Positions 1 to 40,749 of a stretch of DNA of 40,749 bases are shown here, piece after piece (position 1 is the stretch's first letter; each line of letters opens with the position of its first letter). Origin of the DNA: Paludisphaera rhizosphaerae (GTDB lineage: Bacteria; Planctomycetota; Planctomycetia; Isosphaerales; Isosphaeraceae); contig NZ_JAALCR010000042.1 in assembly GCF_011065895.1 (NCBI RefSeq), positions 1 through 40,749 on the forward strand. The letters run 5' to 3'. A program made the translations under genes and the position numbers. The notes below the pieces were generated by a model. That model saw nothing but the letters and a program-made list of their open reading frames with translations. It was not told the origin of the DNA and made no database searches.

Positions 1-42
1 AACAAATCCCCCACCCCGCACGCGCCCGCGTAAAGAAAACCT

Positions 43-80
43 CGTGCCGAACAGTATTGGCCCGAAGGGCCGGGTGAGGG
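43..80. repeat. Partial two-hairpin repeat module (variant 5' arm)
   Basis: The stretch begins CGTGCCGAACAGTATTGG and runs into the hairpin GGCCCGAAGGGCC, followed by GGTGAGGG. The second hairpin and the GAGGG foot match the abundant intergenic module of this window. The first hairpin is replaced by the CGTGCCGAACAGTATT arm, which recurs at 7881-7902 (inverted) and 8091-8112. Confidence 0.7.
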
Positions 81-116
81 TCGTCGGGCTCGTACGCATA
101 GCAAGGGGTCGAGGAC

Positions 117-284
117 GTCTTCCCCCCTGGAGGGGGAAGACAGACCGCGCAGCGGTTAGTTGAGGGGGACGACCGGCGGCGGATTTCCAGATACGCTTCG
201 GGTCCAGAAGTTCCTGGATCTCCGCCCCTCATCCGCCCCTTCGGGGCACCTTCCCCCTCAAGGGGGGAAGGCCGTTATGGTCCC
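117..284. repeat. Paired inverted two-hairpin repeat (REPIN-like), downstream of the kinase gene
   Basis: The left module has hairpin GTCTTCCCCCCTGGAGGGGG with AAGAC, then a CCGC/GCGG hairpin and TTGAGGGGG. About 55 bp of less conserved sequence follows. The right module is in opposite orientation: CCCCTCATCCG, hairpin GCCCCTTCGGGGC, hairpin CCTTCCCCCTCAAGGGGGG with AAGG. The whole could fold into one long cruciform. It lies just past the 3' end of the kinase gene, so it could also shape that transcript's 3' end; this is inference. The rest of 1-377 shows no gene; 312-350 looks like a decayed copy. Confidence 0.85.
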
Positions 285-377
285 GGATTTCGTCCGTCGT
301 GCCCTCTAAAATCCACCAACTCTCACACGCCGCTGCGCGGGCTGCCTTCCTGGGAAAGAAAGGCGTATTGACGGACA

Positions 378-3300
378 TCACTGCCGGACGGCGACCGGTT
401 CGGCGAGTCGTCCCAGGATGAACTTGAGTTCGGCTCGGTTGAGGACGTCCTGGAAGTCGGGGTCTTTGCGGACCTCGGCGTCGAGGGTCGGGTCGGCGTC
501 GATCGCCTCGCGGAGGAGGAGGACGGCGTTGGAGAGGGCCTCGCGCTCGGTCTCGTCGCGGGAGGCGGCGGCGAGCCGGTCGTCCTTGCGGGCGGCGGCG
601 GCGAGCTTCACCAGCACGCGGGCGCCCGCGATGCAGCCGGGGGCGAGGGGATCGGATCGGCGGGGGATCTCCATCGCCAGCTTCCGGGCCGCCTCGTAGC
701 CGCCGAGCTGCACCTCGAGGCTGGCCAGCTCGTTGAGCGAGTCGACCAGCAGCAAGCGGTAGGTGGGATTCTTGCCGCCGGCCAGCTCCGAGGCCTGCCT
801 TCCCTGGGCGAGAGCCAGCACGCGGTCGGGCTTCGCGTCTTCGGGCTTGCTCCGGGTCTTCGCGCGGGTGCCGGCCATCGAGCCCAGGAAGAAATGGCGC
901 AGGGCGTCCGTCGGAGTCGCCTCGGTCAGCTTGTGCATCGCCTCGACGGCCTGGTCGAGCAGGTCGCGGGCCTCCTTCGAGGCCGGGTCGCGATCCAGCA
1001 GCGTCTCGGCCAGCGTGGCGCGGGCGACCGACAGCGACTGCACGTCCGCCGGCGCGGGAGGGTCGCGACGGGCCAGGCTCTGGGAAATGTCGATGGCCTG
1101 GCGGATCGGCGCCTCGCCGTCCTTCTTGGCCTGCTGGAGTGCGTTGCCGACGTTGCTCAGGGCGATGGACGCCTGGCGGAGGACCGTGATCGAGGGCTCG
1201 CCCTGCTTGGGGATCAGCGGCAGCAGGCGGTCGACGGCGGCCTGAAAGTCCTTGGCGGCGTCGTCGGGCTTGGACGTGTAGAGCTTGCGGTTCCCCAGCG
1301 AGATCAAGCAGCGGGCGAGATCCAGCGTGTACGGGACGTTGTCCGGATGCTTCGCCGTCACCCCTTCCAGCAGCGCGAGGGCCTCGCGAAGGGCCGGTCC
1401 GCCGCCAGTCTTGCCGGAGCCGTCGAGCGCCTCCGCCAGACGTTGCAGGTAGGTCGCCTGCAGGTGCGCGTATCGGGGGACGTCGGGGAGGTCCTTGACG
1501 AGCACGGCGTTGAGGTCGCGGGCCTTCTCCAGCTCGACCACGGCGTCGGCGGCGCGGTTGCGCTTCATGTTCAGGTAGCCGAGGTTGCCGTGGCACTTGG
1601 CCAGGTGGAAGCGGACGAGGGTGTCGTCGGGGGTCTTGGCGAGCGCGGCTTCGTCGATCTCAACGGCCTTCTTGAGGATCGGCTCGGCCTCGCGGATCCG
1701 GTCGAGGTCGACGAGGACGCCGCCGTAGTTGGTGGAGGCGGCGGCGAGGTGGACGGTGTACTCGGGGCGGTCGGGGAAGTCCTCGGTCAGTCGCGAGGCT
1801 TCGCGCCAGGCGCGTCCCCAGAAGGTCGCGGCTTCTTCCAGGCCGCCGCGGTCGTAGGCGAAGGCCCCCAGCTCGTTGGCGGCGTTGAAGAGGCCCTCGC
1901 GATAGCGGGGGATCGTCGGGTACTGGGCGACGAGCTTGTCGAGCAGATCGTAGCCGCGGCGTGAGGCGGCCTCGGCGGTGGCCTTGTCGCCGGTCTCGCG
2001 AAACTGGCGGGCAAGGAAGTCCTCGGCCTGGGCGAGCTCGCCGAGGACCTCGGGCGAGTCGGGGGCGGCTTCGCGGGCTTTCTCCAGCAGGTCGCGGGCT
2101 TCGGCGTAGGCGGGGCCGGCGGCGGCGAGGTCCCCCTTGCGACGGAGGGCCTGGCCCTTCCAGCGGAGGGTCCGGGCGAGGGTCCGGCGATCGTCGACGG
2201 AGGCGAAGTCGGCGGTGGCGGCGGCGCGCATCAGTTGCTCGGCCTCGGCGAACCGCGGGACGGCCTCGTCGAGGCGGTCGTCGCGGAAGAGGGCCTCGGC
2301 GTATCGCGTGGCGGTCGAGGCCAGGGTGCGGCGGACCTCGGGATCCTCGCGACGCGAAACGGCCAGCGGCTGGAGCAAGGCCAGGGCGCGGGCGTAGGTC
2401 TTCTCGGCGTCCTCGCGACGGCCGAACTTGGCGTAGACGTTCCCCATCCGGCGGAGCATCTCGCCGTGTTCCAACTGAACGGCCGGGTCGTTCGAGGTCA
2501 GGCCGGTCTGGCCTTCGTAGTAGGCGATCGTCTTCTCCAGGAAGTCCTTCTGGATCGGGTCGAGTCGGTCTTCCAGCCAGCCTTCGCCGAGGCGGCCGTA
2601 CATGTCGTTGACCGTCGTCCGGGCGATCCGCTCCTGGTCCTCGGCTACTCCCCGCCAGTGGTTGACGACGAGCGCCCCCACGCCCGAGGCCGCCGCCGTC
2701 GCGGCCAGCAGCCCCGCCGCGGCCGCGACCGTCGACCGGTGCTTGCGCGCCCATCGCGAGGCGCGACGGGTCCAGGGCTCGGAGTAGGCGGTCACCGGCT
2801 CGTCGGCCAGATGCCGCTGCACGTCCTTCGCCAGGTCGGCGGCGGTCTGGTAGCGATCCTCCCGGTTCTTGGCCAGCGCCTTCAGGCAGACCGCCTGGAG
2901 GTCCATCGGCGCGTCGGCCACGATCGAACGCGGCGGCGCGGGAGCGTCCTGCACCACCTTGCGGAGGATCTCGGGGGTCTTCCTGCCCAGGAACGGCGGC
3001 TGGCCGGTCAGCATCTCGTACAGGATGGCGCCCAGGCCGTAGACGTCGGTCCGGAAGTCGACCTGTTCGTGGAGGCCCCTGGCCTGCTCCGGCGCCATGT
3101 AGGCCGGCGTCCCCAGAAGCTGCCCCTGCATGGTCCCGTCCGGCCCCGCGCCCGACTCCTTCCCCTTCGCCCGAGACGGCGACGAGCTTCCCAGCCCCGA
3201 TCCCGACCCCGATCCGGATCCGGAAGCCGAACTCCCGGACCCCTTCGACGGATCGACGCCCGGGGGGATGGTGGCCTCGGCCTCGGGCGGGATGGTCGGC

Positions 3301-4361
3301 GGGCCGGCGAGGGTGTCGGCGAGGTCGGCGCGGGCCGGCGCTTCGGGGTCGAGGGCCTGGGTGGCCTGGTCGCCGGCGCCGAAGGTGGAGGCCTCGGAGT
3401 CGGCGGCGGGGGTGATCGTGATCGGGAGCGCGTCGGGATCGGCGAGCGTGTCCTCGCCGATCTGCTTGGCGAGGCCCCAGTCGAGGACGATGACCTCGCC
3501 GTAGTCGCCCAGGACGATGTTCTGGCCCTTGAGGTCGCGGTGGATGATCCCCCGCGAGTGCGCGTAGGCGACGGCGTTGCAGACGGACACGAACGCCGAG
3601 AGGAGCTTGACCCGCTCGACGTCGTCGACGCGCCCGGCGGCTCGGTCCTTGTGGAAGGCGCGGACGGCCTCGTTGAGGGTGCGGCCCTTGACGAACCGCA
3701 TCGTGTAGTACGGGGCCTCGCCGCCGGCCATCTCGTAGACGGGGACGACGCCGGGGTGCTCCAGCCGGGCGGTGACCTTGGCCTCGTAGAGGAACCGGGA
3801 CCAGACGATGGCGTCGCCGGCGGATTCCGGCCGCAGCTCCTTCAGGGCGATGTCGCGGTTGAGGGCGGCGTCGTGGGCCCTCCAGACCTGGCCCATCCCC
3901 CCCTTGGCGTGCAGGTGGGTGAGCGTGTAGCGAGGGTCTCGGCCTTCGCCTTCGTGGGTTTCGGGGTGGGAGGAGATCAGGACCCGGGCGATCGGCGCGT
4001 CGACGCCGATGGTCCCGTCCTCGGTCCCCTTTTCCGTCGCCGCGAGCGTTCCCGGGGCGGCCCGCCGCAGCACTTCGCGAGAGCGTTCGTCGAGCGTCGC
4101 GGCCAGCGCCGCGCGGGCGTCGCCGCCGTGACGGGCGACCAGATCCTCGACGTCTCGCTGCAGCTCCGACTTCTGCTCGTCGGTGAGCGTTCCCCCCTGG
4201 GCCAGGGTGTCGGCCTCGCCCTGCAAGCGGGGCGGCTTCCCGCCGGCGGGGGCGCCGGGGTCGGTGTCGGCGCAGGTTTCAGAGAACTGATCCGCGTCGA
4301 TCGCCCCGGTCTGGAACGCCAACAAGCTGAACAGGAGGTCGCGGTCGGCGTCCATCGTCAC
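378..4361 (-). CDS. Ser/Thr protein kinase with TPR tail, membrane-anchored
   Basis: This 1327-residue protein phosphorylates unidentified partners on Ser/Thr. An N-terminal region of about 140 residues is followed by a kinase domain (about 145-520) with glycine loop GGMGQVW (154-160), Lys174 in ALKE, catalytic HRDLKGQN (274-281), DWG in place of DFG (294-296) and APE (423-425). A low-complexity insert of about 125 residues lies between DWG and APE and ends in a Ser-Gly run. One hydrophobic segment (about 544-566) follows the kinase, then roughly 700 residues of helical TPR-like repeats. Such N-terminal-kinase, TPR-tail proteins are common in planctomycetes. The start shown is GTG; an ATG two codons in is equally plausible. 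Kinase call is firm; the partner and pathway are unknown. Confidence 0.93.
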   Translation of the reverse strand: MTMDADRDLLFSLLAFQTGAIDADQFSETCADTDPGAPAGGKPPRLQGEADTLAQGGTLTDEQKSELQRDVEDLVARHGGDARAALAATLDERSREVLRRAAPGTLAATEKGTEDGTIGVDAPIARVLISSHPETHEGEGRDPRYTLTHLHAKGGMGQVWRAHDAALNRDIALKELRPESAGDAIVWSRFLYEAKVTARLEHPGVVPVYEMAGGEAPYYTMRFVKGRTLNEAVRAFHKDRAAGRVDDVERVKLLSAFVSVCNAVAYAHSRGIIHRDLKGQNIVLGDYGEVIVLDWGLAKQIGEDTLADPDALPITITPAADSEASTFGAGDQATQALDPEAPARADLADTLAGPPTIPPEAEATIPPGVDPSKGSGSSASGSGSGSGSGLGSSSPSRAKGKESGAGPDGTMQGQLLGTPAYMAPEQARGLHEQVDFRTDVYGLGAILYEMLTGQPPFLGRKTPEILRKVVQDAPAPPRSIVADAPMDLQAVCLKALAKNREDRYQTAADLAKDVQRHLADEPVTAYSEPWTRRASRWARKHRSTVAAAAGLLAATAAASGVGALVVNHWRGVAEDQERIARTTVNDMYGRLGEGWLEDRLDPIQKDFLEKTIAYYEGQTGLTSNDPAVQLEHGEMLRRMGNVYAKFGRREDAEKTYARALALLQPLAVSRREDPEVRRTLASTATRYAEALFRDDRLDEAVPRFAEAEQLMRAAATADFASVDDRRTLARTLRWKGQALRRKGDLAAAGPAYAEARDLLEKAREAAPDSPEVLGELAQAEDFLARQFRETGDKATAEAASRRGYDLLDKLVAQYPTIPRYREGLFNAANELGAFAYDRGGLEEAATFWGRAWREASRLTEDFPDRPEYTVHLAAASTNYGGVLVDLDRIREAEPILKKAVEIDEAALAKTPDDTLVRFHLAKCHGNLGYLNMKRNRAADAVVELEKARDLNAVLVKDLPDVPRYAHLQATYLQRLAEALDGSGKTGGGPALREALALLEGVTAKHPDNVPYTLDLARCLISLGNRKLYTSKPDDAAKDFQAAVDRLLPLIPKQGEPSITVLRQASIALSNVGNALQQAKKDGEAPIRQAIDISQSLARRDPPAPADVQSLSVARATLAETLLDRDPASKEARDLLDQAVEAMHKLTEATPTDALRHFFLGSMAGTRAKTRSKPEDAKPDRVLALAQGRQASELAGGKNPTYRLLLVDSLNELASLEVQLGGYEAARKLAMEIPRRSDPLAPGCIAGARVLVKLAAAARKDDRLAAASRDETEREALSNAVLLLREAIDADPTLDAEVRKDPDFQDVLNRAELKFILGRLAEPVAVRQ

Positions 4362-4528
4362 CTCGCGCCACAGCGGACCACGGGGGCGTCACGCCGGGGA
4401 TGGGCACGCACCAACCCCCGGAGACCTCGCACCATCGAAGCATGAACGCGTCATTGTAATGACGGCCGCCTTCGGTCGAGAAGCGCCTTTCTGGGGGGAG
4501 TGTTTCTTTTCCAAAGGGGGCAGAAACG

Positions 4529-4695
4529 GTCTTCCCCCCTCGCGGGGGAAGACAGACCGCGAAGCGGTCAGATGAGGGGGACGACCGGCGTCGGCTCCGC
4601 GGTCGATGATCGGACGATCAATCCCACGCCGGTCGCCCCCTCATCCGGCCCTTCGGGCCACCTTCCCCCGCGAGGGGGGAAGGCCGTCATGGTCC
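4529..4695. repeat. Paired inverted two-hairpin repeat (REPIN-like)
   Basis: The left module has GTCTTCCCCCCTCGCGGGGG with AAGAC, an ACCGCGAAGCGGT hairpin and GATGAGGGGG. The right, inverted module has CCCCCTCATCCGG, GGCCCTTCGGGCC and a CCTTCCCCCGCGAGGGGGG stem. The spacer is bounded by GACCGGCGTCGG and its near complement CGCCGGTCG. It fills the gap between the MFS gene's 3' end and the kinase gene's 5' end. The rest of 4362-4528 holds no recognisable gene. Confidence 0.9.
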
Positions 4696-4719
4696 GAACT
4701 CGGTTGATGCAAAGGCTCC

Positions 4720-6033
4720 TCACACCTCGCCTGCCGTCGTCGGCCGCTCGGGTCTCCTCAGGAAGAGGCTGAGGATCGCCGCGGCGAGCAGCAGGAGGCC
4801 GGAGAGGGTGAAGGCGGCGTCGAGGCCGCCGGTGGCGTCCTTGAGGATTCCGGCGAGCTGCGGGACGAAGAAGGCGATCCCCCAGCCCAGGAAGACGAAG
4901 CCGTAGTTGGTGCCGAGGTTCTTGGGGCCGAAGAAGTCGGCGGTGAAGGCCGGCATCAGGGCGAGGGCCCCGCCGTACTGCCAGTAGGCCACGCCCACGG
5001 CCAGGAAGAGCATCGGCACGCTGCCGGAGGCGATGATCCGGGGCATCAGGAACAGGCAGGTCGCTGAGACCACCGCGTTGATCAGGTAGGCGTTCGACCG
5101 GCCGATCACGTCCGAGTAGAACCCCGTTCCCACCCGTCCCGAGGCGTTCACCAGCCCGCCGTATGAGGCCAGCAGCCAGGCGTTGGCCGCGAAGAAGGCC
5201 AGCCCGCCGGCCGTCGCGTTCAGCAAGGGGGCGGCGTTGGCGATCACCAGCAGGCCCGACTGCGCCGCACCGATGAACATGAAGACCAACGCGTAGAACT
5301 GCCAGGTCTGGAGCATCTCGCTCACGGACCAGTCGGCGGTGTTGGTCGCGGCCTTGGCCCTCACGGGCCCTTTCGGCGGCGGCGGGACGTAGCCGGCCGG
5401 CGGGAAGACCAGGAAGCTCGAGGCCACCACGACGACCGCCGCGAACAGCAGGCCGAGCCCGTAGAAGCTCCCGGAGATCCCGTGGTGGGCGATCATCGAC
5501 TTGGCCAGCGGAGCGATGTAGATGGCCGCCGCTCCGTACCCGGCCACCACGATTCCGGCCACCAGCCCCCGGCGATGCGGGCCGAACCACTTCACGGCCG
5601 CGGGGGTCGCCGCCGCGTAGCCGAAGCCCATCCCGATCCCCCCCAGCACGCCGAACCCCAGCAGGAGCCCGACGTACGACTTCATCGCCCCCGCCAGCAG
5701 GCACCCGGCCGCCAGGCAGAGCCCGCCGAGCGTCGCCCCGGTGCGAGGCCCCCAGCGGTCCTGAATGCGCCCGCCGGGGATCATCATCAGGGCGAAGATC
5801 ATCCCGCAGACCGCGTACGCCGAGGTCGCCTGGGCGTCCGTCAGGTACGTCCAGCCCTCGTTGGGGGCGGCCATCGCCGAGCCCGGCGGGTGGGCCTTGT
5901 CCCCTACGAGTTTCCCCTTCCAGATGCTCCAGGCGTAGAGAATCCCCAGGCAGAGATTCACCGCCGTTCCGGCGAACGTCACCCCCCAGGCCTTCGCCGG
6001 GACCTGCGTCGCGTCTTCGGTTTCCAGTTCCAC
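4720..6033 (-). CDS. MFS transporter, OFA (oxalate/formate antiporter) family
   Basis: This is a twelve-helix major facilitator of about 437 residues in the inner membrane. The segment with GFGYAAATPAAVKWF followed by RRGLVAGIVVAGYG is the typical OFA-family signature between helices 4 and 6. The N-terminal helix GVTFAGTAVNLCLGILYAW also fits. OFA carriers exchange or import small carboxylates such as oxalate, formate or related acids; the substrate cannot be read from sequence. I place the start at a GTG at 6033 because GGGGAG lies 8 bases upstream; the frame extends further upstream but without a ribosome site. It is divergent from the rhamnulokinase gene across about 220 bp, which should hold both promoters. 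Confidence 0.88.
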   Translation of the reverse strand: MELETEDATQVPAKAWGVTFAGTAVNLCLGILYAWSIWKGKLVGDKAHPPGSAMAAPNEGWTYLTDAQATSAYAVCGMIFALMMIPGGRIQDRWGPRTGATLGGLCLAAGCLLAGAMKSYVGLLLGFGVLGGIGMGFGYAAATPAAVKWFGPHRRGLVAGIVVAGYGAAAIYIAPLAKSMIAHHGISGSFYGLGLLFAAVVVVASSFLVFPPAGYVPPPPKGPVRAKAATNTADWSVSEMLQTWQFYALVFMFIGAAQSGLLVIANAAPLLNATAGGLAFFAANAWLLASYGGLVNASGRVGTGFYSDVIGRSNAYLINAVVSATCLFLMPRIIASGSVPMLFLAVGVAYWQYGGALALMPAFTADFFGPKNLGTNYGFVFLGWGIAFFVPQLAGILKDATGGLDAAFTLSGLLLLAAAILSLFLRRPERPTTAGEV

Positions 6034-6256
6034 GAGCGTAACTCCCCGCCTGGATCCTTCATATGAAAGAGTCGCAGCATGACCGTCGCGAGAGGCCGAG
6101 GCAAGGGGGCGGATCAACGAGTCGGCGTCGTCGGTCGCTTGAGGGGCTGAGACGCAGGCCTTATCATCGTCTCTCTGCGAGGCGGCGGAACCTTCGGCCT
6201 GGGGTCGTGCGACTGGGCGTCCGGGCTTCCGTCCAGGATCTTGAAGAGGCGACGCG

Positions 6257-7762
6257 ATGGCGAAGACGACGGACTATCTGGCGCTCGACCTGGGCGCTGA
6301 GAGTGGGCGGGGGATGCTCGGCCGGTTCGACGGCGATCGGCTGGGGTTGGAGGAGATCCATCGGTTCCCCAACGGCCCCGTCCGGATGCTCGACACCCTC
6401 TACTGGGACCTCCCCCGCCTCTTCGACGAGATGAAGGACGCGATCCGCAAGACGGTTGCGTCCAAGGCCTCGCTCGACGCCGTCGGCGTGGACACCTGGG
6501 GCGTCGACTTCGGCCTGATCGGCCGCAACGACACCCTGCTGGGCAACCCCGTCCACTACCGCGACCCCCGCACCAACGGCATGATGGACGCCGCCTTCGC
6601 GAAGATCGCCAAGGAGCGGATCTACGAGATCACCGGTCTCCAGTTCCTGCCGTTCAATACCGTCTATCAACTGCTGGCCCTCAAGGAATCCGGCTCGCCC
6701 TTGCTGGACGTGGCCGAGACCATGCTGATGGTCCCGGACGTCCTCGGCTGGCTGCTGACGGGCGTCCGCAGGGCCGAGCGCACCGACTCCTCCACGACCC
6801 AGCTTCTGGACCCCCGCACCGGCCGGTGGTCGGACGAGATCTGCAACGCGCTGGGGCTGCCGGCGTCGATCCTCCCCGAGCTGATCGAGCCCGGCAGCGA
6901 GCTGGGCCCGCTCCGCGCCTCGGTGGCCGAGGAAGTCGGCCTGGCGAAGCCCGTGACGGTGATCGCCCCGCCGACCCACGACACCGCCAGCGCCGTGGTC
7001 GCCGTGCCGACCGCCAGCAAGACCGTCGGCACGGACCTCCCGCCCGACTGGTGCTACCTCAGCTCCGGCACCTGGTCGCTGCTGGGCGTCGAGGTCCCCC
7101 AGCCCGTCATCAATGAGGAAACCTACCGCTACAACTTCACCAACGAGGGGGGCGTCCTGGGGACGACCCGCCTGCTGAAGAACATCATGGGGCTCTGGCT
7201 GGTGCAGGAATCGCGCCGGACCTGGGCCCGGGCCGGCAACGAGCTGAGCTATCCGCAGCTCATGTCGATGGCCTCGGCCTCGCCGGCGTTCGGCGCGCTG
7301 ATCGACCCGGACGACCCGTCGTTCCTCTCGCACGGCGACATGCCCGCGCGGATCGTCGCCTACTGCCAGAAGACCGGCCAGCCCGCGCCGGAGTCCGAAG
7401 GGGCCGTGATCCGCACCTGCCTGGAAAGCCTGGCGTTGAAGTACCGCTGGACGATCGAGCGGCTGGAGTCGATCTGCAAGACGAAGATCAAGACGATCCA
7501 CATCGTCGGCGGCGGCTCCAACAACACGCTGCTCTGCCAGTTCGCCGCCGACGCCTGCGGCCGACCCGTCCACGCCGGCCCCGTGGAGGCCACCGCCATC
7601 GGCAACATCCTGATGCAGGCCCTGGGTCGAGGCCGCATCGGCTCGCTGGCCGAACTCCGCTCCATCGTCGCCCGCTCGTTCCCCGTCACCGTCTACGAGC
7701 CCCGCTCCTCCGCCGCCTGGGACGACGCCCACGGTCGGTTCCAGGAGTTGGTGAAGTCCTGA
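6257..7762 (+). CDS. rhaB: Rhamnulokinase (FGGY sugar kinase family)
   Basis: The 501-residue cytoplasmic enzyme is predicted to phosphorylate L-rhamnulose to rhamnulose 1-phosphate with ATP. The N-terminal FGGY lobe shows DLGAESGRGMLGRFDG (about 11-26), the family's phosphate-binding start, and VDTWGVDFGLI (about 79-89). The C-terminal lobe shows PPTHDTASAV, SSGTWSLLG and the adenosine-site IVGGGSNNTLLCQFAADACG, which fit rhamnulokinases better than xylulo- or glycerol kinases. The ATG follows AGAGGCGACGCG. No rhamnose isomerase, aldolase or mutarotase gene lies nearby, so its pathway partners must be elsewhere. L-fuculokinase is the main alternative. Codon use matches the neighbouring core genes. 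Confidence 0.88.
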   Translation: MAKTTDYLALDLGAESGRGMLGRFDGDRLGLEEIHRFPNGPVRMLDTLYWDLPRLFDEMKDAIRKTVASKASLDAVGVDTWGVDFGLIGRNDTLLGNPVHYRDPRTNGMMDAAFAKIAKERIYEITGLQFLPFNTVYQLLALKESGSPLLDVAETMLMVPDVLGWLLTGVRRAERTDSSTTQLLDPRTGRWSDEICNALGLPASILPELIEPGSELGPLRASVAEEVGLAKPVTVIAPPTHDTASAVVAVPTASKTVGTDLPPDWCYLSSGTWSLLGVEVPQPVINEETYRYNFTNEGGVLGTTRLLKNIMGLWLVQESRRTWARAGNELSYPQLMSMASASPAFGALIDPDDPSFLSHGDMPARIVAYCQKTGQPAPESEGAVIRTCLESLALKYRWTIERLESICKTKIKTIHIVGGGSNNTLLCQFAADACGRPVHAGPVEATAIGNILMQALGRGRIGSLAELRSIVARSFPVTVYEPRSSAAWDDAHGRFQELVKS

Positions 7763-7837
7763 GCGCCGTCGGTTGAACGGCCGCATCTCGCCGGGTGAGG
7801 GTCATCCGATTTCGCAGGGGATCTCGGGTCGCGATCC

Positions 7838-7903
7838 GGACCATAACGGCCTTCCCCCCTCGCGGGGGAAGGTGGCCCTCCGGGCCAATACTGTTCGGCA
7901 CGA
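7838..7903. repeat. Chimeric repeat module
   Basis: A standard first hairpin (CCTTCCCCCCTCGCGGGGG with AAGG) and a GGCCCTCCGGGCC hairpin are joined to CCAATACTGTTCGGCACG, the inverted form of the variant arm seen at 43 and 8091. The join falls at the second hairpin, as if two modules recombined there. Confidence 0.8.
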
Positions 7904-7930
7904 CTTGCATATAAGCCATCGGAGGCGATT

Positions 7931-8060
7931 GCCTCCCTTCTCCCCTGGTGGGAGAAGGTGCCCCGTAGGGGCGGATGAGGGGGGTCATAACCGTCGGCGG
8001 ACGTTGGGATCCCCCTCATCCGGCCTTCGGCCACCTTCTCCCACCAGGGGAGAAGGGAGG
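7931..8060. repeat. Paired inverted repeat, CTTCTCCCC subtype
   Basis: The left module has CCTCCCTTCTCCCCTGGTGG then GAGAAGG, hairpin GCCCCGTAGGGGC and GGATGAGGGGG. The right module is inverted: CCCCCTCATCCGG, GCCTTCGGC and CCTTCTCCCACCAGGGGAG with AAGG. The outer stem here is CTTCTCCC rather than CTTCCCCC. It is flanked by the 22-bp inverted repeats 7881-7902 and 8091-8112. Confidence 0.85.
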
Positions 8061-8090
8061 TTTCCATCGCTTCTTCTGAAGCTCAATTCC

Positions 8091-8240
8091 CGTGCCGAAC
8101 AGTATTGGCCCGAAGGGCCGGATGAGGGGGGATCAGCGTCGCTTTGAAAGTCGTGCTTTGGACCTGGATCCGAAGCCGGTCGTCCCCCTCATCTGACCGC
8201 TTCGCGGTCTGTCTTCCCGCGAGAGGGGGAAGACCGTTTG
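8091..8240. repeat. Paired inverted repeat with one variant arm
   Basis: The left module starts CGTGCCGAACAGTATTGG and continues through the GGCCCGAAGGGCC hairpin to GGATGAGGGGG. After a spacer, the right inverted module reads CCCCCTCATCTGACCGC, hairpin ACCGCTTCGCGGT and GTCTTCCCGCGAGAGGGG with GAAGAC. A degenerate single copy may follow at 8277-8331 (CCTCACCGGCCGCTGCGCGG and CCCGGGGGGAGAGGGG). Confidence 0.8.
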
Positions 8241-8331
8241 ACTGCCCCTCCGCGACGCTCGATCCGAAATCCGCCAACCCTCACCGGCCGCTGCGCGGCT
8301 GCCCGCTCCCGGGGGGAGAGGGGACTTGTGT

Positions 8332-8596
8332 CAACTCCGCCAATCGGCTTCCTTCGCAACGGTCGATGATCGAAGCCGTCTGTCGCAACATCGCAAGCAG
8401 TATCGATTTAAACATCGAAACATCGGTCCGGAGAATTGGCTTCGATCGGCGAGAAAACGCGCATCGGACGATGCGCCTTTGCCCGCTGTCAGGCCTGTCC
8501 CGATCCCACCGGATTGTCAAAGAGCCTTCCCCGGGCGACTGTCTCTATCCTGATAGTACGACCAAATCGTCAATGTTTTCCCGAAAGCGCAGGCGG
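8332..8596. other. Intergenic stretch without a recognisable gene
   Basis: This is the tail of the 0.9 kb gap between rhaB and the next gene. It has no open frame with the local codon bias, no tRNA-like cloverleaf and no strong terminator. It is more AT-rich than the flanking genes (for example around 8400-8450 and 8560-8580), as expected for a leader or promoter region. Confidence 0.5.
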
Positions 8597-8625
8597 TTGC
8601 GGGATCGGCCCGAATTCGGTAGGAT
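8597..8625 (+). promoter_or_regulatory. Possible sigma-70-type promoter
   Basis: TTGCGG (8597-8602) and TAGGAT (8620-8625) are separated by 17 bp. They lie about 50 bp before the start of the membrane protein gene. This is inferred from spacing and hexamer similarity only. Confidence 0.35.
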
Positions 8626-8676
8626 CGCCGCCGGAATGGACACCCAGGTTATGACATCATGGATGGGGACTCGATC

Positions 8677-10221
8677 ATGGATGCGAGTCGAAGTCGGCAA
8701 TGGCGTCGCGTTTTGGCGATGCTGCTCTTCCTGATCCCGGCCGCGGCGTCTTTGGGCGTGCTCGGGCTTCGCGTCGCGACGGTCGTCGGCCCGCTGGGCT
8801 TTCTCGACACCACGACCAGCGGCGAATCGGTTCAGCTTCTCAACGTGATGAAGCTTCAGCGCGGGCTGCCGCTGTACGATCATCCCGTCGAGCCGCCGTT
8901 CTATCCGCTGGCGATGCACAACATCGGCTTCTACAAGGCTTACGCCTGGGCGGTTTCGACCCTGGGGTCAGACGCCGAGGACCTGGCGCGCGGGGCTCGC
9001 CTGTTCACGCTGGCTCTGGCCGCGATGGGCCTGGGGGCGGCGCTCGCCTACGGCCTGATCGACCTCCGTCGCCGCGATCCCCGGCTCGACTCACCCTGGG
9101 TCGCCCCGACGATGGTCCTGGCGGCGCTGGCGACGTGGTTCGGGGGGCTGCCCGGTTGGTGGGTCGTCTCGATCCGCCCGGACATCGGCGGGGCGGCGTT
9201 CGCCGCGGTCGGCCTGACGCTGGCCCTGGCGATCGGCCCCCGTCGCGAGATCCTCGCCGGGCTGGCGGCGGGCGCGACGCTGGCCGTCGCATGGACGTTC
9301 AAACAGTCGTGCATCCTGACCTGGGGGGGGCTGATGCTGTCGGCCCTGGTCATGCGGCGTTGGCGGTTCGCGGCGGCGGTCGCGGCGCCACTGGTCGCGA
9401 CGGTCGCCGGCGTGAACCTCCTGCTGGGGCCGGATTACCGCTACAACACGATGTTTGCGGTCTCGCTGGCGGGGTTCGACTTCCACAACATCACGAACCT
9501 CTCGATCCACCTGGCGATCAAGGGGATCCTGCCGCTGACCATTGCGGCCCTGGCCCTGGCGGGCCTCCGGGGCGCGTCCTGGCTGCGGGCCGACGAGAAG
9601 GCCGCCCTGGCCTGCTGCGCCGGGACGACCCTGATGGGGGGCCTGGCCGCCTGCTATCGCAACGGCTCGGCCATGAACTACTTCTTCGAGTTCAACGCCG
9701 TGGCCGGTCTGCTGGCCGTCGTGCTGGGGCGTCGGCTGGTGGAGGTCGTCGCCGAGCGCGGCCACGTCTGGGCGCTGGCGGCGGTCGCCGCGGCCGGGCT
9801 GGGGGCGACCGCGCAGGACGTCGTCCGGGTCGTCGCGCCGTCGAGGTTCGACCTGGTCCACGACCGCTTCGACGTCGGTCGCCGGGCGGAACTGGACCGG
9901 GCCCGGGGCTTGCTTCAGAAGGCCGACGGCCCGGTCTACTGCCAGCCGGCCCTCTCCGGGCTGACGCTCGGCCTGCCGTTCCCCGTTTACAACTTCGACG
10001 ACGAGCCGTTCTTCCATCGCCCAGCCGCCCAGCGGGGCCTTTTGAAGGGCGACGGCGTTGCAGGCCAGGTGCTCTCCCGCTACTTCCGCGTGATCGTCGC
10101 AGAACCCGAAAACGACTACCTGCTCTCGCTCGCCCGCCAGGCCGGCTACGTCGAACGCGAAGATTGGAAATATTTCCACGTGTTGACCTCGCCCGACGTT
10201 TCCACGGCTCTCGCTCGCTGA
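8677..10221 (+). CDS. Polytopic membrane protein, GT-C-like glycosyltransferase
   Basis: The protein of about 514 residues has an N-terminal membrane helix, a loop with the segment GLPLYDHPVEPPFYPLA, then about ten further hydrophobic segments and a C-terminal soluble tail of about 120 residues. The first loop, facing outside and rich in acidic and aromatic residues, followed by alternating helices, is the general plan of GT-C enzymes (PMT/ArnT-like, GT39/GT83) that transfer sugars from polyprenyl carriers. No clear DD or DxD pair identifies the subgroup, so donor and acceptor are unknown. I prefer the ATG at 8677 because GGGGA precedes it by 7 bases; an ATG six codons upstream (8659) has no ribosome site. 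A similar but shorter protein is encoded next door. Confidence 0.7.
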   Translation: MDASRSRQWRRVLAMLLFLIPAAASLGVLGLRVATVVGPLGFLDTTTSGESVQLLNVMKLQRGLPLYDHPVEPPFYPLAMHNIGFYKAYAWAVSTLGSDAEDLARGARLFTLALAAMGLGAALAYGLIDLRRRDPRLDSPWVAPTMVLAALATWFGGLPGWWVVSIRPDIGGAAFAAVGLTLALAIGPRREILAGLAAGATLAVAWTFKQSCILTWGGLMLSALVMRRWRFAAAVAAPLVATVAGVNLLLGPDYRYNTMFAVSLAGFDFHNITNLSIHLAIKGILPLTIAALALAGLRGASWLRADEKAALACCAGTTLMGGLAACYRNGSAMNYFFEFNAVAGLLAVVLGRRLVEVVAERGHVWALAAVAAAGLGATAQDVVRVVAPSRFDLVHDRFDVGRRAELDRARGLLQKADGPVYCQPALSGLTLGLPFPVYNFDDEPFFHRPAAQRGLLKGDGVAGQVLSRYFRVIVAEPENDYLLSLARQAGYVEREDWKYFHVLTSPDVSTALAR

Positions 10222-10233
10222 GCGGACTGTCCG

Positions 10234-10294
10234 GCGTCTTCCCCCCTGGAGGGGGAAGACAGATCGCGAAGCGATCAGATGAGGGGGAAGACCG
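10234..10294. repeat. Single two-hairpin repeat module
   Basis: The hairpin GTCTTCCCCCCTGGAGGGGG with AAGAC, the hairpin GATCGCGAAGCGATC and AGATGAGGGGG form one unpaired module. It lies immediately 3' of the preceding gene, in the position of a transcript end. Confidence 0.85.
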
Positions 10295-10364
10295 CCAAGG
10301 AGTTCTCGGTTGCCGGTTCCCCGTTTTCAGCCGGGGGAACGTAGTCGCAAGCCTCGGTTGAGAG

Positions 10365-10437
10365 GGTGGCCCGGGCGGCCCGCCCGGGCGTCGCAAGCCT
10401 GGGATTGAAGACGTCCGGGCGGGCCGCCCGGACCACC
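10365..10437. repeat. Inverted pair of GC palindromes (third repeat family)
   Basis: Two 27-bp arms (10365-10391 and 10411-10437) match in inverted orientation with two mismatches. Each is itself a palindrome around CCGGGCGGCCCGCCCGG. The 19-bp spacer includes CGCAAGCCTGGGATTGAAG, and GTCGCAAGCCT occurs again just upstream at 10344. This is unrelated in sequence to the GATGAGGG modules but has the same inverted-pair architecture. Confidence 0.75.
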
Positions 10438-10547
10438 GGCCGCCAGGCACTTAGCCAGTCTGCAACCCATGAGCAAACTGTTCAGGCACTCCTCCCGAAA
10501 CAGATTCTGAACCGACCCCGAAGCACGACACCCCGAAGGAGCCACGG

Positions 10548-11903
10548 ATGAGCTCGACGACCTCGGCCGACATGGACGGACTCGCGGCGAGGCGACTGGA
10601 CCTCGCGGCGCCCGCAGCTCTTGACGACGCCGACGCCCGCGCCGCGCGGCGGTTCGACGTCGCGGCGATCCTGGCGCTGGCCCTGGTGGTGATCGCCGGC
10701 CGGGCGCCGTACTTCGACACGTTCGACTTCATGGGGAAGGACGGGCCGCTCTACGTCAACGCCCTGAAGCTGGACGCCAGCTTCAACGTGCCGATGCCCG
10801 GCAACATCGGCTACGTCCTGCTGGGCAAGCTGGCGAACGCCTTCTGGGCCGAGCCGGTGACGGCCTTTCTGGCGGTGAACGTCGGCCTGACGATCGTGGG
10901 GGCGGCGTTCGCCTATCTGTTCGGGACGCTGGTGGTTTCCCGACCGCTGGCCGCAGCCGCCGCGCTGGCGATGACGTGCAATCCGATGGTCTGGTGGCAC
11001 GGCGGGGCGATCGCCAGCTACCCCGTCTGGCTGGCCGTGCTGCCGGCGATCGGCTGGTTCGGCCTCCGCTATCAGCGTGAGGGCCGCACGGGCGACCTGA
11101 TCGGCGTGAGCCTCGCGCTCGGGATCGGGACGATCCTCCGCCCCGACCTGCTGGCCTTCGGCGGGCCGCTCTGGGCGGGCTCGCTGCTGCTGGGCCGGGC
11201 GTCAATCCGGCAGTGGCTGATCGGCGGCGCGATCGTGGCGGCCTGCTGCTGCTGCTGGTTCTTCGGCACCGCCTGGATCCTGGGGGGCGTCGACGTCTAC
11301 CTGGGCCGCGTCGAGGCCAAGCACGAGGGGGACAAGGCGGGCTTCTCCCTGTTCGGCCGCGGCCTGTTCGAGGGCCTTTTGCGCAACATGGTGAAGTACG
11401 GCCTGTTCCTGGCCTGGGGCTCGATCCTGGCGATCCCGCCGTTCGTGGTCGGCCTGGCGAAAGTGCTGCGGCCTTCCAACTGGCGTGAACTTCTGCTGGC
11501 GACGCTCTGGGTCGGGCCGTCGTGGGCGTTCTCGTTCCTGATCTTCGCCGGCAACGCGGGGCTGATCTTTCCGTTCCTCCCCCTGCTCTACCTGGGCGCG
11601 GCGATCGGCTTCCGGACCCTCGCCGGCGAGCGCCGGGCGTTCGCGGCGATGACGATCCTGGCGCTGCTGGGCGCCCTGCAGTACACCCAGACGCGACTCC
11701 TCCCGCAGCACAACCAGCGCGACGTGATCCTGAACGTCACCTTCCTGCGCTACAGCGGCGCCGGCATCACCCAGCGCTACAACTTCAACCTCGACGACTT
11801 CGACGTCTCCCCCGCCCTGGCCGACGTCCGCCGCCAGATGAAGAACCCCGGGCCCATCCCCGGCACTCCCGAACTGCTGCCGGGTCAGGTGCTGCCGAGG
11901 TGA
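10548..11903 (+). CDS. Polytopic membrane protein, GT-C-like
   Basis: This 451-residue integral membrane protein begins with about 35 polar, Ala-rich cytoplasmic residues and then a first helix (about 39-52). The following loop contains FDFMGKDGPLYVNALKL, with acidic residues where GT-C glycosyltransferases carry their catalytic acid. About ten more helices follow and a short soluble tail. The family and substrate are not certain; it may be a distant relative of the gene before it, which would make the two a duplicated pair. The ATG has AAGGAG 7 bases upstream. A CTG-repeat run at about 11242 gives four consecutive Cys in a membrane helix, which is unusual. Function inferred only from topology. 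Confidence 0.65.
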   Translation: MSSTTSADMDGLAARRLDLAAPAALDDADARAARRFDVAAILALALVVIAGRAPYFDTFDFMGKDGPLYVNALKLDASFNVPMPGNIGYVLLGKLANAFWAEPVTAFLAVNVGLTIVGAAFAYLFGTLVVSRPLAAAAALAMTCNPMVWWHGGAIASYPVWLAVLPAIGWFGLRYQREGRTGDLIGVSLALGIGTILRPDLLAFGGPLWAGSLLLGRASIRQWLIGGAIVAACCCCWFFGTAWILGGVDVYLGRVEAKHEGDKAGFSLFGRGLFEGLLRNMVKYGLFLAWGSILAIPPFVVGLAKVLRPSNWRELLLATLWVGPSWAFSFLIFAGNAGLIFPFLPLLYLGAAIGFRTLAGERRAFAAMTILALLGALQYTQTRLLPQHNQRDVILNVTFLRYSGAGITQRYNFNLDDFDVSPALADVRRQMKNPGPIPGTPELLPGQVLPR

Positions 11904-11949
11904 ATCGGATCTCGGAAATGCCAGCGCTGCTGCAATTTTCCTGATCCGG

Positions 11950-12118
11950 GACCATGACGGTCTTCCCCCCTCGCGGGGGAAGACAGATCGCGAAGCGATC
12001 AGATGAGGGGGCGACCGGCGTCGGATTCGCGTCCGACGGTTCGGTTTTGGCACCGAGCCGATCCCCCCTCATCCGGCCGCTTCGCGGCCACCTTCCCCCG
12101 CGAGGGGGGAAGGCCGTT
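11950..12118. repeat. Paired inverted two-hairpin repeat (REPIN-like)
   Basis: The left module has GTCTTCCCCCCTCGCGGGGG with AAGAC, GATCGCGAAGCGATC and AGATGAGGGGG. The right inverted module has CCCCCCTCATCCGG, GGCCGCTTCGCGGCC and CCTTCCCCCGCGAGGGGGG. It sits between the convergent 3' ends of the membrane protein gene and the aldo/keto reductase gene, so it may act as a bidirectional terminator; this is inference. Confidence 0.9.
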
Positions 12119-12136
12119 TTCATCCTGCGTCTCGTC

Positions 12137-13177
12137 TCAGACCGACACCGGGAACGGGTTCCGCTCGGTGAAGGCGGCCTTCTGGTGCCAGTACGGGTAC
12201 GGCAACGGCTGGGCGCTGGCGGCGTCGAGCTTGGCGACCTGCTCGGCGGTGAGGTTCCAGCCGACGGCGCCGAGGTTCTGCTTGAGCTGCTCCTCGTTGC
12301 GGGCGCCGATGACGACGGTGGCGACGCTCGGGCGCTGGAGGAGCCAGTTGAGGGCGACCTGCGGGACGGACTTCCCGGTCTCGGCGGCGACCTCGTCGAG
12401 GGCGTCGACGACCTTGTAGAGGTACTCGTCCTCGACCTGCGGGCCGGCGTCGACGGCCGCCTTGGTGTTCAGTCGGCTGACGGCGGGCCTGGGTTGGCCG
12501 CGGCGGATCTTGCCCGTGAGACGCCCCCAGCCCAGCGGGCTCCAGACCACCGCGCCGACGCCTTCTTCCAGGCCGAGCGGCATCAGCTCATGCTCATAGT
12601 CGCGGCCGATCAGCGAGTAATACGCCTGGTGGGCGATGTACCGCGGCCAGCCGTACTTGTCGGACGTGGCGAGCGCCTTCATCAGGTGCCAGCCCGAGAA
12701 GTTGGAGCAGCCGACGTAGCGGATCTTTCCCTCGCGGACGAGCTGGTCGAGCGTGCTGAGGACCTCCTCGTGCGGGGTCTCGGCGTCGTAGGCGTGGAGC
12801 TGGAAGAGGTCGATGTAATCGGTCTTCAGCCGCTTGAGCGCCTTGTGGATCGTGTCGATCAGGTGGAACCGCGACGAGCCGACGTCGTTGGGGCCGGTCC
12901 CGCGGCGGAACGTCGCCTTGGTGGAGATCAAGACCTGGTCGCGCTTGCCCTCGATCGCCTGGCCGAGGATCTCCTCCGCCGCGCCCTTCGAGTAAACGTC
13001 GGCCGAGTCGAACATGTTGAGGCCGGCGTCGAGGCAGACGTCGATCAGCCGCCTGGCCTCGGCGACGTCGGTCTCGCCCCAGGCCTTGAACATCTCCGTG
13101 TTGCCGCCGAAGGTCCCCGTGCCGAAGGTCAGGGCCGGGACCCGGAAGCCGGACGCGCCGAGACGTCGATATTCCAT
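12137..13177 (-). CDS. Aldo/keto reductase
   Basis: This 346-residue NADPH-dependent carbonyl oxidoreductase is predicted to be a cytoplasmic TIM barrel. The catalytic tetrad is visible: Asp57 and Tyr62 in DSADVY, Lys87 in STKA and His128 in QLHAY. The family patterns FDSADVYSKGAAEEILG and VGCSNFSGWH are present, as is the C-terminal cofactor segment VVIGARNEEQLKQNL. Length is normal. The ATG has GAGGA upstream at good spacing. It is the last gene of a run in one direction with the PRISE-like reductase (48 bp gap) and the GntR regulator, so the three are probably co-transcribed. The substrate is unknown; the neighbour suggests a related carbonyl or enone compound. Confidence 0.92.
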   Translation of the reverse strand: MEYRRLGASGFRVPALTFGTGTFGGNTEMFKAWGETDVAEARRLIDVCLDAGLNMFDSADVYSKGAAEEILGQAIEGKRDQVLISTKATFRRGTGPNDVGSSRFHLIDTIHKALKRLKTDYIDLFQLHAYDAETPHEEVLSTLDQLVREGKIRYVGCSNFSGWHLMKALATSDKYGWPRYIAHQAYYSLIGRDYEHELMPLGLEEGVGAVVWSPLGWGRLTGKIRRGQPRPAVSRLNTKAAVDAGPQVEDEYLYKVVDALDEVAAETGKSVPQVALNWLLQRPSVATVVIGARNEEQLKQNLGAVGWNLTAEQVAKLDAASAQPLPYPYWHQKAAFTERNPFPVSV

Positions 13178-13225
13178 GATGCGTTCATCCTCGGGTTTCT
13201 TGATGATCAGTCAACCAAAACGTCT

Positions 13226-14302
13226 TCAGGATCGGGGCCGCGCGAGCGGCGGGATCACCCGCGCCGCGCGGAGTTTGTCGAAGAACTCGCCGAACATATC
13301 CTCGGTGTCGATGCAGTCGTGGAAGCCGTGGCGGCGGGCCTTGATCGTGCTGGTGATGTTGTCGAACTCGGAGTGGAAGATGAAGTCGCCGAAGGCCCAC
13401 GACGCGACCTGTTCATAGGGGATCGGCTCCAGGCCGTACTTCTTGACGGTGTCATCCCAGAGCGGGTTCTTGTCGGCCATGTATTCGGCCAGCTTGAAGG
13501 GGACCGGCGGGGCGACGTCCATGTCGAACATCCGGGCGATCCGCGGCCAGAGGTTTTCCCAGCGGAAATAATCGCCGTTGGTGATGTTGTAGATCTCGCC
13601 GCGGGCCTGCGGGGTCGTCCCGGCCCAATCGGCTGCGCTCGCCAGGATGTCGGCCGAGCTGACCTGGTAGAGGGCTCGATACGCCCCCAACGGGCCGGGG
13701 AACCGCAGCGGCAGCCCCAACTCCCTGGACAGTGTGGCGTAGACGGCGATCACCATCGCCAGGTTCATCGGGTTCCCCACGGCGAAGCCGCAGACGGCCT
13801 CCGGGCGGAGGGCCGTCCAGGACCACGCCTTCCCCTCGCTCCGACGCCGGAGGATGTCTTCCTGGTCGTAGTAGAAATTGGGCGGCATCAGCCGAGGGTC
13901 GTCCTCGCGGGCCGGCGTTTTGAACGGGCCGAGGTCGGCCCCGTACGCCTTACCCCCCTGATACAGCGTGACGTGGCGGAGGCCGGGAGCTGTCGGCTCC
14001 AGCACGTCCAGCAGGTTGTTCAGCAGGGCGGAGTTCACCGCGCTCTTCTCGGCGGCGGTCGGCTTCTCCACGTACGCGCCGAAGACCAGGTGGGTGGCGT
14101 CCGAGAGGCTGCCGAGCTTGTCGCGGACGTCCGCTGGATCGAGCAGGTCGACCGAGATCGGCCGGACGCCGGGCAGGTCCACCGGCCGTCGCGAGAGCCC
14201 GTAGACCGTCGTCCCCGCCTGCCTCGCGAAGTGCTCCGCCGCGGCCCGGCCGATCACCCCCTGCGCCCCGGCGACCACGACGCTGCGATCGCGTGTTGAC
14301 AT
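13226..14302 (-). CDS. NAD(P)-dependent reductase, PRISE-like SDR family
   Basis: The enzyme of about 358 residues has a Rossmann fold with nucleotide motif GAQGVIG (12-18). Its active site resembles the progesterone 5-beta-reductase / iridoid synthase-like group: GGKAYG (Lys118, Tyr120) and NFYYDQEDIL (Tyr144/145). These atypical short-chain dehydrogenases reduce enones or related activated double bonds; some bacterial members are annotated only as epimerases. I use the ATG at 14302, preceded by GAGGGA; a GTG at 14341 overlapping the regulator's stop would add 13 poorly conserved-looking residues. It lies second in the GntR operon, and the pairing with an aldo/keto reductase suggests successive reductions or oxidations of one substrate. 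The substrate is not known. Confidence 0.85.
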   Translation of the reverse strand: MSTRDRSVVVAGAQGVIGRAAAEHFARQAGTTVYGLSRRPVDLPGVRPISVDLLDPADVRDKLGSLSDATHLVFGAYVEKPTAAEKSAVNSALLNNLLDVLEPTAPGLRHVTLYQGGKAYGADLGPFKTPAREDDPRLMPPNFYYDQEDILRRRSEGKAWSWTALRPEAVCGFAVGNPMNLAMVIAVYATLSRELGLPLRFPGPLGAYRALYQVSSADILASAADWAGTTPQARGEIYNITNGDYFRWENLWPRIARMFDMDVAPPVPFKLAEYMADKNPLWDDTVKKYGLEPIPYEQVASWAFGDFIFHSEFDNITSTIKARRHGFHDCIDTEDMFGEFFDKLRAARVIPPLARPRS

Positions 14303-14337
14303 GATGAATCCCTCTACTCGAAATCCCCGGTCGGCCG

Positions 14338-15027
14338 TCACGCCTTCTTCGGGTTGGGCCTCGGCTTCTTCTCGACTGTCGGCTTCGCGGGCTCGACTTC
14401 GACGGGGGCCTCGATGAACGACCGCGCGTGCTCTTCCAGGAGCCGGCCGGCGGTCGCGCCGTCACCCTTTTCCAGAGCGTCGACGACCTGGTCGTGCCAT
14501 GCGGCGATCGCCGGCCAGTCGAGGTTGCGGCGGGCGACCGTGATCCGCGTGCGGGTCTCGAAGGCCAGCGACTCCCAGACCTGCATGAGCGTCCCGTTGT
14601 TCGCCGCCCGGACGATCGCCCGGTGGAAGGCCAGGTCGTGGCGGGCGTAGCCCTCGCGGTCGTCTTTGCGAGCCGCGGCGACCATCTCGCGAACCGACTC
14701 CCGCAACTCCTTCAGATCGCAGCCCGTGACCCTGGGCGCGGCGGACTCGGCGGCCAGCCGTTCCAGGGCCCCGCGCACGGCGTAAGCCTCGGCCGTCTCG
14801 CGCTCGCCGACGTCGCGGACTCGCGTCCCCTTGTAGGGCGACGACTCCACGAGCCTCAGCGACTCCAACTCCCGGAGCGCCTCGCGCACCGGCGTCTGGC
14901 TCGATTCGAACTCCGCCGCGATCTTCAACTCCACCAACCGCTCCCCCGGCTGCAGCGTCCCGTCCAGGATCCGCCTCGCCAGCTCGCGCCGGATGTGGTC
15001 GCTCAGGCAGCTTCGTTCGTAGCCCAT
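14338..15027 (-). CDS. GntR-family transcriptional regulator, FCD subfamily
   Basis: The 229-residue repressor-type regulator has an N-terminal winged helix-turn-helix (about 8-72) including PGERLVELKIAAEF and TPVREALRELE. An all-helical FCD ligand-binding domain (about 80-210) follows, with RHDLAFHRAIVRAA and a C-terminal helix containing EEHARSF; these supply typical metal or acid-ligand positions. The tail is Lys/Pro-rich and probably disordered. It is the first gene of the operon with the two reductases, and the promoter 25-50 bp upstream contains a perfect ATTATCGATAAT palindrome, a likely autoregulatory operator. FCD regulators usually sense small carboxylic acids; which one here is unknown. 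Confidence 0.92.
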   Translation of the reverse strand: MGYERSCLSDHIRRELARRILDGTLQPGERLVELKIAAEFESSQTPVREALRELESLRLVESSPYKGTRVRDVGERETAEAYAVRGALERLAAESAAPRVTGCDLKELRESVREMVAAARKDDREGYARHDLAFHRAIVRAANNGTLMQVWESLAFETRTRITVARRNLDWPAIAAWHDQVVDALEKGDGATAGRLLEEHARSFIEAPVEVEPAKPTVEKKPRPNPKKA

Positions 15028-15051
15028 GGCCGTCTCTCCCTCCGACGACGA

Positions 15052-15079
15052 ATCGTATATTATCGATAATCGATGTCAA
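15052..15079 (-). promoter_or_regulatory. Promoter of the GntR operon with embedded operator palindrome
   Basis: On the minus strand TTGACA (15074-15079) and TACGAT (15052-15057) are 16 bp apart. Between them lies the perfect 12-bp palindrome ATTATCGATAAT (15059-15070), in a markedly AT-rich island. A regulator bound there would block polymerase. The assignment to the adjacent GntR protein is inference from position. Confidence 0.6.
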
Positions 15080-15140
15080 GGGGCGCGGCGAGGCTACGGG
15101 TCGGTTCCGGTAGGTTGGGTGTGTGAGTTCGTTCCGGATG

Positions 15141-16982
15141 CTAACGCCGCGCCAGGGCGTGCCTCACGCGGAGGATGATCCGTTCGAGCGGGTCGAGCTG
15201 GGCGATCTCGTCGAGGCGGGCGCGGATGGCGAGGACGTCGTCGGTGATGATGTTGAGGACGCCGTCGTCGACGAGGGACGGGACGCGGTCGGCGCTGTTG
15301 ACGGTCCAGGCGTGGACGGCCTTGCCTCGGCGTCGGGCGCGGTCGACGAACGTGCGAGTGGCCAGGCGGGCCTCCATCATCAGGAACTCCACGTCCAGCC
15401 GCGTGGGGTCGCCGATCACGGCGCCGGAGATGAAGCCGACGTCGATGTCGGGGGCGACCTTCCGCATCTTCGCCAGCGCGGGGACGGACTGGCCGCAGAT
15501 GTGCACGCGCTTGACTTCCTGGGCCTTGCGGACGGCCTCGACGACCGGCTCCACCAGCGCGACGGCCTCGGCGTCGTTCTTGGCCTTCAGCTCGATGTTC
15601 AGGCGAATCGGCAGGTTGTGGGACGCCTCCAGGAACTCCTCCAACGTGGCGATCCGCTCGCCGGCGAACTTGGGATCGAAGGGGGTGCCGATGTCGACCG
15701 CTCGGAGCTGTTCGAGGGTCGAATCGGTGATCCTCAGCGGCGAGCCGGCGATGCGGATCAGGTCGTCGTCGTGGGCGATGACGAGGTGGCCGTCCCTGGT
15801 CTGCTGGACGTCGATCTCGGCCCACTCCGCGCCGGCCTGGGCGGCGACTCGCAGGGCGGCGACGGAGTTCTCCGGGCCGTGGAAGGCGCCCGCGCGGTGG
15901 GCGGTGATCTCGACGCGCTCGACGACGGGGATATCGTCCATGAGGGCGTCGGCCGTGAGGGCGGCGGGGACGAGCGCGGCGGCGGAGAGGGCGAACGCGG
16001 CCGTGGTCCACCATCGGGCCTTCGGTTCGGAGACGACCGTCTCGCGGATCGCCCCGCCGGCCCGGCGGTATTCCGCCATGCCGAGCGCCGCCAGGATCGC
16101 GGAGGCCGTCGCCGAGAATGCGGCGAGCGCCAGACCGTCGAACGCCAGCAGCCCGGTCGTCGCCGCCACCGCCGTCCTCGGCCCGTGGCCGACGTGGTCG
16201 AGGATGTAACCGTTGAGCACGCTCAGCCCGGCCGAGAGCGCGAACCAGCCGCCGATCGTCGCCGCGCCCCCGCCGAGCACGATCACGGCCAGCCGGCGCA
16301 GCCTTCCCGAGGTCCTCGCCGCGCTGGCCCGGAGCGCCGTCCAGGGGAGCCGGGCCTCCTCGAACATCACGGCCTGCACGGCGAACAGCCATCGCAGGTA
16401 GAGCCAGACGGCGAGCCCCGCATACACCAGCGCGATCGCGCCGACGACGATCACTCCCTCCCAGAATTCGCGGGGGCGATCGACCACGAGCCGGTTGAGG
16501 TCGTGCGGACCCCAGAGCCACCTGTAGGCCAGGGCCCCCGTCGCCGCGAAAGGGATCCCCAGGATCAGGTACAGCACGGCTTGAAGGAGGTCGACCTTGA
16601 GCACGGCCGGCAGTCGCTTGGCGGCGTCGAACGCGTGCCAGACGCCGGGGCCGTCGCCCGCGAGCACCCCCATCACGCCGGCCGTCCGCAGGTGGAACGT
16701 CGTGAGCTGCAAGGCCGTCAGGAGCGCCAGCCCCGCCAGCCCCACCGGCGACAGGAAGAACGCGACGATCTCGAAGTTGCCGACCGAGCACCGCCCCCAC
16801 GACTGCAACGCCAGCCGCAACACCCCCGCCGCCGTCGGCGCCAGCACCGCCGCCTCGATCAGCGAGAACGCCACCGAATACGTCGTCAACGGCCCCAGCC
16901 GCCGCCAGATCCGCCGGAGGATGAGCGAGATCGGGCTCTCATGTGCGTCCATGTTCACGGCGGGCGTCGTCGCATCGCTCAT
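15141..16982 (-). CDS. Membrane-anchored glycerophosphodiester phosphodiesterase
   Basis: The protein of about 613 residues hydrolyses glycerophosphodiesters to glycerol 3-phosphate and an alcohol. The N-terminal half (about 25-340) has several long hydrophobic segments matching the membrane domain that precedes some GDPDs. The C-terminal GDPD domain (about 354-595) shows HRAGAFHGPENS, EIDVQ, AHDDD and NIELK, the usual metal and catalytic positions. I place the start at an ATG at 16982; the frame stays open another 109 codons upstream but runs through a repeat module and is unlikely to be translated. Its last codon is about 110 bp before the GntR gene in the same direction. It may remodel lipids or teichoic-like polymers; the substrate is unknown. 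Confidence 0.9.
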   Translation of the reverse strand: MSDATTPAVNMDAHESPISLILRRIWRRLGPLTTYSVAFSLIEAAVLAPTAAGVLRLALQSWGRCSVGNFEIVAFFLSPVGLAGLALLTALQLTTFHLRTAGVMGVLAGDGPGVWHAFDAAKRLPAVLKVDLLQAVLYLILGIPFAATGALAYRWLWGPHDLNRLVVDRPREFWEGVIVVGAIALVYAGLAVWLYLRWLFAVQAVMFEEARLPWTALRASAARTSGRLRRLAVIVLGGGAATIGGWFALSAGLSVLNGYILDHVGHGPRTAVAATTGLLAFDGLALAAFSATASAILAALGMAEYRRAGGAIRETVVSEPKARWWTTAAFALSAAALVPAALTADALMDDIPVVERVEITAHRAGAFHGPENSVAALRVAAQAGAEWAEIDVQQTRDGHLVIAHDDDLIRIAGSPLRITDSTLEQLRAVDIGTPFDPKFAGERIATLEEFLEASHNLPIRLNIELKAKNDAEAVALVEPVVEAVRKAQEVKRVHICGQSVPALAKMRKVAPDIDVGFISGAVIGDPTRLDVEFLMMEARLATRTFVDRARRRGKAVHAWTVNSADRVPSLVDDGVLNIITDDVLAIRARLDEIAQLDPLERIILRVRHALARR

Positions 16983-16999
16983 GGGGTGCCCCGATCCGA

Positions 17000-17071
17000 G
17001 ACCGTAACGGCCTTCCCCCCTCGCGGGGGAAGGTGGCCGCAAAGCGGCCGGATGAGGGGGGATCGGCGTCG
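17000..17071. repeat. Single two-hairpin repeat module
   Basis: AACGG, then a CCTTCCCCCCTCGCGGGGG stem with AAGG, the hairpin GGCCGCAAAGCGGCC and GGATGAGGGGGG, running on into GATCGGCGTCGG. It lies directly upstream of the GDPD start codon. Confidence 0.85.
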
Positions 17072-17176
17072 GGTTTTCGAGATTCACCCTCGAATCCGAA
17101 TCGACCGCAACGCTCTCCTGGCCTTCGCCAGGACCCATTCTCCCACGCGAACGCGAGCCGGAGAAGCCAGACGACT

Positions 17177-17938
17177 CTATCGGTTCGACGTCCAGTTCTT
17201 TCGGAAGTTCGGCCCGCCGTCGATGCTCGCCACGAAGTGGATCGAGTCGAGCCCTTTCGCCTGAGTCTCCCAGTACAGCCCGACATAACAGGCCACGGCC
17301 AATTGCCATGCGGCGTTCGGCTCGCCGCCGCTCATCGGCAGGGCGAACATGGGCCGGGTCCGATCGCCGAACCAGTCCTGGATTTCGGCCTGCAGCGGCT
17401 CCGGCGCTTGGGCGGCGTTCGCATCAAGCGATACGCCGAACGTCGCGAACCACTCAGGGAGCCGTTCCATCAGCTTCAGGGGACGGCGGCGATCCGCCTT
17501 GGGGACGATCAACAACCGGCGATCGTCGCCGAGGCTGCCCGCATGTTCGGCGGTCACCGCGACCGTCATCTCTGGGACAAACTCGGCCAGCCCCAGCCTG
17601 ACCGCGAATGCGGGCGGACTGTCAGGAATGGCGCAGCTTACGGATTGATTGAGGTATTCACCGGCCTCGTTGCCCAGGACGGTCCCGTAAATTGGATTGC
17701 GACGGAAGGAGCGTCTGCGAGGGAGTACGCCTTCACCACCCAGTCGGTCAAATCGCTCATCTCTAGACATTTCCAGAGGGATCGCCAAGACCCCACCCCC
17801 GGCGAACCCGCTCCAGAAACGATGCGTCCCCGGAAAAGATTCGCTCCAGAGGGAGAGCCATGAGTCCATGTCGCGGAATTCCAACCCGTAAGGAGGGACC
17901 ACGCAATAATACTCGGTGCCGTGAAGAAGCATCATCAT
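17177..17938 (-). CDS. Hypothetical protein (253 aa)
   Basis: I do not recognise this family. It is a soluble, mixed alpha/beta-looking protein with no signal peptide or membrane segment. Notable stretches are EYYCVVPPYGLEF near the N-terminus, FWSGFAGGGVLAIPLEMS, and VACYVGLYWETQAKG near the C-terminus. The start is uncertain: three consecutive ATG codons (17932-17938) lack a good ribosome site, and a later ATG at MDSWLSLW is possible. Base composition is less GC-rich than the surrounding core genes, which suggests an accessory gene. It is the most upstream gene in a block of small accessory-looking genes separated by repeat modules. Confidence 0.65.
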   Translation of the reverse strand: MMMLLHGTEYYCVVPPYGLEFRDMDSWLSLWSESFPGTHRFWSGFAGGGVLAIPLEMSRDERFDRLGGEGVLPRRRSFRRNPIYGTVLGNEAGEYLNQSVSCAIPDSPPAFAVRLGLAEFVPEMTVAVTAEHAGSLGDDRRLLIVPKADRRRPLKLMERLPEWFATFGVSLDANAAQAPEPLQAEIQDWFGDRTRPMFALPMSGGEPNAAWQLAVACYVGLYWETQAKGLDSIHFVASIDGGPNFRKNWTSNR

Positions 17939-17986
17939 AGATCCATGGCATTGAGTGCGGCAGTGGCTGACGGCGCGTCAGTCTGG

Positions 17987-18059
17987 GGCCATAACGGCCT
18001 TCCCCCCTCGCGGGGGAAGGTGGCCCGAAGGGCCGGATGAGGGGGACGCTACCAAAAGC
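17987..18059. repeat. Single two-hairpin repeat module, left arm of an inverted pair
   Basis: AACGG, the CCTTCCCCCCTCGCGGGGG stem, GGCCCGAAGGGCC and GGATGAGGGGG, followed by ACCAAAAGC. A 53-bp core is identical, in inverted orientation, to the module at 18511-18586, and ACCAAAAGC is shared beyond the module. The two arms bracket the small gene at 18119-18427. Confidence 0.88.
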
Positions 18060-18118
18060 TTCGGGACCATTTCATGAACGGCTTATGAGAGTCTTGATCC
18101 GTAGCTGCCTGGACGGAA

Positions 18119-18427
18119 TCATGCCGATGATCGTCGTCGAATTTGCCTGGCCAACCTACAGCGAACCCAATACAGCGTGAAGACTCGAACAAGCCTTTGT
18201 CGGACAGGCACACGGCTTGATTGGCGTCGATACCGATCCATGACCTCCCTCTGCCGCTCCGTCCCGAAATCCCAATCGAAAGCCTGACGTTCTGGGTAGA
18301 TGACGAAGTAAAGGCTGATCCAAACGCCGTACAGGAAGAGGCCGAGCATGACCACCGGCGTGAAAAGCCATTCCCACCAGGCGATCGGTGTTTCGTCACC
18401 CCAAGCACGGTGGAGAGGTAGACGCAT
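18119..18427 (-). CDS. Small membrane protein (102 aa), function unknown
   Basis: The protein starts with about 18 polar residues, then a hydrophobic segment WLFTPVVMLGLFLYGVWISL (about 20-39, possibly extended to YFVIY) that should span the membrane once. A basic, Arg-rich C-terminal tail follows with several RQR and RRR clusters and probably faces the cytoplasm. The start is supported by a strong GGAGGG ribosome site 4-9 bases upstream of the ATG. It lies between inverted copies of the intergenic repeat and has lower GC than the core genes. I do not recognise a family. A longer antisense or overlapping frame (18049-18708) runs through both repeat modules and is rejected. Confidence 0.55.
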   Translation of the reverse strand: MRLPLHRAWGDETPIAWWEWLFTPVVMLGLFLYGVWISLYFVIYPERQAFDWDFGTERQREVMDRYRRQSSRVPVRQRLVRVFTLYWVRCRLARQIRRRSSA

Positions 18428-18510
18428 AATCCCTCCTCTGGCAGCTGCCCCAATTGTAGCCGCCCCTCGCCTGCACGACCTTCAAGGTGGCTCATTCGGG
18501 TTCGTCGCAG

Positions 18511-18586
18511 GCTTTTGGTCGCGCCCCCCTCATCCGGCCCTTCGGGCCACCTTCCCCCGCGAGGGGGGAAGGCCGTTGTGGTCTCG
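18511..18586. repeat. Single two-hairpin repeat module, inverted orientation
   Basis: GCTTTTGGT, then CCCCCCTCATCCGG, GGCCCTTCGGGCC and the CCTTCCCCCGCGAGGGGGG stem with AAGGCCGTTGTGG. A 60-bp stretch (18522-18581) reads as identical to 18997-19056 in the same orientation. It therefore forms an inverted pair with 17987 and a direct pair with 18997. Confidence 0.88.
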
Positions 18587-18596
18587 GATTTGGGAT

Positions 18597-18959
18597 TCAT
18601 ACCATTCGCTCTCGATACGCGAGGATCGCCTCGACGACCGCACCGACGTCCTTCACGACGTCGTCGTTCGCGAGCCGTAGGACGTGGAGGCCCTGGGATT
18701 CCAGCCATTTTTGCCGAGCGTCATCGTATTCAAATCGGCCGACGTGGCTCTCGCCGTCGAGTTCGATCGCGAGGCGACGGGCCGGCTCGTAGAAGTCGAC
18801 GACGTACGGGTCGAACGGCACCTGACGGCGGAACTTCAGGCCGAGTCGGCGGAGGTCTCGAAGCTCGCGCCAGAGGGCTCGCTCGGGCTGGGTCATGTCG
18901 CGGCGCAATCGCCGGGCGCGGGTGAGGGGATCGTTGGAAGGATCGGGGCTGAGCGGCAT
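18597..18959 (-). CDS. DUF559 domain protein, restriction-endonuclease-like fold
   Basis: This 120-residue protein matches the DUF559 pattern, a PD-(D/E)XK-like fold related to very-short-patch-repair endonucleases. Visible are TQPERALWRELR (Glu27), FRRQVPFDPYVVDFY (Asp55), AIELDGESH (Glu67, Asp68, His72) and the C-terminal GLHVLRLANDDVVKDV. The spacing of Asp55 to Glu67 fits the nuclease core. Its role is not established for the family; DNA repair or a domesticated mobile-element nuclease are the usual suggestions. The ATG has GAGGA at good spacing. The gene is bracketed by identical direct 60-bp repeat modules, so recombination between them would delete it. Confidence 0.88.
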   Translation of the reverse strand: MPLSPDPSNDPLTRARRLRRDMTQPERALWRELRDLRRLGLKFRRQVPFDPYVVDFYEPARRLAIELDGESHVGRFEYDDARQKWLESQGLHVLRLANDDVVKDVGAVVEAILAYRERMV

Positions 18960-18996
18960 CGGTCAGTCCTCGAGATAAGCCATAAGCTCCTGGTGT

Positions 18997-19056
18997 CGCC
19001 CCCCTCATCCGGCCCTTCGGGCCACCTTCCCCCGCGAGGGGGGAAGGCCGTTGTGG
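18997..19056. repeat. Single two-hairpin repeat module
   Basis: CGCCCCCCTCATCCGG, GGCCCTTCGGGCC and the CCTTCCCCCGCGAGGGGGG stem. It appears identical over 60 bp to 18522-18581. It fills the gap just 3' of carB. Confidence 0.88.
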
Positions 19057-19063
19057 GCCCGAA

Positions 19064-22303
<3,240 letters not shown>

Positions 22304-22740
22304 GGCTGGTCGCTCGCTCTCGCGTCGTTCGGGTCGGGGGGAATCAGATCGGGCCGGGCGGTCGGTCGAACCGTCCGGCGGCTTCGCGTCGCGTGGATCT
22401 TGTCGGAGGCTTGCTCGCTCGCTTCCACCGGAGGTTCGCTCGGGGTGCCATGGCCACGCTTGCGTGACCATGAACCGGCGTGGGTTGGCCTGGATCCGTC
22501 GCCGATCGCATGGCCACGCAAGCGTGGCCATGGCACCCGATCAGGATCGACCTTCCAGCCAGAGGGTGGGAAACGGGCGAGGATACTCCTTCGAGGCACG
22601 CACGAGACGCGCATCGGGCCGCGCTCGGCCTCGGACGTTCTCGCGAGGCGGCGCGGCCCGGAAAATTTCCCGATCTTAGCAATTTTCGAAGGCCCCCGGC
22701 AAGGGCGAGGGCTCTGCGAAACGGGTCGACGGGTCGGTCC
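22304..22740. other. Intergenic region upstream of carB
   Basis: This 437-bp gap carries the carB leader on the minus strand. It contains the inverted palindrome pair at 22443-22538 and no gene with the local codon bias. No pyrimidine-type attenuator hairpin with a following T-run is visible. Confidence 0.5.
22443..22538. repeat. Inverted pair of CATGGCCACGC palindromes (second repeat family)
   Basis: Two 30-bp arms (22443-22472 and 22509-22538) match in inverted orientation with one mismatch. Each contains the palindrome CATGGCCACGC-TT-GCGTGGCCATG (one base changed in the left arm). The spacer is 36 bp. The arms share no sequence with the GATGAGGG modules but have the same REPIN-like layout. 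Confidence 0.8.
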
Positions 22741-23217
22741 TCACAACTCCAGGGAATGGGAGAGGAGCCATTCGGCCTCTCGCCGAGCGAGAGCGACCTC
22801 GTGGGGATAGGCCACGTTCTTGTGGTAGCGGATCCATTCCCTCCAGATGTTGTAGAGGGAATAGGCCTTGGCGGTCACGATGCTGCCGAAGGCGGGGTCA
22901 GGGTAGGCGAGTTGCGGCGAACTGAACCGAAGATCGACCAGGGCCTGAGCCCAATTGCCCAGGTGGTGAAAAGACCCCTTGCCCTTCAGAGCCGCCCTCA
23001 AGTCGCTTTTCGTAATGGGCTGGTTTTTATCAAAACCGGATACATCGAAGAAGGCGGCCTTGAGCGTCATCTCGGCGACGTACCCCCAGAGATAGATGGC
23101 GGCTGTCCGACGGTTCGACGCCTGGAGTACGATCGCATCCGCCGCTCGCTGACGGGCGGCCAACCGGAATTCATTGATACTGTCGTCTTGAAATCGATCG
23201 GGGAGTGGCTTGGGCAT
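22741..23217 (-). CDS. HEPN-like domain protein
   Basis: This 158-residue, mostly helical protein has the core helix pattern RRTAAIYLWGYVAEMTLKAAF (36-56 approx.), which resembles the A-Y-L-x-G-Y-x-x-E-x-x-L-K-A signature of HEPN-domain proteins. A C-terminal helix with REWIRYHKNVAYPHEVA follows; Arg130 and His132/His139 could be nucleolytic residues, but a clear R-x4-6-H motif is not certain. HEPN proteins are often RNases in toxin-antitoxin or defence modules, though many are non-catalytic partners. It is the second gene of a pair, 45 bp after the 181-residue protein. No strong ribosome site precedes the ATG, so translational coupling is possible. No MNT nucleotidyltransferase partner is visible. 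Confidence 0.6.
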   Translation of the reverse strand: MPKPLPDRFQDDSINEFRLAARQRAADAIVLQASNRRTAAIYLWGYVAEMTLKAAFFDVSGFDKNQPITKSDLRAALKGKGSFHHLGNWAQALVDLRFSSPQLAYPDPAFGSIVTAKAYSLYNIWREWIRYHKNVAYPHEVALARREAEWLLSHSLEL

Positions 23218-23262
23218 GAGTCGACGACCATGTCTCGCGGCCGGAGAATTCAGGCGACGCGA

Positions 23263-23808
23263 TCACATCGCCGACTCAAGGAGTGTCGCTGGGATCATGA
23301 TCGTCCACACAGCCTTGCTCCTGGGCAGTTGCTCGACGAGACGTCCTAAAGCAGCGTCGGCCTCCTGCCTCGAGGCGAACAGGAGTCGCGGCTTACCGCC
23401 GGGGAAGAGAAGCGAAGCCCCCTCGGCCCTCATCGCCGCCAAGCATTCCTCCTCGGTGACGGGGTCTCCCTTCCGGAGGAGCGGCACGACTTCGCAGGGG
23501 AGCATCTCGGCTTCGTAGGCCTCGGGATAGGTCAGGCCCAGGATCAACGCCAGTTTGTCCGCGATTTCTTGCCCTTCAACCTCCTGATAAGCCCGTCTGA
23601 CGACGTCGACTCGCTCTTCGTGGGGAACATCCTTCCATTCGTCCCATACGACGGTAACCCGCCGCATCCCCGTTCTTGGGTAATGATCCTCACGGATGAC
23701 GGGCTGGCCGGACTCGTGGTTTTCTCTCAGCTCTCGTGACAATTCGGAGACGAGCCTCTGCACTCTCGCCGGAGGCGTGCTCGTCCCATTGGCGATAATC
23801 CTGGGCAT
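23263..23808 (-). CDS. Hypothetical protein (181 aa), first gene of the HEPN-like operon
   Basis: I do not recognise a named family. The start is fixed by AAGGAGGCAACC nine bases or so before an ATG at 23808; the frame is open for 28 more codons upstream without support. The centre reads RRVTVVWDEWKDVPHEERVD followed by an RRAYQEVEG helix, a pattern of short acidic alpha/beta domain. The C-terminal third has PRLLFASRQEADAALGRL. The protein is soluble, acidic, with no signal or membrane segment. Being short, acidic and directly upstream of a HEPN-like gene, it could be a regulatory or antitoxin partner; this is inference from arrangement only. GC content is lower than in adjacent carB. Confidence 0.7.
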   Translation of the reverse strand: MPRIIANGTSTPPARVQRLVSELSRELRENHESGQPVIREDHYPRTGMRRVTVVWDEWKDVPHEERVDVVRRAYQEVEGQEIADKLALILGLTYPEAYEAEMLPCEVVPLLRKGDPVTEEECLAAMRAEGASLLFPGGKPRLLFASRQEADAALGRLVEQLPRSKAVWTIMIPATLLESAM

Positions 23809-23888
23809 GATGGTTGCCTCCTTGGTCGGAATCGCCGTCGAGTCGAACGGCCCCGTGGACGTCAACACCTCTCGATGATCGTAACATT

Positions 23889-23933
23889 CCATGGCCGCCG
23901 AAGTCGCCTGCCATCCATGGCGGCCGAAGTCGC
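23889..23933. repeat. Short direct repeat, two copies
   Basis: CCATGGCCGCCGAAGTCGC (23889-23907) and CCATGGCGGCCGAAGTCGC (23915-23933) are 26 bp apart and differ at one base. They lie in the 284-bp gap between divergent genes. This could be an operator or a chance local duplication. Confidence 0.5.
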
Positions 23934-24092
23934 TCGGGGCGAGAGGAGGTGATTCTCGGCTCGACGAGGCCGCTTCGGATCAGGAAATGGGGTTGAGGCA
24001 TCTTGAGGATTCCTCCATAACCCGAGGAGTCGGCCCACGTCCCCGCCTCGAAGGCCTGACGGAATCCCGTCCTATGATCCGGGAGATCGGCT

Positions 24093-26294
24093 TTGAATTT
24101 GAAATTGATCTTTAATTGGAAGACGAAAGCCATTTGGTCGTCGTTGATCGCCTGTCTCGTCCTGGTCTCGCCTACACCTACGTGGGGCGTGGGTCGTTCC
24201 CAGCCCGCCGCTCCGAAATCGGGCGGCGCCGCGGCTCCGATCCCGCCGCCGACGCCCTTGGGGTCTGAATCTCAGCCTCAACCTCAACCTCAGCCGTCCC
24301 CGCCGGCCGAGGCTAATCCGCAGGTCCCCGGCGAATCCGTCGCCGAGCGCATCACCCTCCTCCAGAAGTCGATCGAGAAGGACGAGAAGCGTCTCGCCGA
24401 GCTGAAGGCCGAGCGCGACGACCCCAAAGGGGAGTACGCCGAGGCCGAGGCCACGTTCACCGGGGTCGACGCTTCCCTGAAGGAAGCCCAGGAAGAACTC
24501 GGCAAGCTGGGCGACGGCGATCAGGCGAAGCGTACGGAACTCGAGGCCAAAATCGAGCGTCTGCGCAAGGCCCGCGAGCTGACCAAGAACCGCTTCGACC
24601 TGGCCATCGAGGACCGCCGGACGGCCATCGAGCAGATCGCCAACCTCACCCAGAAGCTCGAACGCGACCGCCAGGCGCTGGCGAAGCTTGAAGGGACGAC
24701 CGCCGAAGGGGCGGCCCCCGCCGCTGCCGCTCAGCCGGCGCCCGCACCGGCTCTTGGGGGATCGCCGCCGGCCGCGGCGCCCGCCTCGTCCCCGGCGGCC
24801 GCTCCCGCCGCCCAACCGGCGCCCGCGCCGGAGGCCGCCGCGACGCCCGCCCTGCCGGGCATCCTGGGGACGACGCCCGCCCCCGCGACGACCGAGTCCC
24901 CCGCTCCGGCGGCGGCCGGCGACCCGAAGAAGCCCGTCGACAAGGAGCTTGTGGAGGCCCGGGAAGACGTCCAGGTGAAGGCCAAGGCCTCCCAGGAGGC
25001 CGAGGCCGAGGCTCGCTCGATCACCGACCGGCTGGCGAGCCTTGAGAAAGACCTTGCCTTCGAACAGAAGATGCTGGAGACGGCCCGCAAACGCCGCGAG
25101 AACGCCACCGAGAGCCGCGCCGCGCTGACCGCCGCCTTCCGCGAGCGCTCGCTGGCCGGCGCTCCTCGTGAGGAGCTGGACTCACTCCTCTCCAAGGTCC
25201 ATGAGGTCGAGGAGCGGCTCAAGGCGGCCGTCAAGGACGTCGGCGACCACACCGATCGGGTCAACGAGATCCATTCGATGCGCGCCGAGCTTCAGGCTGA
25301 ACGCATCGCCACACTGAAGAAGGCCGAGACCGCCCGCGAGCAGGTGGTGAAGGCGGAGGACGCCATCCGTCGCCTGGAGAATCCGTTCAGCCTGCACAAC
25401 ATCATGCTCTGGCTGGTCGACCACGGCCCCAGGATGCTCGTGGTGCTGGCCGTGATGGCTCTCGCTCAGGTGCTCTCGCGGTTCTTCGCCGAGCGGGTGA
25501 TCCGGCTGCTGGCTCACAGCGGCGTCCGGGGCTCCAGCGTCGAGCACGAGGCCCGCGCCCGGACGCTGGTGGGCGTCTTTCACAATGCGGTCTCCGTGGC
25601 CGTCATCGTCGGCGGCGGGATGATGCTTTTGCAGGAGGCGGGCATCCCCATCGCCCCCTTGCTCGGCGGAGCCGCCGTCTTCGGTTTGGCCGTCGCCTTC
25701 GGCGCCCAGAACCTCATCCGAGACTACTTCTACGGCTTCGTGATCCTGCTGGAGAACCAGTACAAGCTCAACGACGTCGTCCAGATCGGCGACCTTTCCG
25801 GCCAGGTTGAGAAGATCACCCTGCGGATGACGGTCCTCCGCGACCTGGAGGGGCGGGTCCACTTCCTCCCCAACGGCCAGGTGACGGCCGTCACCAACTT
25901 CACCCACGGCTGGTCCCGCGCTCTTTTCGAGCTAGGCGTCGACTACCGGGAGAACGTCGACCACGTCATCGCGGTCGTCACGGCGCTCGCCCAGCAGATG
26001 CGGAACGATCCGCTGTACGGGCCCATGATCCTGGAGGACGTGACGATGCTCGGCGTCGACGCCCTCGCCGAATGGTCGGTCGTCATCAAGTTCTACATCA
26101 AGACCCGGCCGCTCCAGCAGTGGAGCGTCAAGCGCGAGATGCTCCGCCGGATCAAGAACCGGTTCGACGAGCTGGGCATCCAGATCCCCCTCCCCCAGCG
26201 AACCGTCTTCTACCACAGCGACCAGGCCGGCCAGGGGCCTCTGTCCGACCAGGTCCAGGGCCAACCTCGGATTCTCCAGGCCGTCCGCTCCTGA
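24093..26294 (+). CDS. Mechanosensitive ion channel (MscS family) with coiled-coil periplasmic domain
   Basis: The 733-residue protein is a predicted tension-gated channel. A signal peptide (about 1-32) precedes a periplasmic region: coiled coil (about 82-200), a Pro/Ala-rich linker (about 203-285) and a second coiled coil (about 284-430). Membrane helices follow at about 436-462 and 494-515. The pore-lining helix has APLLGGAAVFGLAVAFGAQNLIRDYFYG (517-548), the MscS signature, and continues into the cytoplasmic beta domain with GDLSGQVEKITLRMTVLRD and FLPNG. It ends in the alpha/beta vestibule. The start is TTG with GGGAGA 7 bases upstream. The periplasmic extension recalls MscK/MscM-type channels. 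It protects against osmotic downshift by family role. Confidence 0.93.
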   Translation: MNLKLIFNWKTKAIWSSLIACLVLVSPTPTWGVGRSQPAAPKSGGAAAPIPPPTPLGSESQPQPQPQPSPPAEANPQVPGESVAERITLLQKSIEKDEKRLAELKAERDDPKGEYAEAEATFTGVDASLKEAQEELGKLGDGDQAKRTELEAKIERLRKARELTKNRFDLAIEDRRTAIEQIANLTQKLERDRQALAKLEGTTAEGAAPAAAAQPAPAPALGGSPPAAAPASSPAAAPAAQPAPAPEAAATPALPGILGTTPAPATTESPAPAAAGDPKKPVDKELVEAREDVQVKAKASQEAEAEARSITDRLASLEKDLAFEQKMLETARKRRENATESRAALTAAFRERSLAGAPREELDSLLSKVHEVEERLKAAVKDVGDHTDRVNEIHSMRAELQAERIATLKKAETAREQVVKAEDAIRRLENPFSLHNIMLWLVDHGPRMLVVLAVMALAQVLSRFFAERVIRLLAHSGVRGSSVEHEARARTLVGVFHNAVSVAVIVGGGMMLLQEAGIPIAPLLGGAAVFGLAVAFGAQNLIRDYFYGFVILLENQYKLNDVVQIGDLSGQVEKITLRMTVLRDLEGRVHFLPNGQVTAVTNFTHGWSRALFELGVDYRENVDHVIAVVTALAQQMRNDPLYGPMILEDVTMLGVDALAEWSVVIKFYIKTRPLQQWSVKREMLRRIKNRFDELGIQIPLPQRTVFYHSDQAGQGPLSDQVQGQPRILQAVRS

Positions 26295-26508
26295 ATTCCC
26301 GCCGTGGGGGGCGTCGGGCGACCGCGCCCCCCTCCGGCTTCCTGGCGAGGCTGGGCTCGCCAACCGTTGAGAACTTTTGCAGGCGTCATCAAGCAATCTT
26401 CATTGGATTCGTCGAGGCCGGCCTGCTATCTTTCGAGGACTTCCCGCGAACGGGGACGGACCGTTCGCGACGAATCGACGTCCTTGAAGTACTCAATGGA
26501 GGAGCGAA

Positions 26509-27225
26509 GTGTCTCGAACGAGACGAATTTGGACGGCCGCCGTCGTCTGCCTCGCGGCGGCGTTCGCGCCGGGGCGGGCGTGGGCGGACCCGATCGTGGC
26601 CTATGAACTACTCGGGCAGCCCGGGAACCAGGCGACGTTTTCGCCGACGACGACCGCCACGGGCGTTGCCGGCCTGGACATGACCCGGGGCTCCGGGCTG
26701 ACCACGACCACCGCGGCCAACACGTTCACCTCGACGGGTTGGAACAGCCTCGACCCCAGCATCGACTACGTCCAGTTCGGGTTCAACGTGGACTCGGGCT
26801 ACGTGGCGAGCGTGGACCAGTTCTACATCGCGACGCGAACCTCGGCCACGGGGCCGGGCTCGGTGAACGTCAACATCTCGGTGGACGGCGGCGCCTTCAC
26901 GACGTTTGCAACCCTGACTCAGACGACCAATGATTACGTCAACACCCTGCTGAACCTGAACCTGACGGTCTACTCCAGCCTGGTGATCCGGTTCGTCGTC
27001 AATCTTTCCAACCCGGTGGCGGCGAACGGCGGCGCCATCGGTAGCGGCGGCACGTTCCGGATCAGCGACTACTACGACTCCTCCACCCAGGTTTACACCG
27101 CCACGAGCTTCACAGGCAGCGTTACGGCGACCGCCGTCCCCGAACCTTCCTCGATCGTCCTGCTGGGCCTCGCCCCGCTGGGCGTCCTCGCCCTCCGCGC
27201 CCGCCTCGCTCGCTCCCGCCGTTGA
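26509..27225 (+). CDS. PEP-CTERM sorting-domain protein
   Basis: This 238-residue secreted protein has an N-terminal signal peptide ending near AWADP. A Thr/Ser-rich beta-sheet body with repeated aromatic and Asn residues follows. The C-terminus carries VPEPSSIVLLGLAPLGVLALRARLARSRR: a PEP motif, a hydrophobic helix and a basic end. That tail is recognised by exosortase, which moves such proteins to the surface or extracellular matrix in planctomycetes and other EPS makers. No exosortase gene is in the window. The GTG start has GGAGG 6-7 bases upstream. The biochemical function of the body is unknown. Confidence 0.9.
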   Translation: MSRTRRIWTAAVVCLAAAFAPGRAWADPIVAYELLGQPGNQATFSPTTTATGVAGLDMTRGSGLTTTTAANTFTSTGWNSLDPSIDYVQFGFNVDSGYVASVDQFYIATRTSATGPGSVNVNISVDGGAFTTFATLTQTTNDYVNTLLNLNLTVYSSLVIRFVVNLSNPVAANGGAIGSGGTFRISDYYDSSTQVYTATSFTGSVTATAVPEPSSIVLLGLAPLGVLALRARLARSRR

Positions 27226-27333
27226 CTTCCAGCGAGCCCGGGGATCTCCTCTTCCTCCCCGGCGCTTCCTTCGAGTCACTTCCCGAATCCTCACACTCCC
27301 GCGGCCGATGAAGACCTCGCGCCGAGGCGTCGA

Positions 27334-27339
27334 TATAAT
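27334..27339 (+). promoter_or_regulatory. Possible -10 element (TATAAT)
   Basis: A perfect TATAAT lies 55 bp before the next gene in an otherwise GC-rich gap. The matching -35 position (AAGACC) is poor, so this is tentative. Confidence 0.35.
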
Positions 27340-27393
27340 CGACTTCGACACTTGTCGTAGTTTCCGATCGCTCCGTCATCCGGGAGTCGAGGC

Positions 27394-28242
27394 ATGTCCA
27401 CGCGAATCTCCGGCATTTCAGTTCTCGTCGCGGCGGCCGCGATGGTTCTCGCAGGGGATGGAGGCGTCCTCGCGCAGGAACCCCCGGCTCGACCCGGGGG
27501 CCCGGCGCGCGAGCAAGGCCCTTCGCGGACGATCCGTGAGATCCAAGGGCTGGTCGCGGAACTGGAGATCAACGCCGAACAGCAACGCCGCCAGCTCCAA
27601 AGCACCGAGTCCAGCCTGGCGCGGGCCCGGGCGCTGCTGGGCGAACTGGAAGGCGATCCCGAGGCCGGCCGTCCGCGGCAAGCCCTGGGACAACAACAGG
27701 GACACCGGTCCCCGAGGTTCGAATTTACCTCCCGTCTCCGCGACCAGACCGCCGCCGAGGAGATGCCCTGGCGCTGGTCCGACGAACGGGCCCTGGCGAA
27801 GACCAGCGTGCGAGAGTTGGGCGGCGGCTACCAGGCGCGGATCGAGCCGATCCAGGAGAATTCACGGATCCCGACGATCACCCTGACCCGCGAGGGCAAG
27901 GACGTCTATTCCTGGCGAGGGCATGATTACTCGGTCTTCGTCGTCGCCCGCGACGTGCTCTATTATCCCGACTTCAGCGACCACGGCGCTGGATGCACCG
28001 TACTCGCCTACGACCTGACGGAGGGGAAGCTGCTCTGGAGGACGGCCCTCTGGACCACACCCCAAGGGAACCATTCGCAATACAGCAACCGCATCAATCT
28101 GGAAGTCGACGACCACCACCTGATCGTGTACGGCAACGAGTCCTACGGCCGCTACCTCGAACTCCTCGACACGCAGTCGGGCAAGATCGTCGGCTATCGC
28201 CTGATCGACGTCGCCCCCGGCCTCTTGCCCGCAGCCCCGTGA
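27394..28242 (+). CDS. Secreted protein with coiled coil and PQQ-like repeats
   Basis: This 282-residue protein begins with a signal peptide (about 1-27, ending near VLAQE). A short coiled coil (about 45-88, EIQGLVAELEINAEQQRRQL) follows, and then a Gly/Gln-rich linker. The C-terminal part (about 120-280) has beta-strand repeats ending in TVLAYDLTEGKLLWRTAL and LELLDTQSGKIVGYRL, which match the strand pattern of PQQ-like or WD40-type propellers. Only two or three blades are evident, so it is shorter than a full propeller and would need to oligomerise or be only a partial domain. No catalytic motif is visible. It ends 15 bp from the convergent GT2 gene. Confidence 0.65.
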   Translation: MSTRISGISVLVAAAAMVLAGDGGVLAQEPPARPGGPAREQGPSRTIREIQGLVAELEINAEQQRRQLQSTESSLARARALLGELEGDPEAGRPRQALGQQQGHRSPRFEFTSRLRDQTAAEEMPWRWSDERALAKTSVRELGGGYQARIEPIQENSRIPTITLTREGKDVYSWRGHDYSVFVVARDVLYYPDFSDHGAGCTVLAYDLTEGKLLWRTALWTTPQGNHSQYSNRINLEVDDHHLIVYGNESYGRYLELLDTQSGKIVGYRLIDVAPGLLPAAP

Positions 28243-28257
28243 GACGCGGGGCGTCGA

Positions 28258-29172
28258 TCAGCGATCCGAACGTCCCCCCTGCTCCGTCACCTTCCGCTCG
28301 TAGACGTTCGCCCACGACAGGAAGTCGTAGAACGAGAGCAAGGTGCAGAAGACCAGCCCCGGCTTGCCGTCGAGGAAGCCCAGGCGCGCGACGTACGAGT
28401 AGAGGAACCGCACGGCCGGACGCATCGGCAGGCGGAGATACACTTTCTTGAGCATTCGCTTGAAGCGCTTGCCTCGGCCGATGGTCGTGGGGATCGGCTC
28501 CGAGAGGAACCGCTCGTACTGGGCGGCCTCCCAGACGGCGTAGCGGTTGTGCTTCTCGACCCAGGCGGCGATGGTCGGGTACGCGTGGTGGTCCAGCTCG
28601 TGCGTGAGCCGGCCGACGCGGCCCTGCAGCTCGACGTGCTCGTGGGCCTCGTTGTCGCCGGAGCGCCCGCCGGAGTGGTCGGGCATGCGCTCGTAGCGGC
28701 CGAGCTTGTGCTTGAACAGGCGGAGGTTCCAGCACTCGGAATAGCCGCAGTGCTTGATCCGCCGGCCGAGGAAGAAGTACTTGCTGTTGAGGTAGTATCC
28801 CTCGGCCTCGTCGGCCTCGATCCTGGCGGCGATCTCGCGGGCCAGATCGGGGACGACGATCTCGTCGGCGTCGACGATCAGGACCCACTCGTTGCGGAAC
28901 GGCAGATTGTCGAGCGCCCAGTTCTTCTTCTTGGGATAGACCCCGTTGAACGCGAACTGGACGACCTGCGCCCCGTGCTCGGCGGCGACGGCGGCCGTCT
29001 CGTCGGTGCTCCGGCTGTCGACGACGTAGACCTCGTCCGCCCACGCCAGCGCCGGCAGGCAGCGGCGGAGGTTCTCCGCCTCGTTCTTCACGGGGACGAT
29101 GACGCTGACGGGCGCCCTGGCGGTCGTCGGGGCGTCGCGTCTTGTGGTCCGGGTCTGGTCGAGGACGGTCAT
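28258..29172 (-). CDS. Glycosyltransferase family 2 (WaaE/KdtX-like)
   Basis: The 304-residue enzyme transfers a sugar from a nucleotide donor. A GT-A fold is indicated by VSVIVPVKNEAENLRRCL (about 22-39), VDSRSTDET and the metal-binding VDADEI (about 99-104). The KKKNWALDN and SYFFLG-type segments and the C-terminal hydrophobic region (LYSYVARLGFLDGKPGLVF) resemble WaaE/KdtX-type enzymes, which add glucose to lipopolysaccharide core. It lies at the edge of the polysaccharide cluster. The exact acceptor is not readable. The ribosome site is weak. Confidence 0.85.
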   Translation of the reverse strand: MTVLDQTRTTRRDAPTTARAPVSVIVPVKNEAENLRRCLPALAWADEVYVVDSRSTDETAAVAAEHGAQVVQFAFNGVYPKKKNWALDNLPFRNEWVLIVDADEIVVPDLAREIAARIEADEAEGYYLNSKYFFLGRRIKHCGYSECWNLRLFKHKLGRYERMPDHSGGRSGDNEAHEHVELQGRVGRLTHELDHHAYPTIAAWVEKHNRYAVWEAAQYERFLSEPIPTTIGRGKRFKRMLKKVYLRLPMRPAVRFLYSYVARLGFLDGKPGLVFCTLLSFYDFLSWANVYERKVTEQGGRSDR

Positions 29173-29232
29173 GGGTGGGGGCTCACGGGGAAGGATGACT
29201 TTGATGGATCAGCACGCAGGGCGATGAAGTCG

Positions 29233-29280
29233 TCCCTTCTCCCCCCGGGAGAAGGTGCCCCGAAGGGGCGGATGAGGGTT
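29233..29280. repeat. Single two-hairpin repeat module, CTTCTCCCC subtype
   Basis: CCCTTCTCCCCCCGGGAG with AAGG, hairpin GCCCCGAAGGGGC and GGATGAGGG. It lies 35 bp from a paired element. Confidence 0.82.
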
Positions 29281-29315
29281 GTCGCGTTTCGGACGGAGCG
29301 AGTCGGAGGCATAAT

Positions 29316-29484
29316 CGTCTTCCCCCCTGGAGGGGGAAGACAGACCGCGAAGCGGTCAGATGAGGGGGACGACCGGCGGCGGGCATCTGAAAACGCTTCG
29401 AGGCCACGGCCTTCTGGATCTCCCACCCCTCATCCGCCCCTTCGGGGCACCTTCCCCCTCAAGGGGGGAAGGCCGTTATGGTCT
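29316..29484. repeat. Paired inverted two-hairpin repeat (REPIN-like)
   Basis: The left module has GTCTTCCCCCCTGGAGGGGG with AAGAC, ACCGCGAAGCGGT and AGATGAGGGGG. The right inverted module has CCCCTCATCCG, GCCCCTTCGGGGC and CCTTCCCCCTCAAGGGGGG. It is nearly the same as the element at 117-284, including spacer landmarks such as GACCGGCGGCGG and CTGGATCTC. It fills the gap between the GT4 and GT2 genes. Confidence 0.9.
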
Positions 29485-29516
29485 GGTTCGCGTTCGATGG
29501 GCTCTCCGAAATTCGT

Positions 29517-30698
29517 TCACGGAATAACGCATTCCGGCGGCGTTCCGCCGCCGGCGAGCCACTCGTACACGGCGGTCAGGCGGGCGGCTTGTTGTTCCCA
29601 GGTGTAGTTGGTTTCGACGAGCCTGCGGCCGTTGGCGCCGAGGGTCGCGCGCTGGTCGGGGGTGCGTTCGAGCAGGTCGCGGAGGGCCTGGGTGAGGGCG
29701 TCGGCTTCGGGATCGACGACGACGGCTGCTTCGGAGGCGGCGGCTTCGGGGAAGTGGCAGGCGGTGGTGAAGACGCAGGGGAGCGACCGCGCCATCGCCT
29801 CCAGGATCGCCATGCTGAAGCCCTCGCTGTAGCTGGGCAGCGTGAAGGCGTCGGCCGCCGCCCAGACGCGTCGGGCTTGCTCGCCCGCGACGTGGCCGAC
29901 GTACGTCGTCCGGCGGTTCAGGCCGAGTTCGCCGACCCTCGCGGCGAACGGCGCGAGCGCACCGTCGTCCTTGCCGGCGATCAGCAGGTGGAGCTGGGGG
30001 AAGTCGGCGGCGAGGCGGCCCATGGCCTCGGCTAGCAGGTCGAGCCCTTTCTTGGCGTGGACCCGGCCGTAGAAGAGGAGGACGAACTTGTCCTTCAGTT
30101 CGGGGTGCTCCGCCTCCAGCGCCTCACGCGGCGGCAGGTCGTCGAACGCCGAGAGGTCGACGCCGTTGGGGACGAAGCAAACCGGCGCCCATGGGGCCAG
30201 GTCGCGGAGGTGGCCGATCTCGGGCCGCGACAGCGCGTGCAGGCAAGACGCTCGCCGCAGGTTCTTCGACTCCACCAGCGCCAGGTACAGCTTTTTCTTC
30301 CAGCGCTTGTGTCGCAGGGCCCAGGGCTCAGCCATGCCGTGCGCGGCCATGACGTAGGGGACCTTCGCATTGCGAGCGGCCGCCGCGCCGCGTCGCGAGT
30401 GCCCCTGCCACAGGCCGTGCATGTGGACGACCTGCGCCGAGCGGACGGCGGCCTCCAGGTCGGCGTCGGGGCCGTCGATGGGCAGGTCTTCGGGGGCGTT
30501 CAACAGGTCGTGTCGCGATTCGGTGGGCGTCAGGATCCGGACGTCGCCGCCGGCTTTTCGGAGCGCCCCGGTCATCCCCAGGATGCTGGGGACCATGCCG
30601 CCGTCGCGGACCGGGTCCAGCCCGTTGCAAAGGTGGAGCCAACGCGCGGCGGCCGCGCGCGGCGTCGTTTGGGAGCGAGTCGCGGTTGCGGTTGTCAT
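29517..30698 (-). CDS. Glycosyltransferase family 4
   Basis: This 393-residue GT-B enzyme transfers a sugar from a nucleotide-sugar donor to a growing glycan. The N-terminal acceptor lobe opens with LHLCNGLDPVRDGGMVPSI; VHMHGLWQGHS and MAAHGMAEPWAL are typical. The donor lobe contains LLFYGRVHAKKGLDLLAEA and the E-x7-E segment EGFSMAILE (about 305-313). It is preceded by AAGGAGC before the ATG. Nearby GT4, GT2 and Wzy-like genes point to surface polysaccharide synthesis. Donor specificity is not determinable from sequence. Confidence 0.9.
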   Translation of the reverse strand: MTTATATRSQTTPRAAAARWLHLCNGLDPVRDGGMVPSILGMTGALRKAGGDVRILTPTESRHDLLNAPEDLPIDGPDADLEAAVRSAQVVHMHGLWQGHSRRGAAAARNAKVPYVMAAHGMAEPWALRHKRWKKKLYLALVESKNLRRASCLHALSRPEIGHLRDLAPWAPVCFVPNGVDLSAFDDLPPREALEAEHPELKDKFVLLFYGRVHAKKGLDLLAEAMGRLAADFPQLHLLIAGKDDGALAPFAARVGELGLNRRTTYVGHVAGEQARRVWAAADAFTLPSYSEGFSMAILEAMARSLPCVFTTACHFPEAAASEAAVVVDPEADALTQALRDLLERTPDQRATLGANGRRLVETNYTWEQQAARLTAVYEWLAGGGTPPECVIP

Positions 30699-30764
30699 CG
30701 GGGGCTCCTTCCGTGAAGCGTGTTGTCAGATCAACTGTTGCAACTCATTCGGGAGGCTCATCTC

Positions 30765-30890
30765 CTCCCTTCTCCCCTTGTGGGAGAAGGTGCCCCGCAG
30801 GGGCGGATGAGGGGGCCATAACCGCCGGTGGACTTCGAGACCCCCCTCATCCGGCCTGCGGCCACCTTCTCCCACAAGGGGAGAAGGGAC
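30765..30890. repeat. Paired inverted repeat, CTTCTCCCC subtype
   Basis: CTCCCTTCTCCCCTTGTGGG with AGAAGG, GCCCCGCAGGGGC and GGATGAGGGGG are followed by the inverted CCCCCCTCATCCGG, GGCCTGCGGCC and CCTTCTCCCACAAGGGGAG. It sits between two GT4 genes. Confidence 0.88.
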
Positions 30891-30913
30891 GATTGCGGGG
30901 GCTTCTCGCTTGC

Positions 30914-32086
30914 TTAAACCCTTGCGAACCTCCGTCGCCTCGGCCGGCTCGCGGCGATCTCCCAGGCTTCGGTCGCTCCGATGGCGAAGCGCTCCGGGCC
31001 CCACTCAGCGGCGACTTCTCGTGAGCGGCGGGCGACGGTCTGGCGGTCGGGCTCGGAGAGTGTGGCGGCCCATTCGAGCTTGGCGGAGATGTCGCGGGCG
31101 TCGTTCGGGTCGAACCGCGCGCCGGTCTCTCCCTGCGGGTCGGGGACGAGCGTTCGGGCGCAGCCGCACCGCGAGGAGAGCAAGAGCGGCAAACCGGCGG
31201 CGGCGGCCTCGTTGGCGACCAGGCCCCAGGGCTCGGAGACGCTCGCCAGCACGAAGGCCCCCGCGTGGGCGTACCAGCGCGCCAGGGCGTCGGCCTGGAG
31301 GAAGCCTGGGCGGTGGATCGATCCCTCGCAGCCTGATTTCGCGATCGACTCGGCGACCTCATTCGCCTGGGGACCGTCGCCGCAGAGGACCAGGTCCCAT
31401 GAGCCTCCCTGGGCGCGGTAGAGGCCGAACGCCTCGATCAGCTTCGGCAGGTTCTTTTCCGGGGCGAACCGGCTGACCGAGAGGAAGAAGGGCCCCTCCG
31501 GCATCTCCGCCCGCGAGCCCGGCAGCCTGCGCCAGGCGTCGGCCTGATTGGCGAAGAAGTCGTGGTCGACGGCGTTGTAACCCAGGGCGATCCGATCGGC
31601 GGGGAGGCCCAGGTCGACGAGATACTCGCGGTGCGAGGGCCCGCCGCAGAGGGCCGCGTCGAAGAGCCGGAGCCGTCGCGACTTGATGATCTCCTTGTAC
31701 CAGGCCCGGGGGCGGTCGACGGCCTGCGACTCGGACATGAGGATCGTCGGGATGCGTCGGCGGCGGCCCCAACGGGCGAGGGCCAGCGACTCGGGCCGGA
31801 CGTACCCCACGGCGGCCACGGCGTCGGGACGGTCGCGGTCGAGGGCCTCGGTCATCGCCTCGGTGCAGGCGCCGGCGGGGATGTCCTCGAGCGCCCGGCC
31901 GGGGAACAGGACGACGCGGTCGAACGGCTCCTCGCCCTCGGCGCGGGTCCAGGGGTAAAGACGCTCGCCGCCGGCCGTCTCATAGGCGATCAGGCGGTCG
32001 CCCCGCGCCGAGAGCCTCGCGGCCAGGGCGCGGAGCCTCGCCAGGTGGTACGGGCCGAAGTTGGTGAAGCAGACGGCGTATTTCAA
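30914..32086 (-). CDS. Glycosyltransferase family 4
   Basis: This 390-residue GT-B enzyme begins MKYAVCFTNFGPYHLARLRAL with a TTG start at 32086, supported by GGAGA 8 bases upstream. The donor lobe has FFLSVSRFAPEKNLPKLIEAF, LCGDGPQANEV and SEPWGLVANEAAAAGLP, the family's E-x7-E region. The same reading frame is open further upstream to 33721, but that part is out of frame with the polymerase gene and should not be translated. The gene follows the Wzy-like gene by 41 bp in the same direction, so the two are likely co-transcribed. Acceptor and donor unknown. Confidence 0.87.
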   Translation of the reverse strand: MKYAVCFTNFGPYHLARLRALAARLSARGDRLIAYETAGGERLYPWTRAEGEEPFDRVVLFPGRALEDIPAGACTEAMTEALDRDRPDAVAAVGYVRPESLALARWGRRRRIPTILMSESQAVDRPRAWYKEIIKSRRLRLFDAALCGGPSHREYLVDLGLPADRIALGYNAVDHDFFANQADAWRRLPGSRAEMPEGPFFLSVSRFAPEKNLPKLIEAFGLYRAQGGSWDLVLCGDGPQANEVAESIAKSGCEGSIHRPGFLQADALARWYAHAGAFVLASVSEPWGLVANEAAAAGLPLLLSSRCGCARTLVPDPQGETGARFDPNDARDISAKLEWAATLSEPDRQTVARRSREVAAEWGPERFAIGATEAWEIAASRPRRRRFARV

Positions 32087-32127
32087 GTTGAGGTCTCCGG
32101 GCGTCCCGACGTCTCTTTCAACGTCTC

Positions 32128-33564
32128 TCAGAGGCTCACGCCAGTGGGGGCGTGCGAGGCTTTCATGGAGTGAGCGGGGAAGCCGGCCGCCGGCGCGCCG
32201 GCCCAGCCGAACCCCTGCGGCGCGGCGGCCTGCGGTTGCGGCTGCACCTGCGGCGCACGGCACCAGCGGGCCACGATCCAGGTGAAGACGACGACCGGGA
32301 AGGCGGAGAAGGCCCAGTTGTAGTAGAACCAGACCATCGGGTCGTCGGTGACCACCATGAACCAGGCGTTGAAGAAGAAGATGGACCAGAAGAACTGCGC
32401 CCAGGTCGTGTGGGCGTAGAGCAGGAAGTAGTCGTAGAGCAGCCGCAGGAAGATCGCGACGCCGGCCATCACGAGGATCGTGCCGAGGTCGCCGCCGTTG
32501 AGCTGCGCCGCGCCCAGGATGCCGATGGCCGGCCCGGCGAAGTCCTCCTCGCGGTCGTACTCTGAGCCGGCGACCCAGGCGGCGCGCCACTGGTCGCGGC
32601 CGAAGAGCGGCTTCGTCGGCCAGACGATCCGGGGAATGAACGTGGAGACGACCCGGAAGTAGCTCTGGCCGTAATCGTAGCCCGCCTTCTCCGGGACGGT
32701 GGCCAGCATCAGCAGGTAGCCGCCGTACTCCTTGGTCTCGTAGGAGGCGTCGGGATCGTCGTACTCGCCCACGACGTCCATGCTCACGAGCATCTTCGCG
32801 GGGTCGAAATCGCCGACGTACTCCACGAAGCCGGAGAACGAGCGCTCGTAGTCCGGGTTGTTCCGCCAGCCGATCGCCAGCGTGACGACGAGCGCCCCGG
32901 CGAACGCGGTCCCGCCCAGGACGCTCCACGACGGCCGCTTCCCTTTGGTGGTGTAGATCACGGCGACCGTCGCCAGCACGCCCATCAACGAATGCGAGCG
33001 CTTGCCGTTGAACATCCAGATGACCACGTAGGCCGCCGCCGTCATCAGCCCGACGTAGAAATAGGCCGGCCGCGGCGAGTCCGCCCGCCGGCCCGTCGCC
33101 ATCAGCAGGACGGCCGCCGTCATCATCACGAACGGGAACGAGCGGAGCAGCGCCTCCTCCGCGGAACGCTCCTCGGCCGGGACGCCGCCGCCGAAGACCC
33201 CCGCGCAGAACATGCCCCAGACGATCAGCACGGGGCTGATCAGCGCGACCGTCTCGGTCGACCACCCGCGCGGCGATTCCGGAAGTCGGCGGGCGATCAG
33301 GCCCCCGATCCCGGAATGGTAAACCAGCAGGAACCACGCCAGCGCCAGGAACGCCCGGTAGTTCGCCAGCGTCACCAACTCCACCCCGCGGACGTTCACC
33401 GCCCAGTCGTGGAACGAGATCGGCTGGATCACGTACACCTGGATGTACCCGACGAAGAACATCCAGACCGGCGCGAACGGGTCGAACCGCTTCGTCGCGA
33501 CCTGCCAGACGAAGTACGCGGCCATCAAGCCGGCTGTCGCGTAGACGTAAAAGAATTCGTCCAT
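32128..33564 (-). CDS. O-antigen / oligosaccharide polymerase-like membrane protein (Wzy-like)
   Basis: The 478-residue integral membrane protein has about ten to twelve hydrophobic segments. A large central loop (about 245-345) contains GWRNNPDYERSFSGFVEYVG and VVSTFIPRIVWPTKPLFGRD; the latter resembles the loop of oligosaccharide repeat-unit polymerases. These join lipid-linked repeat units into long polysaccharide outside the inner membrane. The C-terminal tail is Gln/Pro/Ala-rich and probably disordered. It lies directly upstream of a GT4 gene (41 bp). No flippase (Wzx) or chain-length regulator (Wzz) is in the window. The family is diverse, so the call rests on topology, loop motifs and context. 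Confidence 0.75.
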   Translation of the reverse strand: MDEFFYVYATAGLMAAYFVWQVATKRFDPFAPVWMFFVGYIQVYVIQPISFHDWAVNVRGVELVTLANYRAFLALAWFLLVYHSGIGGLIARRLPESPRGWSTETVALISPVLIVWGMFCAGVFGGGVPAEERSAEEALLRSFPFVMMTAAVLLMATGRRADSPRPAYFYVGLMTAAAYVVIWMFNGKRSHSLMGVLATVAVIYTTKGKRPSWSVLGGTAFAGALVVTLAIGWRNNPDYERSFSGFVEYVGDFDPAKMLVSMDVVGEYDDPDASYETKEYGGYLLMLATVPEKAGYDYGQSYFRVVSTFIPRIVWPTKPLFGRDQWRAAWVAGSEYDREEDFAGPAIGILGAAQLNGGDLGTILVMAGVAIFLRLLYDYFLLYAHTTWAQFFWSIFFFNAWFMVVTDDPMVWFYYNWAFSAFPVVVFTWIVARWCRAPQVQPQPQAAAPQGFGWAGAPAAGFPAHSMKASHAPTGVSL

Positions 33565-33629
33565 GATGTTCGACGCTCTCCGCGCGTCCCCTCTCGTGCC
33601 TTCCCTGGTGCAAGTCTTCGATGAACTTC

Positions 33630-33793
33630 GTCTTCCCCCCTCGCGGGGGAAGACAGATCGCGAAGCGATCAGATGAGGGGGATGATCGGCGTCGGATGTC
33701 CGTCCGACGTTTCGTCCTCAACGCGAAGCCGATCCCCCCTCATCCGGCCCTTCGGGCCACCTTCCCCCGCGAGGGGGGAAGGCCGTTATGATC
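33630..33793. repeat. Paired inverted two-hairpin repeat (REPIN-like)
   Basis: GTCTTCCCCCCTCGCGGGGG with AAGAC, GATCGCGAAGCGATC, AGATGAGGGGG, then spacer GATCGGCGTCGG to GCCGATC and the inverted CCCCCCTCATCCGG, GGCCCTTCGGGCC, CCTTCCCCCGCGAGGGGGG. Left-module and spacer landmarks closely match the element at 11950-12118. Confidence 0.9.
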
Positions 33794-33809
33794 CTCCATC
33801 CAGTACGCC

Positions 33810-35153
33810 TCATCCCCCCGCCGGAGCCAGGATCGGTGATGCGCCGCCGGCGCGAGCCTCGGCGCGGCGGGCTTCGACGAGTCCGGCGACGGCCTCGACG
33901 ACGCTCACGTGATAGCGGGGCCAGTCGAAGTCCATCGCCCGGCCTCTGGCGGCTGCGGCCATCCGGGCGCGGAGGACGGCGTCGGTTCCCAACCGGGTCA
34001 TCGCGGCCGCCAGGGCGTCGACGCTCCGCGCCGGGACGATCAGGCCCTCGACGCCGTCGCGGACGACCGAGCCGGCCTCTCGCGTGACGATCGACGGCAG
34101 GCCGCAGGCGAGCGCCTCATACGTCACCACGGCCGAGCCCTCGAAGAGCGACGGAAACACGAAGACGTCGGCCGCCGCCATGTGCGAGGGGACCTCCGGG
34201 TGCCCCACCCGGCCGAGGGGTTCCACGCCTTCCATGAGTCCCTGGATCGGTCCCAGCCGGCGCGGCATGGGGCCGAGCAATTGCAGCCGCCAACCGGGGC
34301 GGCGGACCTTCGCCCAGGCTTCCAGAAGATACTTGATCCCCTTCCGCTGGCTGACCCCGCCGGCGAAGAGGAACGTGCAGGAGTCGTCCGACCGACGCTG
34401 GGTGAGCGGGTGGAAGCGGCGGCAGTCGGCCGCGTAGGGGATGACTCGGATCCGGTCGCGGGCGATCCCCTCGCGTTCCAGGGTCGCGGCGATGTGCTCC
34501 GAGGGGACGAGGATTCGGTCGGCCTGCTCAAGGTCGCGGAGGCGACGGGCGTGGAGCCAGTCCATCTCCTCGCGGTCGAGGCTGGCGTCGCCCAGGTAGA
34601 GCGGGAAGAAGTCCGGCGCGTGGGCCTCCTCGTCGCGGAGGACGCGGGCCTCCTCGCGGACGTCGCCGTGGACCATGCTCAAGATCGTGGCGATCCCCCG
34701 GCGTCGGCAGTAGGGCAACGCCACGGCCGAGGCCACGTCGCTGAAGGCCAGCAGCGCCTCGGGTCGAGAGCCCGCCAACTCGCCGGCGGTGCGGCGGTCG
34801 AACCAGTGGGTTCGAGCCCGAGCCGCGAGGCGTTTGAGCTGCGGTCGCGAGCCCGCCAGGCGGGATTCCAGCTTCAACGCCAGGTCGACGCTCGGCACGC
34901 CGACGACGCGGTCGGCCGGGATCTCCTCATGGTGCCGACGCTCCAGGAACCGGCGGCAGCGGTCGTACAACCGGGGCGTCAGCCGACGAGCCATCGCGGT
35001 GCTCAGGCCGTCGGGGTCGTGATAGAACGAGGTCACGAACCGCCGCAGCATCCCCGCGCGGGCGAGCCCGACGACAGCCTGATAGGCGGGGGGACGGGCG
35101 TCCGGGCAGGCCACGACCACGGAATCCCGATATATCCAAGACGGCACGTCCAT
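33810..35153 (-). CDS. Glycosyltransferase family 4
   Basis: This 447-residue GT-B enzyme has an acceptor lobe with an unusually long N-terminal part (about 1-235) that includes VVGLARAGMLRRFVTSFYHD. The donor lobe shows LFAGGVSQRKGIKYLLEAW, HMAAADVFVFPSLFEGSAVVTYEALACGLPS (E-x7-E, about 364-372) and VRDGVEGLIVP. GGAGG immediately upstream of the ATG supports the start. It heads the polysaccharide cluster in the same orientation as the polymerase and the other GT4 genes, but a repeat element separates it from the polymerase, so it may be transcribed separately. Confidence 0.9.
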   Translation of the reverse strand: MDVPSWIYRDSVVVACPDARPPAYQAVVGLARAGMLRRFVTSFYHDPDGLSTAMARRLTPRLYDRCRRFLERRHHEEIPADRVVGVPSVDLALKLESRLAGSRPQLKRLAARARTHWFDRRTAGELAGSRPEALLAFSDVASAVALPYCRRRGIATILSMVHGDVREEARVLRDEEAHAPDFFPLYLGDASLDREEMDWLHARRLRDLEQADRILVPSEHIAATLEREGIARDRIRVIPYAADCRRFHPLTQRRSDDSCTFLFAGGVSQRKGIKYLLEAWAKVRRPGWRLQLLGPMPRRLGPIQGLMEGVEPLGRVGHPEVPSHMAAADVFVFPSLFEGSAVVTYEALACGLPSIVTREAGSVVRDGVEGLIVPARSVDALAAAMTRLGTDAVLRARMAAAARGRAMDFDWPRYHVSVVEAVAGLVEARRAEARAGGASPILAPAGG

Positions 35154-35357
35154 GGCGCCTCCGACCGACCTTCCCTGGTGGCTCGTCTCTAGTCGTCACG
35201 TCGAAGTAGACCAGAAGTCGCCCCGAGGAGCAAGCCCGAGGCAACGCTTGAGCAGTGTGGCCGGATAGGTAGCCGCCCGCTGAAGGCTGTCCGCGCGTGG
35301 ACGGGGCTCCGAACTCGGCGTCCCTCGGCGGCGGATGGTCCCGTAAAGTCGGGCCAT

Positions 35358-38300
35358 CTATCGCATGAGAGGGTCGAACCAGGTGCGGAGGACGTCCGAG
35401 ACGTCGAAGGAGAGGAACGCCAGGCTACCCAGGAGTGGAACGACGTAGCTGAAGAGGTTCGCCATCAACGGTTGGTCGACCGTGATCCGGTTTGGGGTGG
35501 TGTCGGCGACTCGACTGACGACCTCATCTCGATTCACCCCGAACACGACGAAGATGATCGTGGTGACGATCAGCAGCGCGAGCCACCCAAGGCCCGTAAT
35601 CAATCGCGCCTGCCACGGGAACGGATATGAGCTGACTGCGAGGATGGCGCAGAGCGTGCCGCTGACCAGATACCCGATCTTCAACCAGATCTGCGAGAAC
35701 CAGGCGGCTAGCCAGCGGATGATTACCAAGGCGAGGAAGTCTTCCGATGCCTTGATCCACTGGGGGAGGGCCTTGTCTGGTCCCGGATGCTCCTGAATCG
35801 ATGATCTTGAATTCCTCCGCCGCGAACCCCCTTTTTTCTCGACCGACTTGGTCGCCTCGGGCTCAAGCGGTTCGTCGGGTCTGGAAACCGGGGTTTGCTC
35901 ATGCCGGTAGCGAAAGAGGATCTCGCAAAGTCGCGTGAGCGGAGCGTTCCTCATCGAGGGATCGAGTTCGAGCAGGCGGGCCTTCATATCGGACCATTCC
36001 TCGGCGGTTACAATGACGCCCGCTTGGCAGAGTTCGACTGGGATGGCATCCGTGCTCGTTGAAGACAGGGCTTCCGCCTGACGCCTGACCGCTTCGTACC
36101 GCCCTCCCCTCGGTTTGGGGGCTTCATAGACCCAGCGGGCTACGCGAGGGGGGAGCCGGTCGAACGCGCCAACGAAGGGCAGCCGCTCGATCTTGTGGAG
36201 GCACCTGCGCATCTCCTGCCAGAGCAGCAGAAGCTGGAGCCATTCGAAGGTCAGGCTCCCCAACACTAGGGCGAACAGGATGGACAGCCCCCATACGAAC
36301 AGCGGCTCGTCCACGGAAGGGAGTGCGGGCTGCAAGAACGGCTGCGAGATTGGGGCGGCTAGGATGTACGCATCAAAGGCCAGGATCATGGCCAGGGCGA
36401 TAGGGCGTCGCTCGAGGAGGCACCGCCAAGGCTTAGACATGAATCTCCCGAAGTTCGGGCAGGACTCCGGTGGCAATGCGCCGACGGGGCGTTCCAGCAT
36501 CGGGCTCCGCGGCGTGGCCTGCTTCTGCAGGTAGCGGCTGTAGAGGCGTGTGAGCACCCAGCCGAGCCAGGCGAGGCTCAGGAACAGGAGCGGGAAGACG
36601 GGCGAGACGCCGCTCGAGAGAGCGTTTGTACGATAGAACGCCAAGAGGTCGTCGGTCTGGCTTAACGCCTCGTCCTGAGATCCCACGTCCAGAGGTTGTA
36701 CTCCCACGGCTCGGCCTCCGCCATACAGGACCACGGCGGCGACGAGGAGGATGAGCAGGGCTGTGAAACCCGCTGCGAGGAGGCGCGCGAATCGGTCCCC
36801 CTCGCCACGGCGGGGCGAATTCTCGGAATCCACCGGCGGTCGAGGCGACTCGCCCGCGCCGGTCCTCGGGGCAGCGCAAAGGACGACCAGGGCTGCGGCC
36901 GCCCCGACTGCCATGAGGATCTGGACGGCGACGGCGACGACGATCAGGCGGGAGGCCCAACCGCCGGGGGCCCAGGGGACGACTGCGATCGCACGGAGTC
37001 GCAAGATCGGGCGGGCCGCCATATGGAGGACGGCGATCATGAAGAGCAAGGCGACTAGGAGATAGCCGCGGGGGCCGTCAAGGCGTCCTCGCCTGGTCGA
37101 TCCTCTAGCTGGAATCCAATTCAGCCACTCCGCCAGCCGTGGGAGGGACAGCCGATTCGCGGCAACCGGCGCTTCCACGCCCCTGCTGGCCGAGCGGTCC
37201 CAACCGAGCTGGAAAATCGCCAACCCCGCCAGCGCAACGCAAACCATGCAAAGCCCGGAGAAAAAAAAGAGCCAGCCCCTGCGGAACGTGGGCTGGAGCT
37301 GTGCGCCGTCATTCCCGTCGGACGCAGGTTCGGCATTGCCGCCCGTGGGTTTTGGCGCGGGGTAGATGGGGGCGTCCTGGGCAGGAGCGGCCTTATCGAC
37401 GTGGAGCGGATAAATCCCGTGGTTCCCGACGACGCCGATCCACACTGGGGGCGTTTCTTCGTCGGCGCGCGCCTGCTGGAACGGACGTCCGTACTCGATG
37501 AGATGCCTTGTGAAGACTGCGTCGGTCGCAACTACGTCGAGCACGTTGTGGAGTTGAAGGACCGAGGCGTTGTAAATGCCCTGTGCATCATTGCTCGAGA
37601 AGAAGATGCGCTTGTCCCAGCTTCGGTCCTTGTTATCGAGCTGGGGAGCAGTGCTCCACGACTGGTTCCGCGGCAAGAGCGGATAGGTGGAGGCGACGAA
37701 CATCCCCCGAAGATCGGCGATGTGCTCGGGATGCGTGAAGACCAAGTCGTTGTCAGTCGTGAAGATCCGGGCGTCGGGGATCATGCGACGTATCTTGCCC
37801 ACGAGAAAGATTACGTCGCGCACATCGGTGGCGGTGATCCCGATGGTCCGGATTTCTCGATGGCTGATGTCCATCAGGATCTCGTCGACGATCAGTTCGT
37901 CGAGCGGCGTCGTATACTTGGGCGTCTGCGGTGCGATCAGGTCCAACGGCCGTTTCACGACGTCCGAACCCGGGACCAGCCGCTCGCTCGGCGGCAGGAA
38001 TTGAGCGGGGCCGCCCGATTTCTCCTGCCCCTCGTACATGGACCGGATTCGCGCAATGTTCTGCGGAAATGAATAGTAGTGAGCCACGAAGCCCTGACCC
38101 TCGGGTTTATTGGCATTCTCCTTATCGGGCTTCGTCTTATCGAAGTACAACTGCCCGAAGCCAGTGTTCGACTCATAGAGTAAGGCGACCTCCACCCGCC
38201 CCTCTGCCTTGCTTTGGCCCTTGAGGAATCTGTGCATCGCGACCTCGACGACATTCTGGCCGTGGACCGTCGTTCGATAACGGAGACAAGCGCGACCCGG

Positions 38301-39161
38301 TGCAACGCTTTTTTCCAGAGATCCGGCGTCGATCGCTGACGCCGAGCCGGACACGACATCGAAGCAGGGTGTCGGAGTATCGGGCGGCCTCTGAGCGATC
38401 CAGACCCGGAGCGCCTGCTCCAGCGACGCCTGCGAGCCCGAGAAAGCCGGTCCCAGGATATTGAACGGTGCGGAGGCACACGGGTTGCAAGGCTGTCGAT
38501 CGTCGAGCGCTTCGGACCACTTGAGGCTCTCGGCCAGCGCGACCTTGTCGAGGCCTGAGGTTGGAGACTCGGGGACGAGGAAAACCAGCAGCAGCGGGTA
38601 GTCGCCTGGCTTCAACGCATGGCGGCAGACAAGCAAGCCGGACTGGCCGGAGGTCGGCGGCTCGGGGACCTTCGCGGAGGAGCCCGGTTGCCAGGGGAGC
38701 AAGTAGCGGTCGAGGACGTAATCCGACGCCTCGATCCCGCGAAGGATTGCCGTCAACGCCTCGTCGAAGTGGTAGTCGCTGGTGGTGTGGATCGGGTCGG
38801 CGAGCGTGGCGATCAGGCAGCGGATCCGCGACCGTCCCTCCGCTGGGACATCTTCTCCGAGGACCTCGTCGAGGGATCGGGGTTGCGACGGACCCTCGGA
38901 CGGTTTCCGGGGGACGCTTCGCCTGCCGTTAGAGAAGTAGTCGAGCAGGAGCCCATCCACCGTCCTCGCCCCCACGAGATCCTCGGTCGCATCAGAATCT
39001 CGGCGGTTTCCCGAGTCCGACGGCTTACTTTCCTCCTTCGAAGCGCCGGGCGGGGGGGCGTCGGACGAGCCTCGGGGGATCGTGTAGAGCCCGAGCATGA
39101 AGAGGATCAGCATCCATAAACTTGGGGACGATCTGCGATCGGTCTCGGGCATGGCTCCCAT
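35358..39161 (-). CDS. Giant membrane protein with ligand-binding-like ectodomain, partner of patatin
   Basis: The protein is about 1267 residues from the ATG used here; a TTG 16 codons upstream and an ATG three codons downstream are alternatives. A first membrane segment LWMLILFMLGLYTI is followed by a soluble region of about 600 residues, then roughly ten membrane helices with a cytoplasmic loop of about 160 residues between the last groups. The soluble part reads like a type I periplasmic-binding fold: CLIATLADPI at its start, FNILGPAFSGSQASLEQAL, VEVALLYESNTGFGQ, and IRTIGITATDVRDVIFLVG followed by ARIFTTDND. A CNPC motif may form a disulphide. I recognise no named family. It begins about 80 bp after the patatin gene in the same direction. 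GC content is visibly lower than in the neighbours, suggesting transfer. A ligand-sensing membrane partner for the phospholipase is an inference. Confidence 0.8.
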   Translation of the reverse strand: MGAMPETDRRSSPSLWMLILFMLGLYTIPRGSSDAPPPGASKEESKPSDSGNRRDSDATEDLVGARTVDGLLLDYFSNGRRSVPRKPSEGPSQPRSLDEVLGEDVPAEGRSRIRCLIATLADPIHTTSDYHFDEALTAILRGIEASDYVLDRYLLPWQPGSSAKVPEPPTSGQSGLLVCRHALKPGDYPLLLVFLVPESPTSGLDKVALAESLKWSEALDDRQPCNPCASAPFNILGPAFSGSQASLEQALRVWIAQRPPDTPTPCFDVVSGSASAIDAGSLEKSVAPGRACLRYRTTVHGQNVVEVAMHRFLKGQSKAEGRVEVALLYESNTGFGQLYFDKTKPDKENANKPEGQGFVAHYYSFPQNIARIRSMYEGQEKSGGPAQFLPPSERLVPGSDVVKRPLDLIAPQTPKYTTPLDELIVDEILMDISHREIRTIGITATDVRDVIFLVGKIRRMIPDARIFTTDNDLVFTHPEHIADLRGMFVASTYPLLPRNQSWSTAPQLDNKDRSWDKRIFFSSNDAQGIYNASVLQLHNVLDVVATDAVFTRHLIEYGRPFQQARADEETPPVWIGVVGNHGIYPLHVDKAAPAQDAPIYPAPKPTGGNAEPASDGNDGAQLQPTFRRGWLFFFSGLCMVCVALAGLAIFQLGWDRSASRGVEAPVAANRLSLPRLAEWLNWIPARGSTRRGRLDGPRGYLLVALLFMIAVLHMAARPILRLRAIAVVPWAPGGWASRLIVVAVAVQILMAVGAAAALVVLCAAPRTGAGESPRPPVDSENSPRRGEGDRFARLLAAGFTALLILLVAAVVLYGGGRAVGVQPLDVGSQDEALSQTDDLLAFYRTNALSSGVSPVFPLLFLSLAWLGWVLTRLYSRYLQKQATPRSPMLERPVGALPPESCPNFGRFMSKPWRCLLERRPIALAMILAFDAYILAAPISQPFLQPALPSVDEPLFVWGLSILFALVLGSLTFEWLQLLLLWQEMRRCLHKIERLPFVGAFDRLPPRVARWVYEAPKPRGGRYEAVRRQAEALSSTSTDAIPVELCQAGVIVTAEEWSDMKARLLELDPSMRNAPLTRLCEILFRYRHEQTPVSRPDEPLEPEATKSVEKKGGSRRRNSRSSIQEHPGPDKALPQWIKASEDFLALVIIRWLAAWFSQIWLKIGYLVSGTLCAILAVSSYPFPWQARLITGLGWLALLIVTTIIFVVFGVNRDEVVSRVADTTPNRITVDQPLMANLFSYVVPLLGSLAFLSFDVSDVLRTWFDPLMR

Positions 39162-39240
39162 CCACTCTGAGGTCGCAACGCGCAGAGCTTCGGCGCTCGG
39201 AACCGGCAACCATCATCACGCCGGGGCGGGACACGATCGT

Positions 39241-40344
39241 CTACGACGCGTTTGCGAAGCCGCGCGATTCGAGTTGGACTTCCCAGCTCCACTCCTCGAG
39301 CAGGTACCGCTTTGTGCTCTCGTAGCCGTGCCGATAGAGTACGTCCTTGTGTTCGTCGGACAGGCCGAACTGGGTCGTCGAGACGCCCGCCATCGTGACG
39401 TCTACGTTGATGGTCCGGGTGCGCTTGGCGCGGCTCAAATTGTGACGATCATGGGCGCACATCATTGTCTTGAACATGCCCTTGAGTATGTCCGGCGCCG
39501 TATTGATCCGCAGGGGCTTTTCTTCCCGCGAATTGAAGAGGCGGAAGCCGAACGTTGGCCATCGAGGTTCCTTCAGCGGATCTTCCTCGTCGAAGATCCA
39601 CACCGGGTAGTTGCTCAGAATGCCGCCATCGACGATGCAATCGCCGTTCAACTGACCCGGCTCGAAGAAAAGCGGGATGCTCATCGACAGCCGCACGGCC
39701 TCGGCGACCGGGAAGGAATCCCGTTCCTTCTCCGGGAGGTCGTCCGGAAGGACGAGCATCTGCCCGCGCGTGAGGTTCGAAACCACCACCTTCAGCTGGC
39801 GTTCCGAGTTCCCGACGCTAACGTCGGCGAAAGTAGATACGCCAGCGTCCTTAAGCGAGTTCTGGATCCAGTTCAGGAAAGGGGCTGAAGAATATTGGCC
39901 CAGTCGTCCGGCGACGAGCAGCTTCACAAGCATATGCGCCGGGTGGTCCAGGTCCTTCGTCGGATCGAAGTCGACGATGAAAGGGCTCGATTTCTCGCCG
40001 ATGAAATCCTTGAAGTCGACCGATCCGAAGAGCCTCTCGAGCTCATCGATATCGGGGATGGCGGCCATCAACGAGGCCGTGATGGCACCCGCCGAAGTCC
40101 CCGCCAGCCCCATCCAGCGGATCCCGATGTCGGCGCAGCACCTGGCGGCTCCCAGAAACGCCAGCCCAAGCACCCCGCCTCCCTCGAAGACCCCGTCGGC
40201 CAGGAAGACGCCGGGTTCGGGAGAAGAGCTTTTCGGAAATTTCGCCCTGATTGTCTCCCGCTCGGTCGAGCTCAACTTAAGCCCGAACTCGTCGCGAACC
40301 CGAACGGGGCTCCAACCGCCCGTCGCGGGGTTGGGAAGAGCCAT
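39241..40344 (-). CDS. Patatin-like phospholipase
   Basis: This 367-residue lipid acyl hydrolase has the complete Ser/Asp dyad: oxyanion-hole EGGGVLG (54-60), nucleophile elbow GTSAG with Ser84 and DGG with Asp239. No signal peptide is present, so it should act from the cytoplasm on membrane phospholipids. The region after DGG (PVWIFDEEDP, FGFRLFNSREEK) and the helical C-terminus complete the domain. A strong AAGGAGGCAACC precedes the ATG. The 100 bp upstream is very AT-rich for this genome. Patatins are effectors in several antiphage systems such as CBASS (CapV), but no cyclic-nucleotide synthase is present here; the partner is the large membrane protein downstream. General lipid metabolism is the main alternative. 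Confidence 0.93.
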   Translation of the reverse strand: MALPNPATGGWSPVRVRDEFGLKLSSTERETIRAKFPKSSSPEPGVFLADGVFEGGGVLGLAFLGAARCCADIGIRWMGLAGTSAGAITASLMAAIPDIDELERLFGSVDFKDFIGEKSSPFIVDFDPTKDLDHPAHMLVKLLVAGRLGQYSSAPFLNWIQNSLKDAGVSTFADVSVGNSERQLKVVVSNLTRGQMLVLPDDLPEKERDSFPVAEAVRLSMSIPLFFEPGQLNGDCIVDGGILSNYPVWIFDEEDPLKEPRWPTFGFRLFNSREEKPLRINTAPDILKGMFKTMMCAHDRHNLSRAKRTRTINVDVTMAGVSTTQFGLSDEHKDVLYRHGYESTKRYLLEEWSWEVQLESRGFANAS

Positions 40345-40437
40345 CGGTTGCCTCCTTGTGCCAGTAAATGGGCCATAGGATGCCTTTGTGGATAAGGCCT
40401 ATATGGTTGTTTTATGGTCTAATTTGCGTGCTCGCCA
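40345..40437 (-). promoter_or_regulatory. AT-rich leader/promoter region of the patatin operon
   Basis: Minus-strand AT-rich tracts (AAAACTTTTTAATGG, AAATTAGACCATAAAACAAC, CATATAGG) contrast with the GC-rich surroundings. No pair of hexamers fits at 16-18 bp, so the promoter cannot be pinned down. It ends in the strong AAGGAGG ribosome site of the patatin gene. Confidence 0.5.
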
Positions 40438-40749
40438 TTAAAAAGTTTTGTGACGTCGAATCTGCGCGTCCACGCTTGCTGAGGAGGCGGCTCGGCGCAC
40501 TGGACATCGGCGACCGTCGAGGCAACGGAACGACGTCCGAATTTCCCACAGGCTGGGTGCGGCCGTCGCACGCATCGAGAGGAGCGCCCGGGGCCGGGTG
40601 TGCTCGGCGACGGTTTCGTGGGAGTCGGCCCCGGCGATGAAGGCGCAGCCGGCGATGGCCGGCAAGTCGACCGGACGATTAGACTCGTCCGCGGCGTTGC
40701 GGAGGGGGGACCACTGGATATGGTGGCGGCATCGACGTAGTAGGACCTT
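40438..40749 (-). CDS. Possible C-terminal fragment of a gene entering from the right edge
   Basis: A minus-strand frame is open without a stop from the window edge to 40438 (103 codons). Between about 40550 and 40749 its third positions are strongly G/C, as in real genes here; nearer the stop the bias weakens. Readable segments include LPAIAGCAFIAGADSHETVAE. I recognise no family. It may be the end of a gene truncated by the window, a pseudogene remnant, or non-coding. Confidence 0.3.
   Translation of the reverse strand, partial: KVLLRRCRHHIQWSPLRNAADESNRPVDLPAIAGCAFIAGADSHETVAEHTRPRALLSMRATAAPSLWEIRTSFRCLDGRRCPVRRAASSASVDAQIRRHKTF

Follow-up and report, generated by a model that had tools for sequence, protein, structure and literature searches.

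Two-gene modules built around a HEPN-fold protein are already known. According to excerpts of PMC7641770 and PMC11586414, the known HEPN/MNT pairs need nucleotide transfer to the Tyr of an RX4HXY motif, and PMC11586414 also reports, in its excerpted part, a HEPN toxin whose active site is non-classical. In the excerpted sections of PMC3710099, the antitoxin gene comes first in several type II pairs and MNT comes first almost always in MNT-HEPN pairs; HEPN-T proteins in which the His is replaced keep a conserved His elsewhere; in AbiV, a conserved His lies at the alternative, HEPN-T position (Table 1); and MtlR is a probable non-catalytic RNA-binding HEPN. Here we describe a planctomycete gene pair in which a basic protein with a HEPN fold, predicted with confidence (H), adjoins a partner (P) whose N-terminal part is predicted to be BolA-like.

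The locus and its distribution

The window is the whole stretch of DNA analysed, 40,749 nucleotides of a Paludisphaera rhizosphaerae contig (NZ_JAALCR010000042.1). Its features at the pair are as follows (window coordinates).

23817..23823, minus strand: Shine-Dalgarno-like AAGGAGG 5' of P (sequence)
23263..23808, minus strand: P, 181-aa acidic partner gene, first of the pair here (ORF; adjoining H in relatives)
23512..23769, minus strand: predicted BolA-like N-terminal domain of P, residues 14-99 (AF2 model, Foldseek, VIA-align, hhalign)
23284..23499, minus strand: predicted ferredoxin-like C-terminal domain of P, residues 104-175 (AF2 model, VIA-align)
23218..23262, minus strand: gap between P and H, 45 bp (sequence)
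22741..23217, minus strand: H, 158-aa basic protein of predicted HEPN fold (ORF; AF2 model; HEPN structures rank top)
23041..23109, minus strand: predicted HEPN core helix of H, residues 37-59 (AF2 model; Y42 and G45 invariant)
22966..22968, minus strand: His84 codon of H (invariant in 15/15 pairs)
22828..22830, minus strand: Arg130 codon of H, in an RY motif (invariant in 15/15 pairs)

The original prediction had described a two-gene arrangement led by an acidic protein with a strong ribosome site, less GC-rich than carB next door, and had proposed conserved adjacency as a check. All of this was borne out. Both open reading frames are present on the minus strand, with a P of 181 aa and a gap of 45 bp. 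AAGGAGG lies 8 nt before the ATG of P, and no comparable ribosome site was seen by eye 5' of H within the 45-bp gap. The pI calculated from sequence is 5.24 for P and 9.39 for H. The GC content of P and H (0.615 and 0.591) is below that of carB (0.683), as is their GC3 (0.731 and 0.736 vs 0.939). By Pfam, carB is the downstream neighbour of the pair and an MscS-like channel gene on the opposite strand the upstream one; Rfam and tRNA scans of the window gave no matches. The two congeners inspected (of five) did not reveal an empty site, carB not being near the MscS-like gene in either.

Between H and carB there is a REP-like element, with nested palindromes CATGGCCACGC NN GCGTGGCCATG at window positions 22443-22472 and 22509-22538, forming an inverted pair about 60 nt apart. 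The palindrome core occurs in 79 copies in the genome, and a control pattern in none. Elsewhere in the window, positions 18597-18959 hold a 120-aa ORF that we take to resemble a DUF559-type endonuclease-like protein.

H and P are one co-inherited module. Among 99 related genomes (own included; G- and L-numbers below denote genomes and loci of our samples), H was matched in 11 genomes at 12 places and P in 10 genomes at 11 places, and at all 11 P places H adjoins P on the same contig and strand, so that the predicted adjacency is kept in relatives. H lacks P at one place only, in G026, where the match to H is weak and partial (E 6.3e-4). With the P profile, 10 of the 45 genomes of the family, the own one among them, were found to carry P, as against none of the five congeners. 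Across 392 genomes of the phylum, a first P profile found P in at least the own genome and G256, and a wider profile, run around G256, found at least G256 and G232; both searches scored up to nine candidates per genome, which makes these counts lower bounds. A further match of the wider profile, in G379, was rejected as false because no HEPN gene adjoins it. P is shorter (94-129 aa) in the diverged pairs from G256, G232 and a Phycisphaerae contig (L030), where it lacks the ferredoxin-like domain and has the predicted BolA-like one only. A contig search with one narrow pattern returned seven loci, all titled planctomycetes of some kind. Duplicated pairs are present in G034 and G256. G021 (L074, 9800-10400) holds a decayed pair, with H in fragments, P frame-shifted and, as judged by eye, a PIN-like gene nearby.

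Pair statistics were computed over 15 pairs, leaving out the decayed G021 pair, the middle G256 copy (stop in H) and G026, which has no P. All 15 H proteins are basic (pI 9.4-10.9), while the pI of P is below 6 in 13 and P is basic in 2. In 14 pairs H precedes P, at spacings of -19 to +11 nt; the window is swapped to P then H. The distance matrices of H and P correlate at 0.938, a value reached by 0 of 5000 permutations and to which shared species history contributes. Between the near-identical pairs G034b and G044, the codon changes number 9 silent and 3 replacement in H, and 2 silent and 5 replacement in P, so those in P do not demonstrate constraint on it.

In G034, G043 and G009, which span two genera, trpB and trpA flank the pair (Pfam-checked in G034 and G009); in G044 the contig starts shortly 5' of H, and trpA comes after P. 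At these sites the pair may be expressed with tryptophan synthase. Among the neighbourhoods listed, the neighbours differ elsewhere. Loci of the pair at trpB-trpA are L067 (5635-6713), L072 and L069.

Searches of mobile elements gave no match to P and its relatives in plasmids, none to P in phages (one G256 P as query) and none to P relatives in viral contigs, where the search relied on short peptide patterns. Window H had no match in plasmids, and the H profile none in viral contigs.

Predicted folds of the two proteins and their relatives

The AF2 model of H, built from 8 sequences, reached pLDDT 88.6 and pTM 0.85. Six of the best 10 Foldseek chains are titled HEPN; the others are two chains of 2q00, TT1696 (1ufb) and one Csm6, and 2q00 is a HEPN in Table 1 of PMC3710099, in the excerpted part. 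Foldseek E-values are weak (best 0.10, at probability 1.00; none at or below 0.001). VIA-align gave Z 14.7 for 1ufb, 14.1 for the sacsin HEPN, 13.8 for 1wol and 13.3 for 2hsb, compared with Z up to 8.3 for unrelated helical bundles; the program warns that Z below about 13 may reflect a common arrangement among such bundles. The HEPN fold of H is thus predicted with confidence. Window H has no Pfam or NCBIfam match, PF05168 included, although 4 of the 10 members of the H alignment match PF05168 at E up to 1 (best 2.5e-4). It does match the PADLOC model PDC-M28A (E 5.7e-7), as do 9 of the 10 alignment members, window included.

The original prediction of a HEPN-like core helix and a HEPN fold therefore fared well: the helix it named falls in the predicted helix 37-59, which contains the invariant Y42 and G45, and HEPN structures rank first, with Z 13.3-14.7 in four rows. 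The R-x4-6-H site that it proposed to look for did not hold up as a feature of the family. Window H carries R126-x5-H132, found at the same place in 3 of 15 pairs, and an R-x4-6-H anywhere in H occurs in 8 and is absent in 7. The classical motif is thus not conserved, and H may consequently be non-catalytic. RX4HXY was found in 0 of 15. Invariant in all 15 pairs are H84, R130, R24 and W125. Of these, Arg130 and His84 agree with the alternative pattern of the HEPN-T group, with His84 as the putative equivalent His.

The AF2 model of P, built from 9 sequences, is moderate (pLDDT 81.9, pTM 0.67). It shows helix-strand-strand-helix-helix-strand at residues 14-99 and a second alpha/beta domain at residues 104-175. 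From this model and the comparisons below, residues ~1-100 are predicted to form a BolA-like (KH type II) fold and the C-terminal rest a ferredoxin-like fold. Among the best 50 Foldseek rows, none reached E 0.001; human BOLA3 led the list (E 4.1e-3), with E. coli BolA in third place, and six rows are BolA-type, the remainder being ribosomal chains, MamM domains and others. Of the best 50 VIA-align rows, 12 start at P residue 21, comprising 11 BolA-type rows (Z 5.0-6.4; YrbA, which we take to be BolA-type, is counted) and one mitoribosomal chain. Matches to the C-terminal half include a spliceosome chain (Z 6.9) and an eEF2 chain (Z 6.7).

Since these structural Z-values are moderate, the sequence was tested as well. 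In hhalign, the P core against nine BolA proteins scored 29.5 (P-value 1.4e-4), at a probability of only 53%. Column shuffling (150 runs, maximum 17.9) and block shuffling (100 runs, maximum 23.7) never reached this score; reversed alignments scored 10.6 and 11.1, and H against BolA 14.1. R66, an invariant residue of P, lines up with an Arg that 7 of the 9 BolA proteins share. The BolA idea for P came from a search of its profile against PDB sequences, which gave six matches up to E 1, among them BolA (0.43-0.75) and a designed repeat protein (0.0017), whose matching stretches are not significant individually. A phmmer search of the G232 P against the PDB gave nothing convincing, with BolA at 0.79 among seven matches.

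Window P did not match the Pfam BolA family PF01722; its Pfam scan returned RsmI_C alone, under the cut-off (E 0.07). No PF01722 protein was found in 59 genomes of relatives (own included). In the BolA family, conserved His or Cys residues are cluster ligands; in 16 P sequences, no invariant or nearly invariant column is His or Cys. No nucleotidyltransferase family matched window P, and GSX10DXD occurs in 0 of 15 P sequences (a relaxed pattern fits 2). The original description of the partner as different from MNT is consistent with this, and its label of an unrecognised type gives way to the predicted BolA-like plus ferredoxin-like architecture. Two further ideas were set aside. An internal duplication in P was rejected (half-against-half hhalign probability 0.6%; one high score came from overlapping pieces), and a missing GxxG was dropped as an argument against RNA binding, since 8 of the 15 P sequences have a GxxG within their first 105 residues.

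More distant relatives were sought among 16 other HEPN-like genes of the phylum sample, a number that excludes the window and two rows of G256. Immediately downstream of eight of them, in the same orientation, lies a BolA-like gene; seven of these partners were assigned with the P profile (E 4e-7 to 2e-3, among a small number of ORFs) and L056 by eye. Six of the HEPN-like genes have a different-looking downstream gene matched by neither profile, and two, in short open frames, have no downstream partner, both assessed by eye. The eight partners match P at an hhalign probability of 96.8%, a value that is partly circular because seven of them were chosen by the P profile. Pfam BolA, which is not circular, matches five of the eight and ranks first for four, at E 0.0037 to 0.25, all below the cut-off. 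Against the BolA proteins, the eight gave an hhalign probability of 80% (P-value 1.4e-5; 0 of 80 shuffles). The own genome holds a second HEPN/BolA-like pair (L060, G000:C17), and in it a further HEPN gene is joined by the other type of partner (L063, G000:C4). We tentatively propose, at somewhat below even probability, that HEPN plus BolA-like is a widespread undescribed toxin-antitoxin or defence module of Planctomycetota, with a BolA/KH-II antitoxin, and that other HEPN genes of the same group have exchanged the BolA-like protein for a second, different partner family.

The second kind of partner was seen by eye 3' of HEPN at L053, L062, L048, L052, L054 and L063, and on an Acinetobacter plasmid (L096, 3423-3827). 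The short G256 HEPN matched one plasmid HEPN, which in turn matched four more records. This plasmid relative has BrnT/BrnA nearby and a different partner. In the copies from Acinetobacter, Rhizobium and Lichenicola, the gene downstream encodes a small partner of a different type, and the Deinococcus copy is partnered by a DUF3800 gene. The Acinetobacter, Rhizobium and Lichenicola partners were rejected as P or BolA (hhalign probability 0.7% and 0.3%, respectively).

Function of the pair and alternative explanations

A patchy distribution, the close coupling of H and P, their opposite charges, the duplicated and decayed copies and the residues of the HEPN-T kind fit a toxin-antitoxin-like pair. 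In this reading, to which we give about an even chance, H would be the effector, an RNase-type toxin, and P its restraint. H would be a toxin of the HEPN-T kind, with Arg130 and His84 acting across the HEPN dimer cleft in place of the classical R-x4-6-H. P would bind H directly and so keep it inactive, as a type II-like antitoxin working without nucleotidyl transfer; their charges, basic for H and in most pairs acidic for P, suit such a complex. In this clade, the additional predicted ferredoxin-like domain of P may provide a larger contact or sense a signal. If P were lost or inactivated, for example under stress or phage infection, H would be freed to cut RNA, and growth would stop.

Several observations count against a toxin-antitoxin pair. 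H comes first in relatives, against the antitoxin-first habit described in the excerpted sections of PMC3710099. P relatives are absent from the plasmids, phages and viral contigs searched; the P model is moderate (pTM 0.67), with no Foldseek match at E 0.001; P is basic in 2 of 15 pairs; and the codon changes between the two near-identical copies do not demonstrate constraint on P. The lack of a conserved R-x4-6-H and the three pairs between trpB and trpA, an odd site for a selfish toxin, weigh in the same direction.

The last two points also favour a non-toxic RNA-binding or RNA-processing complex, composed of H as a non-catalytic HEPN and P as a KH-like RNA-binding subunit, that would regulate neighbouring or distant transcripts. 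HEPN and BolA-like/KH folds both occur in RNA-binding proteins, and P precedes trpA in G044 as well as in G034, G043 and G009. Such a complex is hard to reconcile with the patchy distribution, the differing neighbours and the retention of H84 and R130 in 15/15 pairs, and we consider it unlikely, though deserving of real weight.

Less probable still is anti-phage abortive infection, in which P would hold H inactive until a phage signal frees it. The match of H to PDC-M28A (E 5.7e-7; 9/10 alignment members) points this way, as does the presence among its structural matches of AbiV, by its PDB title the RNase of a two-component antiphage system; yet the AbiV Z of 7.2 is below the level that VIA-align calls meaningful for helical bundles. 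Window P has no PADLOC match, and those of its relatives are weak and unlike one another (PifA 0.037, DRT 0.042, PglZ 0.0075; none for five P). No defence gene was recognised by eye among the ORFs at 18000-28500, where carB, the MscS-like gene and the pair were profile-scanned.

A genuine BolA/IbaG protein with an iron-sulfur or regulatory role that merely happens to lie next to a HEPN gene would agree with the fold and weak profile match of P, but is very improbable given the invariant columns free of His and Cys, the absence of PF01722 from the 59 genomes and the strict linkage to H. Chance neighbours or mis-called ORFs are contradicted by the conserved linkage and the predicted folds, and can practically be dismissed.

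Comparison with known systems

No description of a HEPN-BolA pair was found in the literature searched, which lay outside bioRxiv and was mostly short of full text. The main text of PMC3710099 contains neither 'bola' nor 'KH domain', and in two HEPN papers the 'bola' text match proved to be a surname. For the PADLOC candidate PDC-M28, no literature was found; H and its HEPN relatives match PDC-M28A, a comparison that concerns component A alone, whereas window P matches no PADLOC model.

With AbiV of Lactococcus, H shares the predicted HEPN fold, at the level of a weak structural match (Z 7.2). With the HEPN-T group (PF05168; sacsin HEPN, 1ufb, 1wol), it shares the fold and an Arg with a conserved His off the classical place, but window H has no Pfam match and no MNT partner. 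The BolA fold is associated with iron-sulfur traffic and regulation. P shares the predicted core topology of BolA/IbaG (PF01722), and its R66 aligns with the BolA Arg (7/9); in contrast to that family, it falls below the Pfam cut-off, has no invariant His or Cys and is tied to a HEPN gene.

HepT-MntA (HEPN/MNT, type VII) resembles the pair in having two small adjoining genes, one of HEPN fold. It differs in its motifs (RX4HXY in 0/15 H, GSX10DXD in 0/15 P), in its partner, here BolA-like, and in gene order, the HEPN gene coming first in relatives of the window pair. A HEPN group paired with a BolA-like protein would suggest control of a HEPN toxin without nucleotide transfer and, if the pairing is true, the BolA fold would gain a role beside an RNase-type protein.
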